Below, piece by piece: positions 1-64,000 of a stretch of 64,000 bases of DNA. The translations under genes and the position numbers were made by a program. This DNA comes from Fidelibacterota bacterium (GTDB taxonomy: Bacteria; Fidelibacterota; Marinisomatia; Marinisomatales; TCS55). Position 1 is the first letter of the stretch. Every line of letters starts with the position of its first letter. The stretch spans positions 1-64,000 of the forward strand of contig JACNKN010000060.1 of assembly GCA_014382015.1 (NCBI GenBank), written 5' to 3'. The notes under the pieces are model-generated. The model was not told where the DNA came from, made no database searches, and was given only the letters and a program-made list of their open reading frames with translations.

Positions 1-301
1 AGGCAATATCAATTCCGGATGTCCATAATAAATATTCTCGCCACTCTTCAGTGGTGCAGAGAATTACATCAATTTCTTTCGGGTCAATATCACATTTGCT
101 CAAACAATCTTTCGCCGCATAAACAGCCATTTGATTGGGGTGAATGTTCGGATCGCTAATATGTTTTTGATGAATCCCCAACTTATCCCGAACCACCCAT
201 TCCGGCAGACCACTTTGTTCAGCAATTTCTGCCGATGTCATAACCGTATCCGGCAAATACATCCCTAAACTCACAATACCAACTGATTCATGGTTACTCA
301 T
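1..301 (-). CDS. 3-oxoacyl-ACP synthase III (FabH/KAS-III-like), N-terminal part
   Basis: Only the first 100 codons lie in the window; the catalytic Cys-His-Asn part is beyond the left edge. Translating from the ATG at 301 gives VGIVSLGMYLP near the start, then EIAEQSGLPEWVV and KLGIHQKHI, the layout of the FabH/HMG-CoA-synthase-like thiolase superfamily N-terminus. Such enzymes condense an acyl-CoA with malonyl-ACP or a related acceptor. The ATG overlaps the stop of the upstream acyl-CoA ligase by 4 nt (ATGA), so it is the fourth gene of that operon. The substrate cannot be read from this fragment. Confidence 0.75.
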   Translation of the reverse strand, partial: MSNHESVGIVSLGMYLPDTVMTSAEIAEQSGLPEWVVRDKLGIHQKHISDPNIHPNQMAVYAAKDCLSKCDIDPKEIDVILCTTEEWREYLLWTSGIDIA

Positions 302-1821
302 GAAACCATTTTCCGTAATTCTGTTTTTAAAATTTTTCCCGCACCTGAAATGGGCATTTCTTCCAATATTTCCACAGATTTCGGGACTTTATATTTTGCT
401 AAATTATCTTTTAAATATTGGAGTATATCATTTTCATCATCTTGTTTGCCGGGTTTTAACGTAATAAATGCTTTTCCCACATCGCCCCATTTTTCATCAT
501 TCACGCCGATTACAGAACACATAGCAACGGATTCATGTGCATAAAGTACTTTTTCAATTTCTGCCGGAAACACATTTTCCCCGCCGCTGATAAACATATC
601 TTTTAATCTTTCTACAATGAAGAAATATCCTTCTTCATCTTTATAAGCTAAATCGCCGGTATGAAAATAACCGTCGTCTTCTAATACAGCTTCGGTGGCA
701 CTTGGATTTTCAAAATAACCACTCATCACAGACGGACCACGCAACAGTAATTCACCTGTTTCGTTTGATAATACCTGTTCTTTTGTTTCAATATTTTCGA
801 TTTTTGCATCTACGAAAAAATTGGGTTTGCCGATAGAGCCGGCTTTTTGTTCTGAATCTTTCACCGACAATGAAAATACGCTGGGACCAAATTCCGTTAA
901 GCCAAATCCCTGTCTGAATACAACGCCTTTCTCCTGGTTGTATTGTTGCATAAGCGGCACGGGCATGGGCGCTCCACCGCTCATACAATACCGTAGTGAC
1001 GATAAATCAGATGATGCCCAATTGTCTGCATTAATGAGCATCTGAAACATGGTGGGAACTCCGGCAAATATTGAAATATTTTCTTCTTCAATTATGTGTA
1101 AAATTTGTTCAGGGTCAAATGATTTTGTCTGTACAATGGTCCCGCCCAAAATCAGCATGGGAATAGTAAAGGCAAATAATCCACCGGCATGAAAAAGGGG
1201 AAACACATTCAAATATTTATCCGTCCCAAGAATATCCGCCAGCAAATTATTCATGGTATTCCACATCACTTGCTTATGTGAAATTTTCGCTGCTTTTGGC
1301 AAACCTGTGGTACCGCCGGTAAATAATAAAACAGCCGTATCATTTTCAGTTAAACTTTCACATGTTACCGGTTTTTCATTTCCTTGTGTGATGATATGTT
1401 CATATGAGTTTCCAGAACCCGTGAGTGGAATTAAACTGGGACTATCCTTTTTTTCGGAGAGATAATTAGCAATTGTTTCTGGTTCTGCTTCCGTGCTGTA
1501 AAATATTATTTTTGGTGTCGTCTTCTGAATGAGTTCATGGATTTCCTTCGGGTGAAGCCGCCAATTAAACGGCACCAAGATTGCTCCCAATTTCCCACAG
1601 GCAAAAAAAGCATCATAAAAATGCATACCGTCCAGAGCAATCATACCCACTCTATCCCCTTTTTGGATACCTTGACTTTTCAACCAATTTGCTAATCGGT
1701 TCGCACGAATATTCATCTCCTGAAAAGTAAATCGAGTTGGCGGTTCATTTCCCAAATCAATCATTGCTTCACCATCGGGAGTATAGACACATCGTCTGTC
1801 TAAATAATCACCGATATACAT
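298..1821 (-). CDS. AMP-forming acyl-CoA synthetase/ligase (ANL superfamily)
   Basis: The protein of about 507 aa is a full-length ANL enzyme. Motifs in order are the phosphate-binding loop FTGGTTGLPKAAK (around residue 170), GLTEFGPS, the hinge motif YFHTGDLAYKDEEG, ERLKDMFISGGENVFPAEIE, and the C-terminal PISGAGKILK with the adenylation lysine. It activates a carboxylic acid as acyl-AMP and transfers it to CoA, in the cytoplasm. I chose the ATG at 1821, which has GGAG 7 nt upstream, over a TTG two codons earlier. The start overlaps the end of the hydrolase gene by 14 nt and the stop overlaps the KAS-III start, so translation is probably coupled. The chain length of the substrate is unknown. 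Confidence 0.9.
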   Translation of the reverse strand: MYIGDYLDRRCVYTPDGEAMIDLGNEPPTRFTFQEMNIRANRLANWLKSQGIQKGDRVGMIALDGMHFYDAFFACGKLGAILVPFNWRLHPKEIHELIQKTTPKIIFYSTEAEPETIANYLSEKKDSPSLIPLTGSGNSYEHIITQGNEKPVTCESLTENDTAVLLFTGGTTGLPKAAKISHKQVMWNTMNNLLADILGTDKYLNVFPLFHAGGLFAFTIPMLILGGTIVQTKSFDPEQILHIIEEENISIFAGVPTMFQMLINADNWASSDLSSLRYCMSGGAPMPVPLMQQYNQEKGVVFRQGFGLTEFGPSVFSLSVKDSEQKAGSIGKPNFFVDAKIENIETKEQVLSNETGELLLRGPSVMSGYFENPSATEAVLEDDGYFHTGDLAYKDEEGYFFIVERLKDMFISGGENVFPAEIEKVLYAHESVAMCSVIGVNDEKWGDVGKAFITLKPGKQDDENDILQYLKDNLAKYKVPKSVEILEEMPISGAGKILKTELRKMVS

Positions 1822-2668
1822 TATCAATCTCCATCATTGCATTTTGCGTGAAAAATTCTCTTAACTCCAGGTTGAATTCATCTGCATGTTCCATGAAAAA
1901 CATGTGCTTTCCATCCATCATAATTTTTGTGCTTCCGCGAATTAATTCGTGAAGTTTTTGAACGTCCTTCGGGGGGACCATTTCATCATCTTTTCCGCCC
2001 AGAATAAGGGTGGACGTTCCGTTTATCTTTTGTAAATCGGCCCCCGGGTAAGCGGTACCTGCCAGCAATTGGCGATAATAAGCAAATTCCGGTTGTGGGT
2101 AACGAATCCGCCATTGGGTAATAGCCTCAATTTCTTCAGAATGAGACTCCATAAAATCTTCAGTAAAATTTAATGAATATGCATCCATCATTCGTTCATC
2201 CCGAGTCTTGCCCCGAAGTCGAATCATTCGACTCAACGTCTCTCCGTCGGGTCCAACTTGATTCATTCCACCGGCAGCTGTGCAAACTAATACAAGAGAT
2301 TGCACTTTTTCCGGGTGAGCACAGGCAAAAGATTGAGCCACAAATCCGCCCATAGAAACTCCCACCACATGAAAACGGTCAAGTAATAATTCTTCCATCA
2401 GGCGATTTAAATCGTCCGAAAATTGTTCAATTGTATAACGATGGTCCGGTTTATCTGATTGTCCGGATCCCCGTAGATGGGGCATAATAAGACGATACTC
2501 ATTAGACTGTATCAAACTTTTTTGCCAAAGCCAACTACCGGCACCTAATCCCGGGACCATCAAAATCGGTTCGCCTTCACCTATTTCTTCCACAAAAAGC
2601 CGGATGCCATTTATATCATATAAGTCTGACTTTAATTCATATGTTTCACGGATTGACATTTTACTCAA
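1808..2668 (-). CDS. Alpha/beta-fold hydrolase
   Basis: This is a 286-aa cytoplasmic alpha/beta hydrolase with no signal peptide. Visible are the oxyanion region VPGLGAG, PHLRGSGQSDKP (strand 4 and helix), the nucleophile elbow GVSMGGF around residues 103-109, a likely acid in GGKDDEMVP, and the histidine in DGKHMFFMEH near the C-terminus. The substrate is unknown, but its place between the regulator and the acyl-CoA ligase suggests hydrolysis of an ester or thioester that feeds the ligase. The start is probably TTG at 2668: it lies about 4 nt after AAGGA and gives an 8-nt overlap with the regulator stop (TTGAGTAA). An ATG at 2659 is the alternative. Confidence 0.85.
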   Translation of the reverse strand: MSKMSIRETYELKSDLYDINGIRLFVEEIGEGEPILMVPGLGAGSWLWQKSLIQSNEYRLIMPHLRGSGQSDKPDHRYTIEQFSDDLNRLMEELLLDRFHVVGVSMGGFVAQSFACAHPEKVQSLVLVCTAAGGMNQVGPDGETLSRMIRLRGKTRDERMMDAYSLNFTEDFMESHSEEIEAITQWRIRYPQPEFAYYRQLLAGTAYPGADLQKINGTSTLILGGKDDEMVPPKDVQKLHELIRGSTKIMMDGKHMFFMEHADEFNLELREFFTQNAMMEIDNVYR

Positions 2669-3191
2669 TGATTCCTTTGGTTGTTAATTCGTCCACATCA
2701 GGTAAAAACGATTCTTTATCCTTCCAGTCTTTCAAAAATGAATTGTATGAATCCATAGACGCTTTGTGGAATTCATGCATGGAAATAAACCGTTCACATA
2801 TTTTCTTAATTTTACTTTTTTCTTCTCCATTTGCTGATTGATATTTTTTCAAATAACCGGATAAATATCGTTTTGAAATATCCAGATTATCTTTGAATTG
2901 AGCAGCAAGGTTGGTTCCCGCTTGATGGAATACACCTGTGGATATGGTAAAGTGATGTTTTCGATTCCCTTTGATCCAAACCCGTTTAACCAAACCATGG
3001 TTTTCAAGCCTTTTTAAAACATCATTCACTGGTGTTCGGGTGACGGATAAGGCTTCAGCAATCCGGTCAATGGTCATGGGATCTACTTCGGTAAGCATCA
3101 AACCGATGACACGCCCCATGAGATCGCTGTGACCGAAGCGCTTATAGCCTAATCCGAATTCTTCTATTAATGAATATTGTATGTCATCCAT
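2661..3191 (-). CDS. GbsR/MarR-type winged-helix transcriptional regulator
   Basis: The 176-aa protein has a winged-helix DNA-binding domain in residues 25-90. Its recognition region is DRIAEALSVTRTPVNDVLKRLENHGLVKRV, here split as DRIAEALSVTRTPV then NDVLKRLENHGLV, followed by a wing (WIKGNRKHHF) and a C-terminal helical dimerisation region. This layout matches GbsR-like members of the MarR superfamily. It is the first gene of a tightly overlapping operon with the hydrolase, ligase and KAS-III genes and most likely controls them. No operator could be recognised upstream. Confidence 0.75.
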   Translation of the reverse strand: MDDIQYSLIEEFGLGYKRFGHSDLMGRVIGLMLTEVDPMTIDRIAEALSVTRTPVNDVLKRLENHGLVKRVWIKGNRKHHFTISTGVFHQAGTNLAAQFKDNLDISKRYLSGYLKKYQSANGEEKSKIKKICERFISMHEFHKASMDSYNSFLKDWKDKESFLPDVDELTTKGIIE

Positions 3192-3237
3192 AATCTATTT
3201 TATAAATCTTTTTGGTAAAAGCATTGTAGCGTAATTC

Positions 3238-3630
3238 TCATTGCTGTTTTTTCGCCCATAAATAGCTAGTGATATAAGTAGGGATTATAATTAAATAAAG
3301 TATAAAAATTGATAGCATTCTCTGGAATGAAATATGATTCGAATTAACCGCTAAAACGGCAAACACTGTCAAAAGAGTAATTACCGGGAAAACGGTGATT
3401 AGTAAAATATCCACTCGTTCGACAGGTTTTTTTTGAGCCCAAAACAGCAACACCGTCCATCCGGCAACCAATGTTCCACCAATTCTCGATACATATAAAT
3501 ATGCATCAGATATTTCAAACGGACGCGGATTCAGGATTATTTCGGCAAATCTTGGAGAAAATAAAAGCAATGCAGATATTGCATCAGCAACAATCCCAAT
3601 CCAGTAAGATGCCATTAATAGGTTTTTCAT
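3238..3630 (-). CDS. Small four-helix membrane protein, unknown function
   Basis: I do not recognise the family. From the ATG at 3630 the product is about 130 aa with four hydrophobic segments (around IGIVADAISALLLF, LVAGWTVLLFW, ITLLTVFAVLAV and LSIFILYLIIIPTYI), so an inner-membrane protein. The frame stays open upstream to 3693. I prefer 3630 because MKNLLMAS begins directly with the first helix and a GTGGGG stretch lies about 8 nt upstream. It is followed on the same strand by the acyl operon after a short gap and preceded by the HXXEE protein gene, and may be cotranscribed with the latter. Confidence 0.6.
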   Translation of the reverse strand: MKNLLMASYWIGIVADAISALLLFSPRFAEIILNPRPFEISDAYLYVSRIGGTLVAGWTVLLFWAQKKPVERVDILLITVFPVITLLTVFAVLAVNSNHISFQRMLSIFILYLIIIPTYITSYLWAKKQQ

Positions 3631-3714
3631 TTCAAGTGACCCCACAAACTCATTCTGTAAAATACTGGATGGTGTTGGTAGTTGGCATACCATAAAAATG
3701 TTTTCACTGAAAGA

Positions 3715-4251
3715 TTAAGGAGCACGTTTAATTCTAATTGTTTCATAAGCGATCCATAGATATGTTGCAAGTAATATTGTTACCATGAAAATTAGTCCTA
3801 ACTTTACAAAAGACCAGAAAAGAATGCCTCCCAGCAAGAAGATTACGATTAACGAGCGTTTAGTTACCCACCTCTCCTGAAGGGCTCTTTGAGCAATAAC
3901 AATGTTTACGGGTATATATAACAAAATAGCCGTAATTAAACCGGGACTGAAGTCTTGAAACACAATAGTTCCACCGGTATGAAAAATCATATTGTTCACT
4001 TGAGTTGCCATTAAAAACAGGATTACCGACTTTGCACTGGCTTTGTTTTCCACGATGAAATGCAGGATAATATACACCAATGTTATTGCCATGAGAATGA
4101 CTAGCATCAGTTCTGTTGAAGGGAGTTTGTTATCAGGGAAATATAGAGAACGCCACTCTCTAAAATTAAAAATTATGGATTCCTCAAAGTGATGAAATGC
4201 GTAAGCAAGGGGCGCAAAGAGTAAACTGATTTTAAAGGTGATTTTATTCAT
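3715..4251 (-). CDS. HXXEE-domain integral membrane protein
   Basis: The 178-aa protein has the signature FHHFEE (His-x-x-Glu-Glu) in the first hydrophobic segment, and a second polar patch NNMIFHTGG in the third. This is the pattern of the HXXEE-motif family (conserved buried His and Glu residues, function unknown). Five or six hydrophobic segments span the length, and a basic tail follows (RIKRAP). The histidine and glutamate residues inside membrane helices suggest metal binding or catalysis in the bilayer; that is inference. It lies 22 nt upstream of the long frame of the neighbouring small membrane protein. Confidence 0.65.
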   Translation of the reverse strand: MNKITFKISLLFAPLAYAFHHFEESIIFNFREWRSLYFPDNKLPSTELMLVILMAITLVYIILHFIVENKASAKSVILFLMATQVNNMIFHTGGTIVFQDFSPGLITAILLYIPVNIVIAQRALQERWVTKRSLIVIFLLGGILFWSFVKLGLIFMVTILLATYLWIAYETIRIKRAP

Positions 4252-4317
4252 CTATTGTATCCATTTTACGATATATCTAATCCTTGATATGTTTTTCTAT
4301 TCATAAACTATCAATTT

Positions 4318-5232
4318 CTAATTAGTCAAGAATTCAATAATGTCTTTATGAAAAGTATCATAATCTTCCACAAAAAACTGATGTTCCAATCCTTCATAAA
4401 TTTTCAACGAACTGTTGGGAATTTTTTTATGCATATTTTCTGCATTTATTACTGGTACTAAAATATCTTCTCGACCGTGCCCAATAAATGTTGGAACAGT
4501 AATGTTATGAATTCTGTCAGATGCATCAAACTTCGGGCCTATGGCTGCTTGGGCATCATAGCCGGCTTTTGATTGGGGGTTTTGCAGGCGTAAATCAATC
4601 AAGTGTTCAACACGATTTGTATCATTCATAAAATTATCTGTATAGGCCATGGTTAATCGATCTCGAATCACATCACGTGGAGCACCTTCCGGTGCTTTCA
4701 GGAGTTTCATCAAAGTTTTCATACTCATAGCAACGTGCTCTTTTCCCCCGGCAGTAGTGGACAGGAGTACCAATTTCTCTACTTTTTCCGGATGACGAAT
4801 GGCCATTTCCATTGCCATAAAACCACCCATGGATGCACCCAGAAAACTGGCTTTCTTAATACCAAGGGCATCCATCAGCCCATTTAAATCATCCATCATC
4901 ATATCAATCGTATAGGGTCCTTCGGGTACGTCGGAATGCCCTACGCCCCGATTATCATAGACAATTGTTGTAAAATGTTGAGACATTGAAGAAATATTTT
5001 CTTCGTACAACCACGTTTCCACCCCAAGACCTTCAATGAGAATTAGATAGGGTCCGCTTCCCTTTTTTTCATAATAAATATCAATCCCATTCACATTTAC
5101 TGTTTCACCGGGATACAGTGATTTGTCAAAATATGCGGTGGTTTTTTCCACTGGTTTTGGTGCAGGTTTAGGCCCGCATCCAGAAAATAATCCAACAATA
5201 ATCGCAAGAAATAAAAGAGGATATTTTTTCAT
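4318..5232 (-). CDS. Alpha/beta hydrolase lipoprotein
   Basis: The 304-aa product starts with a lipoprotein signal peptide ending LFSGC, so it should be anchored in a membrane facing the periplasm or outside. The hydrolase core shows the oxyanion region IEGLGVETW, DNRGVGHSD, the nucleophile elbow GASMGGF, an acidic residue in GHGREDILVP and the histidine in GLEHQFFVED. It resembles the hydrolase at 1808-2668 and the two may be paralogues with different locations. GGAG followed by AGTAA precedes the ATG, a good ribosome-binding site. The substrate is unknown. Confidence 0.85.
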   Translation of the reverse strand: MKKYPLLFLAIIVGLFSGCGPKPAPKPVEKTTAYFDKSLYPGETVNVNGIDIYYEKKGSGPYLILIEGLGVETWLYEENISSMSQHFTTIVYDNRGVGHSDVPEGPYTIDMMMDDLNGLMDALGIKKASFLGASMGGFMAMEMAIRHPEKVEKLVLLSTTAGGKEHVAMSMKTLMKLLKAPEGAPRDVIRDRLTMAYTDNFMNDTNRVEHLIDLRLQNPQSKAGYDAQAAIGPKFDASDRIHNITVPTFIGHGREDILVPVINAENMHKKIPNSSLKIYEGLEHQFFVEDYDTFHKDIIEFLTN

Positions 5233-5345
5233 TTACTCTCCGTGAATGGTCCTTTTGACGGAATTATCTTTTTTTACAGTTATTTCCGTTAAATAGAATA
5301 TAGGTAACTATGATCCCAAGGAGCAAGAATTATTATAAATACTAA

Positions 5346-5366
5346 AAAACCCCTAAAAGGGGTTTT
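5346..5366 (-). terminator. Intrinsic terminator of the Gld-like ABC operon
   Basis: Arms AAAACCCC and GGGGTTTT form a perfect 8-bp stem around a 5-nt loop, immediately downstream of the DUF4340 gene stop at 5369. On the minus strand the stem ends in a run of six T. Confidence 0.75.
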
Positions 5367-5368
5367 AA

Positions 5369-5929
5369 TTATAGTGAATCAATAAATGTAGAGTCTGGTT
5401 CCGGCGGGGGTGGTACTTCTCCCCAATGGGTGGGTGATGTGTTCAATTGAAAACTTATATTTTCACCTGTGTGATATACTTCAATTTCTCCTCCGAATCG
5501 AATATTACTCGATGACCATTCCGCATTAGACCGACCGACTATTGCATTCGCGAGTGGTTCGCCGTTATAATCCTTTAAAACCAGATGAGTACCGGTGGTA
5601 TCACCCACATTAAACTTATCCCATTTGCCAGCATTTTTAGATACGAGAGATGTTCGTTTTACATTTAAAACTGTTTCAAAAAAACGATCCATCGTATTGG
5701 ACTTTACCTGAAGTGTATCATGTCCATCAATGGCCCAACTTTCACCATTGAACAAAAGAGAAATTGAATCATCCCCCTGAGAAATGTTGATTTGAAATAC
5801 GTCTTCTCGATTTATATCAAACACTTGATCGCTTTTAGAAGTCAATTGATTTTGCTGGATTTGATTTATCCCAAACAAAACCACCATTACGCCAAAAGAA
5901 ATCAAAAGCCATTTCATATTATTACCCAT
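5369..5929 (-). CDS. DUF4340-like subunit of the Gld-type ABC operon
   Basis: The product is about 186 aa, starting with an N-terminal membrane anchor (MKWLLISFGVMVVLFGI) followed by a periplasmic part. FDINREDVFQINIS and FNGESWAIDG, then VVGRSN-type segments, resemble DUF4340 proteins found next to GldG-like subunits. The C-terminus is proline-rich. I chose ATG at 5929 because GGAGGA lies 5-6 nt upstream and the start makes an 8-nt overlap (ATGGGTAA) with the preceding gene. It is the last gene of the operon. In other FCB bacteria such operons serve gliding or an unknown export, but nothing in this window shows motility. Confidence 0.65.
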   Translation of the reverse strand: MGNNMKWLLISFGVMVVLFGINQIQQNQLTSKSDQVFDINREDVFQINISQGDDSISLLFNGESWAIDGHDTLQVKSNTMDRFFETVLNVKRTSLVSKNAGKWDKFNVGDTTGTHLVLKDYNGEPLANAIVGRSNAEWSSSNIRFGGEIEVYHTGENISFQLNTSPTHWGEVPPPPEPDSTFIDSL

Positions 5930-7445
5930 AAAGTTCCTCCAGTACACTACTGCGCTTTTTTTGCGCCCGCATCCGAATTAACCCAAACCCAACAATGAGA
6001 AAAGACGGCAATACTATATTTACCCACTTCCAAGTTCTTTTCGATTCATCCGATATTTCTTCCAACGGTCGGGAAGTGATTTCGCGAGATCGAAGTACAA
6101 TTAGATCTCTGTCACCGACAAGATAATCAACTGAATTCATCATAAATATATGATTTTCCGGGGATCGACCGCCACCTTGGTCTAACAAAAATTCTGAATC
6201 ACTTACTATGACGATTTGGCTCATCAACCCATTTTCATCTACTTTTTCTGATCGTGCGCCCAGTATCTTTTCTGGTTGATTAAACATCCTTAGAAATGGA
6301 TTCTGCTGAGGATCGGGATTAAGATTAAAATTGTCTCTCATTTCTCCTGAATGATCAGAAGAAAATAATAATGGAATAAAATTTACTTTATCGTCCAAGG
6401 ATGAGTCCGGTTGGATTTCACTTGAAAAAATCAATTGGAGCTGCTCCAAGCCAGCCACCAAGGGCTCATTTTGGTTAAAGTTTCTCACCACAGGTAGGAG
6501 TGGATATTCCATGGGCACATTCATCCGAATTGGGCCCATTTGCTGCTGAACACTCACACGGCCACAAACCTGATCTGTGACTAAATTTTCAACTATTTTA
6601 AAACCATAGGGTTCAACAATTGAAAATATATTAGACTGAATTACGAATGCTTGTTGAATCTGGAGGTTAGTTTTCACGCGATTCTGAGCTAAAAATAAGT
6701 TGCCACCCCGGCTTAAATAGGATTGCAAATGCATTACTTCATCTAATGATAGAGAATCGGAAACACCATTCATTAGCAATACACCAATTTCCATAGGAAC
6801 TTCATCCGAAAGGCTTACTGTTTGAACATTATAGCGCTGGCGCAACACATTCTGGATATTTTGTGTTTGGCTTTCCTGCCCTTCTATCTGTGCGATACCC
6901 ACTGTTGGTTTATGGGTTTCAACCAGTTTCTTTATCCGTGTTGTAATTTCATATTCCAATCCAGTCGTGGTTTGTATCACAGGGATAACTTCTTTTTTAT
7001 CTTCGTAAAGCAACACCATTCCCATGAGGACCCGCTTTACCTCCATTTTATCATTTTCAACCACTTGCATCTGAACTGGCATAACACCCGCTTTTTGGGC
7101 TTCCTGCTCAATATCTTTACCATCCTCCGGTCGGAAAAATTCAAAACGGATATTTCCATCAGACAGGGCTTCATACTCTTCCAGGATATCCTGAAGATAT
7201 CGGCGATTATTGGCATATTCCCCTGGTAAATCATCAGAGAAATACACTTTCATAGCCAATAAATCATCCACTTGATCTACCACCGATTCGCTTGAAATAG
7301 ATAAGGAATACATATCATTATCCGTTAAATCCCAGCGAAAGAAATGGTTTTTTGAAATGCCATTTAATAAAAATAAAATAACAACTAAAAGTATTCCTGG
7401 AACAATGACTGATTTTTTGAAATCCATATTATTAAACTTTATCAT
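5922..7445 (-). CDS. GldG-like ABC transporter auxiliary protein
   Basis: This 507-aa protein has one transmembrane helix near the N-terminus (SVIVPGILLVVILFLLNG), a long periplasmic domain, and a second helix near the C-terminus (WVNIVLPSFLIVGFGLI) followed by basic residues. The domain with SSESVVDQVDDLLAMKVYFS and LEEYEALSDGNIRFEFF is typical of the ABC-type auxiliary (GldG) family, which has a GATase-like fold without catalysis. It begins 3 nt after the permease stop, between the permease and the DUF4340 gene, which is the usual order in such operons. Confidence 0.8.
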   Translation of the reverse strand: MIKFNNMDFKKSVIVPGILLVVILFLLNGISKNHFFRWDLTDNDMYSLSISSESVVDQVDDLLAMKVYFSDDLPGEYANNRRYLQDILEEYEALSDGNIRFEFFRPEDGKDIEQEAQKAGVMPVQMQVVENDKMEVKRVLMGMVLLYEDKKEVIPVIQTTTGLEYEITTRIKKLVETHKPTVGIAQIEGQESQTQNIQNVLRQRYNVQTVSLSDEVPMEIGVLLMNGVSDSLSLDEVMHLQSYLSRGGNLFLAQNRVKTNLQIQQAFVIQSNIFSIVEPYGFKIVENLVTDQVCGRVSVQQQMGPIRMNVPMEYPLLPVVRNFNQNEPLVAGLEQLQLIFSSEIQPDSSLDDKVNFIPLLFSSDHSGEMRDNFNLNPDPQQNPFLRMFNQPEKILGARSEKVDENGLMSQIVIVSDSEFLLDQGGGRSPENHIFMMNSVDYLVGDRDLIVLRSREITSRPLEEISDESKRTWKWVNIVLPSFLIVGFGLIRMRAQKKRSSVLEELYG

Positions 7446-7448
7446 AAT

Positions 7449-8162
7449 TTATTTCCACCTCCGCACTTCTATGGTTTGAATTGTCATAAAGATGAAAAAT
7501 CCAATCATAGAGAAAAAATAGATCAAATTCCTTGAATCAATTACCCCCCGAGAGATATTCGATAAATGATAATCCACTGCTAAAAACTGAACAAGTCCCG
7601 CTATAGAATGGGGCACAAATATTAATGTTTTATCCAACATATAAAATACAAGCACCACAAATACACCAATGATAAAAGCAACAACCTGGTTTTCTGTAAC
7701 ACTACTGGCATAGGTACCAATTGCCGTAAATGTTGCTCCCATAAGTGCCAACCCTAAATATCCACTGAAAATTGCACCTATATCCACATTGGTTCCCACT
7801 GCTATGAGGGTAAAGAAATGAATAGATGTGGCTGCCAATCCCAAAAGAATCAGACTAAATCCAGCCAGAATTTTCCCCAGAACAAATTCATGGGTATTCA
7901 AAGGTAATGTTGAAATTATTTCCATTGTTCCCATATTGTTCTCCCGGGCAATAAGTCCCATGGAAACAGCCGGAATAAAGAAAAGATATACCAGCGGCAC
8001 AATGTCAAACAATGTACGTAAATCAGACTGTCCAAAAAGGAAAAATGTATTTGTAAAGAAATATCCATTAACCACCGCGAATATCACCAGAAAAATATAA
8101 GCCATGGGACTATTAAAAAATCCCAACATTTCTCTGCGAAAAACCATTCTTATATTAAGCAT
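7449..8162 (-). CDS. ABC-2 type permease, GldF/NosY-like
   Basis: The permease of about 237 aa has six hydrophobic segments and the motif LIARENNMGTMEIISTLPL between helices two and three, characteristic of ABC-2 permeases of the GldF/NosY group. I placed the start at the ATG at 8162 (MLNIRMVFRREML), which overlaps the ATPase stop by 8 nt (ATGCTTAA) with GGGGG upstream. The frame is open to an ATG at 8174. It should form the membrane channel with the adjacent ATPase. Confidence 0.85.
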   Translation of the reverse strand: MLNIRMVFRREMLGFFNSPMAYIFLVIFAVVNGYFFTNTFFLFGQSDLRTLFDIVPLVYLFFIPAVSMGLIARENNMGTMEIISTLPLNTHEFVLGKILAGFSLILLGLAATSIHFFTLIAVGTNVDIGAIFSGYLGLALMGATFTAIGTYASSVTENQVVAFIIGVFVVLVFYMLDKTLIFVPHSIAGLVQFLAVDYHLSNISRGVIDSRNLIYFFSMIGFFIFMTIQTIEVRRWK

Positions 8163-9099
8163 TGATACCCCCATCCGTTGTTAGGTCCCTGAAAATATCT
8201 TCTAGGTTTGTTGTATGAGGTGTCATCTTCAATATGGCCCAATGATTGTCCACTGCATAACGGAATAATTCCTCACGGGGATCCTGCCCTTTATCATATT
8301 CAAATTGAACCTGACTAACACCCTTGGATTCTTCCATTGAAATAAATTTTACACTGGGTAGTTTTGCCTGAATATGTTCAATCGATTCCACCACAGCACC
8401 TTTGATTTCCATATTCAAAAGCACATTCCCCATAAAATTGCTCATGAGTTCATCACTGGTTCCATTGGCTACAATTTCACCTTCATGAATAATCATGATT
8501 CGATCAACGGTCGCCTGGATTTCCTGAAGGATATGGCTGGACATAAATACCAGTTTTTCTTTCCCCAATTTTTTAATCAATCTCCGAATTTCAACAATCT
8601 GATTGGGATCCAACCCAGTAACCGGTTCATCTAAAATCAATATTTTTGGATCGTGAATCATGGCAGCAGCTAAACCAATTCGTTGTTTATATCCTTTGGA
8701 GCACTCTGATATGGTTTTATGAATGACACCGTTTAATCCACATTGCTCTACAACTCTTGCTAAAGCGTTTTTGAATTCACGACCTATAATATTTCGAACC
8801 CCTGCCAGAAATTCAAAATATTCATAAACGCGCATTTCTGTATAAAGTGGATTCAGTTCAGGCAAATAGCCAATCTGTTTCTGAATTTCATGGGTATCGT
8901 CAATAATATTCAAATCATTGACCTCGATCTTTCCCTCTGTGGGTACCAAATACCCCGTAATCATTTTAAGCGTGGTCGTTTTTCCCGCGCCGTTGGCGCC
9001 TAAGAAACCAACAATTTCTCCATCCTGAATTTCAAAGGATATCGATTTTACCGCTTCTACGGGACCGTAATTTTTGGACAAATCCGTGACTTTTATCAC
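8155..9099 (-). CDS. ABC transporter ATP-binding protein, GldA-like
   Basis: The 314-aa ATPase shows Walker A GANGAGKTTT (around residue 34), Q-loop region YLPELNPLY, signature CSKGYKQRIGLA, Walker B ILILDEPVTGLD and the switch histidine in FMSSHILQE. The C-terminal 90 residues form the extra domain usual for ABC-2 exporters of this type. It is the first gene of the four-gene Gld-like operon. The start is GTG at 9099; a strong AGGAGG lies 12-17 nt upstream, unusually far, so the spacing or start is slightly uncertain. Confidence 0.9.
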   Translation of the reverse strand: MIKVTDLSKNYGPVEAVKSISFEIQDGEIVGFLGANGAGKTTTLKMITGYLVPTEGKIEVNDLNIIDDTHEIQKQIGYLPELNPLYTEMRVYEYFEFLAGVRNIIGREFKNALARVVEQCGLNGVIHKTISECSKGYKQRIGLAAAMIHDPKILILDEPVTGLDPNQIVEIRRLIKKLGKEKLVFMSSHILQEIQATVDRIMIIHEGEIVANGTSDELMSNFMGNVLLNMEIKGAVVESIEHIQAKLPSVKFISMEESKGVSQVQFEYDKGQDPREELFRYAVDNHWAILKMTPHTTNLEDIFRDLTTDGGINA

Positions 9100-9327
9100 C
9101 GGCTTATGACCTCCTCAATTTTGATTATTTAGAATAATAAATGTTTGAAATACAACGAACTAACCTAAAAAGTTCCGGCGAATTTATAAAATAAATAATT
9201 ATTTGACCAGCCGGGAATATATCATTATAGTTCTCTTATGCAACCATTGTTACTAACAATCCATCAATCAGGGAGGATTGATAAACAGTGGCACTTCTTT
9301 TAGAATAAAGGGGAGAAAGGAATATTA

Positions 9328-10377
9328 TTATTCATTTTCATTATATCCAGGAATGTATTGGGGATTCCAACCACCTTTCGATGTTAAAGCTGTAACATTC
9401 TTCCCATCTAAATCGACTCTATAAATTTGGGCTGAATTATAAATGACATGAGAATTATCAGGTGAAAATTTCCCATTTGAACCACCATCTATTGTTAACT
9501 GAATTTCATTAGACCCATCAATATTTATGGAAAATAAATTCGTTTTATCATTTCTAAAGGAAGAAAACAAAACCACATTTCCATTAGATGAAATATCTTC
9601 CAGCCTATTGTATCTTCCAACCAAACGACCACCATTGATTTCAATAATCTTTGTATTGAAAGTACTCAAGTCAACCACATGAAAATTGTCTAAACGTCTA
9701 TAAATAACATAATTCCCATCAGGAGTAAACATAGGGTCATAATGAAAATCACTTTGAGAAGGATCCCCAGAAATATAATTAAAATTTTGGCCATTTATAT
9801 CCATCATAGCTATTATCGAAGATTCTACATTGAGGCGATGTGTTTGAAAAACTATTTTTGTTCCGTCGGGGGAAAACTTTGGATTAAAACAGCTCAGGCT
9901 ATCAGAGGTAACTACTAATTTGATTAATTTGGTATCTCCCACTTTAAATACAAATGCATCAAAATTCATCATATCTCTTTCCATCATAAGCAAAACCATC
10001 TCACCATCAACAGAAATATCGGTTATGTTTTCAACAACGCGTGGTGTATTCATAATATTATTTAGAGAAGTGCCATTCTTTGCAATCGTAAATATATCTT
10101 TTTCTTTATAATCATTAAAAATTATGATATCTTGACTATTTGAATATTTTACTTCGCTTTCTTTCGTATTATTATTTGTAATACGGGTTTGACGACTACC
10201 ATCTGGATTCATTATATAAATTTCGACTGTGCTGTCACGGTTGGATTGAAACATTATTTGTGTTCCAAACATTTCTTCTTCTGGAGGATTTGTGGGGTTT
10301 GTTTCATCGCAACCAACAACTTTTAGAAAAATAAATGCCAACAAAACTAATACAAATGGCTTATTATTATCTTTCAT
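9328..10377 (-). CDS. TolB-like beta-propeller lipoprotein
   Basis: The 349-aa protein begins with a lipoprotein signal ending KVVGC. It contains repeated blades of the TolB/WD40-like type: IMFQSNRDSTVEIYIMNPDG, FSPDGTKIVFQTHR, FTPDGNYVIYRRL and FSPDNSHVIYNSAQIYRVDLDG. These fold into a beta-propeller at the cell surface or periplasm, often for protein or glycan binding. The ATG overlaps the end of the metalloprotease gene by 4 nt (ATGA), so the two are probably made together. Confidence 0.8.
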   Translation of the reverse strand: MKDNNKPFVLVLLAFIFLKVVGCDETNPTNPPEEEMFGTQIMFQSNRDSTVEIYIMNPDGSRQTRITNNNTKESEVKYSNSQDIIIFNDYKEKDIFTIAKNGTSLNNIMNTPRVVENITDISVDGEMVLLMMERDMMNFDAFVFKVGDTKLIKLVVTSDSLSCFNPKFSPDGTKIVFQTHRLNVESSIIAMMDINGQNFNYISGDPSQSDFHYDPMFTPDGNYVIYRRLDNFHVVDLSTFNTKIIEINGGRLVGRYNRLEDISSNGNVVLFSSFRNDKTNLFSINIDGSNEIQLTIDGGSNGKFSPDNSHVIYNSAQIYRVDLDGKNVTALTSKGGWNPQYIPGYNENE

Positions 10378-12197
10378 TTTAGCACCACCATTTTATTGGT
10401 TTTCTCAAAATCCTCAGTGATCAATCGGTAAAAATAAATACCTGCGGGTACATACTTGTCTTCCTTATTTTTGCCATCCCAAACTAATGAGTGTTGTCCC
10501 AATTCTATATTATTATTGATTAAAGTTTTTATTTTTCTTCCGGTTATATCAAAAATAATTAATTGGACAAAACCTGCCTTTGGAATATCAAAAGTAATAG
10601 ATGTAGATGGATTAAATGGATTTGGATAATTTTGTTTCAGTGAATAATTAGTAGGGGGCTTATTAGTCCTCGACTTAGGGAACCAACCCCCTCCAGCATA
10701 ATTAATATAATGGGTATCAGTAGCTTGATCACCGCTATTCGTAGCAACCACTTTAACTTCTATATCATTTACATACATAGTAATATTTTGGGTTTGTCCT
10801 GTCCCAAGCGTCGTCCAAGATGTTGTAGGTGGTAGCCTCTTATACCATTGGTAGGATGTTGATGCCGTTTCATTGCCACCCTCAAAATCTGCCTCTAAAG
10901 TTTCCGATTCATATTTAAACATATCTGTGATACCGCTAATTTCGACAGATAAGGGTCTATGATAAAAATTAGCAATTGTAATAACTCTTACATCATGTAC
11001 ACGCATATTATCCTCATCTGCTGATGAGCCAATAGTTGTGCCATTATATGATTTATCCGGATTTGACAAATATAGTATTCTATTTATCGACCCCCACGCT
11101 TTGACTGCCATAACAGTTTGAAATGAATTATTTGATGCAGTAAACCCATGTCCATAACAAAAATTCTCACACGGATAAGAATCCAAAACTAATTCATGTT
11201 TTGACCCAAATAAATGACCAATCTCGTGTGTAAAAGAATATCGTTGAGTATATTCACAGTCAACTTTCACAACAGCAAATGCTCCAGATGAAGAAACTTG
11301 AATGTCATAAGCTAAACCACAGTTTCCAGTATTGGTGAATAGAATTACAATATCAGCACCGTATTGAGTTCTAAGGGTGTGGAGGTTATCCATATAAGTA
11401 TCTGAAGAGTTAACCAAACGACTCAAATTAATTGCCATGGTTTGTTCTGTATAGCTGACTTCTACTTGGTGAACAATATCAATTTGTGGGTAATAACTTA
11501 AATTTGAATCTTTGCTATTATTATAAATTTGATTCGCGAAAGTTTTTGCTCCGTTTATAATACTGGCGATGTTTGGACTCGCACCATTCTTTGCAGCAGT
11601 TGTGTAAGCAACCAGTACATCAACTCTTCTCGATGTTGGGTTCGTAATAGTTTTTTCGAGATTTTCTGGGGACGATGATTCTTTTGCTGAATGTCTTTTT
11701 TTCAAACTTCCTGTTGAATATTCTAAGGGATGTTCAAGTCCATTTTCGCTGGGATCTAAAGTATATATTACATGTCGAGCCTCTCCTAAAGGCGTAATAT
11801 TCATTTTTTTACCTTTATAAAAAATATATCCTGTAATGCCATTATCTGTTAATTCTAATATAACATATTCCCCTTGAACCTTTCCCTCATTTGGTATGCC
11901 AATCCAACTATAATTATTTTCACCCCATGGTTCAACCATTTTACGAGTTGCCTCGATAAAAAGATTGTCGTATAAATTCAGGGAAAGGATTTTGGAAGTA
12001 ACAAGGTTCCTCGGATTACTTACTGAAACTAAATTATAATTATATGTAATCGTTTTGCCTTTTACCCTGTTTAGTCTTTGGCGTTCGGTGGAGGATAACT
12101 CATTTTCGCTAATTTTACTGAATACGGGTTTTGACCTATCTTTATCCTGTCCAACTATAAGTGTAACAGTTGCGATTAATATTAATACATTTTTCAT
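10374..12197 (-). CDS. Secreted zinc metalloprotease (reprolysin-like) with FlgD/por-secretion C-terminal domain
   Basis: The 607-aa precursor has a short signal peptide (MKNVLILIATVTLIVG), a propeptide and a catalytic zincin domain with HEIGHLFGSKHE, an HExxHxxGxxH zinc site starting at residue 324. A methionine follows in the VMAVKAWG region, where a Met-turn would be expected. An Ig-like segment (residues about 430-510) precedes the last 80 residues, YPNPFNPSTSITFDI then GIYFYRLITEDF. That tail is a FlgD-like/type-A sorting domain as used for export in FCB bacteria. GGGGTG precedes the ATG. The target is unknown; the propeller lipoprotein gene follows in the same unit. Confidence 0.88.
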   Translation of the reverse strand: MKNVLILIATVTLIVGQDKDRSKPVFSKISENELSSTERQRLNRVKGKTITYNYNLVSVSNPRNLVTSKILSLNLYDNLFIEATRKMVEPWGENNYSWIGIPNEGKVQGEYVILELTDNGITGYIFYKGKKMNITPLGEARHVIYTLDPSENGLEHPLEYSTGSLKKRHSAKESSSPENLEKTITNPTSRRVDVLVAYTTAAKNGASPNIASIINGAKTFANQIYNNSKDSNLSYYPQIDIVHQVEVSYTEQTMAINLSRLVNSSDTYMDNLHTLRTQYGADIVILFTNTGNCGLAYDIQVSSSGAFAVVKVDCEYTQRYSFTHEIGHLFGSKHELVLDSYPCENFCYGHGFTASNNSFQTVMAVKAWGSINRILYLSNPDKSYNGTTIGSSADEDNMRVHDVRVITIANFYHRPLSVEISGITDMFKYESETLEADFEGGNETASTSYQWYKRLPPTTSWTTLGTGQTQNITMYVNDIEVKVVATNSGDQATDTHYINYAGGGWFPKSRTNKPPTNYSLKQNYPNPFNPSTSITFDIPKAGFVQLIIFDITGRKIKTLINNNIELGQHSLVWDGKNKEDKYVPAGIYFYRLITEDFEKTNKMVVLK

Positions 12198-12367
12198 GAT
12201 TCACCCCTTGTACTAAATTCAATCTTTCACTAAACTACATAGGGTATTTTAAAAAACCCCCCCCATTTTTCAAAGATAAATTATGTAAATAAATATTCTG
12301 CCGATTGGGAATATAATTGAGAAGAATCTGAGATAATTTTAAAGAAATAATTAAACAAGTAATATTG

Positions 12368-13069
12368 TTACATAGATAAATGTTCTTTGCGAACAAATGA
12401 CCGCCAGTACTTCCATTTATCGATGTTTGCCGTAAAAGAATCCACAAAAACCTCTGGATAAGCCTCAAAGTAGCCATGATCTTTTATCATTTCGAAATGC
12501 GGATCCCCATTCTTTTTTGTCTTGGGTAAAAGTGTTTCTTCTCCCTTGTTTACTTGCGTTAATTGGTATCCACGGCGATCACATAACCCAGAATCCAAGG
12601 TTGCATCCATTCGAAACCATTTTCCATCTACATGAACAACACCTAATGCATGATAGGCCAAAACGCCATCGGGAATCATTTCTTTATAACGGGTTTTTAA
12701 TAATGGATAATCGATGGCAGATTGATAGGTTAATCCGGCCGGAATACCCACGGCACGAAATAAGGCAACCTGCAAATTGGACTTTTGGTGACACATACCA
12801 TTTTTTTGTTTTAGGACTGATGATGCTTTCCAGTCTGTCTCACTTTCGATAACAGGCGCAAAATTGTAAACTATTTCATCACGAATAAATTCAAAAATGG
12901 CGTTGATTTTTTCCCAGTCATCCTTCATACCCACTGTGAGTTCTTTTGCTTTATTTATAATGGTTGGATGCTCATGGTCAATCCATTCATCTGACAGAAG
13001 GCATTGGGTTGTATTCAATTCTGCCGGATTGGATTTTCCTTCAATTTTAATATTTCTTAATGATGACAT
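12368..13069 (-). CDS. Transglutaminase-like cysteine protein
   Basis: The 233-aa cytoplasmic protein shows the transglutaminase-like core: helix region FEFIRDEIVYNF, catalytic cysteine in KNGMCHQKS, histidine in AYHALGVVHVDG and aspartate in WFRMDATLD. The family includes peptide hydrolases and peptide-crosslinking enzymes; the specific reaction is not visible. No signal peptide is seen. The spacing to both neighbours suggests its own transcript. A shorter overlapping frame at 12235-12477 is a shadow. Confidence 0.8.
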   Translation of the reverse strand: MSSLRNIKIEGKSNPAELNTTQCLLSDEWIDHEHPTIINKAKELTVGMKDDWEKINAIFEFIRDEIVYNFAPVIESETDWKASSVLKQKNGMCHQKSNLQVALFRAVGIPAGLTYQSAIDYPLLKTRYKEMIPDGVLAYHALGVVHVDGKWFRMDATLDSGLCDRRGYQLTQVNKGEETLLPKTKKNGDPHFEMIKDHGYFEAYPEVFVDSFTANIDKWKYWRSFVRKEHLSM

Positions 13070-13135
13070 AACATGGGGTATTTATTTAAAAATAAGGACG
13101 GAACCTACAATTTATTTTTGGGAAACGTTGGCTAG

Positions 13136-13993
13136 TTATTTGCCCTGAATCATATTTGAAATAGTTTCAATATGGTTCGGGGTCGACCCACAGCAAGTAC
13201 CGATAACCATAGGATCTAATTCCAAATATTTTTTTATCGTTTTCCTAAAGTCATTTTCACCAACTTTTTCATCCATGGCGCCATCGGGCTCAGGATCGGT
13301 TAATCCCATATTGGGATAAACACCCCAATCACCACCCCAATTATCAATCATACTTTTTAGGGTTTGATCCGTTTTTTCAACCGTATTACAATTCAGCATG
13401 AGGCAACCCACCTGACCTTTGCCCAAGTTATATACCGCATCCAATGGATGCGCCGATAATAAATGGTATTTATCTTTGATAATGAGACTTAACCAAATAT
13501 CAATATTTGCGTTTTCTACAGATTCAAGTGCCACCGTTATTTCGTCTAAATGTCCCATGGTTTCGAATAAAATTACATCCACACCTGCTTCAATAAACCA
13601 TTCTACTGTTTCACCATAGGTATCTGCCGCCGCTCCGATACCGGGGAACGTCTCCGGTTCATAACAGTCTTCAATGGATGTAAGTGATCCTGCAACAATA
13701 TTGGGATTGACAGATTGCGCCAATTCCACCGCTTTCATTAAACTTGATTTGGCCCGTTCAGCTGCCCTTTTGGGAGAATAATCTGCCTTTCGGTATGACC
13801 AAGTTGTGGTGCGGAATGTGTTGGTGGTTATAATATCTGCCCCGGCATATAAATAATCGGCATGAACGCCCCGTACAATTTCCGGGTCGGTTAAATTGGC
13901 TTCAGCAGACCATAAAGGTAGAGGCAAATCCAACCCCCGAGCCATGAGTTCCGTTCCCATGGCGCCATCCATAATGAGAGGTTTATTCGCCAC
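13136..13993 (-). CDS. Homocysteine S-methyltransferase family protein
   Basis: The protein transfers a methyl group to homocysteine to form methionine, or acts on a similar thiol. It has the N-terminal LIMDGAMGTELMARG, a first zinc ligand region CLMLNCNTVE, and the C-terminal GTCCGSTPNHI with the two zinc-binding cysteines. The start is unclear because the 5' end runs into the tail of a Kunitz gene. The frame is open to an ATG at 14077, but those extra 28 codons are antisense-free overlap with Kunitz coding sequence in another frame. GTG at 13993 (reading MANKPLIMDG) or ATG at 13972 are more plausible. No strong ribosome site is seen, so translational coupling to the Kunitz gene is likely. 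Confidence 0.85.
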   Translation of the reverse strand: MANKPLIMDGAMGTELMARGLDLPLPLWSAEANLTDPEIVRGVHADYLYAGADIITTNTFRTTTWSYRKADYSPKRAAERAKSSLMKAVELAQSVNPNIVAGSLTSIEDCYEPETFPGIGAAADTYGETVEWFIEAGVDVILFETMGHLDEITVALESVENANIDIWLSLIIKDKYHLLSAHPLDAVYNLGKGQVGCLMLNCNTVEKTDQTLKSMIDNWGGDWGVYPNMGLTDPEPDGAMDEKVGENDFRKTIKKYLELDPMVIGTCCGSTPNHIETISNMIQGK

Positions 13994-14225
13994 AGCCACG
14001 CTTACAATCTTCCATGGTTTCAAAGGGGACCACACCATCGCAGCCGCCCCAGATGAATTCTTTGCATATTCCTGCATCTTGATCGTAAAAATATCGTGGA
14101 ATTAATGCTTCACAAGGTCCTGTTTCAGGAATCAAATAACAGTCATCATCTAATGGGTCAGGTTGAGTACATCCAATTAAACATATGAATCCAATAAAAA
14201 TGAGTTTTAGGTTTATATAATTCAA
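13983..14225 (-). CDS. Kunitz/BPTI-domain lipoprotein, copy B (P1 Glu)
   Basis: About 80 aa: a lipoprotein signal ending LIGC, a short acidic linker, then one Kunitz domain. Cysteine spacing is C-x8-C-x15-C-x7-C-x11-C-x3-C, matching BPTI except for one residue fewer in the fourth gap. GPCEA, PRYFYD, FIWGGC and EDCKRGC are visible. The P1 position, right after the second cysteine, is Glu rather than Lys or Arg, so trypsin-like inhibition is unlikely. I place the start at TTG 14225 with AAGGA 6 nt upstream; the longer open frame reads through copy A in another frame. It begins 10 nt after copy A and ends inside the start of the methyltransferase. Confidence 0.8.
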   Translation of the reverse strand: MNYINLKLIFIGFICLIGCTQPDPLDDDCYLIPETGPCEALIPRYFYDQDAGICKEFIWGGCDGVVPFETMEDCKRGCGE

Positions 14226-14235
14226 ATGTTTTCCT

Positions 14236-14475
14236 TTATTCGCCACAGCCACGCTTACAATCTTCCATGGTTTCAAAGGGGACCACACCATCGCAGCCGC
14301 CCCAATTGAATTCTTTACATTTTCCAGAATCTTCATCATAATAATATCGTGGAATTAATGCTTTACAAGGACCCACTTCCGGAATTAGATAGCAGGCATC
14401 ATCTTTTGTGTCCGGTTCACTGCACCCCATAAATAGAATGGGAATCAATTGGAGTATTTTCCTTACAAATTTCAT
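14236..14475 (-). CDS. Kunitz/BPTI-domain lipoprotein, copy A (P1 Lys)
   Basis: About 79 aa with the ATG at 14475: lipoprotein signal ending FMGC (Cys18), a linker, then a Kunitz domain with all six cysteines at BPTI-like spacing. Key parts are GPCKA, PRYYYD, FNWGGC and EDCKRGC. Lys at P1 is typical of inhibitors of trypsin-like serine proteases. The domain is nearly identical in DNA and protein to copy B (last ~60 bases identical), so a recent tandem duplication. A membrane-anchored, exported location is inferred from the lipobox. Kunitz domains are common in animals and rare in bacteria. Confidence 0.82.
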   Translation of the reverse strand: MKFVRKILQLIPILFMGCSEPDTKDDACYLIPEVGPCKALIPRYYYDEDSGKCKEFNWGGCDGVVPFETMEDCKRGCGE

Positions 14476-14652
14476 ATTGAAAATTACAGTTACAGTTCTA
14501 AGAATCACATATTAAAGACACATAATCTCGATTTATTGGAAAGTCTCTACAGGGGAAATGTCATTAATACTTGATATTTTGTATTTTAAGCTTGTCTTTT
14601 TGTAAAGTATGCTTTACTTTTCATGCGCCTATTTAATTGAAAGGACTTAAAA

Positions 14653-15132
14653 ATGAATGCAAATTTTTTATTATCGAATCGTTTTAAGAATATTGGATGG
14701 ATGATTTTCATACCATCCGTATTCCTGGGCATTCTTTGGCTCATATTTGAATTCGAGTTTCCAATTTTGGATTTGCCAGCATTTGCATTAATGGTTATTG
14801 ACAATTTTAATGATGAAGGTATTCGTTTTTTAGTTTTAACAGAAGATAACTATACAAATGAAATAATTGGAATTTCATTAATTATTGGCGGATTATTAGT
14901 GGCATTTTCTCAAGAAAATGAGGAAGATGAATATATTGAACGTGTTCGAATGATATCATTTGTTTGGGCGGTAAAAATCAATTATATCATTTTATTCCTC
15001 ACATTATTATTCTTGTTTAATGATGTATTTTTAAAAGTTATGATGTTTAACATTTTTTCTGTGTTACTCTTATTCATTATTCGTTTTAATCTAACAATTC
15101 ATAGTTCAAAAAAGGCATTAACCAATGAATAA
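14653..15132 (+). CDS. Small integral membrane protein paired with XRE regulator
   Basis: 159 aa with four hydrophobic segments (IFIPSVFLGILWLIF, IIGISLIIGGLLVAF, INYIILFLTLLFLF, MFNIFSVLLLFIIRF). The family is not named, but a short multi-helix membrane protein directly before a minimal XRE-type regulator is a recurrent pair in bacteria. The regulator start overlaps this stop by 8 nt (ATGAATAA), which supports a functional unit. Aligned acidic patches (ENEEDEYIE) sit between helices two and three. Function unknown. Confidence 0.7.
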   Translation: MNANFLLSNRFKNIGWMIFIPSVFLGILWLIFEFEFPILDLPAFALMVIDNFNDEGIRFLVLTEDNYTNEIIGISLIIGGLLVAFSQENEEDEYIERVRMISFVWAVKINYIILFLTLLFLFNDVFLKVMMFNIFSVLLLFIIRFNLTIHSSKKALTNE

Positions 15133-15325
15133 TTCCTTAAAAGTGGAACGGGCCATTAAAAACCTAACCCAGGCTCAATTGGCAGAATTGGTACAGGTAA
15201 GCCGCCAAAGTATTAATGCCATTGAATCAGGGAAATATGTGCCTTCTACAGTGCTGGCGTTAAAGCTGTCAAAAATTTTTGATAAGCCAGTGAATGATGT
15301 TTTTGAGCTGGAATCGGATGATTAA
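15125..15325 (+). CDS. Minimal XRE-family helix-turn-helix regulator
   Basis: 66 aa consisting almost only of an HTH_3 domain: KNLTQAQLAELVQVSRQSIN and IESGKYVPSTVLALKLSKIF, ending FELESDD. It looks like the YgzD/plasmid-type small regulators that sit next to a membrane protein. Both its start and stop use 8-nt overlaps with its neighbours, so the three genes 14653-16904 are probably one transcript. Confidence 0.88.
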   Translation: MNNSLKVERAIKNLTQAQLAELVQVSRQSINAIESGKYVPSTVLALKLSKIFDKPVNDVFELESDD

Positions 15326-16904
15326 TATGCAGAATCATTTTTTAATCTTTACTTTGATACTCTCCCTATTTTCTCCATTAAAAGGAGAGTCTTCCAATAC
15401 AGTTTTTTTGTTTGATGAATATGAAATTTCCACCGGATTGAGCGACCAAACGCTTATACTTTCTGGTAACTTTTTGGGCGGCCAATTGATGGACATCGCC
15501 ACAATCCAGCGAGATACAATAGGTACCACCCATTTAAATATATTCCAATTTCAAAAAGACCAATGGCAATTGGCTTTAGGCACAACACTGGGCCAAAATA
15601 TTCTTTTTGTGGATGTGGCCACTATTAATGGGATTGAGCGACTCGTCACTTACTCCGATGGTAAAATGGACTGGATTGATCCCATATCCGGTGAACCATC
15701 ACCTTTGATAAAAATTCCATTCATTCTCAAGGCAGACCCCAAAAAGAATGTACCTCATGTGAGAATTTTCCATGATCTCAATGGTGACGGTAAAGATGAT
15801 ATTATCGCCCCCAGTGTGGATGGATTTTGGATCGCAACTCAATTGACAAATGGCACCTTTTCGCCATCAGTTAAAATCGGGCCTCCTGAGCCATTTTACA
15901 ATCAAAATACATTCGATGAAAAACGGGATTATGGTGACGTGGGGGTAAACCCTCAAACCATGCATTGGTATCTGAGCCGTGTTCATAATTTTGACTATAA
16001 TCTCGATGGTCGGAGTGACCTTGTTTTTTGGAATGAAGACCATTTTGATGTATATGTTCAAAATCAAGATGGTTCATTCGCAATCGATCCTAACACCTTC
16101 AAAACGGGTGTACATTTTGACTCAGACGGCACCTATTCCATTGTATTCAGCTTTAAAGAATCGAATACTTTTTCCCTTCTTTTCGGAACGAGAAAGTCCA
16201 CGAATTATACTGTACTCCATTCTATTCAGGATATGAACAGCGACGGAATCCCAGATATGGTCACCCATTCTCTCACAGGACGTAGCGTTTTTAAAATGAA
16301 AAGTCGATATATTGTTCACTTTGGTTCAGCCACCAATAGTAGTATTCAATTTTCTAAAAACCCCGACACAGCGGCTAATTCCCATGGGAAAGGCGGTGCA
16401 ACACAATCGGGAGGATATGCCCATCAATGGCTGAAGGATATTGATGGAGATGGGGAGGTCGATATTATTCGATATGATGTAAAAATTGGACTTACGGGAA
16501 TCATTAATGTATTATTGGGCAGACATTTGACTATTAATTTTGAAGTCCACAAAATGGCTGATGGTCAATTTCCACCCAATCCAAATGGAAAGAAACGACT
16601 AAAGGCTCATGTGAATATTTACGATGAAAAAGGCGGTTTCTTCCCTTTTATGCGCTTGGGTGATATTACAGGTGACGGTCTGCCTGAATTATTGATCGCC
16701 ACAAAAAAGGATGAAGTCCAAATCTTTTTAGGAAAACCCAATTTAAATATTCTAAATGTTGAACCAATTAAAGTAAACATAGTCGTTCCAAAACTGGAAA
16801 CCCATACTTGGCTGAAAGATTTGAACCAGGACGGAAAGCAGGATATACTTATGTACCACACTGATAGTGACGCCCATCGATTGGTCATTATGGTTGCCAA
16901 ATAG
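15318..16904 (+). CDS. Secreted FG-GAP/VCBS repeat protein
   Basis: 528 aa with a signal peptide (HFLIFTLILSLFSPLKG). Six calcium-binding-type DxNxDGxxD motifs occur along the chain: DLNGDGKDDII, FDYNLDGRSDLV, DMNSDGIPDMV, DIDGDGEVDII, DITGDGLPELL and DLNQDGKQDIL. This is a beta-propeller of FG-GAP repeats, usually extracellular and involved in adhesion or ligand binding. I used ATG 15318, giving an 8-nt overlap (ATGATTAA) with the regulator stop; the open frame reaches 15294. No attached enzymatic or sorting domain is seen. Confidence 0.8.
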   Translation: MINMQNHFLIFTLILSLFSPLKGESSNTVFLFDEYEISTGLSDQTLILSGNFLGGQLMDIATIQRDTIGTTHLNIFQFQKDQWQLALGTTLGQNILFVDVATINGIERLVTYSDGKMDWIDPISGEPSPLIKIPFILKADPKKNVPHVRIFHDLNGDGKDDIIAPSVDGFWIATQLTNGTFSPSVKIGPPEPFYNQNTFDEKRDYGDVGVNPQTMHWYLSRVHNFDYNLDGRSDLVFWNEDHFDVYVQNQDGSFAIDPNTFKTGVHFDSDGTYSIVFSFKESNTFSLLFGTRKSTNYTVLHSIQDMNSDGIPDMVTHSLTGRSVFKMKSRYIVHFGSATNSSIQFSKNPDTAANSHGKGGATQSGGYAHQWLKDIDGDGEVDIIRYDVKIGLTGIINVLLGRHLTINFEVHKMADGQFPPNPNGKKRLKAHVNIYDEKGGFFPFMRLGDITGDGLPELLIATKKDEVQIFLGKPNLNILNVEPIKVNIVVPKLETHTWLKDLNQDGKQDILMYHTDSDAHRLVIMVAK

Positions 16905-17264
16905 ATGAGTAATCGTCCTTTAACTGTTAAATTAATTAGGAAAAATATTTATATATCATTATTAGCACTATTCTTGTTTTCTAGTTGCAGTTCACCGAAA
17001 GCAATTCGTATCCACAATATTTCGGACAGGGATTTTGATGACGTAACGGTGGCAGGTGAACCATTGGGAAGCATCCCAGCGGGCAGTACAAGTGAATATG
17101 TAAATGTAAAGCTTCCTTTCTGCTATGCGATAATTAAAATGCACATCGACGGCACCTATATTAACGGGCAAACACTGAATTTGTGGGCCAATCGATTTAC
17201 ACACGAAATTGATATTATTGATGTAGAAAAAGGATGGCTTTCAATAGACGTAGTAAGGGAATAG
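16905..17264 (+). CDS. Hypothetical lipoprotein
   Basis: 119 aa, starting directly after the FG-GAP stop. The signal peptide is long and ends LFSSC. The mature part is a small beta-rich domain (IRIHNISDRDFDDVTVAG, GTYINGQTLNLWANRF). No family recognised. Adjacent placement suggests cotranscription with the FG-GAP gene. Confidence 0.6.
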   Translation: MSNRPLTVKLIRKNIYISLLALFLFSSCSSPKAIRIHNISDRDFDDVTVAGEPLGSIPAGSTSEYVNVKLPFCYAIIKMHIDGTYINGQTLNLWANRFTHEIDIIDVEKGWLSIDVVRE

Positions 17265-17295
17265 CCCCATGAAACAAAAAAGGAAGGATATTCTA

Positions 17296-17727
17296 ATGAC
17301 AATTGTAAGAATTATCTTTTATTTATCGATTTTAACGGGATTGTTATCAGCACAAACACCCAACAATGCCACTTCCTCTGATACCGTGTCTCAAATAAAT
17401 GTATTGGAGGAAATGGGATACGTCTTTGCAATGGAAACAGTTTTTACTGGAATGAGTTACCTTTCAAGTCGGGAACAATGGTATGGTCCGGCTATCACTG
17501 GAGGATTCGACCTGTTTATGGGATTAGCCGGGTTGGAAAATGCATCCATTAAAGAATTAGAAAGCCAAAAAATTGGGCATTATATAATATCATCCGGGTT
17601 CATAGCAAAATCCATGTATAATTTTCACTATGGTAAAAAGCATAATAAAAAAACACGTTTTTGGACGAATTTTATTGGGTATAATCTTCTTGTTTTCGCA
17701 GGGTACTATTTAGACACCTTAAATTAA
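17296..17727 (+). CDS. Hypothetical exported protein
   Basis: About 143 aa with a signal peptide ending LLSAQ, then one or more hydrophobic stretches (GGFDLFMGLAGL, FIGYNLLVFAGYYL). I start at ATG 17296, where AAGGAAGG lies about 8 nt upstream; the frame opens at 17269. Family not recognised. The next gene begins at the base after the stop. Confidence 0.55.
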   Translation: MTIVRIIFYLSILTGLLSAQTPNNATSSDTVSQINVLEEMGYVFAMETVFTGMSYLSSREQWYGPAITGGFDLFMGLAGLENASIKELESQKIGHYIISSGFIAKSMYNFHYGKKHNKKTRFWTNFIGYNLLVFAGYYLDTLN

Positions 17728-18180
17728 ATGAAAATAAATCTATCTTTAATTCTAATCTTATCTCTATATGTAAGCTTTATTTATGGACAAAATAATGAAC
17801 GCCCATCCGAATATATCGCCGTTGGAATTTTAGATCATAAAACAGGATTTAGCTTGGTTGGATATGCCCATACTTTTTTGCAAAATGACAAACACGAATT
17901 ATTTGTGGGTGGCGGTTCTCTGATTGCGTTGCATACCATTTCAACTGGGTGGAAATATTATTTTAATGATGATTCAATTAAGGCTTACTCTGTTGTAGCA
18001 ATTCATGGATTCTTTTTTAACAATATTCTGAAAGGAAAGCCGTTTATGGCTTTAGGCATAGAAAAGAAACTGACTGAAAAATTATATTTCAATTTAGGAA
18101 TTAATTCAACCCTCGAAGAGGATACAACATCATTAAAAATTTATTGGGCACCATCCATTAATATAAATTGGCGATTTTAG
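17728..18180 (+). CDS. Hypothetical exported beta-rich protein
   Basis: 150 aa with signal peptide (LSLILILSLYVSFIYG). The rest alternates polar and aromatic residues and ends ININWRF, with a terminal phenylalanine as in many outer-membrane beta-barrels. It could be a small barrel, but the strands are few. No family recognised. Start directly follows the previous stop (TAAATG). Confidence 0.5.
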   Translation: MKINLSLILILSLYVSFIYGQNNERPSEYIAVGILDHKTGFSLVGYAHTFLQNDKHELFVGGGSLIALHTISTGWKYYFNDDSIKAYSVVAIHGFFFNNILKGKPFMALGIEKKLTEKLYFNLGINSTLEEDTTSLKIYWAPSININWRF

Positions 18181-18269
18181 TGGATTCATATTTTAAGAAA
18201 CAATCAATGCAGTTAGCCTTTTCTTGATCGGAATACAGATATTCATTAAAAAAATAAAGGAATAAAACC

Positions 18270-18701
18270 GTGGAACAAAAACAAAATCAAAAAATAGTTT
18301 ACTTTTTACCAAACTTAAAAATATTCACCTTATTAATATTGATGTCATTTCCCACGGCTTACGCTATGGACAATGGAGGTAGAGATGTCCTCGATGGTAA
18401 ATCGTTTAAAGGAAAGATGTATTGGGACAACCCATGGATTCGTTGGGTCCGATTTAGAGATACAATCGAATTCAAAGATGGAATGATTTCATCCAAATTA
18501 TCTATCAAAAGTGGATATAAACCAGCAACTTACACGATGAAAAAAGAAAATGGGAATATCATTTTTACAGCACGTTCAATCAGAACAGAAAATGACTATT
18601 TTGAATGGAGTGGTGAATTTGATGGATATACACTTAAAAATGTTAAAATGGCCTGGACCAATGACGGAGAAATGCGTCACTATATCTTTAAACAAAAATA
18701 A
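18270..18701 (+). CDS. Hypothetical exported protein, GTG start
   Basis: 143 aa beginning with GTG at 18270, preceded by AAAGGA with 8-nt spacing. A signal peptide (IFTLLILMSFPTAYA) is followed by a beta-rich mature domain of about 110 aa with several aromatic pairs (KMYWDNPWIRWVRF). No known family recognised. The 89-nt gap upstream has no clear signal. Confidence 0.5.
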   Translation: MEQKQNQKIVYFLPNLKIFTLLILMSFPTAYAMDNGGRDVLDGKSFKGKMYWDNPWIRWVRFRDTIEFKDGMISSKLSIKSGYKPATYTMKKENGNIIFTARSIRTENDYFEWSGEFDGYTLKNVKMAWTNDGEMRHYIFKQK

Positions 18702-18719
18702 TAAAAAACAATATTATTG

Positions 18720-19544
18720 ATGTATGACGGAATGATAATACGAACAATATTATGGACAATCTACTTATTCACAATAGTTTTTGCCCAACCGTTAGATCCC
18801 AAGAATGGGATGGCTCTCATTTCGGGAGGAACTTTTGAAATGGGCCGATCCGATGGAAATCCAGAATATGATAATACACCTGTCCATACAGTAAAAATTG
18901 ATAGTTTTTATATGGACAAATATGAAGTGACGGTGGGCCAGTTCAAACAATTTATCAATGAGACGGGTTATGACTGGGATCGTTCCTGGTGGAAGGTGTC
19001 AATTTTTTCACGCACAGATAATCATCCCATTATTTATGTGAACTGGCATGCAGCAACAGCCTATGCCAAATGGGCCGGAAAACGATTGCCGACGGAAGCT
19101 GAATGGGAATATGCAGCTCGCGGTGGATTGAAAGGAAAACGGTATCCATGGGGAAACAACATCACAAAAGATGACGCCAATTTCTATAAATATTGGAAAC
19201 ATGATGATGAATATGAAAAACCTTATAGTCTCCTATCCGGGAAGGATAAATGGAAATATTCAATGGCCCCAGTGGGGAGTTTTGAACCCAATGGCTACGG
19301 TTTGTACGATATGGCGGGAAATGCAGCAGAATGGTGCCAGGATTGGTATGAGGAGAATTATTATTCGATCTCTCCAATGGACAATCCAAAAGGTCCCGAA
19401 ACAGGCCAAACTAAAGTGACGCGGGGTGGTCATTATTATAGCTGGCATAAAGGTTTACGAGTCTATAATCGTGGAAGCAATCCACCCCATGTGAAACGAT
19501 GGCAAGATGTTCAAGGTTTTCGATGCGTGAAGGATTTAGATTGA
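18720..19544 (+). CDS. Formylglycine-generating-enzyme-like (SUMF1/FGE-sulfatase domain) secreted protein
   Basis: 274 aa with an N-terminal signal/anchor (TILWTIYLFTIVFAQ), then a complete FGE-sulfatase domain: MALISGGTFEMGRSDG, DKYEVTVGQFKQF, NWHAATAYAKWAGKRLPTE, AEWEYAARGG, GLYDMAGNAAEWCQDWY and GFRCVKD. True FGE converts a sulfatase cysteine to formylglycine; many bacterial relatives do other hydroxylation or binding roles. No sulfatase gene lies nearby, so its role is unclear. ATG 18720 and 18732 are both possible starts; neither has a good ribosome site. Confidence 0.82.
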   Translation: MYDGMIIRTILWTIYLFTIVFAQPLDPKNGMALISGGTFEMGRSDGNPEYDNTPVHTVKIDSFYMDKYEVTVGQFKQFINETGYDWDRSWWKVSIFSRTDNHPIIYVNWHAATAYAKWAGKRLPTEAEWEYAARGGLKGKRYPWGNNITKDDANFYKYWKHDDEYEKPYSLLSGKDKWKYSMAPVGSFEPNGYGLYDMAGNAAEWCQDWYEENYYSISPMDNPKGPETGQTKVTRGGHYYSWHKGLRVYNRGSNPPHVKRWQDVQGFRCVKDLD

Positions 19545-19611
19545 GAAATACCCTCTTGAGTTTAGCGATTCGGAAGACCTAAAATAGAGAGTTTCCATTA
19601 TTAATATAATC

Positions 19612-19638
19612 ATTTGTAGGATCGTCATTTCTACAAAT
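19612..19638. repeat. Short inverted repeat, ATTTGTAG/CTACAAAT ends
   Basis: Arms ATTTGTAG and CTACAAAT are 11 nt apart in the gap 19545-19895. The same terminal octamers bound the longer palindrome at 19851-19892, so the two are probably related elements. No gene is seen between them. Confidence 0.55.
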
Positions 19639-19850
19639 TCTTTTTTAAATAAATTAAAAATAAGACCCTCCTTCACTTTGATAATCGCCCCCGGATCTAA
19701 AATAGCCCAAAATTAATTCATCAAACCCATAGGTATATAGTGCATATGATAAATAGCCAATTACGATGACACCTAAATAAATATAGGCACTATTTACTTT
19801 TATCTTTTCCCAAATGATTAAAACTATGGTTAATAGTCGCTAAACAAAAC

Positions 19851-19892
19851 ATTTGTAGAGACGTCCCGATTCATCGGGACGTCTCTACAAAT
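19851..19892. repeat. Perfect 20-bp inverted repeat
   Basis: Arm ATTTGTAGAGACGTCCCGAT is repeated as its exact reverse complement after a 2-nt gap. It lies 3 nt downstream of the M20 amidohydrolase stop (19896, minus strand), so it may act as a terminator-like hairpin, but the lack of a T run and the resemblance to other GTA(G/A)AGAC palindromes suggest a REP-like or MITE-like element. The rest of 19545-19895 holds nothing I can assign. Confidence 0.75.
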
Positions 19893-19895
19893 TGA

Positions 19896-21182
19896 TTATT
19901 GATTCAAAAACAAATAATCCGTCGCCAATTGTGCGAGAGATTTCATACCGAATTTTAAATTCCGTTCATCGGCTGCAAAATAAGGTGAATGGTTAGATGA
20001 TGCTGTAGATGGATCCACTGCAACACCATTAAAAAAATACAATCCAGGAGCATGATCCGTAAAAAATGGAAAATCTTCTGCACCCGTAACGTATGGTCTC
20101 ACCCTTACATTTTCGTCACCATAAACACGGCGCAACGATGGCAGCATTTGCTCCGTTAAAGTGGGATCGTTGTAGGTTACTTTTGCAATACCACTGAATA
20201 TTTCTAATGTTGCTTTTGCGCCGGAAGCAGCAGCAATCATTTCTACTTTATTCCGAATGCTGTTATGAATTTGTTCCCGTACATCTTCATTGAACGTCCG
20301 AATCGTCCCTTCCATCACCACTTCTTCCGGAATAATATTATTCCGCACACCGCCGTGAATAGATCCAATCGTAACGATTGCCGGGACTTTGGTTATATCC
20401 ACTTCTCGCGCCACAATCGTTTGAAGTGCATTGACTATTTGGGAAGATACCACAATGGGATCCACACCGCCCCAAGGGACGGCACCATGTGTTTGAACAC
20501 CAGTGACGGTAATCCGCATCCGCTCCGCCGCCGCCATCATGGGGCCGGACCGATAATGGGCTGTTCCTATGGCACCGGGCCACGCATGGAGGCCAAATAT
20601 GGCATCCACTTTCGGATTGTTCATGACGCCCTCTTCCACCATAAATGGTGCACCGCCTTTTTCGCCAAGCGGTGCGCCCTCTTCTGCCGGTTGAAAAATA
20701 AATTTAACTGTTCCGGGGAGATCATCTTTAATGCTGGCGAGAATCTCCGCTGCACCCATAAGTCCAGATATATGATTATCATGACCGCAAGCATGCATCA
20801 CATCCACTTCATTCCCCTGATAAACACCTTTAGCTTTGGAAGCAAATGGAAGGTCCACTTTTTCTTTTACGGGCAAACCATCCATATCTGCACGAAGGGC
20901 AACTACCTTCCCTGGTTTTCCACCTTTCAATAGTCCAACCACGCCTGTATGAGCCACGCCCGTTTGAACTTCTATCCCCAAAGATCGTAAATGATTGGCC
21001 ACTTTTTCAGCCGTACGAAATTCCCGATTAGACAGTTCCGGGTTTTGGTGAAAATCCCGACGCCATTCAATCACTTGTCGCTCCAGTTGATCTGCCATTC
21101 GGTCAATTTTGTCATTAATATTTTCTGGTGCTTGTGCAAAAACCACCGACCCAAAAATCATATTCAATAAAATGCGTTTCAT
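19896..21182 (-). CDS. Secreted M20-family amidohydrolase (hippurate/IAA-amino-acid hydrolase type)
   Basis: 428 aa with signal peptide (ILLNMIFGSVVFAQ). Zinc-binding and catalytic motifs: ALRADMDGLPV, MHACGHDNH, FQPAEEG, GLHAWP, NNIIPEEV, TGAEDFPFF and SSNHSPYF. These define the M20D amidohydrolase/aminoacylase group, which hydrolyses N-acyl amino acids or similar amides. The signal peptide places it in the periplasm or outside. ATG 21182 has GGAG 6 nt upstream; an ATG at 21194 overlaps the upstream gene. It is cotranscribed with the secreted amidohydrolase at 21194-22789. Confidence 0.9.
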   Translation of the reverse strand: MKRILLNMIFGSVVFAQAPENINDKIDRMADQLERQVIEWRRDFHQNPELSNREFRTAEKVANHLRSLGIEVQTGVAHTGVVGLLKGGKPGKVVALRADMDGLPVKEKVDLPFASKAKGVYQGNEVDVMHACGHDNHISGLMGAAEILASIKDDLPGTVKFIFQPAEEGAPLGEKGGAPFMVEEGVMNNPKVDAIFGLHAWPGAIGTAHYRSGPMMAAAERMRITVTGVQTHGAVPWGGVDPIVVSSQIVNALQTIVAREVDITKVPAIVTIGSIHGGVRNNIIPEEVVMEGTIRTFNEDVREQIHNSIRNKVEMIAAASGAKATLEIFSGIAKVTYNDPTLTEQMLPSLRRVYGDENVRVRPYVTGAEDFPFFTDHAPGLYFFNGVAVDPSTASSNHSPYFAADERNLKFGMKSLAQLATDYLFLNQ

Positions 21183-21193
21183 ATTTATCTCCA

Positions 21194-22789
21194 TTAATAT
21201 TTCTTTAAATCCCCATCACGACGTTTCGCCTGTTTAACCATATTCTCTACATCCGCCAAAAGTTGCTTTGCATCATAGACTATGCCGTCTTTGATTGTGG
21301 TCTTTACACCACCTACACGCACCACTTCATTGTTTTCATTGATCTTGACTGCACCTGTACCATACAGCACTTTGAAGTTCGCCAAGGGGTTTTCATCTAC
21401 AATCACCAAATCTGCAAGATACCCTGCTTTTACCATTCCGAAATTCACCGGTGTTCCCAATGGTTTATGGAGTGTTTCCGCACCATGTAAGGTTGCTGCT
21501 CTCAACACTTCTAATGGATGAAAACCTGCCTCCTGCAATAATTCCAATTCTTCAATATAACCAAATCCATAGAGTTTATAAATGAACCCACTATCGGAAC
21601 CGGTGGTGACACGGCCGCCGGCATTTTTGTATTCATTTAAAAACTGCATCCATACTTGATAAAACTTTTTCCATGCAATTTCATCTGCTGTGGTCCAGTT
21701 GAACCAATAAGATCCGTGGGCACGTCTGCTGGGCATGTAATATTCCCACTGAGATGGGAGCGTATAAATACTGTGCCAATCCGCATTTCGTGCTTTCATC
21801 ACATCCCGACCCGCTGCATAAATATTCATGGTGGGGTCCATAGTCATATCCAATGCGAGTAATTCTTTTTTCAGGGATTCCCATTTTTCTCCATTGGGAT
21901 TCACCAAACTCCATTGGCGTGCCACCTGACCAAAGCGATGCTGTTCATCGCTGTAATTCATATCCACGGGCCAAGGCTGAATATCATGATTCTCATACAT
22001 AGATTCAAATAATCCATAGTAATGGGTTTGGGTGCCGAGACCTAATCGCGCCGCATCAATCGTATTCATTCGAGCGACACCGGTCTGAGCCAAATGCGCT
22101 GTGGAACCCAGGTTGTGTTTTTTTGCTTCATCTAAAATAGCTTCCATTATTTCTGGGTCAAATGCCCGGAGTTTTATCCCATCGACTCCTTTTCTTGCAG
22201 CATATTTAACCCATTGGCGTGCGGTCTCTGGGCTATTGATCGGTCCACCCTTCCAATCATTTCCCTGACCTGGAAATTGGTACGCCCAAATCCTTGGCGC
22301 CGTAATTTCATTTTTGGCGGATCGTTCTTTTTCGGTGAGACTGAATTCCATAGATCCAATGGGGACACCGCGTACGGTGGTCACGCCATGGGCCAGCCAT
22401 AGTTTATATACATATTCCGTTTCCGGTGCTTTTTGCGGATCCCCAGCATGGGCATGCATATCTACGAATCCAGGCATCACATAAGCACCGTGAGCATCAA
22501 TTTCATTATCACCGGGTTTGGGACGGCGTTTTTCATTTATGGGGACACCGGGATAACCCACACTTTGCACAGCCGTTATTTTATTTCCTTCAATCACAAT
22601 ATCTACAGGACCCATAGGGGGTGCGCCGGAGCCATCTATGACAGTGGCACCGCGAATGACCAATCTATTAAAGGGTCCCTCTCCTTCTGATCGATCCGGC
22701 CCGGGAAGAATAGATTTTGGTTTATCCTGAGCGAAAACAGTAATTACTGCCACAGCGATGATAAAGGATAATTGCATAATTCGTTTCAT
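21194..22789 (-). CDS. Secreted metal-dependent amidohydrolase (imidazolonepropionase-like)
   Basis: About 531 aa with signal peptide (MQLSFIIAVAVITVFAQ). Metal ligands are in GFVDMHAHAGDP (HxH), the HLAQTG and TQTHYYG histidines, and TTGSDSGF (Asp). The C-terminal HGAETLHKPLGTP then AGYLADLVIVDENPL closes the composite beta-sandwich. Such enzymes act on peptides, lactams or other amides. I start at ATG 22789, with AGAGGAA upstream; the frame extends to 22846 but those residues are not signal-like. It forms an operon with the M20 enzyme. Confidence 0.88.
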   Translation of the reverse strand: MKRIMQLSFIIAVAVITVFAQDKPKSILPGPDRSEGEGPFNRLVIRGATVIDGSGAPPMGPVDIVIEGNKITAVQSVGYPGVPINEKRRPKPGDNEIDAHGAYVMPGFVDMHAHAGDPQKAPETEYVYKLWLAHGVTTVRGVPIGSMEFSLTEKERSAKNEITAPRIWAYQFPGQGNDWKGGPINSPETARQWVKYAARKGVDGIKLRAFDPEIMEAILDEAKKHNLGSTAHLAQTGVARMNTIDAARLGLGTQTHYYGLFESMYENHDIQPWPVDMNYSDEQHRFGQVARQWSLVNPNGEKWESLKKELLALDMTMDPTMNIYAAGRDVMKARNADWHSIYTLPSQWEYYMPSRRAHGSYWFNWTTADEIAWKKFYQVWMQFLNEYKNAGGRVTTGSDSGFIYKLYGFGYIEELELLQEAGFHPLEVLRAATLHGAETLHKPLGTPVNFGMVKAGYLADLVIVDENPLANFKVLYGTGAVKINENNEVVRVGGVKTTIKDGIVYDAKQLLADVENMVKQAKRRDGDLKKY

Positions 22790-22852
22790 GATAGATTCCT
22801 CTTTTGTTAAGATTCCCCCCTCAGGTGAATCAAAAAGTGCCGCCAAATATAA

Positions 22853-23689
22853 TCAAGATGGGGCTGATAATTCATTAATCCTTTTCATGGTTTGATTAAA
22901 CGCTTGTTCTCTCCCCCTTTTTTGAGCACCAATCGCATAGATTTTCAACTTTCGAATTAGCATTTTTTCCATAGATTTCTTTTGAGAAAAAGTAAATTCT
23001 TGTTGAATTAATTTTTCCAGTACCTGGATTCGATAAATTTCGATTCCATCCGGAACTTTTGAAAGTTGATCCTCATGTCCACCATATTTATTTATAAGTG
23101 GTTCATCCAAGAAAAGGACGGGATACTCGGCCGTAATGCGAAGCCAGAGATCATAATCTTCACAGACAGACAATGCTTCATCGAAATAACCCGCATCATC
23201 CAATAAAGATTGATGAAAGATGGCTGAGGATGGAGAAATTCTGCATATATCCAGACATTTTTCAAAAATATATCCCCCATATTTTTGATGCTTTTTCTTT
23301 TGGTTCACTCGCACACCATTTCGAATCCAGATTTCTTCTGTATGACAAAATTTTATTTCGGGGTTTTGTTGCAACGCTTCAATTTGTCTTTCTAACTTTT
23401 CCGGGAGCCATTCATCATCGGAATCCAACAAGGCAATCCATTTGTATTTAGCAAATTTAATACCCACGTTTCGGGCGGCACTCACCCCTTGGTTAGATTG
23501 TTCGATTAATTTGATTGCTGGATAAGTGGTCTTTATCCACTTCTTTGTCCCATCATTGGAGCCATCATCTACAAGGATTATTTCTATCGGTTGGAGTGTT
23601 TGATGTAAAACAGATTCAATGGCACGCGGAAGTGTGTGCTTACGGTTATAGGTAGGAATCACAACTGAAATATTCATGGATTCACTCAT
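22853..23689 (-). CDS. Family 2 glycosyltransferase
   Basis: 278 aa GT-A fold enzyme: ISVVIPTYNRKHTLPRAIES, VLHQTLQPIEIILVDDGSNDG (nucleotide binding) and ALLDSDDEWLPEKL with the DxD metal site. It transfers a sugar from a nucleotide donor, probably in surface polysaccharide or lipid-sugar synthesis. No membrane helix is seen, so cytoplasmic or peripheral. It lies 17 nt after the nucleotidyltransferase gene, with which it is probably cotranscribed. Confidence 0.9.
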   Translation of the reverse strand: MSESMNISVVIPTYNRKHTLPRAIESVLHQTLQPIEIILVDDGSNDGTKKWIKTTYPAIKLIEQSNQGVSAARNVGIKFAKYKWIALLDSDDEWLPEKLERQIEALQQNPEIKFCHTEEIWIRNGVRVNQKKKHQKYGGYIFEKCLDICRISPSSAIFHQSLLDDAGYFDEALSVCEDYDLWLRITAEYPVLFLDEPLINKYGGHEDQLSKVPDGIEIYRIQVLEKLIQQEFTFSQKKSMEKMLIRKLKIYAIGAQKRGREQAFNQTMKRINELSAPS

Positions 23690-23706
23690 TTATTGGGAAT
23701 TGCTTT

Positions 23707-24588
23707 TTAAAATAATTTTGGGGGATATATTTCCGCGTCAATCAACTTTTGTATTTCACCCATTACATAGGGTTTATCGTCTTTATAGGTCACACCAAAC
23801 CAGGAAGCAGAGCTTCTCAATACATGAACCGGTTCCCGACCACTTTGAATAAGATTATTTATAACGGATGGAATGAGAAATTCGCTTTTCATTTCATTCC
23901 CCTCTGTTTTCAGAAAGTCAAAAAACATCTCATTTAGATAATCGAATAAAACAGGTGTAAATCCCCACATATTCATGGAGACCGGTTCACGCCCATCTAA
24001 ATCAATTTTACGATTAGAAGTGACTGCATTTCCTTCTTTTTGTAGATTTTCCGTTTCAACCACGGAGGAGAGGGAATCATTTTTTACTGCGCATAATCCT
24101 CGTGTAACACCGCCAAAAATGGACAATGTTTTATCCAATCGAAAGGCCACCATACTGAAATTGTCTGCACCATTATTATAATAATTCGCCGCAACCTTGA
24201 AAGATTCTCCGCCATAATAATCGTCCCCATTAATCACCAAAAATGGCTCTTGAATTAATTCGGCTGCCGTTAAAATGGCATGTCCTGTACCCCATGGTTT
24301 TTCTCTACCTTCCGGACATTGATAACCATTGGGTAAAGCATCCAATTCTTGAAAGGCAAATTCCACTTCGATCTTTCCCACATATTTTTCGGTTATTTGA
24401 GATTTGAATTGATCTTCAAAATCTTTTCGAATAATAAAAATCGCTTTATTAAACCCGGCCTGAATAGCATCATAAACAGAATAGTCAATTATGGTTTCGC
24501 CGTTGGGCCCGACCGCATCCAATTGTTTTAAGCCCCCATACCGGGATCCCATCCCCGCCGCCATAACCAACAGTGTTATATTATTCAT
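23707..24588 (-). CDS. NDP-sugar nucleotidyltransferase-like protein
   Basis: 293 aa with the nucleotidyltransferase signature LLVMAAGMGSRYGGLKQLD, then PNGETIIDYSVYDA, AHILTAAEL-type segment around HAILTAAELI, and FLVINGDDYYG with the metal-binding aspartates. It activates a sugar phosphate with an NTP. Paired with the glycosyltransferase it may supply the donor for glycan synthesis. The sugar cannot be determined from sequence alone. Confidence 0.85.
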   Translation of the reverse strand: MNNITLLVMAAGMGSRYGGLKQLDAVGPNGETIIDYSVYDAIQAGFNKAIFIIRKDFEDQFKSQITEKYVGKIEVEFAFQELDALPNGYQCPEGREKPWGTGHAILTAAELIQEPFLVINGDDYYGGESFKVAANYYNNGADNFSMVAFRLDKTLSIFGGVTRGLCAVKNDSLSSVVETENLQKEGNAVTSNRKIDLDGREPVSMNMWGFTPVLFDYLNEMFFDFLKTEGNEMKSEFLIPSVINNLIQSGREPVHVLRSSASWFGVTYKDDKPYVMGEIQKLIDAEIYPPKLF

Positions 24589-24672
24589 GGATACCCTTTC
24601 AAATTGAAATTATAAGTTCAAAAAATTCGTGTTAGTTTACAGCACGATAGTTCCTATGAAAAATAAAATTAT

Positions 24673-25239
24673 ATGACTGATCATTTTTATCTTACCCAAA
24701 AAACGGTAAATGAATACATCAAAATGGCGAAAGGTTTTGACGGGCGCGACATCATTAAAAAGTTGAAGGTTTTTCTTCCTGAGCATTCATCTGTGTTAGA
24801 ATTGGGCTCCGGGCCAGGCGTTGATCTTGAAATTCTTGCTGAAACCTACCATGTAACCGGGTCGGATTTTTCTCAGCATTTTCTCGATTTTATTTCATCC
24901 AAACTTCCAAAGATGGAATTGCTTCTTCTCAATGCTGTCACCCTCGACACTCAAAAGAATTTTGACTGTATATATTCAAATAAAGTGCTTCAGCACCTAA
25001 CGAACGATGCATTACAATTATCAATCAAAAAGCAATCTTCCATCTTAAATAATGGCGGCATTGTTTGTCATTCTTTTTGGAAAGGAGAAGAATGCTATGA
25101 AATGAAAAATGCCCTTTTTAATCACCATTTAGAAGAAGACCTTGATCAATTTTTCTCCCCTCACTTTGAAATATTATTATTAGAAGCGTATAAAGAAATG
25201 GAAGCGGATGATTCGATTTTGTTGATTGGGGAAAAATGA
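24673..25239 (+). CDS. Class I SAM-dependent methyltransferase
   Basis: 188 aa with the SAM-binding motif VLELGSGPGVDLEIL (around residue 38), motif II GSDFSQHFLDF, FDCIYSNKVLQHLTND and the strand ILNNGGIVCHSFW. It is somewhat short for the family, but the Rossmann core looks complete. Substrate unknown. Confidence 0.82.
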   Translation: MTDHFYLTQKTVNEYIKMAKGFDGRDIIKKLKVFLPEHSSVLELGSGPGVDLEILAETYHVTGSDFSQHFLDFISSKLPKMELLLLNAVTLDTQKNFDCIYSNKVLQHLTNDALQLSIKKQSSILNNGGIVCHSFWKGEECYEMKNALFNHHLEEDLDQFFSPHFEILLLEAYKEMEADDSILLIGEK

Positions 25240-25285
25240 TTAATTTCAATTGTTATTATCTGAATCGTCCTTGCCCAATTGAATT

Positions 25286-25876
25286 ATGAAAAATAAAACA
25301 TATCAGATCCAAATAGCATTAAAGAATTTTAAACCCAAGATTTGGAGAAGAGTATTAATTCCATCCGATTTATTATTACCGGATTTTCATAAAATTATTC
25401 AAACATCCATGGGTTGGTCAAATGGACATTTACATCAATTCACCAAGGATCACATCTACTATTCTTTGAAAACGGTCGATAGTGAGTTTTGGGATGAGCA
25501 GGTGGATGTGGATTATACTCAGATCAAAGTATCAGATTTATTAATAAAAGAGAAGGGGAAAATTTTGTATGAATATGATTTCGGCGATGATTGGGAGCAT
25601 GACATTACATTAGAGAAGATACTCCCCCATGATCCTGAATTAAAAATACCTGTTTGCTTAAAAGGAAAAATGAATTGTCCACCTGAAAATTGTGGCGGTG
25701 TCTGGAATTATGCTAAAATGCTTGAAAGTTTGGGCAAACCTAAACAAAACGATTATAGCTGGTTTTTCGAATTTATCGAGAATCACTTTGACCCTGAATA
25801 TTTTAATGTAAATGAAATTAATGAAATGCTTAAAACTGAAGATTATGGGTGTTTCAACCTAATGGATGAATTTTAA
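25286..25876 (+). CDS. Plasmid pRiA4b ORF-3-like protein
   Basis: 196 aa. Family landmarks are YQIQIALKNFKPKIWRRVLI, FHKIIQTSMGWSNGHLHQF, LYEYDFGDDWEHDI and NCPPENCGGVWNY. Domains of this type occur in plasmid and mobile-element contexts and as stand-alone proteins of unknown function, and in some cases next to nucleic-acid modification genes. The gene is followed after 24 nt by a hypothetical protein. Confidence 0.82.
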   Translation: MKNKTYQIQIALKNFKPKIWRRVLIPSDLLLPDFHKIIQTSMGWSNGHLHQFTKDHIYYSLKTVDSEFWDEQVDVDYTQIKVSDLLIKEKGKILYEYDFGDDWEHDITLEKILPHDPELKIPVCLKGKMNCPPENCGGVWNYAKMLESLGKPKQNDYSWFFEFIENHFDPEYFNVNEINEMLKTEDYGCFNLMDEF

Positions 25877-25900
25877 GCTATCTCTAATGAGGATTCAAAT

Positions 25901-26776
25901 ATGCCGGATAATTTTCATATAGAACAAATTTTTAATGATCAAAATTATAAAGGGGTGCCTGCATTTGAGGGATATTCTCCTGTTGAGATACACGCAATCC
26001 TATATGAAACTTTCAATCAAAGTTCCCCGATTCAATTGAACACATTGACCGAATCGGATTACAAAAAAATACCCTTATTAAATCAAATTAAGTTTCTTAT
26101 TGAGATCGTAGATTCTCAAGGTGAATTAAAACTCACATCAAAAGGATATTTACCGCCTAAGATAGTGAAAAATCTTTATAACCAGGGATTCTTGAAAGAT
26201 TACTTTATTGATTCAGGTATTTCTAAGCTAAGTAAGGAATTGGATTCCGTTATAGTAACATTATCAAGAATTTTACTCGAAATTAGCGGTATCGTTAAAA
26301 AAAGAAAGAATAAATTAAGTTTAACAAAAAAAGGTAAAAAATTATCAAAAAATAATTATAAATTATTAAAGCATATATTTTCTGTGTTTGGCTCGAAATT
26401 TAACTGGTCTTATTTCGACTTGTTTGGAGAGGACAATATTGGACAAATGGGATTTGGCTTTACCTTGATTTTATTGAGCAAATACGGCAACAATAAGCAA
26501 CTTGACACATTCTATGCCGACAAATATTTTAATGCATTTCCAATGTTAATAAATTATTCAATCAAATCAAGTTATGAAACACCTGAAAGTCATGCCTTCG
26601 ATTCCTATTCAATACGGTCCTTTGATAGATTCTTAGATTATTTCGGTTTGATCAACATTGAACAAGAGAAAAAATGGGATGCGGATAAATATATCTCAAA
26701 AACAGATTTATTCGATTCATTAATCAGTTGTACACCTCACATCCACATTGATTCTTTTAGAGATATTAGAGCTTGA
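25901..26776 (+). CDS. Hypothetical protein beside pRiA4b ORF-3-like gene
   Basis: 291 aa, soluble, no signal peptide. The middle (ELKLTSKGYLPPKIVKNLY and KLSLTKKGKKLSKNNYKLL) looks like two related winged-helix-like repeats. Residues around 185-240 (MGFGFTLILLSKYG) are conserved-looking but unknown. It probably works with the preceding gene. I do not recognise the family. Confidence 0.55.
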   Translation: MPDNFHIEQIFNDQNYKGVPAFEGYSPVEIHAILYETFNQSSPIQLNTLTESDYKKIPLLNQIKFLIEIVDSQGELKLTSKGYLPPKIVKNLYNQGFLKDYFIDSGISKLSKELDSVIVTLSRILLEISGIVKKRKNKLSLTKKGKKLSKNNYKLLKHIFSVFGSKFNWSYFDLFGEDNIGQMGFGFTLILLSKYGNNKQLDTFYADKYFNAFPMLINYSIKSSYETPESHAFDSYSIRSFDRFLDYFGLINIEQEKKWDADKYISKTDLFDSLISCTPHIHIDSFRDIRA

Positions 26777-27002
26777 TATTATTAAATGAAGTAATATAAC
26801 AAACAAATTGTTCAGAATAATATCAAAATGGACCAATTGTTTGTTGCGTTATTAATAGCCATAAGTAATAAAATTTAGCCATATTTGGCTGGTCATAAAC
26901 AAGCCTAATCCATATTATTAGAGCTAAGTGGTGATAATAAATCAAGGGTAAATTCCGTGCGTATATTTTCCTCTTTCCACTTATAATAGAAATACCCATA
27001 TC

Positions 27003-28730
27003 ATGAATTCATTTACACCATTCGGGCTTTACCCTGAAATTATCAAAGCCATATCTGAATTAGGTTTTGAAAACCCAACCCCTATTCAGTCTAAAACCGT
27101 TCCCCATTTATTATCTACAAATCAAGATTTAATTGCATCTGCGCAAACGGGGACAGGAAAAACAGCTGCATTTGGATTACCATCCATACAGCTTACACAC
27201 ATTGAGGATAAATCAACTCAAACATTGGTCCTTTGCCCTACACGGGAACTCTGCGTTCAAATAGCTAAAGACCTGGGTGATTATTCAAAATATATGAATG
27301 GAATCAACATTTTAGCTGTGTATGGTGGTGCCAGCATACAACCTCAATTAAAATCCTTAAAAAAAGGGGCCCAGATAGTTATCGGTACCCCAGGGCGCAC
27401 CAAAGATCTTATTAAACGAAATAAGTTGAAACTCAGTAATGTTTCTCGGGTCGTTTTAGATGAAGCAGATGAAATGCTTACCATGGGATTTAAAGAAGAT
27501 CTTGAAGAAATTTTGGCTACAACCCCTAAGGAAAAGCAAACACTTCTATTTTCTGCAACCATGTCTAAAAAAATAATTTCTATTACAAAAAAGTATATGA
27601 ACGATCCATTAGAAGTTTCTGCAGGGAAAGCGAATTTGGGCGCTGAAAATGTGGAACATATTTACTATATGGTTCAAGCTAAGGATCGATATGAAGTACT
27701 TAAACGCATTGCAGATATAAATCCCAATATTTACGGCATTGTTTTTTGTCGCACCCGTCGGGAGACCAAAGATGTATCCAATAAACTCATGCATGATGGA
27801 TATAACGCTGATGCGATTCATGGTGAATTATCTCAAGGTCAACGGGATGAAGTCATGGGGAAATTTCGGAAACGCCAACTGCAAATTTTAGTGGCTACCG
27901 ATGTGGCCGCTCGAGGATTAGATGTGAATGACCTCACCCATATTATCAATTATAATTTACCGGATGATTCAGAAATTTATACCCATCGAAGCGGTCGGAC
28001 AGGCCGTGCAGGAAAAGATGGTATTTCCATTGCAATTATTCACACACGTGAGATTCGAAGGCTCAATGAAATTGAAAATATTTCTGGTATAAGATTCTCA
28101 AAAAAACAGGTCCCCAATGGTATCGATATCTGCCAAACACGCCTATTTTCCCTTATTGATAAAATTAAAAAAGTGGATGTGGACGAAAAACAGATCGCTC
28201 CCTTTTTGCCATCAATTTATGAGAAGCTCTCGTCCCTTGATCGGGAAGAATTAATTCAACATTTTGTATCCACCGAATTCAATCGATACTTATCCTACTA
28301 TAAAAATGCCAGAGATATCAATACATCGGGTAAACATGGTGATAGTAGAAGTGGGAATAGAGGAAAAAGGACTAAGGGACAAAGAGCGACTGGTCCATTT
28401 ACAAATTTTTACATCAATGTGGGTTATGTGAGCAAATTGAACCCCGCAAGGCTCATTGGGTTAATTAATGAAAGTTTAGGATCATCCAGTGCTGAAATCG
28501 GTCATATTGATATCAAAAAAACTTTTTCATTCTTTGAAATTGAAAAGGCCAAAGAAGCTCAATTGATGAAAGGCATTCAGGGGAAAAAATTTGAAGGGAG
28601 ACCCATCGAACTTGAAATTTCCCAGGAGAAACCTGAAAAAAGATCCAATTCAAAAGATAGGTCTTTTAATAGAAAAAGAGGAAAACGTAAAGGAAGTGAT
28701 GGCCGGAGAAAAAAGAGAAGGCGAAAATAA
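27003..28730 (+). CDS. DEAD-box ATP-dependent RNA helicase with DbpA-type RNA-binding domain
   Basis: 575 aa with all helicase motifs: Q motif FENPTPIQ, ASAQTGTGKT (I), PTRELC (Ia), TPGR (Ib), DEAD (II), SAT (III), VATDVAARGLD (V) and HRSGRTGRAG (VI). A linker follows, then an RNA-recognition-like domain near residues 460-535 (NFYINVGYVSKLNPARLIGL), as in DbpA/DeaD, and a very basic tail (RKKRRRK). It probably unwinds RNA in ribosome assembly or mRNA turnover and is often cold-induced in other bacteria. A 226-nt gap upstream carries no gene. Confidence 0.93.
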   Translation: MNSFTPFGLYPEIIKAISELGFENPTPIQSKTVPHLLSTNQDLIASAQTGTGKTAAFGLPSIQLTHIEDKSTQTLVLCPTRELCVQIAKDLGDYSKYMNGINILAVYGGASIQPQLKSLKKGAQIVIGTPGRTKDLIKRNKLKLSNVSRVVLDEADEMLTMGFKEDLEEILATTPKEKQTLLFSATMSKKIISITKKYMNDPLEVSAGKANLGAENVEHIYYMVQAKDRYEVLKRIADINPNIYGIVFCRTRRETKDVSNKLMHDGYNADAIHGELSQGQRDEVMGKFRKRQLQILVATDVAARGLDVNDLTHIINYNLPDDSEIYTHRSGRTGRAGKDGISIAIIHTREIRRLNEIENISGIRFSKKQVPNGIDICQTRLFSLIDKIKKVDVDEKQIAPFLPSIYEKLSSLDREELIQHFVSTEFNRYLSYYKNARDINTSGKHGDSRSGNRGKRTKGQRATGPFTNFYINVGYVSKLNPARLIGLINESLGSSSAEIGHIDIKKTFSFFEIEKAKEAQLMKGIQGKKFEGRPIELEISQEKPEKRSNSKDRSFNRKRGKRKGSDGRRKKRRRK

Positions 28731-28747
28731 AGACTTAATAAACACCT

Positions 28748-29797
28748 TTATTTTATTATTGTCCCCTCATCCGCTTCTATGATATAAGCCCTGCCCCCAA
28801 CTTTTTCAATCGCCTTAGCAATTTCATCCAGATTGTTTGGTGCATAGGCAAACATACATCCGCCGCCACCGGAACCATTAATTTTTCCACCCAAGGCGCC
28901 GGCATTCAAGGCTGCATCTATCATAGATTCTATCTTGGGTGTGCTCACTTGAAGCACATCCCTTAACACTTGATGGTGCTCTGTTAAGAGTCGGCCGATT
29001 AATTCATGGTCTGCTTCATCTTTTTCTAATTCAACTAAACCATCCTTAAGCAATTCTCTGTTTTTGAGGGTGCCGTTAAATAATTCAATTTCATCTGCAC
29101 TGAGATCCCTTAAATCCGTACCCTCATCCATAGTATGAATAGATTGGTCTGGGTTTTTGTTTTTTAACTTTTGAATCAAATCAATGCGTGAATCACGGCA
29201 TCGATTGAGAATACCCATCGTATCTTTTGGCTCGCAGGAATCCCCCAAAACAAAGGCGCCCAAATTCGAATTCAACGTTCGAATCGAAAGTGTTGGTTCC
29301 GATTCCAAATAGATAGTTTTCCCCATGGCAACAGAATATTGGTCCATCATACCGCCCGATTCATTGAATTCAGTCACTTCTGCTTTATAAGCCAATTCAC
29401 CCATCTTTTGTTGATCCCAAACTACAGGGTCATCGGCTATTCGAGATAAAAAATGAATCCAACTCACCATGATAGCCGATGAACTACTGGCTCCGGAGCG
29501 AATGGGAATTTCACTGGCAATCTCACATTCAAGCCCAGATGAAAAAGTGAGACCTTCCCTTTGGCAAACATTTATGCCGCTCTTGAAATAATCTCTGGGT
29601 TTTGTATAAGTTAAATCTTCTAAGGTAAAGGATTCCGTTTCACTCAAATCTATTTTATGGATGATAACCTTTTTATCTTTCCTCTTTTCCCCTTTTATCT
29701 TCGCCCGCAGAGAAATCGCCATGGCAATAACCGGCAAGCCAAGGTAATCCTGATGTTCACCGAAAAGACATAGTCGCCCGGGGGTAGATATAATCAT
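28748..29797 (-). CDS. GHMP-family kinase (galactokinase/sugar-kinase type)
   Basis: 349 aa with the N-terminal PGRLCLFGEHQDYLG motif of GHMP small-molecule kinases, the ATP loop IPIRSGASSSSAIMVSW around residues 95-112, and the C-terminal GGKINGSGGGGCMFAY. The substrate is a hydroxylated metabolite, most likely a sugar. The Na+/solute symporter gene upstream on the same strand suggests import and phosphorylation of the same compound. It is convergent with the helicase. Confidence 0.88.
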   Translation of the reverse strand: MIISTPGRLCLFGEHQDYLGLPVIAMAISLRAKIKGEKRKDKKVIIHKIDLSETESFTLEDLTYTKPRDYFKSGINVCQREGLTFSSGLECEIASEIPIRSGASSSSAIMVSWIHFLSRIADDPVVWDQQKMGELAYKAEVTEFNESGGMMDQYSVAMGKTIYLESEPTLSIRTLNSNLGAFVLGDSCEPKDTMGILNRCRDSRIDLIQKLKNKNPDQSIHTMDEGTDLRDLSADEIELFNGTLKNRELLKDGLVELEKDEADHELIGRLLTEHHQVLRDVLQVSTPKIESMIDAALNAGALGGKINGSGGGGCMFAYAPNNLDEIAKAIEKVGGRAYIIEADEGTIIK

Positions 29798-29856
29798 TTG
29801 GGAAAGTGTTTAAGTGCTGGAGTATTCATGTGTTTACGTGAACACCTGAACACTTT

Positions 29857-31605
29857 TTAAACTTTAACACTTTTCACCCAAACTTTGAAAAGGCCCATTG
29901 AAGCCAGCGTTCCCAACCCAATTATGAATAGCCCACTTCCTAAATGACCATAAATCAATTGTCCTACGCCCAATAAAAATCCGTATACGGCAGTACAACC
30001 CAACACCATGGAAAGTATTCCATTGGGAACCGGCCAGGGCTCCGTGGAAACACCATCTGAATATTTAGTCCAACCGGGTCCGCCGGGATTCACTTTTTTT
30101 ACAAAACTTCGGAGTGTTTCTTCATCGTCCGGTGGTGTAAAATATGTTGCTGCGATCCAAACAACTGTTGTGAGCAATGCCCCAATCACGATCTTTTGCC
30201 AACCATCCAGAGTAGAACCACCAAAGTTAAAATAGCCTGCAATTATGATGGAACTAATCATGGCTACAATTTCTGTATATGCATTGATCCGCCACCAAAA
30301 CCATCGCAATATGTAAATCATGCCCGTACCCGCACCGATCATCAGTAAAAGTGTAAATGCTTGGCCGGCGCTGGTGAGTAAAAGTCCAAGTCCTCCGCCG
30401 AGAATAATAGAAACGACTGTAAATAATCGACCCGCTCTGACCAACTGTTTTTCTGTTGCATCCGGACGTATAAATCGATGATAAAAGTCATTCACCAAAT
30501 AACTGGCACCCAAATTCAATTGAGTGGACATGGTACTCATAAATGCAGCAATGAGCGATGCGGCAACCAACCCCAATAGCCCCGATGGCAATAAGGTAAG
30601 CATGGCGGGATAGGCCACATCATGACCCAATTTATCCGCCGGTAAATTCGGGAACGCTTTTTGAATGTCCGATAATTCAGGGAATACAACCAAAGATGCT
30701 AAGGCAATCAATATCCACGGCCAGGGACGGAGTGCATAATGGGCCACATTAAAAAAGAAAGTGGCACCCACTGCATTTTTTTCATCTTTGGCAGAAAACA
30801 TTCGTTGCGCAATATATCCGCCGCCGCCGGGCTCCGCACCGGGATAATAACTGGCCCACCATTGGACCGCCAGGGGCACTAACAACACAGGCACCCACGC
30901 ATTTGGATTAGATAAATCCGGAATAAGAGAAAGTTTATCCACAACATTTGTGTGAGTAATCAGGTTAGAGAGTCCACCAATTTCCGGTAAACCTAAAATA
31001 TAAAACATTCCCCAGATGGAACCAACCATGGCCAAGGTGAATTGAACAAAATCTGTAATAATGACTGCCTTGAGTCCACCTAATGTGGAATAGGCCAATG
31101 TAATGGAACAAGCAATAGTCAACGTGACCCATCCGGGTAAACCCAATACAATTTCACCAAATTTTATGGCAGCCAAACTCACCGCACCCATAACCAATAC
31201 ATTAAAGACCAATCCCAGATAAAGGGCGCGAAAACCCCTTAAAAATGCGGCGGGTTTTCCGCTATATCGAAGTTCATAAAATTCGATATCGGTCAAAACA
31301 CCTGACCGTCTCCAAAGTTTTGCATATACAAATACAGTTAACATTCCTGTGAGCAAAAATGCCCACCAACCCCAGTTACCGGATACACCATTTTGCCGAA
31401 CAAGGTCCGTCACTAAATTGGGTGTATCGGTAGAAAAGGTGGTGGCCACCATGGATACGCCTAATAGCCACCAGGGCATATTTCGGCCAGCTAAAAAGAA
31501 GGATTGTGTATCCTTGCCCGCTTTTCTTGAAACCCAAAGACCTACGATGAGTGAAAGGGCGAAATAAGCACTAATAATGGTCCAGTCTAATGTTGATAAT
31601 AGCAA
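29857..31605 (-). CDS. Sodium:solute symporter (SSS family)
   Basis: 582 aa, 13-14 hydrophobic segments. The start SRKAGKDTQSFFLAGRNMPWWLLGVSM is typical of SSS transporters, and the YSTLGGLKAVIITDFVQF segment is a common internal signature. It likely imports a sugar or related solute with Na+. The start appears to be TTG at 31605, with AGAGA just upstream, since no ATG is near. Sits upstream of the GHMP kinase gene; the 60-nt gap between them contains a GTGTTTACGTGAACAC near-palindrome. Confidence 0.9.
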   Translation of the reverse strand: MLLSTLDWTIISAYFALSLIVGLWVSRKAGKDTQSFFLAGRNMPWWLLGVSMVATTFSTDTPNLVTDLVRQNGVSGNWGWWAFLLTGMLTVFVYAKLWRRSGVLTDIEFYELRYSGKPAAFLRGFRALYLGLVFNVLVMGAVSLAAIKFGEIVLGLPGWVTLTIACSITLAYSTLGGLKAVIITDFVQFTLAMVGSIWGMFYILGLPEIGGLSNLITHTNVVDKLSLIPDLSNPNAWVPVLLVPLAVQWWASYYPGAEPGGGGYIAQRMFSAKDEKNAVGATFFFNVAHYALRPWPWILIALASLVVFPELSDIQKAFPNLPADKLGHDVAYPAMLTLLPSGLLGLVAASLIAAFMSTMSTQLNLGASYLVNDFYHRFIRPDATEKQLVRAGRLFTVVSIILGGGLGLLLTSAGQAFTLLLMIGAGTGMIYILRWFWWRINAYTEIVAMISSIIIAGYFNFGGSTLDGWQKIVIGALLTTVVWIAATYFTPPDDEETLRSFVKKVNPGGPGWTKYSDGVSTEPWPVPNGILSMVLGCTAVYGFLLGVGQLIYGHLGSGLFIIGLGTLASMGLFKVWVKSVKV

Positions 31606-31755
31606 TTTGTTTTCTCTTTAGTTTAATAATTATCTATAAAGTTAATACAGACTTTTAAGGATCGAAACTCGAAAACTAAATTAATTTAGTGATTTTTATC
31701 ACAATCCTTATTTCTGGCATTATCTAAATTAACCTATTCATTTTCTACAATTCTT

Positions 31756-32304
31756 TTGAAAAACCATACAGAATTACAATTACTTGAAAAAATTAAAACC
31801 GGGGATAAAAAAGCTTTCCGGAAAATTTTCCAGTTATACCACCAGCCATTATTTCGGTTTACAGTTAGTCGCGTTCATGACCCGGATATTGCCAGCGATA
31901 TTGTCCAAGATTCCTTTGTTCGTGTTTGGAAAAATCGAAAATACATTCAATCTAAAAAATCATTTTTCAGTTATATCGCTACCATTGCATCCAATTTAAC
32001 TAAGGACCATTTCCGCCATCAGGCCGTCCGCCAAAAACATGAGAGCCAAATTGAATCTGAATTGTATACCGCCGCGGAAAATATTGAAAATCGAGAGGAA
32101 AAAGAAGAAATACAGAAAAATATATTGGAAGCCATTCATTCACATTTGCCGGAAAAATGCAGGAATATTTTTATCTTAAGTCGTATTGAAGGTCTGTCAT
32201 CGAAAGAAATTGCGGATGTGATGAATCTCTCAGTACGCACCGTAGAGAATCAACTATATAGAGGATTAAAGATCCTCAGAAATAAATTATCGAAATGCTT
32301 ATGA
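31756..32304 (+). CDS. ECF sigma factor (FecI-like)
   Basis: 182 aa: region 2 at DIASDIVQDSFVRVWKN and region 4 at LPEKCRNIFILSRIEGLSSKEIADVMNL, here split across 20 residues, followed by SVRTVENQLYRGLKILR. No region 3, as expected for ECF factors. A FecR-like gene lies two genes downstream and a TonB receptor after it, so this is probably the sigma of that surface-signalling unit. The start is TTG at 31756; no ATG exists near the N-terminus and no strong ribosome site is seen. Confidence 0.88.
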   Translation: MKNHTELQLLEKIKTGDKKAFRKIFQLYHQPLFRFTVSRVHDPDIASDIVQDSFVRVWKNRKYIQSKKSFFSYIATIASNLTKDHFRHQAVRQKHESQIESELYTAAENIENREEKEEIQKNILEAIHSHLPEKCRNIFILSRIEGLSSKEIADVMNLSVRTVENQLYRGLKILRNKLSKCL

Positions 32305-32331
32305 GTAGTTTTATACCCTCAATCGTTTACT

Positions 32332-32367
32332 TATTGAATCCTTGGCGGAGGAACCCCATGGGAATAA
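32332..32367 (+). promoter_or_regulatory. Repeated leader motif, copy 1
   Basis: TATTGAATCCnnGGCGGnGG followed by a GGGAA run lies 36 nt upstream of the lipoprotein start at 32403. A close copy sits at 33040-33071 before the next lipoprotein. Such a shared element may be a promoter, an RNA structure or a site for a regulator of the sigma unit; I cannot tell which. Confidence 0.45.
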
Positions 32368-32402
32368 CAATAAAATAAAACAAAACGAAAAGAGAGAGAA
32401 AA

Positions 32403-32879
32403 ATGAAACGTATAATTCTACTCACAGCTATGCTGACAATCATGGCTTGCGAAGATAAAAATGGTGAGGACGGTGCTTTAACCGGAACTTGGAAACAGAC
32501 AAATATGGGTACATATGCCAATGAAAACTGTTCTGGTGCTTTGGATTATTCAAATTGGGCCTCAATGGTGGCATTCGGCTTTAAGAATGAAATGACTTTC
32601 AAGTCTGATGGTACCGGCACATTTACATCTACTGGCGGTGGTGAAACGGACGAGTTTCCCTTTACCTGGGATGAAAGTAAGAGCCAAATTTGTGCAATGG
32701 GTGAATGCTTCACCTACACATTAGTTGGAGATAAATTCACGATTGACCAGGCGAATGATGCCAATTGTGAAGATGACAATGGAGAAGAATCGGGTCACAC
32801 ATCAAAAACCACGTGTGAAGCAGCTGGAAACTGGTGGACAGAAGCAGTCTGCTACCAAATGGAATTCACCAAGGACTAA
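32403..32879 (+). CDS. Small lipocalin-like lipoprotein
   Basis: 158 aa with a signal peptide ending MAC (LTIMACEDK). The mature domain, TGTWKQTNMG then MTFKSDGTGTFTSTGGG and FPFTWDESK, has the pattern of lipocalin-like beta-barrels. Seven cysteines occur in the mature part (CSGAL, CAMGEC, CEDD, CEA, CYQ). Lies between the ECF sigma gene and FecR, so likely part of the same regulated unit. Function unknown. Confidence 0.6.
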   Translation: MKRIILLTAMLTIMACEDKNGEDGALTGTWKQTNMGTYANENCSGALDYSNWASMVAFGFKNEMTFKSDGTGTFTSTGGGETDEFPFTWDESKSQICAMGECFTYTLVGDKFTIDQANDANCEDDNGEESGHTSKTTCEAAGNWWTEAVCYQMEFTKD

Positions 32880-33039
32880 GTGGTAATAAATTTGGTAAAG
32901 GACTCGATTAGCCGCCAATGTTAATACATTACACATTTGTAAAAGCAGTTAAAAGGTCGGAGTTTTTCCTGACCAAAACTTTTTATTCTATCCGACAAAA
33001 AGATTGTTGTGAGTAAAACATCTGGCTTTTTCGTAATCC

Positions 33040-33071
33040 TATTGAATCCACGGCGGGGGTCGTCGGGAAAA
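33040..33071 (+). promoter_or_regulatory. Repeated leader motif, copy 2
   Basis: Second copy of the TATTGAATCCnnGGCGGnGG...GGGAA element, 23 nt upstream of the lipoprotein start at 33095. Spacing to the gene start is similar to copy 1. Confidence 0.45.
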
Positions 33072-33094
33072 TTAATTAACCAAAAGAGGATAAT

Positions 33095-34252
33095 ATGAAA
33101 TTAATCACAAAATTAATCGGCGCCATAATGCTATTGGGAGTTTTCGCTTGTGAAAATGAACCGGTAGATAATGGGGATCAGAATAAACTGATTGGGACAT
33201 GGTTCAAGAACCAGCGTGCCAATGCGAGGACATTTGATAAAACAGGATCGGATATTTCTAATGGTACACTGGCCTCATGGAATTATGAAACAGTCGTCAC
33301 GACCAATAGCGATCAAAATGCAAAGGATCTTTTTTCAGAAGGCATTGGCGGTATTGATGTTTCTGAAAAAGACGATGCCACCTTAACCTATATGTTTGTT
33401 TTTGAAGGGGAAAATGGAGAAACGGATGAAAAAATGATAAATGCTTTTCTTACCAATTTTTCCTTCATATCTGACGAAATTCAATTTCCGTTTTACGGAT
33501 TGTCTTTAGGAGAACAAGAATGGATAGATTCAACGGGTGCGACAGGACCTGTCGACTATAATGCATCCTTATATGTGCAAACAGATGATTCAACGTACAC
33601 TATGTATAATGGGAACGTTGATTTTTCCTACGATGGAAAATCATTAACGGTAATGGAATCAACCTTAATTGAATATGAAGGTGATAAAGCCATAACCATT
33701 AAAGGAGATTTGGCTCATAGTTTCATTGCTGTTCCTGCGAATACACCCACTGTTATAAACACATTTGGGGAGGATAATGTTGGAATAGATCAAGGTGGAT
33801 GGACCATTGACATAAGAGAAGACGGTAAATGGGTTGAATTGTATCAATGGGATGAATGGTCTGACTCTACTGTAGCATCTTGGGAAGTAGATGATGATAT
33901 TCTAAAAGTTACTTATGATTTTTCTGAAAAGGGTGATATTGATCCACAATCAAACGATGATCCTTATCCATACATCATAGAATTCAGTTACAAAATTGAA
34001 AACAACGAGTTATTACTCACGAACGAATACAATATTTGTGATGATAATTTTGCGGAATTTTGTTTAACTTTTTTTGAGTATATCTATGGGTTTGATCCAG
34101 GTAGTCTCGAATCAATTGTTGATCGAACAAGTATGACGTTTACTCAAACGCCAAGTTCATCCAGCAAAATGTTGGCTTCTGAGCCAACTGAAAAAGCGCG
34201 ACGTAAAATGCTAAAAGAAATCAACGCATTTTTGAGCCAAAGACAACAATAA
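33095..34252 (+). CDS. Hypothetical lipoprotein in FecI-FecR unit
   Basis: 385 aa with lipoprotein signal ending VFAC. The rest is acidic and beta-rich (KLIGTWFKNQRANA, YLQWDEWSDS-like GTWE patterns and IDIREDGKWVELYQW), suggesting two tandem lipocalin-like domains of the type in the preceding protein. The C-terminus is basic (KARRKMLKEI). No named family recognised. AAGAGGATAAT precedes the ATG. Confidence 0.55.
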   Translation: MKLITKLIGAIMLLGVFACENEPVDNGDQNKLIGTWFKNQRANARTFDKTGSDISNGTLASWNYETVVTTNSDQNAKDLFSEGIGGIDVSEKDDATLTYMFVFEGENGETDEKMINAFLTNFSFISDEIQFPFYGLSLGEQEWIDSTGATGPVDYNASLYVQTDDSTYTMYNGNVDFSYDGKSLTVMESTLIEYEGDKAITIKGDLAHSFIAVPANTPTVINTFGEDNVGIDQGGWTIDIREDGKWVELYQWDEWSDSTVASWEVDDDILKVTYDFSEKGDIDPQSNDDPYPYIIEFSYKIENNELLLTNEYNICDDNFAEFCLTFFEYIYGFDPGSLESIVDRTSMTFTQTPSSSSKMLASEPTEKARRKMLKEINAFLSQRQQ

Positions 34253-34271
34253 AACAATAATAAGCTGACAT

Positions 34272-35162
34272 ATGGGATCATTCAATAACAAACTTGTAGG
34301 CGATTTAAAAAAGCTTTGGCAGCTTTCCAAGAAAATCTCTCTGCCCAAAGCGCCTGATTCAGATGAAGCCTGGGATCTTCTTTCCCAGCGTCTCGATATC
34401 GAAGATCGCCTTGAAGTCTCTTCCAGTTTACCTTCAAAATCAAAACTGGTTTGGTCTCAACCAAAGCCACGGCTTGCTCTCGCCATGGCTTTGGTCGTGT
34501 TGGCTGTCGTTATTTCTCCATCTCTTTATCGATTGATTGATCAAAATACATTAATGGCGAACCGTGGCCAAACGATCGAAGAAACGCTGCCCGATGGATC
34601 TATCATTACTTTAAACGCTGAATCCCAGATCGCTTATGGTTCAGCATTTGGAAAAGGCAATAGAAATATCACCCTTATGGGTGAAGCTTATTTTGACGTG
34701 GAAAAAAATAATGTTCCATTTACAATTCAAGCGGGGGAAGCCACGGTGACTGTTGTGGGGACGGAATTTAATGTCCGTGCACGCAATGATCAGATTGAGG
34801 TGGCGGTAAACGAAGGAATTGTAAAAGTTATAAGTGAGGATAGCACCATTACCCTAACAGCAGGTCAAATGACTTCCTTTTTTCAAGGCGACTTTCCGAA
34901 TTTATTTGGTTCTTTACCATTCCAAGGGTACCCGGGGTGGGTCCAAAATCAACTCATGTTTCATGAAACAGAATTATTATTTGTCTGCCAAGAGATCGGC
35001 AGAAGATTTGATGTGAAGATTGAACTGATGGATAAGAATCTTGAACCCATCACAGTTACGGGGGTGATTGATGCTTTGGATATTAAATCCGTTTTGTCTA
35101 CATTGACTTTTCTCACCCAGCGTAACTATGAGAGCAAGGATGGTAAAATCATTATCTACTAA
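34272..35162 (+). CDS. FecR-like anti-sigma factor / signal transducer
   Basis: 296 aa: a cytoplasmic N-terminal part, one transmembrane helix near residues 66-90 (LALAMALVVLAVVISPSLY), then the periplasmic FecR domain (LPDGSIITLNAESQI, LMGEAYFDVEKNNVPF, VVGTEFNVRARND) and a C-terminal DUF4974-like STN part (LEPITVTGVIDALD). It should relay receptor occupancy to the ECF sigma. Overlaps the TonB receptor gene start by about 23 nt. Confidence 0.88.
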   Translation: MGSFNNKLVGDLKKLWQLSKKISLPKAPDSDEAWDLLSQRLDIEDRLEVSSSLPSKSKLVWSQPKPRLALAMALVVLAVVISPSLYRLIDQNTLMANRGQTIEETLPDGSIITLNAESQIAYGSAFGKGNRNITLMGEAYFDVEKNNVPFTIQAGEATVTVVGTEFNVRARNDQIEVAVNEGIVKVISEDSTITLTAGQMTSFFQGDFPNLFGSLPFQGYPGWVQNQLMFHETELLFVCQEIGRRFDVKIELMDKNLEPITVTGVIDALDIKSVLSTLTFLTQRNYESKDGKIIIY

Positions 35163-37773
35163 AATTATTCCATACCTGTTTCTTCTCTTTTTAATTATAC
35201 CGTCACTACACGCGCAGTCTTCTCCTGAGGATGATTCTGTTCAACTCACATTCCAGAATCTTCCACTTAAAACAGCGCTGGATTCCCTGATTCGAACCTT
35301 TCGTATGAACATTTTGTACCAGGATCGCCACGTAGATGGGTGGGCTGCGTCATTGAATTGTAACCCTTGCTCAAAAGAAAAAAGTCTTGAAAAGTTATTA
35401 AACGGATCGCGTCTTATTTGGAAGCGAAAAAATAATCAATTCGTGATTAGTAAACCTTGGTTTGTCCCCATTGGCCGAAGTCTTTCTGGTATTGTTACTG
35501 ATTCAGAAACCGGCGAACCACTTCCTTATGTTGATGTGTTTATTCAAAACTCATATTGGGGAACCATCACCAACCAGGATGGCTATTTTACCCTTGCGGG
35601 AGTTCCCTTTAAAACCATGGGACTACACATCGCCCATGTGGGATATAAAACTAAAATACATGATTTAAGGGATTCATTCTCTAATGCCCATTTAAAGATT
35701 CAGTTAATATCCACTGTTTTGTCAGGCAATCCTATTCAAGTGGTTGGGAGCCATGATTCATTATTGGATACGGAGTCCAATTCACATCATTCTGTATCCC
35801 CAAGACTGGTAGAACAAGTGCCTGGGTATGGACAAAAGGATGTCATGCGTACCCTCCAACTTTTACCAGGGATTAATGTTGGTAAAGTGAATGATGCGGG
35901 TATTTATATTCGGGGTGGTACACCGAATCAAAACTTAATCATGTTTGATGGTATTACCATGTATCATGTGGATCATATGTTTGGATTTTTCAGTGCATTC
36001 AATCCAGCTGCAATTAAAAATATTCAAGTCTATAAGGGTGGGTTTCCTGCCAAATACGGCGGCAGATTATCCAGCGTCCTTAATTTATCCGGCAAAAATG
36101 GAAATTCAAAGAAACCTGGGTTTTCGTTATATACCAATTTGCTTTCAACCGGCGTCTCATTTGATAGACCCATCTTCAATAGAAAAGGAAACATATTCTT
36201 TTCCGCAAGACGATCTCACATTGATTTATTGAAGTCACCTCTTTATGACCAAATATTCAACTATATCAGCGGGGAAGATATTGGTGGAATAAGTACTGAA
36301 TTGGCTCAAACAGATTCTGTCATTGTTCATAAAAAAGAACCTCGATTTTATTTTTATGACCTCAATACAAAAATAACTTTTATGCCCACACCAAAGGAGG
36401 TGATATCATATAGTCTCTACCGCGGGCAAGATTATTATAATCATTCTTTGGATGAAACAACCATGGGGCTGGATATCAATACAAGATATCGGTTTAAGTT
36501 AGAGGACCAAAACAAATGGGGAAACCTTGGCCAAAGTATGCGATGGGCTCGTCAATGGGATTCGGGTATTTACTCTAATTTGTTTCTTTCAAGTAGTAAA
36601 TATCAAACCGCATATCAATCCACCAGTTCTTATGATGGCCCCTGGGAGGAACCTTTTAAATATCAATTTGGTGAAAAAAACATTGTTAGAGATGTGACCA
36701 TAAAATTAGAAAATGATTGGTCCTATTCATCATCTCATTCGTTGGGATTCGGATTTGGACTGTCGAAATTTGATTCTGAATACACCAGTGAATATGCAGA
36801 CACAACTACTGTTGTTTTAGATAAAACAAATGCACCTCAATATTTTGGATATCTCCAAGACAAATGGACGCCAAATTCCAAACTTAAAATCGTAGGGGGT
36901 CTTCGGGGGAATTATTATAATAAAACGTCACAATTTTATATCGAGCCTCGATTTTCTGGTGTGTATAAAATGTCCGATAAATTCAGTTTGAATGGGGCTG
37001 CCGGTGTGTATTACCAATTCCTGAATCGATTTATCAATGAAAATTCATTAGATGGCGCCAACGATTTTTGGATGGTTTCAGACAATTCCAACCCGCCCGG
37101 AAAATCAAATCACTTCATTCTGGGTGCTCAATGGATTGGGAAACCATTTTCAATTGAAGTTGAAACCTATTATAAATCCTTGAAAAACCTGATTGAATTC
37201 GATCGGTCATCTTCATTTTTGACTGAAGACCCATTTCTAATTGGAAATGGAACCGCATCAGGGATAGATATTTTATTTAAAAAGCACTCGAAAAACCTTC
37301 AATCTTGGCTTTCTCTTTCAACGGGTAAGGTTACATATACATTCCCGGAGATCAATGGGGGAAAATCCTTTTTGGCTGATCATGACAGAACCCATCAAAT
37401 AAAATGGCTTAATATTTATAATTTTGGTCAGTGGAAACTATCCAGTATCTGGACTTATTCAAGTGGCCATCCAAACACACCATTGTCCGCATTTGAAAAG
37501 GTTACCGGTGATTTTGATTTCACCTATTATAGTATTAAACCAGGGTCTAAAAATTCGGAGCGACTTAAACCAAATCATCAATTGAATATTCATGCAAGCC
37601 GATTCATTAAGATTGGTGCGGTCAAAGTAAATATTGAGCTGGGGATAATTAATCTTTATAATTACAAAGGCGTCAGCTATCGGAGATATCAATATTGGGA
37701 ATACCCCATAAAAGTTCGAGACATTTATACAATGCCATTTACCCCAACAATTGGTTTTCAATTGAATTATTAA
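35140..37773 (+). CDS. TonB-dependent receptor with STN and carboxypeptidase-regulatory-like domains
   Basis: About 877 aa. A signal peptide (PYLFLLFLIIPSLHAQ) is followed by an STN domain (VQLTFQNLPLKTALDSLI; about 30-110), a CarboxypepD_reg-like domain (LSGIVTDSETGEPLPYVDV), the plug (MRTLQLLPGINVG, IYIRGGTPNQNLIMFDGI) and a 22-strand-type barrel ending PTIGFQLNY. It is an outer-membrane receptor importing an unknown ligand and signalling through FecR to the ECF sigma. I start at ATG 35140, after GAGAGCAAGG; an ATG at 35128 is the alternative. The frame is intact. Confidence 0.9.
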   Translation: MVKSLSTKIIPYLFLLFLIIPSLHAQSSPEDDSVQLTFQNLPLKTALDSLIRTFRMNILYQDRHVDGWAASLNCNPCSKEKSLEKLLNGSRLIWKRKNNQFVISKPWFVPIGRSLSGIVTDSETGEPLPYVDVFIQNSYWGTITNQDGYFTLAGVPFKTMGLHIAHVGYKTKIHDLRDSFSNAHLKIQLISTVLSGNPIQVVGSHDSLLDTESNSHHSVSPRLVEQVPGYGQKDVMRTLQLLPGINVGKVNDAGIYIRGGTPNQNLIMFDGITMYHVDHMFGFFSAFNPAAIKNIQVYKGGFPAKYGGRLSSVLNLSGKNGNSKKPGFSLYTNLLSTGVSFDRPIFNRKGNIFFSARRSHIDLLKSPLYDQIFNYISGEDIGGISTELAQTDSVIVHKKEPRFYFYDLNTKITFMPTPKEVISYSLYRGQDYYNHSLDETTMGLDINTRYRFKLEDQNKWGNLGQSMRWARQWDSGIYSNLFLSSSKYQTAYQSTSSYDGPWEEPFKYQFGEKNIVRDVTIKLENDWSYSSSHSLGFGFGLSKFDSEYTSEYADTTTVVLDKTNAPQYFGYLQDKWTPNSKLKIVGGLRGNYYNKTSQFYIEPRFSGVYKMSDKFSLNGAAGVYYQFLNRFINENSLDGANDFWMVSDNSNPPGKSNHFILGAQWIGKPFSIEVETYYKSLKNLIEFDRSSSFLTEDPFLIGNGTASGIDILFKKHSKNLQSWLSLSTGKVTYTFPEINGGKSFLADHDRTHQIKWLNIYNFGQWKLSSIWTYSSGHPNTPLSAFEKVTGDFDFTYYSIKPGSKNSERLKPNHQLNIHASRFIKIGAVKVNIELGIINLYNYKGVSYRRYQYWEYPIKVRDIYTMPFTPTIGFQLNY

Positions 37774-37912
37774 TATGGATCATCTAAAGTAAAATTGGTT
37801 GATTTCACTCTATCCTTTTCTAATCTACAGAAACGAACCGACTCAATTAAAATGAGATATTACCGAAGTAAGTTTAATCATTGAATCTCTCATTAAATCC
37901 CTGATGTGACTG

Positions 37913-37942
37913 TACTCACACAGGGTCTTAATTTTGTGAGTA
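37913..37942. promoter_or_regulatory. Inverted repeat upstream of 38052 gene
   Basis: Perfect arms TACTCACA and TGTGAGTA are 14 nt apart in the gap between the receptor and the next gene. It could be a hairpin or an operator; there is no T run. Confidence 0.4.
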
Positions 37943-38051
37943 TAAATGGTTTCTTAACCGTTATTATAATAATCGTAGACACTCTAAACGATTTATTATG
38001 GTGACATCATTAATGTTATTGATTCACAACAAATTAAATGGGAGTTATAAA

Positions 38052-38645
38052 ATGAAAAAAATAATCATTCTTTTTTTGAGTTTAGTTATTGCCACCTCTT
38101 TTCTTATTTCACAAGGCGTGGAAAACTTAACTGACGACCAGAAAATAGAATACAATAAAAGAAAGCTTACCGTAGAAAAGGCTTTAGAAACATCGAATGG
38201 TATGTTAGGATTCCTTGGCATAAAGATTAATACATGGCGTGCATTTAGAGGCCTTACTCACCAAATTGAAAATGAAGAATTTTTTCGAATAACAGGATAT
38301 GACGAAGAAGCCAATGAAGTTAAAAAGACCCTTAAAGATGCAAATAGTAAAGAATTGTTGGGAAAGGGCCTGTCTTTTATATCAGCATTTGGGCATTTTT
38401 ATCAATATTCGGTAGATCCGAATCCTAAGTACGGCCCGAACGGGCCCCTAAACTACAGATATAACCCTACTCTAACCGATATTTTAGGTGTGATGGCTGG
38501 GATTGGGGGTATGTATTTAATGGTTAAAGGTAAATTGATGAAACAAAAACCTGTTGCACCCTATCAATTAGTATCCGATATAGCTGATGAGTATAATAAA
38601 AATCTTATCGCAGTGGTAATACAATCCAACGTATCAACACCATAG
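38052..38645 (+). CDS. Hypothetical exported protein
   Basis: 197 aa with a signal peptide (IILFLSLVIATSFLISQG) and a helical, charged mature region (EEANEVKKTLKDANSK), then a hydrophobic stretch (TDILGVMAGIGGMYLMV). I start at ATG 38052 because GGGAG lies 7 nt upstream; the frame opens at 37998. Family unknown. It follows the TonB receptor with a 278-nt gap and may be separate. Confidence 0.5.
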   Translation: MKKIIILFLSLVIATSFLISQGVENLTDDQKIEYNKRKLTVEKALETSNGMLGFLGIKINTWRAFRGLTHQIENEEFFRITGYDEEANEVKKTLKDANSKELLGKGLSFISAFGHFYQYSVDPNPKYGPNGPLNYRYNPTLTDILGVMAGIGGMYLMVKGKLMKQKPVAPYQLVSDIADEYNKNLIAVVIQSNVSTP

Positions 38646-38674
38646 TCGGGATTAAGGCGGTGATTTATTTATCT

Positions 38675-40030
38675 TTAATATCGATCGTCTAACCCAAAAA
38701 TGGGTTGATTCGTTTTCCACTTTCCCCGGGTAAAATCAGGAATTTTTACCGAAGTACTATTTAATCGAATTGATTTTTCTGATAAGGGTACAATGACACT
38801 CATACTGACTGCATCATATACATCAATTACCGGCGTTTGATTATCTTTTAATGCTTCTACAAATGCCCGAACCACAAAGAAGTCCATACCGCCATGACCG
38901 GCACCAGAGGCTTGATCCTCAAACTTTTTCCATAACGGGTGGTCATATTCTTTCATATAAGCTTCGTCTGATTCCCATCGATGAGATTTGGGACTTTTTC
39001 CCTCGATATAAATCGAATTGTTGTCCTTCATCCACAACCCCTGGGTCCCTTGCACACGAAAGTTTAGAGAGTAAGGTCTTGGCGAATTGGTATCATGACT
39101 GAGCATAATGGTTTGGCCATTTGCACACTTGATGACTGTGGTCACTACATCGCCTAATTTAAAATCCACCTTTGCATTGGGATGATCTGCACCCCCATTT
39201 TCCACAATATATTTATGAAGGCCACGAGATTGAGTTGCTGTGGATGTAAGGTGAACCATACGGTTTCCTCTGTTGATATCCAACATGGGACTCACCGGTC
39301 CTAATCCATGAGTTGGATATAAATCCGCATTCCGATCCACAGAATGCTGGGTTCGCCAAGCTGCTTCAGAAAATGCCTTCTCTCCAAACTCCACACCGCC
39401 GCCATAGGCCTCTTTGCCATCATTAAATTTTACATGACGGAGATCATGTTGATAGCCGCCCTGGCAATGAAGGAGTTCACCAAACAATCCTTGCCTTACC
39501 ATATAGAGGACGGCCATGATATCCCGGCGGTAATTTACATTTTCCATAATCATACAGAGTTTGCCGGTCTTTTCCGATGTATTTACCAAATCCCAACATT
39601 GATTCACAGTCAAAGCAGCGGGCACTTCTGTGCCTACATGAATGTTATTCTCCATAGCAGCCATGGCCATGGGATGGTGCCATTCCCAGGGGGTGGCTAT
39701 ATAGACCCCATCCAAATCTTCTTTCTCCACCATGTTTCGAAAATCTTCGGGACCATCTTTATATATTTTTGGTGCCGGTCGGCCTTGCTTTGCAAATACT
39801 TTTAGTACCATTTCTATCATTCGATCATCAATATCGCAAATGACAGGTATATCTACATTAGGACGGTTAAGCAACAATCGGGTCATTCCCTGGCCCCTAA
39901 ACCCAGTTCCAATAATTCCAACCTGAAGTTTGCTTGATGATGACCCAAATAACGATGTTGGTAGTATGGATGCGGCCACGCCGGCTACAGCAGTGGTTTT
40001 AATAAAATCTCTTCTATTCATTTTTGACAT
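38675..40030 (-). CDS. Gfo/Idh/MocA-family oxidoreductase with Tat signal
   Basis: About 451 aa. The N-terminus MNRRDFIKTTAVAGVAASIL is a Tat signal. The NAD(P)-binding Rossmann fold follows (VGIIGTGFRGQGM), then DGVYIATPWEWHHPMA, a hallmark of the Gfo/Idh/MocA family, and HVGTEVPAAL. This group includes glycoside-processing dehydrogenases of the Tat-exported type found in many environmental bacteria. Substrate unknown. I start at ATG 40030 rather than upstream; 40021 is also possible. Confidence 0.88.
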   Translation of the reverse strand: MSKMNRRDFIKTTAVAGVAASILPTSLFGSSSSKLQVGIIGTGFRGQGMTRLLLNRPNVDIPVICDIDDRMIEMVLKVFAKQGRPAPKIYKDGPEDFRNMVEKEDLDGVYIATPWEWHHPMAMAAMENNIHVGTEVPAALTVNQCWDLVNTSEKTGKLCMIMENVNYRRDIMAVLYMVRQGLFGELLHCQGGYQHDLRHVKFNDGKEAYGGGVEFGEKAFSEAAWRTQHSVDRNADLYPTHGLGPVSPMLDINRGNRMVHLTSTATQSRGLHKYIVENGGADHPNAKVDFKLGDVVTTVIKCANGQTIMLSHDTNSPRPYSLNFRVQGTQGLWMKDNNSIYIEGKSPKSHRWESDEAYMKEYDHPLWKKFEDQASGAGHGGMDFFVVRAFVEALKDNQTPVIDVYDAVSMSVIVPLSEKSIRLNSTSVKIPDFTRGKWKTNQPIFGLDDRY

Positions 40031-40143
40031 TGTATTATTTCTCACTATTGTTTTAATGAAGATTAAAATATTAAACTTATGACTCATCTTAAATTATTTT
40101 AAGATCACCAAGATTCAAACAAATTAACTCAATGGTCAAATAA

Positions 40144-41136
40144 ATGAAAAAACAAACTATTCCTATATTATTAATTTTATCTCTTTTGACCACTTCATGT
40201 GAGGTACAGTCTTTAGACGTCCAGGGTCACCGGGGAGCACGTGGACTACGACCGGAGAATATGCTATCCGGTTTTGAATACGCCATGGATCTCAATGTAA
40301 CTACAATCGAATTGGATGTGGCTGTAACACGGGACAGGCACGTTGTCGTAACCCATAATCCTTATGTCCATATAAAACTCTGTCTCAATAAGGATGGATC
40401 TTCCATTCGTCCTGATACACTTGGACTCGGCCCTTTTATTAGAGATTTAACTTTAGCAGAAGTTCTGACCTATGATTGCGGCAGTTTAAACCCGGATCCA
40501 TCCCGGTTTTCTGAACCGCCTAGAATCAATATTCCCGGTGAAAGAATGCCAACCCTTATTGACCTTTTTGATTTGATTCGCGAAAAAGGCAGTCAGGTCA
40601 ACCTGAATATTGAAATGAAGATTGATCCCCGTTACGATATTACAATCCCCGAACATGAATTTGTTAAAACTGTAGTTGATGTTGTGCAGAAAAGTGGGAT
40701 GAAAAATCGAATCAATCTTCAATCCTTTAATTGGCGGACACTGGAAATAGCCAAAAATATTGATCCGGAAATCAAGACAGCCGGGTTATTAGGGGAAAAT
40801 TCATTTAAATCAATCAGTGATTCAGTTCCAAGCCCATGGTTGAATGGCATCAATTTTGAAGACGCCGGTGGATCTGCCCTTGATATATTGAATGAAGCAA
40901 AATCATTTATTGATATTTTTTCACCTGCATGGCGTTTGGTGGTTCCAGGAGATTCACTCTATCTGAACAGCACAGTTCAGGAAATTCAAAATGCCGGTTT
41001 CCCGGTGATTCCCTGGACGGTTAATCAACAAAAAGAAATGGCAACATTAATTGATCTGGGTGTCGATGGAATTATTACCGATTATCCTGACAGCCTCATT
41101 TTTTTGTTGGATGAGTTGGGGATAAACGTTCGTTAA
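40144..41136 (+). CDS. Glycerophosphodiester phosphodiesterase lipoprotein
   Basis: 330 aa with lipoprotein signal ending TTSC. The GDPD TIM-barrel motifs are visible: GHRGARGLRPENMLSGF (catalytic His and Arg, Glu), IELDVAVTRDRHVVVTHNP (metal-binding Glu, Asp and His), INLQSFNW and VIPWTVN, DGIITDYPD. It cleaves glycerophosphodiesters to glycerol-3-phosphate, at the cell surface or in the periplasm. Confidence 0.9.
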   Translation: MKKQTIPILLILSLLTTSCEVQSLDVQGHRGARGLRPENMLSGFEYAMDLNVTTIELDVAVTRDRHVVVTHNPYVHIKLCLNKDGSSIRPDTLGLGPFIRDLTLAEVLTYDCGSLNPDPSRFSEPPRINIPGERMPTLIDLFDLIREKGSQVNLNIEMKIDPRYDITIPEHEFVKTVVDVVQKSGMKNRINLQSFNWRTLEIAKNIDPEIKTAGLLGENSFKSISDSVPSPWLNGINFEDAGGSALDILNEAKSFIDIFSPAWRLVVPGDSLYLNSTVQEIQNAGFPVIPWTVNQQKEMATLIDLGVDGIITDYPDSLIFLLDELGINVR

Positions 41137-41149
41137 ATCGGTTGAAATT

Positions 41150-43255
41150 CTAATATAATTTTTCAATAATAAGCTTTTGGCTGCTTCTGTTTTTTGTCAC
41201 AACTAATTGGCTTGTTTCTCTATCCAACTGAATCAATTTATCCGAATGATTAAATATTTTGCCCACAACAGCATGCGTAGAATATAATCCTCCCAGCCAT
41301 TTTCTTTTATCGCTGATATATAGGAGGTCCCCTTCCACCCCTTCCAAATCCATCGCCAATGCATTCGAAATATCTACCAACGGCAGATTCCCCGTTCCTG
41401 TAATGACGGGATTACGATTCATGATCTCAGCCATTGCCATTGATTTTTTACTGGCATTTTCTTTTCCCGAAGAACCCTTATACAGAATAATCGCATCTTT
41501 CACCGTACCCCAGACCAATCCTTTCTGTCGTATCTCTAATTCCGGCTTTGTAAAAACAGTGACCCCAATTCCAATAGCTGCACTTATAGAAATACCATAG
41601 AAAGCACGCATAAATTTGAATTGTTTCATGCCATCAAAAATGCCATCTCCCACATCCACCATGGGAACACCATGGGCAAAAGGAATAATCACTTGAGGAA
41701 CAAATAGAGAAAAAACAATGGCACCCATACCTCCCACCAATGTGAAAAGGGCTGCTTTTCGAGTAAACCGTTTCCAAAATACGCTGAATAGTAATGCAAT
41801 CACCAATGGAGGCGTTACAGCCGCCGTAAACGCACCATGGGCTGCATAAATCGTTTTGAATGACATAAAAACAGGAACCAATAAAATCCCCAATATGGTG
41901 ACAGATACTGAACTAATCCTGGCCATTTTGAGTAATTGCTTTTCATTGGCTTTGGGATTCATGGGGCGATACACATCATTTACCACAATGGCCGCAACAG
42001 CGGTAATCAATGTATCCACCGTGGACATGAGTGCGGCGGTCATGGTGGCCAAAATCAACCCGAATACGCCGGGGCGACTTAGAAAATCTGATGCAATGAA
42101 AAAAGCTTCATCCGCTTGGATGTCACCGGGAAGAATGCCTCCATGAACCAAGGCTTTTGCCACCCAGCCACCAGAAGCAACCACACAGGCTGCAATAGGC
42201 ATGAGTACCAAGATAACCGTAAAAATAGCTTTCCGGCCATCCTGAAGGGATTTCGTGGATAAAAACCGCATGATTATACCTTGGTTCAAAAAATAAAACA
42301 TGGCTGTATTGGCAATCCCATCCTGCCAAAATATCCCCACACTGGGGAAGGAAGGATCTTCATTAAAATTGGGAAACGGTAACTTATGCGCTCTGGGCAA
42401 ATGCTGCCAAAACTCTTCCAACCCTCCCAGATAATTAATTCCCAAAAATAGAATCATTATTCCTGTCCCCAATAACATGAGTCCTTGAAATAAATCAGTC
42501 ATGATTACACTGGTTTGTCCCCCAGCTGTCACATAAATGGCAGAAATCGATGCTACCAGAATTGCGGCAGTAAATATGGGCCATCCCAGGAGGATATTCA
42601 ATACCTTCCCCATGGTGAAGAGGTTTACACCCACATATCCAATGAGGTAAATCAAAATAAAAGCGGTGACCCATTTTCGAACGGTTCGATCGAATCTTCG
42701 TTCAAAATATTCCGGGATGGATGTAATCCGAGAAAAGTATAAAATGGGCAACCACCCAAAAAGTAAAAGCGGCAACCAAATCCAATCATTCAAATAGGTT
42801 TGGCTACTTCCAATTCCGTAGGTATAGGCTACACGACTGTATTTTACAAAACTATAAGAACCCACCGTTGTGGCAATCAAACTAAACGTAATGAGCCACC
42901 AAGAAAATCGCTGACCCCCAAAGAAAAAATCTTTGACCGTTTTTTGTCGTCTACCGAAATAGGTTCCAATGATTAAAATGAGTAAAAAGTAAAATACCAT
43001 AATACCATAATCAATGGGTGCCCCAAGGGTAGGACTTCTTTCAGGATTACCATAGAAGGGAACGGGTGGTCCTGTTGAGAAATTTCCAAATTGCAAATAC
43101 CCCTGAAGTACAAAATAAAAGAAAAGAGGAATCATTACGAAAAGCAGGTTTCGCAACCCATTCCCAGTTGCACTTAGGTATCCCTGGCGGTATGCGAAGA
43201 TTAACCCAGTGGTAAAAACGATACCACCTATTATGAATTGATATGAAAACATCAT
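41150..43255 (-). CDS. Sodium:solute symporter (SSS family), long form
   Basis: 701 aa, at least 14 hydrophobic segments. IGTYFGRRQKTVKDFFFGGQRFSWWL is here split; the pattern FFFGGQRFSWW and later VTAGGQTSVIMTDLFQG are SSS hallmarks. It carries an N-terminal extra helix and a C-terminal cytoplasmic extension of about 130 aa (EIMNRNPVITGTG) not typical of short SSS proteins. It is a paralogue of the symporter at 29857. Substrate unknown. Confidence 0.85.
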   Translation of the reverse strand: MMFSYQFIIGGIVFTTGLIFAYRQGYLSATGNGLRNLLFVMIPLFFYFVLQGYLQFGNFSTGPPVPFYGNPERSPTLGAPIDYGIMVFYFLLILIIGTYFGRRQKTVKDFFFGGQRFSWWLITFSLIATTVGSYSFVKYSRVAYTYGIGSSQTYLNDWIWLPLLLFGWLPILYFSRITSIPEYFERRFDRTVRKWVTAFILIYLIGYVGVNLFTMGKVLNILLGWPIFTAAILVASISAIYVTAGGQTSVIMTDLFQGLMLLGTGIMILFLGINYLGGLEEFWQHLPRAHKLPFPNFNEDPSFPSVGIFWQDGIANTAMFYFLNQGIIMRFLSTKSLQDGRKAIFTVILVLMPIAACVVASGGWVAKALVHGGILPGDIQADEAFFIASDFLSRPGVFGLILATMTAALMSTVDTLITAVAAIVVNDVYRPMNPKANEKQLLKMARISSVSVTILGILLVPVFMSFKTIYAAHGAFTAAVTPPLVIALLFSVFWKRFTRKAALFTLVGGMGAIVFSLFVPQVIIPFAHGVPMVDVGDGIFDGMKQFKFMRAFYGISISAAIGIGVTVFTKPELEIRQKGLVWGTVKDAIILYKGSSGKENASKKSMAMAEIMNRNPVITGTGNLPLVDISNALAMDLEGVEGDLLYISDKRKWLGGLYSTHAVVGKIFNHSDKLIQLDRETSQLVVTKNRSSQKLIIEKLY

Positions 43256-43349
43256 GATTATTTTATCAGTCGTAAGTTGAAAATTAACAATTGTGACTCA
43301 TACAATTACGCAACTGATTTCAATATTGACAAAAAGAGCCCCTATAAAT

Positions 43350-43466
43350 CCCCCTTTCCAAAGGGGGCATGGGGGATATCAATAATATTGATGCTCTTTG
43401 AGGGGTTTTTGAGCAGGACGACTCCGGTATGGTCATTCTTCCCTACGGGGCAGGCACGTCCTGCTC
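43350..43466. repeat. Palindromes in the 43256-43623 gap
   Basis: The 368-nt gap holds no gene. It contains CCCCCTTT/AAAGGGGG (43350-43357 and 43360-43367) and a longer spaced pair, GAGCAGGACG at 43411 and CGTCCTGCTC at 43457, with CTCCGGTATG repeated inside. The sequence is GC-richer than its surroundings and looks like dispersed repeats rather than a transposon; no transposase is present. Confidence 0.5.
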
Positions 43467-43623
43467 CGGTATGTGGGAGAAATAGGATAGAAAGACATTT
43501 ATATTATCCCCAGCCTACATTTCATTACGGCGGGCCCGTCTACTTTCAATAAATTGAAATACGAATCGGGCAGGCCCGTCATCAAGATGCCGGGTAGGCA
43601 AGCTTTGACAAGGGAGATTTTTT

Positions 43624-44886
43624 TTAATTTACGGATGAAATAAAATCACCGAGACGCTGAACCATGGCTTTAAATCGAGGATGATGATCCTGGATAAAGG
43701 AATTGGGATTTGGATTTTGTTGATAGGCTCGTACCAGCGTTGCCGCCGCTTCATCACTTTCTGCATCGATATAACTGGTGGCCAATCGAACCGCATATTG
43801 GTCAGGATTATCTAAAAATTCAGATCCTCCTAAAACAGCTATTTCATATTTCTCTAATAAATGGAGACTTAATTCATGATCAGAGTGAACCCCTTTTGAT
43901 TTTAAAGATTCCGCCCATGGCATAAAGTTGGGATACAAATAAAATGCACCTTGAGGAGATGCACAGGGAATACCCATATCAGCCATTTGATTGTATAAAT
44001 ATTGCGTCCGTATTTGGTGCATGGCGCCGCATGTATGGATATAATTTTTAATTTCAGAAGAATCTTCATAAGCGGTGATAGATGCATATTGTATAGGTGC
44101 TGGCACGCAAGACCATATTGAACCGGCAATATGACGAAAACCATCAATAATTTGATTCCCAATTTCACCCTCCGGAACAACTGCAACACCCATTCGCCAG
44201 CCGCCCAATGACAATATTTTACTCAACCCACCCAAAACGACGGTGCCTTCTGGATAATATTGCGCAGGTGTTGTATGGGTAAATCCATCATGGGTTAACA
44301 GACTGTATATCTCATCGCTTAGAATGACAATATCATTCTTTCGGCAGTATTCAGCCACAGCTTTAATATTCTCTTTTGATAAAATTGTCCCCGTTGGGTT
44401 GTTTGGATTGGTGAGAACCAACATACACGGTCCCGGGGTCGCTTGGGCACGGGCCTTGGCTAAGGCATCAATGGACACTTGAAACCCGTTTCCACGATCT
44501 AAATCAAATGTTATAACCTGACGGTTATTCAGTTCTGCATGGTCTTTATATGAAACCCAGGCTGGTACGGGTAATATCACATCTCCCGGCAAGGAATGTA
44601 TGACCGCATATAATAAGGACTTACTCCCCACACCGACAATTATCTGGTTTTCATTTGATGTCAAATTAAAATGCTGATTATAGAATTTAGAAACCTGTTG
44701 GCGTAAATCTTTGATCCCCTGAATGGGAACATAACTATGTTTACTGGCACTTTTTTCAAGTGCATCGGCCATGACTGGGTGAACGGGAAACCGGGATTCT
44801 CCAAACCCAAAATGGTAAACATTTTTACCTGCTTCCCACATAGAATTGACTTTCTCATTCATGACTAATGTTGCAGATCCGTACAT
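43624..44886 (-). CDS. PLP-dependent class I/II aminotransferase
   Basis: 420 aa fold-type I aminotransferase: TNPNNPTGTILSKENI, the PLP-lysine region LGGLSKILSLGGWRMGV, DEIYSLL, and the C-terminal RLATSYI arginine. The group includes aspartate and related aminotransferases. The adjacent LysR gene, 3 nt upstream, is probably its regulator. Substrate unknown. Confidence 0.88.
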   Translation of the reverse strand: MYGSATLVMNEKVNSMWEAGKNVYHFGFGESRFPVHPVMADALEKSASKHSYVPIQGIKDLRQQVSKFYNQHFNLTSNENQIIVGVGSKSLLYAVIHSLPGDVILPVPAWVSYKDHAELNNRQVITFDLDRGNGFQVSIDALAKARAQATPGPCMLVLTNPNNPTGTILSKENIKAVAEYCRKNDIVILSDEIYSLLTHDGFTHTTPAQYYPEGTVVLGGLSKILSLGGWRMGVAVVPEGEIGNQIIDGFRHIAGSIWSCVPAPIQYASITAYEDSSEIKNYIHTCGAMHQIRTQYLYNQMADMGIPCASPQGAFYLYPNFMPWAESLKSKGVHSDHELSLHLLEKYEIAVLGGSEFLDNPDQYAVRLATSYIDAESDEAAATLVRAYQQNPNPNSFIQDHHPRFKAMVQRLGDFISSVN

Positions 44887-44889
44887 AAT

Positions 44890-45774
44890 TTATTTCTTTC
44901 TCTGAGAATGTTTTTTGACTAAATCGAGTAAAATCTGGTACATAGTTTTCACTAAGTGGGATTGGGGATTATTTATCTTTTCTATCAAACCAATCGTCCG
45001 GATAACCGGTTTTTTACCAAATGGTATCACGCGAATATGCTTTGGAAATGGTTCAGCAATATCTCTCTGGGGAACAACTGATACACCCAATCCATGAGCC
45101 ACCATCTGGGATACGGCTTCGAGTGAATCCATTTCCATACTGGTCTTCACTTTTATTCCCCGCTCGCGCAAGTGTTCTTCTGTCAATCTCCCCTCCCAGG
45201 ATAATCGCTGAAATCGAATGAAAGGCAATGACTCCAATATTTCTCTATCCAATTTCCCTTTTGCATTCTCCGGTGCGATAACAACCATTTTTTCATGAAC
45301 AAAAGGATGCCAACTTAATCCAGGCAAGAGTTGTTTAGGTTCGTTGACAATAGCCGCAGCAATAAGACCCCGATTCACTTTCTGGGATAAATCTATCGAG
45401 AAACCACTGATTATATTTACATTGAAATTGGGATGAGATTCCCGTAAAACGACTAACGCTTCCGGAAGTAATCCGGATTGAATAGTGGGAATTGTACCCA
45501 ACTGAAGCGCACCGGTTAACTGTTCAGATAAGTTTTCATTTAAATCTGAACACATTTTCAGGATTTCACGTGCGTGGCGTCCAAATTCCAATCCTTTGAG
45601 TGTAGGCGTTGGGGGTCGAGTGACTCGGTCAAACAATTCTACGCCCAATTCTTTTTCCAGCATTTTTATCTTAATACTAATGGCAGATTGAGTTAGTCCA
45701 ATCGCTTCACCAGCTGCTGTGAATCCACCATGATTTAAAACAGCAACTAATGTTTCAAGTTGTCGAAGTTCCAT
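44890..45774 (-). CDS. LysR-family transcriptional regulator
   Basis: 294 aa: N-terminal winged helix (MELRQLETLVAVLNHGGFTA, then AIGLTQSAISIKIKMLE), and a ligand-binding domain ending FGKKPVIRTIGLIEK. The typical substrate-binding domain is present from residue 90. It lies immediately upstream of the aminotransferase on the same strand and may sense its substrate. Confidence 0.92.
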   Translation of the reverse strand: MELRQLETLVAVLNHGGFTAAGEAIGLTQSAISIKIKMLEKELGVELFDRVTRPPTPTLKGLEFGRHAREILKMCSDLNENLSEQLTGALQLGTIPTIQSGLLPEALVVLRESHPNFNVNIISGFSIDLSQKVNRGLIAAAIVNEPKQLLPGLSWHPFVHEKMVVIAPENAKGKLDREILESLPFIRFQRLSWEGRLTEEHLRERGIKVKTSMEMDSLEAVSQMVAHGLGVSVVPQRDIAEPFPKHIRVIPFGKKPVIRTIGLIEKINNPQSHLVKTMYQILLDLVKKHSQRKK

Positions 45775-45858
45775 TTTTACATCTGAATATGAGTATTTTA
45801 TTAAAATCTATTACGATGATCATTCACCATCCCTATCATATGTCCGTCCCTAATTAAA

Positions 45859-45886
45859 AAGGCGGTAACTTTTCAGCCACCGCCTT
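45859..45886. terminator. Bidirectional intrinsic terminator
   Basis: Arms AAGGCGGT (45859-45866) and ACCGCCTT (45879-45886) form an 8-bp stem with a 12-nt loop. T runs follow on both strands (plus CTTTTTT; minus TTTTTAATT). It lies between the TonB receptor remnant and the LysR promoter, and probably ends the receptor transcript. Confidence 0.8.
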
Positions 45887-45899
45887 CTTTTTTACGAGT

Positions 45900-46114
45900 C
45901 TTTCATGAAGATTAAAAGTTAACGTTGTCCATCATACTCTCAAAAACCGTCTAATGGTAATTTGGTCCTATGGGATTAATCTTACCTTCATTAAAAGGTG
46001 CAAAGCTGGTATGTGATCAGTATCGTTCATTAAGTGGGGAAAGAGGGCAATATGAATTCCCACTGTAATACCATCCATCTTTACCACTCCCAGCATTTGC
46101 AAATTCGTTAACTT
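45900..46114 (-). other. Possible degenerate coding remnant in the 45775-46134 gap
   Basis: Read on the minus strand, a single frame gives a protein-like string (GWYYSGNSYCPL, APFNEGKINPIG, ending MMDNVNF then a stop) interrupted by a TGA and a TAG. No family recognised and no start. It could be a decayed gene or chance. The gap also holds the terminator above. Confidence 0.2.
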
Positions 46115-46134
46115 TTATACCTCAACATCTATTT

Positions 46135-48783
46135 TTAGAAATTGTACATTAAGCGAATGTAAGTCATACCACCGTGGTACCCGAGAGGGGAACGACGGGG
46201 ATAAGGCATTCCTTGTGAAGCACGTTGTCTCAATCTCATTTGGATATGCATTGGTTACATTATTGGCACCAAAAACAACATTAAGATTGTTGCTGACGGC
46301 ATATCTTAATTCAAGATCAATAAATGTAATTGGATCAATCACATCTTTCTGACTGCGTTCATCAATGGATTCACTATAGTAGTTCAAACGAACCATTGCA
46401 GACATTGCATTTCCAATTGGCCGAGTCACTGTTGCTGTGAGACGGTCTTGAGGAAGATTGTTTTCAAGATTCTCTACATTTCCATCAGACACGGGGTTTA
46501 ATCCATTCACCTGATTTTGTCTAACCACTTTGGTTTCGTTGTGATTCATGGCAAGACTCAGATTGGTTTCACCCATTTTATACACTGCAACAAGATCATA
46601 ACCGGTTGTTTTTGTATCAAGTGCATTGGTATAAAACGCCAGTTTTTTAAACTGAGGATTATTTTCAACTGCAAGAGAACGTGATTTGATAATCTTTCCT
46701 GTGATATCAATTGAGTACATATCAAAGGTCAAGTTCAGACCGCTCATTGGATTGGACGTAAAACCAAAACTGGTATTCACTGCTGTTTCAGGAACAAGTT
46801 CTTTTCCACCCAATGCAACAGCAAGTGGATCTGTGGAACGAACGGTACCTTCCTGTACCTGTTTTCCTGTGGGACCATCAAATGATGTCACAATACCCGT
46901 ATAGTTGGATTGGCCAGGGGTCGGTGCTCTAAAGCCGGTAGAATAACCACCGCGCAGTGTAACCAAGTTCCCAACGGAATAGCGACCAGCCACTTTAATA
47001 TTACTGGTTGACCCAAAGTCAGAAAAATTTTCTGACCTGGCCGCAACCTGAAGAAGCAGTGCATCACCTAAACCATATTCTACATCTGCATAATAAGCGG
47101 TATTCTGTCGAGCAAATACACCCTCAGCATCTGGACCAGTTCCAGGCATACCATTGGCTGCCAATCCTGGTGCAGTATAGTTACTACCGGTTGAAGGATC
47201 TGTCAACAAGGCGACATCCGCCCAAGGACCGGGCATCCAAGATTCTTTTTGCCCTTGCAACATTGTATATTCTTCTTCCCGCCATTCAGCACCAAATGCT
47301 AAATTAATATCATCGGAAATGGGATAGGAGAAATCAGCATTCAAGTTTGTTTCAGCTTGTTCCAAATCGCCAATATCGAAATTATGAGGCGAATACGGAC
47401 CCCATGAGAGGTTCAATGTATTCTTCAAATAATAGCTAATATGATTCTTACCATAACTGGCGCTGAAATCGTATTTCAACCCTGTAGCCATATCACCTTT
47501 AATACCCACGACGGAACTTAAATCATTGCCATGACCTTCCAGGCGAGGTGTAAATCCTAAGGGATACGTATCACCCCAGGCAAAGTTACCTTTTGATGGA
47601 TCTGTTGGATCGATCGGGATGGCAGTCAAAGCACCTGATTTTCCGGCGGCACGCAGGAAGAAACTATATTCTCCAAATGTGTCAGCGTAATTACCGAAAG
47701 AGTAAGCTTCAACGTTATCACTTATTTTTAGACCTGCATTCCAAACGGAACGAAAACCATCATTTTGTGGGCGACCCCAGTTCATGGCTGTTTGCCATTC
47801 ATCTACACTTTGGCCATCAGTTCCGTCCCATCCTTTATAACCAACTGAAGCTGATTTATGTTGATTACCACGAGAAAGTTCAGGTCTACTAGAATATTCA
47901 AAACTCAGATTAACAAATCCATTCTTTGTAAGTGGTAACCCAATATTGGTCGCTAAAGTCACATCGGTTTCACCGCCGCGTCCATTGGGCGCTTTCATCC
48001 AATTTCCACCGGTCAGTTGAACATCAAATCCAGAAGAATTATCTTTCAGGATGAAATTCATTACACCTGCAATGGCATCTGAACCATATTGTGCAGAAGC
48101 ACCGTCGCGGAGGACTTCAAGCCGTTTAATGGCGATACTTGGAATCATACCTACATCTACTGCTTGGGCACCCACATTCATGGCAGCACCAAAATGTGAA
48201 ATCAATGCGGAACGATGACGACGTTTGGAATTGGTCAGTACCAGGATGTTATCTGGCGGCAAACCGCGCATAGACGTCGGTCTTACAAATGCTGCACCAT
48301 CACCTGTCAAAGGTGTGGCATTAAATGAAGGAACGAGATTTTTCAGTGTTTCTGTCATATCACCGTTTCCTTGACGCCGTAATGTTACATTATCGAATCC
48401 ATCGATGGGCGATGGCGATTTCATGGCTGTACGTCCGGCTGCACGTGTTCCTGTCACAAATACATCTGCACCGGCTACAGCATCAACTACCAATGAAAAG
48501 TTGGCAGTGGATGCACCATCTCCTACGGACACAGACTGACTTGCAGACTGATATCCGATGTAAGTCGCCGTCACTGTGTAGCTGCCGGCGGGAACATTAT
48601 TGATTGAATAGGCACCGTCTGTATCAGTCGCTGCCCCTAAGATGTACCATCTACAATGAGGTTGGCACCGGGTAAGCCATTTCCGTTTTCATCCGTAACT
48701 GAACCGGAAATAGACCCGCTTTGAGCCAATATCATTGAAAAAGTACTGAGAATAACTAATATGCTCTTAAATTGTTTTAGCAT
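46135..48783 (-). pseudogene. TonB-dependent receptor with two 1-nt frameshifts
   Basis: The main frame (48574 to 46115) covers the plug and barrel (RQGNGDMTETLKNLVPSF, RGLPPDNILVLTNSKRRHR). Upstream in another frame lies the proper N-terminus: ATG 48783 with AGGAG before it, signal peptide ending SMILAQ, then the start of a carboxypeptidase-regulatory-like domain that meets TAG at 48639. One missing base near 48640 (TCTTA for TCTTTA) restores GTSLGAATDTDG into the main frame. Near 46224-46229 a second missing base would give RASQGMPYPRRSPLGYHGG and then IRLMYNF stop at 46135, the usual barrel end. So either a decayed receptor or two sequence errors. It is followed by a terminator. Confidence 0.85.
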
Positions 48784-48971
48784 CATACTCTCCTGCTCTC
48801 CTTTCGTTATGTTTAAAATAAATCCTCCTCTTAAGGATGTTAACCTTCAATTTAGGTTATCACTCTTGAATAATCAAATTAAATTAACCGGGTGGATATC
48901 ATAAAGTCAAATGAATTTAAAATATAAATATCATTAATTATATTTATGTTATTCTGGTTTTACACTTCGGA

Positions 48972-50411
48972 TTATTTCCTATAATCCAATGGTGGTTCTC
49001 GATCGCCCAACAAGGAATAATAATTAAATGTGGGACCTCTTCTCTCAATCAATTCTTTTTTGGCATTCTTGACTGCTTCAGGATTGTTGTATAAATCCAC
49101 TGCGGTACCAGCAATTGTTTTGGCTGCATTCATCATACCTTTCATACCGATACTCATGCCGCCGGCAGCCACAGCCTGCCATGTATGGGCCGACGTACCC
49201 GGCACCCAAGTTGCGGTTCGCAAGCCAGCTGTGGGCACCATCCAACTTACATCGCCCACATCGGTAGATCCTTTTCCTCGCGTAAACTTAAATGGCTGAA
49301 CGGTACTTGCGGAGGACACATCCAGATTGGGGTTTCTCAATGTTTCATGAATTTGATCTGCAAATAATTTTTCCTTTTTCGAATAGTTGACACCTCCTAT
49401 TTCTACTAAATTATTATACATTATTTTTTGGGCTACATTATTGGCCAATACAGGGCGGTTTCCATGAATAATTTCATAATCTAAACGGGTGCCCGTTCCC
49501 AATGCCGCTCCTTCGGCTGTTTGCAAAACTCTCTCCCATAATTCTTCCAGAATATCCACATTAAAATCTCTGACGTAATAAAATACTTCGGCAAAATCAG
49601 GCACAACATTAGGGGCATTCCCCCCACGGGTGATGACATAATGAATTCGCGATTCATCCGGAATATGCTCCCGCATGAGATTCACCATATAATTCATAGC
49701 TTCCACTGCATCTAAAGAGGATCGACCTTTTTCTGGCGCACCGGCCGCATGGGCTGAATATCCATGGAACCTAAATTTGGCTGAACGGTTGGCCATAGAC
49801 GTAGACGGGCTGGCTGCGTTGCGATCCCCTGCATGCCAATGGAGCACCACATCCACATCATCAAATAATCCGGCACGAACCATATATACTTTCCCGGATC
49901 CTCCTTCTTCTGCAGGCGTACCGTAGAGGCGAATCGTCCCTTTTTGTCCAGATTTTTTTAAAAAATCTTTTACCGCAATAGCTGCAGCCATTGAAGCCGT
50001 CCCAAATAAATGATGGCCGCAGGCATGACCCGCACCTTGGTCCTCAATGGGTAGTCGTTTGGTTGCCACTTGTTGAGAGATGCCCGGCAAAGCATCAAAC
50101 TCAGCCAGGATTCCAATAATGGGTTTCCCTGTTCCGTATTCCGCCACAAACGCTGTTGGAATGTTCGCAACGCCCGATTCAATGCTGAACCCTTCGTCCG
50201 ATAATGTCTTTTTCAGGAGGGTTGAACTTTTCTCTTCTTGATATCCCACCTCAGCGTATGCCCAAATAGACTTGGCTATTTTTTCATATTTTGCTGCCCG
50301 TTTATCAATGGATTTCTGCACATCCTTTTTCTTGGGTTTGGCAAAAGTTTGGGATGGTATTAATACTGTAATTGCTAAAAAAGTAATGACGAATAAACGT
50401 GATAATCTCAA
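48972..50411 (-). CDS. Secreted M20-family amidohydrolase (AbgB-like)
   Basis: About 479 aa with signal peptide (LFVITFLAITVLIPSQTFA). Metal-binding and catalytic motifs: LAEFDALPGIS, GHACGHHLFG, GTPAEEGGSGK, HWHAGDRN, GYSAHAAGAPEKG and TDVGDVSW. It belongs to the aminobenzoyl-glutamate hydrolase-like M20D group. I place the start at TTG 50411, because a perfect AGGAGG lies 5 nt upstream and this begins exactly at the signal peptide; an ATG at 50435 has no ribosome site. It is a second secreted M20 enzyme in the window. Confidence 0.88.
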   Translation of the reverse strand: MRLSRLFVITFLAITVLIPSQTFAKPKKKDVQKSIDKRAAKYEKIAKSIWAYAEVGYQEEKSSTLLKKTLSDEGFSIESGVANIPTAFVAEYGTGKPIIGILAEFDALPGISQQVATKRLPIEDQGAGHACGHHLFGTASMAAAIAVKDFLKKSGQKGTIRLYGTPAEEGGSGKVYMVRAGLFDDVDVVLHWHAGDRNAASPSTSMANRSAKFRFHGYSAHAAGAPEKGRSSLDAVEAMNYMVNLMREHIPDESRIHYVITRGGNAPNVVPDFAEVFYYVRDFNVDILEELWERVLQTAEGAALGTGTRLDYEIIHGNRPVLANNVAQKIMYNNLVEIGGVNYSKKEKLFADQIHETLRNPNLDVSSASTVQPFKFTRGKGSTDVGDVSWMVPTAGLRTATWVPGTSAHTWQAVAAGGMSIGMKGMMNAAKTIAGTAVDLYNNPEAVKNAKKELIERRGPTFNYYSLLGDREPPLDYRK

Positions 50412-50558
50412 TTGAACCTCCTGTTTAGGAAACATTTTAATTTGTTACACTATGGGAAATTATAAGACTATAGAGGAATTGCAAAGAAAGATTCGAGTCA
50501 ACCGGGACATTATCTTGAAGGGCAGTGTGACGACGCTGCCCCGGCCTTCTCGAAAACT

Positions 50559-52796
50559 CTAATTAAATAAGTATTGGAATTTCAGATAATACTGTCGGGT
50601 CGTTAATTGACCATTATTAATGCCATCAAAAGATAATGTGTTTACATTTTGATTTTGTGTGGACCCAATATAAAAAATAGTGAATGGACTGGGTTGATAA
50701 CTGATGAGGGGCTGAAATGTAAAAGATTGACTGAAATCATTATACTGCCCCAATATTCTGAAACTTAATGCTTCATTATATTGATAGTTCACTTTCAAAG
50801 AAGAAAGGTACCCTGAATAATATTCTTCTTTTCCATCCAAGGTGGTCATTTTTTGTTGATTATACATTGGCTGTAGATTCAATTTATCTGTCAATTTGAT
50901 TTGACCCCATATCCACATAGTACTGTTTTTTCCTTTTTCCGGAGTATCCAGAAATCTAACAATACTTTCGCCGCCTCTGTAGCCGCTGCCAAAAGTGAGA
51001 TTCTTATTAAATTGACTCCTAAAATTTAGGGAATAAGATGAAACATTTTTTAAATCCGTATTTTTAAATCGAACAATTGGATCATACTCATAACTAATAT
51101 TTACGTTAATTTGACGGGGTAATTCAACATTACCAAAAAAGTCAATATACTTCACTTTTACGTCGCCTCCGAAATTACGGCGAACACCCGTGTTAAAACC
51201 ACCCACCGCTTTACTGATGAATGAATTGGGAAAGGCAATCCAAACACTGGATACATAAGCACGTTTCGCATTATTACTCCGGATAAATCCATTTTCTGCC
51301 CGAAAGGTCGGTGATTTATGGTCATATCCCGTTTCCAAAATCCAATGTTCTGTCTGGCGGGAAAATTCAAATTCAACCGCATTCCCTGTAAAGGATTCAC
51401 CGTTAAAAGTAAAGGAATAATCGTCACCAAACGTATCACTGGAAACCACCAGCGAATCATTGGGCTCCTGTGTATGACTAAAAACGGATTGGAATTCCAG
51501 TTGGTATGTGTCGTTAAATCTGTATCGCGTATCGATTCCAAACGTTGAACCACTCCCGTTATTATCTAACATTTGGCGGTGTGTACCCAAAACGCCAAAA
51601 TAACTGCCACTATTTATTGACCGTTTGTAACGAAAGATATTGGATAAACTTTTCTTTCCCATGGCAGAATAACTACGTTCTTCCCCCGGAATGATGTAGG
51701 GTGAATCCTCATCTATCGCCGTGAGAAGCGCCCATGTATTTTTTTGTCCACGATTGATGATTCTTCCTGCCGCAACAGGATTATTGATGGAGCGCGTATA
51801 AATGGCATTAATCCAAGTATCCATTAAATCCGATCCCTCGTTGAAAAAGGGGCGTTTCTCCTGGAAATACAATGCGAATGTTGTATTCACATCCACCTGA
51901 TCTTCATCTGCTTCTACCTGACTGAAGTCCGGATTGATGGTCACTTCTACTGTGCGGTCTGAACTGAAGCTGTATTTAATTCCCAGGGATGCTTCCCCAA
52001 ATGGTTTACTATCCTGGATCACGTCATTGTTATCCAATTCTGAAGACTGAGATCCCACAACTGTTGGCAAAAATTCAATACGACCTTTTTGTTCGATTCC
52101 TTCTATACCTTTTAGTGTTCCCAATTGACAGAGCCAGCATGAGTTTGAACGATCCAAACCGCCCCAGACTATTTGTGATCGAGTCCCCCTTGGAAGGCTG
52201 CGGTAGAATGTAACTTTCCATTCCTGCACATCCTTTTTAGGAAAAGATAAACTTGAAAACGGAATAGCCATCTCTACCTGGAACCCTTTATCCGTAATCT
52301 TCCCTTTGGATTCATAAATGATGTCAAAAGAAGGGTCGTCATCATTCCCCTTATTCATCGCATCCATTTGGATGCCATAAGGATTGGCGCCAATCATAAT
52401 AGCTGAATTGGCATCTCCATAAGTATCAATGACAATGGCAACAAAATCATCGCCCCATGCTTGATCTCTTTTTTGAAAGGAGGCGCGAATTTCATCCGGA
52501 TTTGAATAAGCCATGAACGCCACATATAGGTTATCTTTATCATATGTCAGTTTTACTTCCGTTTCATCCGGTGGCTCAATATTGTCTCCCGGTTGAATTT
52601 CTAAAAAATAATTCGTGCCGGCCGCATTTTCCCAACCAGGGTCATCAAAATCTCCATCAATTAAAATTGAGCTTGATGTTTGGGTAATTTCGAAAACGCG
52701 GTTTTTCAAATCATCCGATTTCACGGATGATTTGGGTGCCCCCGCTCCCAGGATTCCTATGCCGAATAAGATTGGCATTATTCGATTCAAATTCAT
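50559..52796 (-). CDS. DUF5916 outer-membrane protein with CBM9-like domain
   Basis: 745 aa. After a signal-like N-terminus comes a family-9 carbohydrate-binding-like domain (ILIDGDFDDPGWENAAGTNYF, KLTYDKDNLYVAFMAY, ANPYGIQMDAMN). The rest is the DUF5916 beta-barrel (NPDFSQVEADEDQVDVNTTF, FFNEGSDLMD), ending YLKFQYLFN. Proteins of this type are common in FCB bacteria and lie next to TonB receptors; the function is not known. Confidence 0.85.
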   Translation of the reverse strand: MNLNRIMPILFGIGILGAGAPKSSVKSDDLKNRVFEITQTSSSILIDGDFDDPGWENAAGTNYFLEIQPGDNIEPPDETEVKLTYDKDNLYVAFMAYSNPDEIRASFQKRDQAWGDDFVAIVIDTYGDANSAIMIGANPYGIQMDAMNKGNDDDPSFDIIYESKGKITDKGFQVEMAIPFSSLSFPKKDVQEWKVTFYRSLPRGTRSQIVWGGLDRSNSCWLCQLGTLKGIEGIEQKGRIEFLPTVVGSQSSELDNNDVIQDSKPFGEASLGIKYSFSSDRTVEVTINPDFSQVEADEDQVDVNTTFALYFQEKRPFFNEGSDLMDTWINAIYTRSINNPVAAGRIINRGQKNTWALLTAIDEDSPYIIPGEERSYSAMGKKSLSNIFRYKRSINSGSYFGVLGTHRQMLDNNGSGSTFGIDTRYRFNDTYQLEFQSVFSHTQEPNDSLVVSSDTFGDDYSFTFNGESFTGNAVEFEFSRQTEHWILETGYDHKSPTFRAENGFIRSNNAKRAYVSSVWIAFPNSFISKAVGGFNTGVRRNFGGDVKVKYIDFFGNVELPRQINVNISYEYDPIVRFKNTDLKNVSSYSLNFRSQFNKNLTFGSGYRGGESIVRFLDTPEKGKNSTMWIWGQIKLTDKLNLQPMYNQQKMTTLDGKEEYYSGYLSSLKVNYQYNEALSFRILGQYNDFSQSFTFQPLISYQPSPFTIFYIGSTQNQNVNTLSFDGINNGQLTTRQYYLKFQYLFN

Positions 52797-52915
52797 TTTT
52801 AAAACCTTTTTTTAAATTTTGGTAACACACCTAAGACAATGAATTATTAAAAAGGTTGTCATGTTTTTTATATGATTATTTGGATATAGAGCAAACGACG
52901 CCTAATCCAAAAAGG

Positions 52916-53252
52916 TCTTCCCCATCGTGGGGAAGATTTAGAAGGGGAATGTAATTGAAAAAATATTAATCTTAAAGCTGTTGATTTCGTTATTTCAGAT
53001 CATTGACAAATCCCCCTTGAATCCCCCACTTTGGGGAATCCAGAGGGTGTCTAAAAAAATACTCAATTAATGTCGAGACGTCGCCACGCCAAAGGCGGGT
53101 AAACATGCTACGTCCTTACCCAAGTTTGTATATAAAATATACAGCTTAGAATCTAATTCGTAATAAAATTAAAAAGGCCAATGAAGGTTGGATGAAAAAC
53201 CTGTCTGTCCGCTACAGATTATCTGTAAAGACACGGTATACCGTGTCTTTAC
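52916..53252. repeat. Cluster of palindromes in the 52797-53294 gap
   Basis: No gene in this 498-nt stretch. It holds TCTTCCCC/GGGGAAGA (52916-52936), a C-rich/G-rich pair near 53010-53031, and a perfect 28-nt palindrome at 53225-53252 whose half is GTAAAGACACGGTA. The last resembles the GTAGAGAC palindrome at 19851 and is probably a member of a dispersed family. Confidence 0.6.
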
Positions 53253-53294
53253 GCAAGTTTATATACAGATTAAAGACGAGCCAATGGATCACCT

Positions 53295-54800
53295 CTACAT
53301 TAAACTTAATGTATTCTCTATTCGTTGATTCATCCACCGATTTATGATAAATAAAATTAAAAGTACAATACCCCATTGAACCACACAAGTGGCCACACTG
53401 TATAATGATGTGGGATCATACCAATCATTGGGGGCATAAACCGTGGCCGAAAGCCACATCCACCAACTGAGTAAAACAACGCCCAAAGCGGGGACAACAT
53501 ATCTAATTATCGTCGGCCACCATTGGGGAAATGGCCAATCATTCTTGCTATCGGCACTGACTTCCTTAATTATTTTAGACAATCCATATTTAATCACGGC
53601 GGCGGCGACAAAAATGCCGGACAGCATGAGGGCCACACCCCAGACAAAATCCTGATTCCCCAATATATCCAAATTCTGGGCTGATGGAATTCCCATCAAA
53701 AAGCATACACCCACAATCCAACCCACAGCGGTGGCGCGCTTAACACCAAAATCGATGAGGTTTCGAACCGCCAGTTCCAACATGGAAATCAACGAAGAAA
53801 ACCCAGCGAAACTGAGACCTAAGAAAAACAGAATCGCCAATGGTTTTCCCAAAGGCATTTTCGCGAATAATTGAGGCATCCAAATAAAGGTTAATCCAGT
53901 GGCAGCAGGACCGGAAGATTTCATTACATCCAGAATTTCACCTTTCGCCATACCCATTTCATTCCCGAGAATAGAAAAAACCGTACTGAAAATCATAACA
54001 GCCGCCATGAGTGACACAAGGTTATTCCCAATGGCTACGGTGAAGGCATTTTTAATGACCCCATAGCGCTTTTTGATATAAATAGCATAAGTGAGGAATA
54101 GCCCCCAGCCGGCGCCCGTATCCCAGGCATTTTGGGTTAATGCTTCTAGCCAAATACGCGGTTCTTTCAGTTGGGACCAATCCGGAGTAAATAAATAGGA
54201 TATACCCGCCATAGACCCCGGAAGCATGAGGGCCCGAACTACCGACAAAAGTACAATAGCCAATAAAGTGGGAATAAGTATGCGATTTACTTTTTCGATA
54301 GAGGATACCCCTTTATAAATAGCAAATCCACCCACACTCATGGCAATGGCATGAAACAAAATGGGGAAGGAACCATTTTGAAAATTATTCCAGATTTCCC
54401 AGGATGTTTCTGTTGTATTGGGCAGTGCATTAAATGTCATGCTGCCGAAATAGTAAATATTCCACCCAACCACCACGGAGTAATAAAAAGCAATGGCGGT
54501 GGAAACAAACCCAACAAATCCACCCAAAAAAGCAAATGGTTTTCCCATGAAATGGGCAAAGGCGCCCACGGTACCCTTGCGAGATTGGCGGCCCAAAACA
54601 TATTCAGCAATAATGAGTGGAATACTCCATAAAAAAAGAAACATGATCCATGCCACGAGAAACGAACCGGCACCATTTTCACTGCCATTTGTGGCCACAA
54701 TTCGTGGGAATCGCCAGATATTGCCTGTCCCTACGGCAATGCCCAGGGCGCTGATTAAAAATGTAAATCGAGATGAAAAACGGGGTGCTGCTTCACGCAT
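53295..54800 (-). CDS. Sodium-dependent neurotransmitter-symporter-family transporter (NSS/SNF)
   Basis: 501 aa with about 12 helices. GTGNIWRFPRIVATNGSENGA (split) matches the first-helix Na+/substrate site of LeuT-type proteins, and YSVVVGWNIYYF the third helix. It probably imports an amino acid or amine with Na+. AGGAT precedes the ATG. Confidence 0.92.
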   Translation of the reverse strand: MREAAPRFSSRFTFLISALGIAVGTGNIWRFPRIVATNGSENGAGSFLVAWIMFLFLWSIPLIIAEYVLGRQSRKGTVGAFAHFMGKPFAFLGGFVGFVSTAIAFYYSVVVGWNIYYFGSMTFNALPNTTETSWEIWNNFQNGSFPILFHAIAMSVGGFAIYKGVSSIEKVNRILIPTLLAIVLLSVVRALMLPGSMAGISYLFTPDWSQLKEPRIWLEALTQNAWDTGAGWGLFLTYAIYIKKRYGVIKNAFTVAIGNNLVSLMAAVMIFSTVFSILGNEMGMAKGEILDVMKSSGPAATGLTFIWMPQLFAKMPLGKPLAILFFLGLSFAGFSSLISMLELAVRNLIDFGVKRATAVGWIVGVCFLMGIPSAQNLDILGNQDFVWGVALMLSGIFVAAAVIKYGLSKIIKEVSADSKNDWPFPQWWPTIIRYVVPALGVVLLSWWMWLSATVYAPNDWYDPTSLYSVATCVVQWGIVLLILFIINRWMNQRIENTLSLM

Positions 54801-55014
54801 GAAAAGATCCTGTCTATTTTGAAAAAATCACTGCTCAGAGAGTCGTAAGTGTAAACTGAATCGACCATGTTTACCAAAGTAAAAACCTAAAGAATCAAAG
54901 AGATTATGGGAAAAATATAATTGAAATATTTCATTAAATATGTCGCTATCCTGACAGTATAGTTGTCTGGATGACCCGTAATATCACAGCGTATAAAAGC
55001 CATTAGGAACCATT

Positions 55015-56076
55015 ATGAACAAAACAATACTTCTGATTACAACCATTTTTATTCTCGGTTGCCAGGATCAAGATATTGAATACATTGGCAGTACCTCTGG
55101 TACGACCATCAAGGAAGTTGTAAACGGTACATGGTTGATCAATCCTGAATATATTCGCAAAGGTTGTTTTGCAGGAAAAGATTGTATCCCCAGTTTAGAA
55201 AATCCTGTAAAAACGACCCACGATGACCCGATTGTGGATTATTTAAATGAAGAAGACTTGGTGATCGGCATCTGGGATATGGGTCAATATATCGCCTATC
55301 CCCATAATATCATGGACTGGCATGAAGTTGCAAATGAACATGGATATTCTATTTCTTACTGTCCCCTCACCGGGAGTGCATTGCATATTAAAACGGGGAG
55401 TGAATTTGGCGTATCGGGAATGCTGTATAACAGTAACCTCATTATGTATGATCGAAAATCCGACAGTTACTGGCCCCAAATGTTTTTGAAATCTGCAAGA
55501 GGACTTCGATCCGGTGAATCCTTTAGACTGAAACCCATGCTGGAAACCACTTGGGGCAATTGGAAAAAACTATTCCCCAATTCAAAAATTCTCAACGGGG
55601 ATTATGGGTTTTCCCGGGATTATGCAGAATATCCCTATGGATTTTATAAAGAATGTAATTCGAAGGAATGTGGCGATTATATTTTATTCCCCATCGAAAA
55701 CCTGGACGAACGGCTCAAAGCAAAGACCAGAGTCATGGCCATAATTACGGAGAAAAAACAGAAAGCCTATGTGATCGAAAGTTTTGATTCGCCAACCATT
55801 ATTAATGAAAATATTGGCGGTATCCATCACTCCATTATTATATCCGGCCCAGATAACATGGCCATTGCATTTGAAACGGAAACCCCCCTGACAATCAATC
55901 AATGGGATATGAATATTGGTTCAATTATTCTTGAAGATGGAAAAGGAAACCTGTGGAATATATTGGGTCGATCAAAAGATGGATCTTCCCATTCACTCAC
56001 CCAGGCCATGGCCTATATTGCCTATTGGTTCTCTCAAGGTGCGTTTTACCCTGATACTGAAATTTATGATAATTGA
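55015..56076 (+). CDS. DUF3179 lipoprotein, copy 1
   Basis: 353 aa with lipoprotein signal ending LGC. DUF3179 landmarks: ISYCPLTGSALH, FGVSGMLYNSNLIMYDRKS and DSYWPQMFL. N-terminal CFAGKDCIPSL is shared with copy 2. DUF3179 proteins are secreted and of unknown function; the conserved SYCPLTG cysteine could bind metal or be modified. Closely similar to the next gene, so a tandem duplication. Confidence 0.85.
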   Translation: MNKTILLITTIFILGCQDQDIEYIGSTSGTTIKEVVNGTWLINPEYIRKGCFAGKDCIPSLENPVKTTHDDPIVDYLNEEDLVIGIWDMGQYIAYPHNIMDWHEVANEHGYSISYCPLTGSALHIKTGSEFGVSGMLYNSNLIMYDRKSDSYWPQMFLKSARGLRSGESFRLKPMLETTWGNWKKLFPNSKILNGDYGFSRDYAEYPYGFYKECNSKECGDYILFPIENLDERLKAKTRVMAIITEKKQKAYVIESFDSPTIINENIGGIHHSIIISGPDNMAIAFETETPLTINQWDMNIGSIILEDGKGNLWNILGRSKDGSSHSLTQAMAYIAYWFSQGAFYPDTEIYDN

Positions 56077-56172
56077 TAAAAATAATTCAACCCGATTGTC
56101 CTACCTCCGACAGTTTACTATAGTCGCGACTGGATAATTTTCTACTGAAATAAAAAACGAAAAGAGACGATT

Positions 56173-57201
56173 ATGTTAAAAAAACTAATTATTACCACCA
56201 CATTTATATTCATAGCGTGCAGTAACCCTGCATCCTCATCCGTTAATTTAGATGAATCTGACTGGCTCATTAATACAGACTATGTGCGACAGGGGTGCTT
56301 TTCCGGAAAGGACTGTATTCCCAGTTTAGAAAACCCGGGGAAATCATCTATAAATGGCGCAAACCTGGAATTTTTAGATGACAATGACTTGGTGGTTGGG
56401 GTGTGGAATGGCAAAGAATATGCTGCTTATCCCCACTCTATTCTGGATTGGCATGAAATCGCTAATGAAAGCGACTATTCAATTTCATACTGTCCCCTCA
56501 CAGGGAGTGCACTGCATTTTGAAACGAGTGGTGAATTTGGGGTTTCCGGAATGCTCTATAACAGTAACCTGATTATGTATGATCGAAAGTCAGACAGTTA
56601 TTGGCCTCAAATGTTTTTGGGATCTGCATCAGGAGAACGGCAAGGGGATAAACTTAATTTGAAACCCATGCTTGAAACCACGTGGAAAAACTGGAAGTCA
56701 CTCTTCCCAAATTCAAAAGTAGTCCATTCCCTTACGGGATATTCTCGGAATTACAATGCCTATCCCTATGGCCGATACAAAACTTGTAATTCGAAAGACT
56801 GTGGCGATTTTATCTATTTCCCCATATCCAATTTGGACGATCGCCTCCCTGCAAAAGAAAGGGTCTTATCCATTATTACCCAATCCAAACAAAAGGCTTT
56901 TGTGATTTCTGCCATTGGTTCACCCAGGGTAATCAATGAAACCATCGGCGGTGAAAAATTTGCCATCGTCATTTCCGGAAATGATAATATTGCCATGGCG
57001 TTTGAAACGAATGATAACCTATCCATCCAATCCTGGGATATGGCTAATGGAGCAATAATATTGAAAGATTCCCAAGATAATCGGTGGAATATTTTAGGCA
57101 ACTCTCTGAGCAATGGAACCAATTTGGACGCAGCAAATGCATTTATTTCTTATTGGTTTTCTCAAGCTGCTTTTTACCCGAATACGGAGATTGCCAAATG
57201 A
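56173..57201 (+). CDS. DUF3179 lipoprotein, copy 2
   Basis: 342 aa with lipoprotein signal ending IAC. Same landmarks as copy 1 (SYCPLTGSALH, SGMLYNSNLIMYDRKS). Its stop overlaps the start of the outer-membrane protein gene by 4 nt (ATGA), so the three genes 55015-58130 probably form one transcript. Confidence 0.85.
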   Translation: MLKKLIITTTFIFIACSNPASSSVNLDESDWLINTDYVRQGCFSGKDCIPSLENPGKSSINGANLEFLDDNDLVVGVWNGKEYAAYPHSILDWHEIANESDYSISYCPLTGSALHFETSGEFGVSGMLYNSNLIMYDRKSDSYWPQMFLGSASGERQGDKLNLKPMLETTWKNWKSLFPNSKVVHSLTGYSRNYNAYPYGRYKTCNSKDCGDFIYFPISNLDDRLPAKERVLSIITQSKQKAFVISAIGSPRVINETIGGEKFAIVISGNDNIAMAFETNDNLSIQSWDMANGAIILKDSQDNRWNILGNSLSNGTNLDAANAFISYWFSQAAFYPNTEIAK

Positions 57202-58130
57202 AAATTCGATTTTTTACAGCTATCATCATTCTATTCACTTCAACTCAGGCCATAGGCCAGGTATGTTGTTCCCTGGTGGGCGCCATCGATCAGGGAGGCG
57301 GTCTTTCCTCCTCTCATTGGGGAACACACTGGCCTTCAGCTTATGATGATTTTAAAAGCACACGCTGGGTGGTGGGATTAAATTCTTTAGCCCGAAAGGA
57401 TAATCACCTGAATATTCGTTACGGACCGTCTGTATCGACTTTTTTTCAGGGATCAAAATATGTAACAAAAAAAATTATTGGATATGGTCAAGTTGATTTG
57501 AGTACGGCTATTCTGAAAGAGGATTTATCTTTTGATCCCCAACAAACCCGAATCGATGTTTCGGGCATTCGTCTGGGTGCACGGTTTGCGCTTTCTAAAA
57601 AAGTTGGATTTGGAGCCATTGAATGGAATCACACCAATCAACCAAAACTATCGAACCGTTCGTTTACCTTTCCACTGGCATCAGTCCCGTCCCTTTCTGC
57701 ATCATGGATTAACCGGGTATCCATGCCCTGGCAATCAAAAAACCCTTTCTTTTTATCCTCAGTAACTTACTCAGTACAATTCACAAGGAATTTAAAAACA
57801 GACCCGGATGTTTTTATCGATTCCCATGGATCCATAAATTTTTCTTCCAGCATTCAGACAAATGATCAATTCACTTTTGCACCATTCCTTCGTTTCGAAA
57901 CACAAAAACTATTGGCGCCTCTGTCTCCATGGGAGGAGAACCGGGCGACTCGATGGTTAAACCAGGTAAATGTTGGCCTTGATTTGACACCCAAAAGTCA
58001 TCAATGGGCCTGGTTACACGGCAGAATAACACTCCCCCTTATGTGGTGGGCTTCACGAGACGGTTTTCCCGATGGAACAGAACCGGTGATTCAATTTTCA
58101 TTTGTTGGGAACTGGCAGGGTGTATTTTAA
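57198..58130 (+). CDS. Outer-membrane beta-barrel protein with Cys-Cys at the mature N-terminus
   Basis: 310 aa. Signal peptide (TAIIILFTSTQAIG) is followed by QVCC, then alternating aromatic strands such as FALSKKVGFGAIEW and VNVGLDLTPKSHQWAW, typical of a beta-barrel of 12-14 strands; it ends GNWQGVF. A longer frame begins at 57084 inside the preceding gene, but the ATG at 57198 has the signal peptide and a 4-nt overlap. A paired cysteine right after the signal peptide resembles the UxxU position of the candidate selenoprotein at 59210-60178. Function unknown. Confidence 0.65.
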   Translation: MKIRFFTAIIILFTSTQAIGQVCCSLVGAIDQGGGLSSSHWGTHWPSAYDDFKSTRWVVGLNSLARKDNHLNIRYGPSVSTFFQGSKYVTKKIIGYGQVDLSTAILKEDLSFDPQQTRIDVSGIRLGARFALSKKVGFGAIEWNHTNQPKLSNRSFTFPLASVPSLSASWINRVSMPWQSKNPFFLSSVTYSVQFTRNLKTDPDVFIDSHGSINFSSSIQTNDQFTFAPFLRFETQKLLAPLSPWEENRATRWLNQVNVGLDLTPKSHQWAWLHGRITLPLMWWASRDGFPDGTEPVIQFSFVGNWQGVF

Positions 58131-58156
58131 TTTGAAATAATTAACGATTAAAAATG

Positions 58157-58201
58157 TCTATTATTGAAATGATTTCTTATACGCATCATTTCAATAATAG
58201 A
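58157..58201. repeat. Perfect 17-bp inverted repeat
   Basis: TCTATTATTGAAATGAT and its exact complement flank an 11-nt loop, 26 nt downstream of the outer-membrane gene stop. It may end that transcript although no T run follows. Confidence 0.7.
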
Positions 58202-58219
58202 ATAATACAATTCATTCCA

Positions 58220-58300
58220 TTTATTCTCGTGAGGACAGGAGTCATCACTCAATCAAATTGTAGATTTCCTTTTAGTCAAAATTTTGATAGATATTAAATC
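58220..58300. repeat. Direct repeat A, left of the metal cassette
   Basis: About 80 nt closely similar to 61421-61500 in the same orientation. Both start TTAT(T/C)CTCGTGAGGACAGGAGTC, here shortened, and continue TCACTCAATCA, TAGATTT, then TTTAGTCA and ATATTAAAT-type segments. The core is the hairpin GTGAGGAC / GTCCTCAC, with one mismatch in this copy. The remaining part of 58131-58580 holds no gene. Confidence 0.7.
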
Positions 58301-58483
58301 TTAGTTTCTTTTGTTTCAAGATATTCAACACCTACGGCGTTGTTTTCCTTTTCTTATTCTTTTCTATAAACATTTGACTCCTCTGGAGTCCGCTACAATT
58401 AATGAATCCCGCCTGCCCTGTAATGAGTTTACGAATGTATCGGGGTAGGGATTATTTGTTTATAGAATACGATTTAAAAAAAA

Positions 58484-58500
58484 GAACCCCATCGGGGTTC
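58484..58500 (-). terminator. Intrinsic terminator, minus strand
   Basis: GAACCCC/GGGGTTC (7 bp, loop ATC) followed on the minus strand by eight T. It lies downstream of the ArsR gene in the cassette direction and probably ends the cassette transcript. Confidence 0.75.
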
Positions 58501-58580
58501 AACAAAATGGTATAAACAGTATTCAAAACAGTTCATTGTTAGAACATAGCCATTATTTTTAACTATAAAGATCAATAATT

Positions 58581-58784
58581 ATGAATACTTCAACTTATAC
58601 CACCATCACTGGAATCGTTTTTACCATTGTCGCCCTGCTTCATCTATTGAGAATTGTTTCAAGCGAAAGTGTACTAATTGATGGATGGCAACTGCCAATG
58701 ACATTCAATTGGGTTGGGTTTATTATTACAGGATTTTTGGCATACCATGGGTTTCGACTTTCCCGATCACCACAATTAAAATAA
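58581..58784 (+). CDS. Small two-helix membrane protein
   Basis: 67 aa with hydrophobic segments ITGIVFTIVALLHLL and WVGFIITGFLAYHGF. No family recognised. It is on the opposite strand to the metal cassette, within the region between its ArsR gene and the terminator, so it is antisense to the cassette 3' end. Confidence 0.5.
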   Translation: MNTSTYTTITGIVFTIVALLHLLRIVSSESVLIDGWQLPMTFNWVGFIITGFLAYHGFRLSRSPQLK

Positions 58785-58827
58785 AAAGAAAGTGGCGGTT
58801 AGGAATATGCTCTCGTGATGGGGAAAA

Positions 58828-59217
58828 TTAAGGGGCTGGGAATTCCTGAAAATTTGTACTGAGAATTTTTTCCATATATTCGCAAGCCTTCTTCGCCAGA
58901 GAATTGGAGGAAATGGAATAATAAATTGTGAGCCCTTCCCTTCTGTTTTTGACGAGCCTTCGATCTTTTAATTTCCGTAATTGATGTGAAATCGCTGAAA
59001 CTTCCATCTGCAGAATATCTGATAAATCGCATACGCAGAGTTCATTGGTTTGAGATAAACAATAGAGAATTTTCATCCGAGTTGGATTTGCAAACATGGC
59101 CAGTACATCAGTGATTTTATTTAAATCCTTTTGTTGACTAATATCCTCACTTAATCCAATTAATTTATCAGAATCCACATAAGATCGAATGCAGGATCTT
59201 GACGTTTGATTATTCAT
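58828..59217 (-). CDS. ArsR/SmtB-family metal-responsive repressor
   Basis: 129 aa. The winged helix (FANPTRMKILYCL, DILQMEVSAISHQLRKL, RREGLTIYYSI) contains the alpha3 metal motif ELCVCD (Cys61 and Cys63), with Cys53 and Cys9 nearby; such thiols bind Hg, Cd, Pb or As and release DNA. Last gene of the cassette; its ATG overlaps the outer-membrane gene stop by 8 nt (ATGAATAA). A palindrome before the first gene (61354-61369) fits as its operator. Confidence 0.9.
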   Translation of the reverse strand: MNNQTSRSCIRSYVDSDKLIGLSEDISQQKDLNKITDVLAMFANPTRMKILYCLSQTNELCVCDLSDILQMEVSAISHQLRKLKDRRLVKNRREGLTIYYSISSNSLAKKACEYMEKILSTNFQEFPAP

Positions 59218-60178
59218 GGGTAAATACCTTTCTAAAACTGAATATTAATGTCCACGGTTTTGTGTGAGAGTTCACCTGTTCCAAGTCTTCACCGGCTAAT
59301 GCAACATTATAAAATCCGGGCATCATTATACCGGCAGTAAATAAATAATTTGCCCGATGCCAATTGAACCCGAATCCCGGTTGAATAATCAACCCTCCGG
59401 AATTGGGTGCTTTTTCCCCTTCCCAGAAGTCAATTCCCTTGTGAATCATTGAAATGGAACCATATGGAACACTGCCTAAAATTGTTTTATTTTGCCAATA
59501 TGCCAGGAGATCTAAGGTGTTTTTTTGTCCGGCTCGAAACCCGAATGCATTCTCTTTCAATGAAAATTCATAACGGTACACCGAACCGATTAAAACCGGA
59601 AAATGAGAACGATAGAAAAACTGGAATTCACCAATGCCTTTCCAAACGCCTTCACTCATGCTAAAATGGGTATGGTCTTCTTCATTATTACCGAGAAGAA
59701 ATGGGTTCTCCTCCACCATACTGCCAGATGGAATGATTAAACCTAGTCCGGCAAAAAGACGGCTGCCGGGACCAAAATCTGCATTTTCAATAATCCGTCG
59801 AAAAAGAATCCGAGTATCGGCAAACCCTGAAACAGATTCTGAACGATGGTGAATATTGGGTTCCGAACCCAATGTCATTGATCGTCTCCCGGCAGAAATA
59901 CTGGCTTCAAAATTCCAGCGATCATTGATGCCGTAGATTATATTAAACGTCGTTAAAAATGATTGGAGTTCACCTTCATGGTCATCTGTTTTATCATTGG
60001 TACCGTGTCCCCAAATAATCGATTGGTTCAGAAGATTACCCCCAACCAGAAAATCACCCTGATTTAAACCGATACCTGTGTTTGAACTCCCGACCGGAAG
60101 TGATGGATTCGCTCAGAGGGGTCATTGTCCCCAAAGGGCGCCCATGAATAAAAGAAGTGAAATTATTAAATTACGCAT
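59210..60178 (-). CDS. Candidate selenoprotein: outer-membrane protein with UxxU motif (two in-frame UGA)
   Basis: From ATG 60178 one frame runs 322 codons to TAA at 59210, broken only by TGA at 60124-60122 (codon 19) and 60115-60113 (codon 22). The start encodes a signal peptide (NLIISLLLFMGALWGQ), then U-P-L-U-ANPSLPVG, and a beta-barrel-like body (GINDRWNFEASISAG, FADTRILFRRII) ending KVFTHE. All 100 codons between the ATG and the next in-frame Met at 59878 read as sensible protein apart from the UGAs. The ATG overlaps the CopZ-like stop by 8 nt (ATGCGTAA), as do other genes here, so the start is well supported. A hairpin after the UGAs fits a bacterial SECIS. If the UGAs are not read, only 18 residues are made; internal initiation at 59878 would lack a signal peptide. 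Confidence 0.72.
60086..60101 (-). promoter_or_regulatory. Candidate bacterial SECIS hairpin
   Basis: RNA ACUUCC-GGUC-GGGAGU: six pairs (one U-G) and a GGUC tetraloop. The stem starts 11 nt after the second UGA, and the loop is 17 nt from it and 26 nt from the first UGA, inside the range usual for bacterial SECIS elements. A guanine at the first loop positions is expected for SelB binding; the fdhF element of E. coli likewise carries GGU in its loop and an 11-nt spacing. Confidence 0.6.
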
Positions 60179-60656
60179 GTTGGATTTCTATGTTTCCCTT
60201 TTGAAGATTCTTTACAAAACCACTCACATCTCCCAGGCAGCATTTGCCTTTTGGATTGCTCACCTCACACGTGCACGCACCCTGTTTCACTTTTTCCCTG
60301 ATAGACAACTCAATCCTAGAATGGCCATTTTTGGTTATATCCTCTTTGATCGCTCTCCGGGAGTGCTGGAAGCAATAACACAGGTTTTGTTTATCATCAG
60401 GATTTTTCAAATGAAACGAAGTGACTAAATCATTGTGATAAATAATAATGTCATTTTCTTCTGAATAATAAACCGTATTATCGTCAGGATTTGTACAAAT
60501 GAACCCTGATTTAAGTTCAGCATAAAGCGGATGATCTCTTCGGGTGAGTGAACGAATCGTTGCTAATTCAACTTTTTTCCCTTTCTCACCACAAGTCTGA
60601 CAGACTTGTTTTCCAAAAGATTGATCTGAATTTGTCTCAGAACAGCAATCAGCCAT
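60171..60656 (-). CDS. CopZ-like iron-sulfur/zinc metallochaperone
   Basis: 161 aa, soluble, with many cysteines: Cys4-Cys5, QVCQTCGEKGKKVE (CxxC), FICTNPDDNTVYY, LCYCF, and ACTCEVSNPKGKCCLG. These match the CopZ N-terminal zinc/[2Fe-2S] type domain found beside metal transport genes. There is no C-terminal HMA domain here; the HMA domain sits in the preceding MerT fusion. Starts on the last base of the merT-like stop (TAATG) and ends within the outer-membrane gene start. Confidence 0.8.
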   Translation of the reverse strand: MADCCSETNSDQSFGKQVCQTCGEKGKKVELATIRSLTRRDHPLYAELKSGFICTNPDDNTVYYSEENDIIIYHNDLVTSFHLKNPDDKQNLCYCFQHSRRAIKEDITKNGHSRIELSIREKVKQGACTCEVSNPKGKCCLGDVSGFVKNLQKGNIEIQHA

Positions 60657-61333
60657 TATAGGGTTTTACTTTTATTTGTGCAGCAGGAATTTCCTAAACG
60701 ACAGGATTTATTTGACACACCGAAAAAACCAGCTTTCGATATTTTTTTATCAGAAGTGGATTTCAGCTTTGCTTTGTATCCCATCTTTTTCACCAATCCT
60801 GGTATATCTTTTTGATGAATAACCGATTCATCTAAGGCGCAAACCATAGACTCATTGGCATAATCAACCTGGCAGGATGTGATACCTTTTGTGGCGGCGA
60901 GACCCCCTTCTAACCCTTTGGCACATCCTTCGCAGGTCATGCCTTCAATATTCCACTCGGTCGCCGTAACCGTTTCCTGGACTTCTGCTTTTGGGGATTG
61001 TCCATAGAGAATGTCTCCATAGTAAGGAAAAAGGACTAACCCGATGATGACGGGTGTCACCATTAGCAACAGGCGTTTTTGTTTTTTTTGTTTTTCCATG
61101 ATATGCTCCTTGTCAGTTTCACAGCAATCTGAATTCTTTTTTTGAAAAAATACGTTGAAATATGCAACCGCAACCAACCCGAAAGTCAATAATGTGGTGT
61201 ATGGCCGGATGTGTTCAAAAAAGCCAAAGGCACCAAAAGCAGTTGAACCAAATAATAATATCAAAAGCGGTCCGGTACAACAAAGTGAGGCACCAAATGC
61301 GGTAAGGACGGTTGCAATGATTGTTTTACTCAT
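60656..61333 (-). CDS. MerT-type mercuric transporter fused to HMA (MerP-like) domain
   Basis: 225 aa. The N-terminal three-helix MerT domain has the paired cysteines ASLCCTGP (Cys18-19) and a second pair DCCETD (Cys70-71). A fourth helix (VTPVIIGLVLFPYYG) precedes an HMA domain with GMTCEGC (Cys134 and Cys137). The tail adds SCRLGNSCC. Such MerTP fusions move Hg(II) across the inner membrane toward a reductase, but no mercuric reductase gene is in the window. Good ribosome site (AAAGGAA). First gene of the cassette. Confidence 0.85.
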   Translation of the reverse strand: MSKTIIATVLTAFGASLCCTGPLLILLFGSTAFGAFGFFEHIRPYTTLLTFGLVAVAYFNVFFQKKNSDCCETDKEHIMEKQKKQKRLLLMVTPVIIGLVLFPYYGDILYGQSPKAEVQETVTATEWNIEGMTCEGCAKGLEGGLAATKGITSCQVDYANESMVCALDESVIHQKDIPGLVKKMGYKAKLKSTSDKKISKAGFFGVSNKSCRLGNSCCTNKSKTL

Positions 61334-61353
61334 AAAATATTCCTTTCAACTAC

Positions 61354-61380
61354 TTGAATATATGTTCAAATACTTAAGTA
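61354..61380. promoter_or_regulatory. Putative ArsR operator
   Basis: TTGAATATATGTTCAA (61354-61369; arms TTGAA/TTCAA, 6-nt centre) and the adjacent palindrome TACTTAAGTA lie 21-47 nt upstream of the MerT-HMA start. AT-rich inverted repeats of this form are typical ArsR/SmtB sites. Confidence 0.55.
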
Positions 61381-61420
61381 AACAAGATTAGTTCCCAAAT
61401 AATTTACTTTATTACTTCTC

Positions 61421-61500
61421 TATTTATCCTCGTGAGGACAGGAGTCCTCACTCAATCATATCTTAGATTTTATCTTAGTCATATTTTAGATATCATTAAA
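61421..61500. repeat. Direct repeat B, right of the metal cassette
   Basis: Second copy of the element at 58220-58300, same orientation. Its core is a perfect hairpin: GTGAGGACAGGAGTCCTCAC. The rest of 61334-61640 contains no gene I can support. Confidence 0.7.
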
Positions 61501-61640
61501 TTAATTACCAGATTCCTGGATAATCATGCATCCATTCAATCTTTCCTTCATCCACCCTAAGTTTCCGCCAAAATTAAAATGCAGATGAGAGTGCACTTAT
61601 TTAAATTGACATTTTTCATATTCAGCGTTCCGCAATGCCT

Positions 61641-62366
61641 TTAAATTTTAATAATGGACTTATCCTTGAATAAGAATTGGTTGGGCAAGCCCAATTGAGA
61701 ATACAAGCCAGGCGGGACACCAATATCTGCCAGGTAAAGATCACCGACACATTTTTTTGCCTCCGGATCACTCAACCCTGTTTTGGGCAATGCCAATGTC
61801 ATGGTCGCTTTTGCATGGATACACAATTTGGTGAAGGAACCATCCGTGGCATTGAGTCCCGATGGCACATCTAAAGAAAGTACATTTTTATTTTGAGAGT
61901 TCAATATTTCTCGAATCACATGAGCAGGGATTCCCCGGGGTTCATCTGTAAGTCCATATCCGATAATGGCGTCAATAATAAGGTCAGCTTTTTGAAATAC
62001 CCCCAATGGATCGGATTTGTTAGCAGAGATAAGGTCCACCGATAATTTTTTTAAAGTATTCCATCGTTTGAATGGTACTTCTTTTAACCGACCTTCCCTG
62101 GCTGTTAATACAACTGTGACTTCTGCGCCTCGATTTGAAAGATGGCGGGCCGCCACCAACCCGCCTCCCCCGTTGTGCCCTCCACCACAAACAACAATTA
62201 TTTTTGGACATGAGGAGCCAGACAATAAATCAAATGCAAGATCTGACAAATTTCTTCCGGCCATTTCCATCATTTGTTCCAGTTGAATGCCGTAAGATCC
62301 AAGCATGAGTTGATCGACCAATTGCATTTGATCGGCAGTGATGGCAGGAATTTTATTTTGTGTCAT
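61641..62366 (-). CDS. nnrE: NAD(P)H-hydrate epimerase
   Basis: 241 aa YjeF N-terminal domain: QLMLGSYGIQLEQMMEMAGRNL at the start, the nucleotide loop VVCGGGHNGGGGLVAARHL (residues about 58-73), DLIIDAIIGYGL and LSLDVPSGLNATDG. It interconverts R and S forms of hydrated NAD(P)H, a repair step. The usual loop reads NNGGDG; here the Asp is Gly (residue about 68). No fused NnrD dehydratase domain. The start overlaps the thioredoxin gene end by 14 nt. Confidence 0.85.
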   Translation of the reverse strand: MTQNKIPAITADQMQLVDQLMLGSYGIQLEQMMEMAGRNLSDLAFDLLSGSSCPKIIVVCGGGHNGGGGLVAARHLSNRGAEVTVVLTAREGRLKEVPFKRWNTLKKLSVDLISANKSDPLGVFQKADLIIDAIIGYGLTDEPRGIPAHVIREILNSQNKNVLSLDVPSGLNATDGSFTKLCIHAKATMTLALPKTGLSDPEAKKCVGDLYLADIGVPPGLYSQLGLPNQFLFKDKSIIKI

Positions 62367-62748
62367 TGAATTTCGTTAATACCTTTTTCATTTGTTCCCA
62401 TGAATGAAATCCTGGCTGATGGTACACTGTTTTTCCATTTGAATCAAGAATTATAATTGTCGGCAATGAAACCACTTTATATTTATGCGCCAAAGAAAGT
62501 CCTTTGTCTGTATCAATATCTATTTTTAATGAAATGAAATGCTCTAATTCTTTTTTGACCGTTTTATCCGTAAATGTTTCCCGATCCATCCGTTTGCAGA
62601 AATGGCACCAGTCTGCATGGAATTTTATCATAACCGGCTTCCCCGAAACCATCGCTTCTTGGACTGTCAAATCAGAAAATACGGATTTATCACCGCCGAG
62701 AAGAACCGATAATGTGAGTCCTATAATTAAGAATGTTTTATTTTGCAT
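62353..62748 (-). CDS. Exported thioredoxin-fold protein
   Basis: 131 aa with signal peptide (TFLIIGLTLSVLLGG) and a thioredoxin fold: active site DWCHFCKRM (Cys48 and Cys51), and the cis-Pro loop VVSLPTIIILD. Most like the periplasmic thiol:disulfide domain of DsbD and thioredoxin_7-type proteins. AAGGA precedes the ATG. Linked to nnrE by overlap. Confidence 0.85.
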   Translation of the reverse strand: MQNKTFLIIGLTLSVLLGGDKSVFSDLTVQEAMVSGKPVMIKFHADWCHFCKRMDRETFTDKTVKKELEHFISLKIDIDTDKGLSLAHKYKVVSLPTIIILDSNGKTVYHQPGFHSWEQMKKVLTKFNDTK

Positions 62749-62783
62749 AGATTTTTCCTTTTAAATGTAGGTTTCGAATAAAA

Positions 62784-62812
62784 AGCCCTCCCCACATTTT
62801 GCAGGGAGGGCT
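62784..62812 (-). terminator. Intrinsic terminator after the YceI gene
   Basis: AGCCCTCCC/GGGAGGGCT form a 9-bp stem, followed on the minus strand by TTTTT. It lies 30 nt after the YceI stop. Confidence 0.85.
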
Positions 62813-62841
62813 ATCGAGGCAAAGGAGAATAACAGCTGATG

Positions 62842-63405
62842 TTACCGTTCAGCTGCTATTACTTCTTTCGATGGAACCGAAAAATTGAAATGGATTGAAA
62901 CTTTATCAGATACTTTCATGGGACCCATCCCGGGTGATTTAATGCCAAAATTATTCAAGCTGATTTCAATCGAACCTGCTGCGGCTAATGAACCATCTAT
63001 TTCTTTAAATTCAAAAGAAACTGATTTTGGTTTTTGGACGCCGTTTATGGTTAATTCTCCGTCAAGCGTAACATTCCCTGGTTCCAATTCATTTTCCGTC
63101 TCAGCCATAAATATCACATTGGGATATGACTTATCAAACACAGACATTCGCATATGGATATCTCTCATCCATTTTTCAGTAGTGATTGATGCCACAGGTA
63201 CAGTGACATTTACGTGTCTCTTTCTTTCTAACGGCTCGGAAATATCCAAATTGAATGATTGAGCGATGACTGGAAATACTTCCCCGCTTTTGGTTTCCCC
63301 GCTCCCAGTGATCTTACCCATATCTTCGTTAATTATAATGGCGCCAAAAACAAAAATGGGGAGCAATAATCCCATCAGAAATTTTTTGTAAATTGATTTT
63401 TTCAT
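62842..63405 (-). CDS. Secreted YceI-family protein
   Basis: 187 aa with a signal peptide (FLMGLLLPIFVFGA) and a YceI-like lipid-binding beta-barrel: SFNLDISEP, RDIHMRMSVFDKSYPNVIF, VTLDGELTINGVQKPKSV and SIEISLNNFGIKSPG. YceI proteins bind isoprenoid or similar lipids in the periplasm. ATG 63405 has AAAGGGA upstream; the frame extends to 63438. Confidence 0.85.
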   Translation of the reverse strand: MKKSIYKKFLMGLLLPIFVFGAIIINEDMGKITGSGETKSGEVFPVIAQSFNLDISEPLERKRHVNVTVPVASITTEKWMRDIHMRMSVFDKSYPNVIFMAETENELEPGNVTLDGELTINGVQKPKSVSFEFKEIDGSLAAAGSIEISLNNFGIKSPGMGPMKVSDKVSIHFNFSVPSKEVIAAER

Positions 63406-63478
63406 GATAATCCCTTTCTGATTTATGAATGATTTCATTTATTTGTCAGTAAGAGATTAAGGTATTTTGGGTACTGGC

Positions 63479-63500
63479 ATCTGTCTTATAGAAGACAGAT
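63479..63500. other. Hairpin after the thioredoxin-reductase-like gene
   Basis: ATCTGTCTT/AAGACAGAT, loop ATAG, 16 nt downstream of the stop at 63516. No T run follows on either strand. Confidence 0.5.
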
Positions 63501-63515
63501 TGTATAAAATTTAAA

Positions 63516-64000
63516 CTAAACTATTTTTTGCCGCATGACCTTTCGTCGCCGTGTATCAACCGTATCCACAGCTCGTACTGCGTATTCCTGGGCGGTGTAA
63601 ACTTGTTTCATCATGGGTTCGTCCTCCCGTTTGGCCATATCTCCCACAGCAAACAATCCTTTTACAGACGTTTCGCCTTTATGGTTTATCCACACATGGC
63701 GTTTTTCTTCCGGTTGATTTTCATCCATGAGCCGCGCATCCGCTTGACAGGCTAATTCATTATATACACGGTGTAAACCCAGTGAAACCAATGCATAACG
63801 AACAGATACAGACGCATAATTCTCAAATTCAAATCCATGGAGTTGTTTCACCCCTTCGCTTAACAAGCCCACAATGGGCTCCTCAATAATTTCAATTGTA
63901 TAGTTATTAAGAATTTTTTGCCGATCTTCTGAAATGACCGGTGTCTCCCCATTGGTTAAAATATAGACTTTATTGTTATATCTTTCGTGAAGCATCATAG
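63516..64000 (-). CDS. Thioredoxin-reductase-like FAD oxidoreductase, C-terminal part
   Basis: The gene runs off the right edge. The visible C-terminal 160 aa show HERYNNKVYILTNGETP (NADP-domain end), then SVKGLFAVGDMAKREDEP, the FAD-binding motif of pyridine-nucleotide disulfide oxidoreductases, and MMKQVYTAQEYAVRAVDTV. No CxxC active site is in the visible part. The Met at 63998 is internal. Confidence 0.75.
   Translation of the reverse strand, partial: MMLHERYNNKVYILTNGETPVISEDRQKILNNYTIEIIEEPIVGLLSEGVKQLHGFEFENYASVSVRYALVSLGLHRVYNELACQADARLMDENQPEEKRHVWINHKGETSVKGLFAVGDMAKREDEPMMKQVYTAQEYAVRAVDTVDTRRRKVMRQKIV

Follow-up and report, generated by a model that had tools for sequence, protein, structure and literature searches.

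A predicted UxxU selenoprotein with an outer-membrane barrel fold, encoded beside MerT-like and CopZ-like genes in Ca. Neomarinimicrobiota

The window, that is, the whole stretch of 64,000 nucleotides analyzed in this study, contains on its minus strand a cluster of four genes transcribed in the order MerT-HMA fusion, CopZ-like chaperone, UxxU barrel gene, and ArsR. The first gene (60656..61333) encodes a fusion of a MerT-like inner-membrane protein with an HMA domain (PF02411, PF00403), with a MerTP_fusion-like match below the cut-off. The second (60171..60656) encodes a CopZ-type Fe-S/zinc metallochaperone (PF18423; NF047645 CopZ_Nterm_CC above the cut-off), and the last (58828..59217) an ArsR/SmtB-type metalloregulator (PF01022; NF033788 above the cut-off). 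The metal-operon context proposed in an earlier reading of this DNA (the sequence-only reading) is thus supported by Pfam and NCBIfam for all three families. The third gene, located at 59210..60178, is the subject of this study. Its ATG at 60178 lies within an 8-nt overlap with the CopZ-like gene, and its TAA (59212-59210) overlaps the ArsR start at 59217; both couplings had been claimed before and were found again, and the coordinates given then are correct, the strand, previously unstated, being minus. The plus-strand reading of the same interval contains stops throughout and was rejected.

When UGA is read as an open codon, the gene has 322 codons, and its sole in-frame stops are the UGAs at codons 19 (60122..60124) and 22 (60113..60115), so that re-reading the frame gave the same result as the sequence-only reading. 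With U for UGA, the N-terminus of the product is MRNLIISLLLFMGALWGQ-U-P-L-U-ANPSLPVG. Both UGAs fall, as had been noted, just after a predicted signal peptide comprising codons 1-17 (MRNLIISLLLFMGALWG; 60128..60178), assigned from the sequence, the family pattern L-x-G/S-Q, and signal peptidase I rules. The conservation of L-x-G/S-Q at the end of the signal peptide points to cleavage before Q18, and therefore the mature protein probably begins with Q-U-P-L-U. The U-x-x-U motif occurs once within the window, with 0.00 occurrences expected. Under the standard code, the gene would yield either an 18-residue peptide or, from an internal ATG, a 222-residue fragment without the signal peptide and without three of the twelve strands of the modeled barrel.

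Several other features were observed around the cluster. Near-identical intergenic repeats, CTCGTGAGGACAGGAGTC-x-TCACTCAATC, flank the ArsR/UxxU/CopZ/MerT genes at 58226-58254 and 61429-61457; none would be expected by chance, the similarity extends around them, and they are a possible mobile or regulatory element. On the plus strand, two tandem homologs of DUF3179, a listed selenoprotein family elsewhere, are present in the Cys form (YCPLTGSALH) at 55015-56076 and 56173-57201. The stop of the second overlaps the start of a gene at 57198-58130 (plus strand) for another predicted exported, barrel-like protein, which has GQVCC at its mature N-terminus. DUF3179 (confirmed by Pfam in L105) also adjoins the UxxU barrel gene in the related loci L105-L107, where it is followed by a similar protein with GQACC. 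Place and motif agree between these proteins and the product of 57198-58130, but their sequence homology is not significant; nor is that of 57198-58130 to the UxxU barrel family.

Elsewhere in the window UGA is an ordinary stop, as the sequence-only reading had stated: it terminates 9 of the 42 long frames, and what follows it is either a short extension or the beginning of another gene. No second conserved frame broken by UGA was found within the window. One candidate, at 23689-21197 on the minus strand, has a frame of 278 codons ending in TGA and followed by 552 open codons; the selenoprotein reading was rejected, since the first part is a glycosyltransferase-like protein and the second an in-frame amidohydrolase-like protein with its own ATG.

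Homologs were sought in 101 relatives and then in 245 genomes of Ca. Neomarinimicrobiota, the phylum to which UGA-open searching was confined. The gene was found in 84 of the 245 genomes, and about 79 of these have two in-frame TGAs. The exceptions are a U-x-x-C form in G019 and a C-x-x-U form in G091, and no gene-bearing genome was found to lack both UGAs; the remaining few of the 84 have fragments or weak matches that leave the N-terminus uncovered. Among the N-termini inspected directly, 58 of about 60 have U-x-x-U. In an alignment of 26 sequences with 29 to 47% identity to the window protein, both motif columns are invariably Sec or Cys, and further invariant residues are Q18, N24, L27, P28, G30, H67, H110, H111, R112, E114, H169, H171, and W252. 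Both UGAs recur in dozens of homologs, down to about 30% identity, and in every case read both positions of the homologs are occupied by Sec or Cys, the comparison that the sequence-only reading had proposed as a check. Searches of GTDB contigs were done with the motif written as Cys codons, which misses the Sec forms: the single protein gave no match, and the alignment gave one relative, L051, with UxxC. PHROGs and plasmids yielded no match to the protein; a single DNA match in viral contigs (L119) was rejected as chance, its frame being full of stops.

A paralog lies directly behind the UxxU barrel gene in three loci (L105, 5886-6965; L106, 3979-4992, minus strand; L107, approximately 5950-6929). 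The L105 and L106 paralogs match the family profile and have QCALU after the signal peptide, while the L107 paralog has QCAMC at the same place. The occurrence of CxxU and CxxC at equivalent sites indicates that Sec and Cys interchange there.

Two stops near the beginning of a frame are typical of gene decay, and one may ask whether this is a pseudogene, a sequencing error, or a genuine early stop. We consider any of these extremely improbable, since about 79 genomes retain these two UGAs, the protein is conserved on both sides of them, and there is no intact alternative reading. The independent presence of the UGAs in so many genomes rules out sequencing error, a concern of the sequence-only reading.

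The complete set of selenocysteine genes, whose presence had been named earlier as a test, was found in the genome containing the window (2.5 Mb, 90 contigs, 94% complete): selA (521 bits) with an adjacent selB (364 bits), selD (412 bits), and selC, the tRNA-Sec with a UCA anticodon. The SelD of this genome (L049, G000:C90) is itself a Sec form with the motif HGAGUACK. Among high-quality genomes, selA is present in 30 of the 30 that carry the UxxU barrel gene, and none of the approximately 20 of 94 without selA carries it (Fisher p ~2e-4, uncorrected for relatedness, with reduced genomes of one family contributing much).

A candidate bacterial SECIS hairpin, ACUUCC-GGUC-GGGAGU, is located at 60086..60101 (minus strand; apical loop 60095-60092). 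It is formed by the L-P-V-G codons following the second UGA and has a 6-bp stem and a 4-nt loop, which across the family is GGUC, AGUU, or AGGU. The distance from UGA to the loop is 17 nt for codon 22 and 26 nt for codon 19, and the bacterial SECIS model has a spacing of 16-37 nt; the spacing, loop length, and stem length all lie inside this model (PMC13188914). Since both distances are within the range, a single SECIS can serve both UGAs, and we infer that it does so.

The case for this element rests on comparison between sequences. In 59 sequences, the six stem pairs are formed in 94.4% of cases versus 74.5% in shuffles, and the covariation score is 0.562 versus 0.190 in shuffles, a value reached by 0 of 500; when the stem is slid by one to three columns, covariation is at most 0.13. 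RNAalifold recovers the same hairpin unprompted, with a consensus of -9.28 kcal/mol. The most informative pair joins the wobble bases of the Leu and Gly codons, with CG, GC, UA, AU, UG, and GU all occurring, and since these compensatory changes are synonymous, protein constraint cannot explain them. In the loop, the invariant Pro is encoded only by CCR and Val only by GTY; conserved Pro and Gly codons in the vicinity, by contrast, occur in all four variants. The window hairpin alone folds at -6.4 kcal/mol, and its isolated sequence has a more stable fold of -7.0 kcal/mol. By itself the hairpin does not reach the energy threshold of the SECIS model (-7.5), which the consensus does. Folding the window's SECIS as a single sequence gave no signal (z near 0), and the covariation test was used instead. 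An Rfam scan of the window gave no match. The CxxU paralog keeps the SECIS, whereas the all-Cys paralog of L107 has CCGGCGGGC where the loop stood, indicating that the SECIS is absent where Sec is absent.

These observations bear also on whether the UGAs are decoded as a standard amino acid, by near-cognate read-through or a code change. Formally this could happen, but we regard it as very improbable: UGA stops other genes of the window and serves as the stop of several UxxU barrel genes in relatives, the homologous residue is Cys wherever UGA is absent, and a SECIS and the Sec machinery are present. Thus we predict, with near certainty on these comparative grounds, that Sec is inserted at both UGA codons. 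The selenoprotein with a UxxU motif suggested by the sequence-only reading accordingly gains conserved UGAs, Cys exceptions, sel genes, and a covarying SECIS that had not been sought before.

The window protein had no family match in Pfam at the gathering level, in NCBIfam, or in a PDB sequence search. Weak matches to PF13557 (phenol-degradation-pathway barrels, Phenol_MetA_deg), which we take to be equivalent to COG4313, were given by four of the 26 relatives, with a best E of 4e-6, and the window protein gave none. An AlphaFold2 model built on the family alignment has twelve strands (mean pLDDT 81, pTM 0.79). Its best fold matches are 5o67 and 4rl8, with E 1e-9 for FapF, and superposition on the COG4313 channel 4rl8_A gives a TM of 0.65/0.77 and an rmsd of 3.9 A. 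The barrel model and the weak matches in relatives both support the outer-membrane location assumed in the sequence-only reading. According to the strand order of the model, the conserved histidines would lie at extracellular loops or strand ends. Residues 13-31, including UxxU, have pLDDT below 50, and because the model is uncertain there, the position of the motif was taken from the solved COG4313 structure, a 12-stranded barrel in which about 14 N-terminal residues enter the lumen from the periplasmic side (PMC4493636). By this analogy, UxxU would be part of the N-terminal plug of COG4313-like barrels.

Metal-related genes lie near the UxxU barrel gene in part of the relatives. Among 40 other loci, raw counts of homologs near the gene are about 9 for MerT-HMA, 11 for CopZ, and 11 for ArsR (range 9-12). 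In L079 the row consists of MerR, MerA (551 bits against a cut-off of 454), a protein of 81 residues with CxxC, and the UxxU barrel gene, and in L107 the order is MerA, MerT-HMA, ArsR, and the UxxU barrel gene. Only six of the 245 genomes have true MerA, and five of these six also carry the barrel gene, compared with 84 of 245 overall. HMA lipoproteins are encoded beside it in L096, L111, and L112, an SO_0444 Cu/Zn exporter with HMA adjoins it in L094, CusA flanks it on either side in L097, and a cation-efflux protein (CDF) adjoins it in L111. No obvious metal gene is seen in about 16 of the 40 neighborhoods, many of them in small marine genomes and some on contigs that end there.

Two further observations concern genes close to the UxxU barrel gene in relatives. 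Small exported Cys-rich proteins with CC motifs are encoded upstream of it in L096, L109, L110, and L112, and those that were searched matched nothing in Pfam or NCBIfam. L088 has, a few kilobases away from the UxxU barrel gene, a MerA-like FAD oxidoreductase gene (7628-9067, minus strand) in which UGA replaces the codon for the first Cys of the active site (GGTUVNEGCIPTK), and MerA-like matches with one TGA were also found in G189, G190, G191, G192, and G193. Judged by its sequence, this oxidoreductase is possibly another unlisted selenoprotein.

Of the mercury-type operon described by the sequence-only reading, the soft-metal context stands. Mercury in particular is only partly supported, because the window has MerT-HMA only and its genome contains no true MerA, the linkage to mercuric reductase being that of L079 and L107, and because some relatives have the gene near Cu/Zn efflux genes or near no metal gene. 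It is therefore possible that the selenoprotein is a channel for Cu(I)/Ag(I), for arsenic or tellurium species, or for hydrophobic organics, and that the mercury link is incidental. The CopZ-type chaperone of the operon, CusA in L097, the SO_0444 exporter in L094, and the absence of MerA from the window's genome all favor this explanation, as does the implication of COG4313 channels in the uptake of hydrophobic molecules (PMC4493636). On the other hand, MerT-type partners recur, true MerA stands beside the gene in two operons, and genomes with true MerA nearly all carry it. We consider such a substrate rather unlikely; for soft metals other than mercury, this explanation overlaps with the soft-metal role proposed below.

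The affinity of selenols for Hg(II) and other soft metals is much higher than that of thiols. Given that both residues are Sec, we suggest that the pair probably acts as a soft-metal ligand, whichever the metal. The main rival for its role is a redox switch, in which a diselenide/diselenol couple would gate the channel or reduce a substrate via periplasmic thioredoxin-like proteins. The UxxU spacing equals that of the thioredoxin-type CxxC, a redox function is assumed for the majority of known selenoproteins (PMC13188914), and thioredoxin-like genes are located close to the window's cluster (62353-62748) as well as in L106, L107, and L090. However, the protein has no thioredoxin fold, the motif being on the N-terminal tail of a barrel, and the recurring operon partners are metal-transfer proteins; we hold a redox switch to be unlikely.

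We tentatively propose that the protein is a dedicated outer-membrane port for mercury or soft metals, with a diselenolate site where the pore opens to the periplasm, and forms the outer-membrane step of a mer-type pathway; this full reading is plausible, if somewhat short of probable. SelB and tRNA-Sec would decode both UGAs with the help of the single SECIS hairpin that closely follows the second one, and the product would be an exported beta-barrel of the outer membrane whose mature chain bears U-P-L-U at its beginning. The fold would be that of a 12-stranded COG4313/FapF-type channel whose segment before strand 1 enters the barrel from the periplasmic side, and the two selenolates, placed within the pore or beneath it, would bind soft metals. 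An ion such as Hg(II), or a comparable thiophilic species, perhaps in the form of neutral or lipophilic complexes, would meet the conserved histidines of the extracellular loops, and the metal would then be handed to the thiol relay of the operon, consisting of the HMA domain, the MerT-like membrane protein, and the CopZ-like chaperone, under ArsR control.

If this proposal is true, mer-type systems gain an outer-membrane component, one SECIS serves two UGAs nine nucleotides apart, selenium use is tied to metal handling in an abundant uncultured marine phylum, and a selenoprotein family keeps both Sec residues almost without exception across that phylum. Standard gene calling would truncate the protein in about one in three of the genomes sampled from this phylum.

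The sequence-only reading knew of no described selenoprotein of this family, and none is present among the 119 selenoprotein families and subfamilies of the 2026 inventory (PMC13188914) or among the models of NCBIfam release 20. Being absent from both, the UxxU outer-membrane barrel is by these tests a new selenoprotein family; a literature search found no paper naming it, an earlier mention elsewhere being possible. A paired-Sec site in an outer-membrane channel is likewise absent from the inventory, in which the outer-membrane barrels are of the GSU2204/MtrB type and the FCYXU TonB receptor, with one Sec each, and UxxU occurs in metal-binding, FmdB-like, and peroxiredoxin-like proteins (PMC13188914). 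GSU2204/MtrB-PioB (NF041027) and the FCYXU TonB-dependent receptor (NF049945) are thus also predicted Sec outer-membrane barrels, but they belong to other families and have a single Sec; at E 0.1, neither model matched the window protein or 25 relatives.

Among known metal-binding selenoproteins, the UxxU metal-binding (seleno)protein NF041115 has, like the window protein, UxxU in a soft-metal context, and its model gave no match to the window protein or the 25 relatives. The MerT selenoprotein, the MerT/CopZ fusion NF045683, and CopZ_Nterm_CU are families related to the MerT, HMA, and CopZ partners in the window operon, whose own MerT and CopZ bear Cys rather than Sec. NF041115 and the MerT/CopZ selenoproteins are small HMA-type or inner-membrane proteins, unlike the outer-membrane barrel of the window. 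The COG4313/PF13557 channels and FapF share with this barrel twelve strands, a similar length, and a segment before strand 1, whereas a Sec pair and conserved extracellular histidines are not known to have been described for the COG4313/PF13557 family. Finally, we know of no component of a mer operon that is an outer-membrane selenoprotein. With the classical mer operon (MerR, MerT, MerP, MerA), the loci described here have in common MerR and MerA in L079, MerA and MerT in L107, and MerT-HMA in the window.
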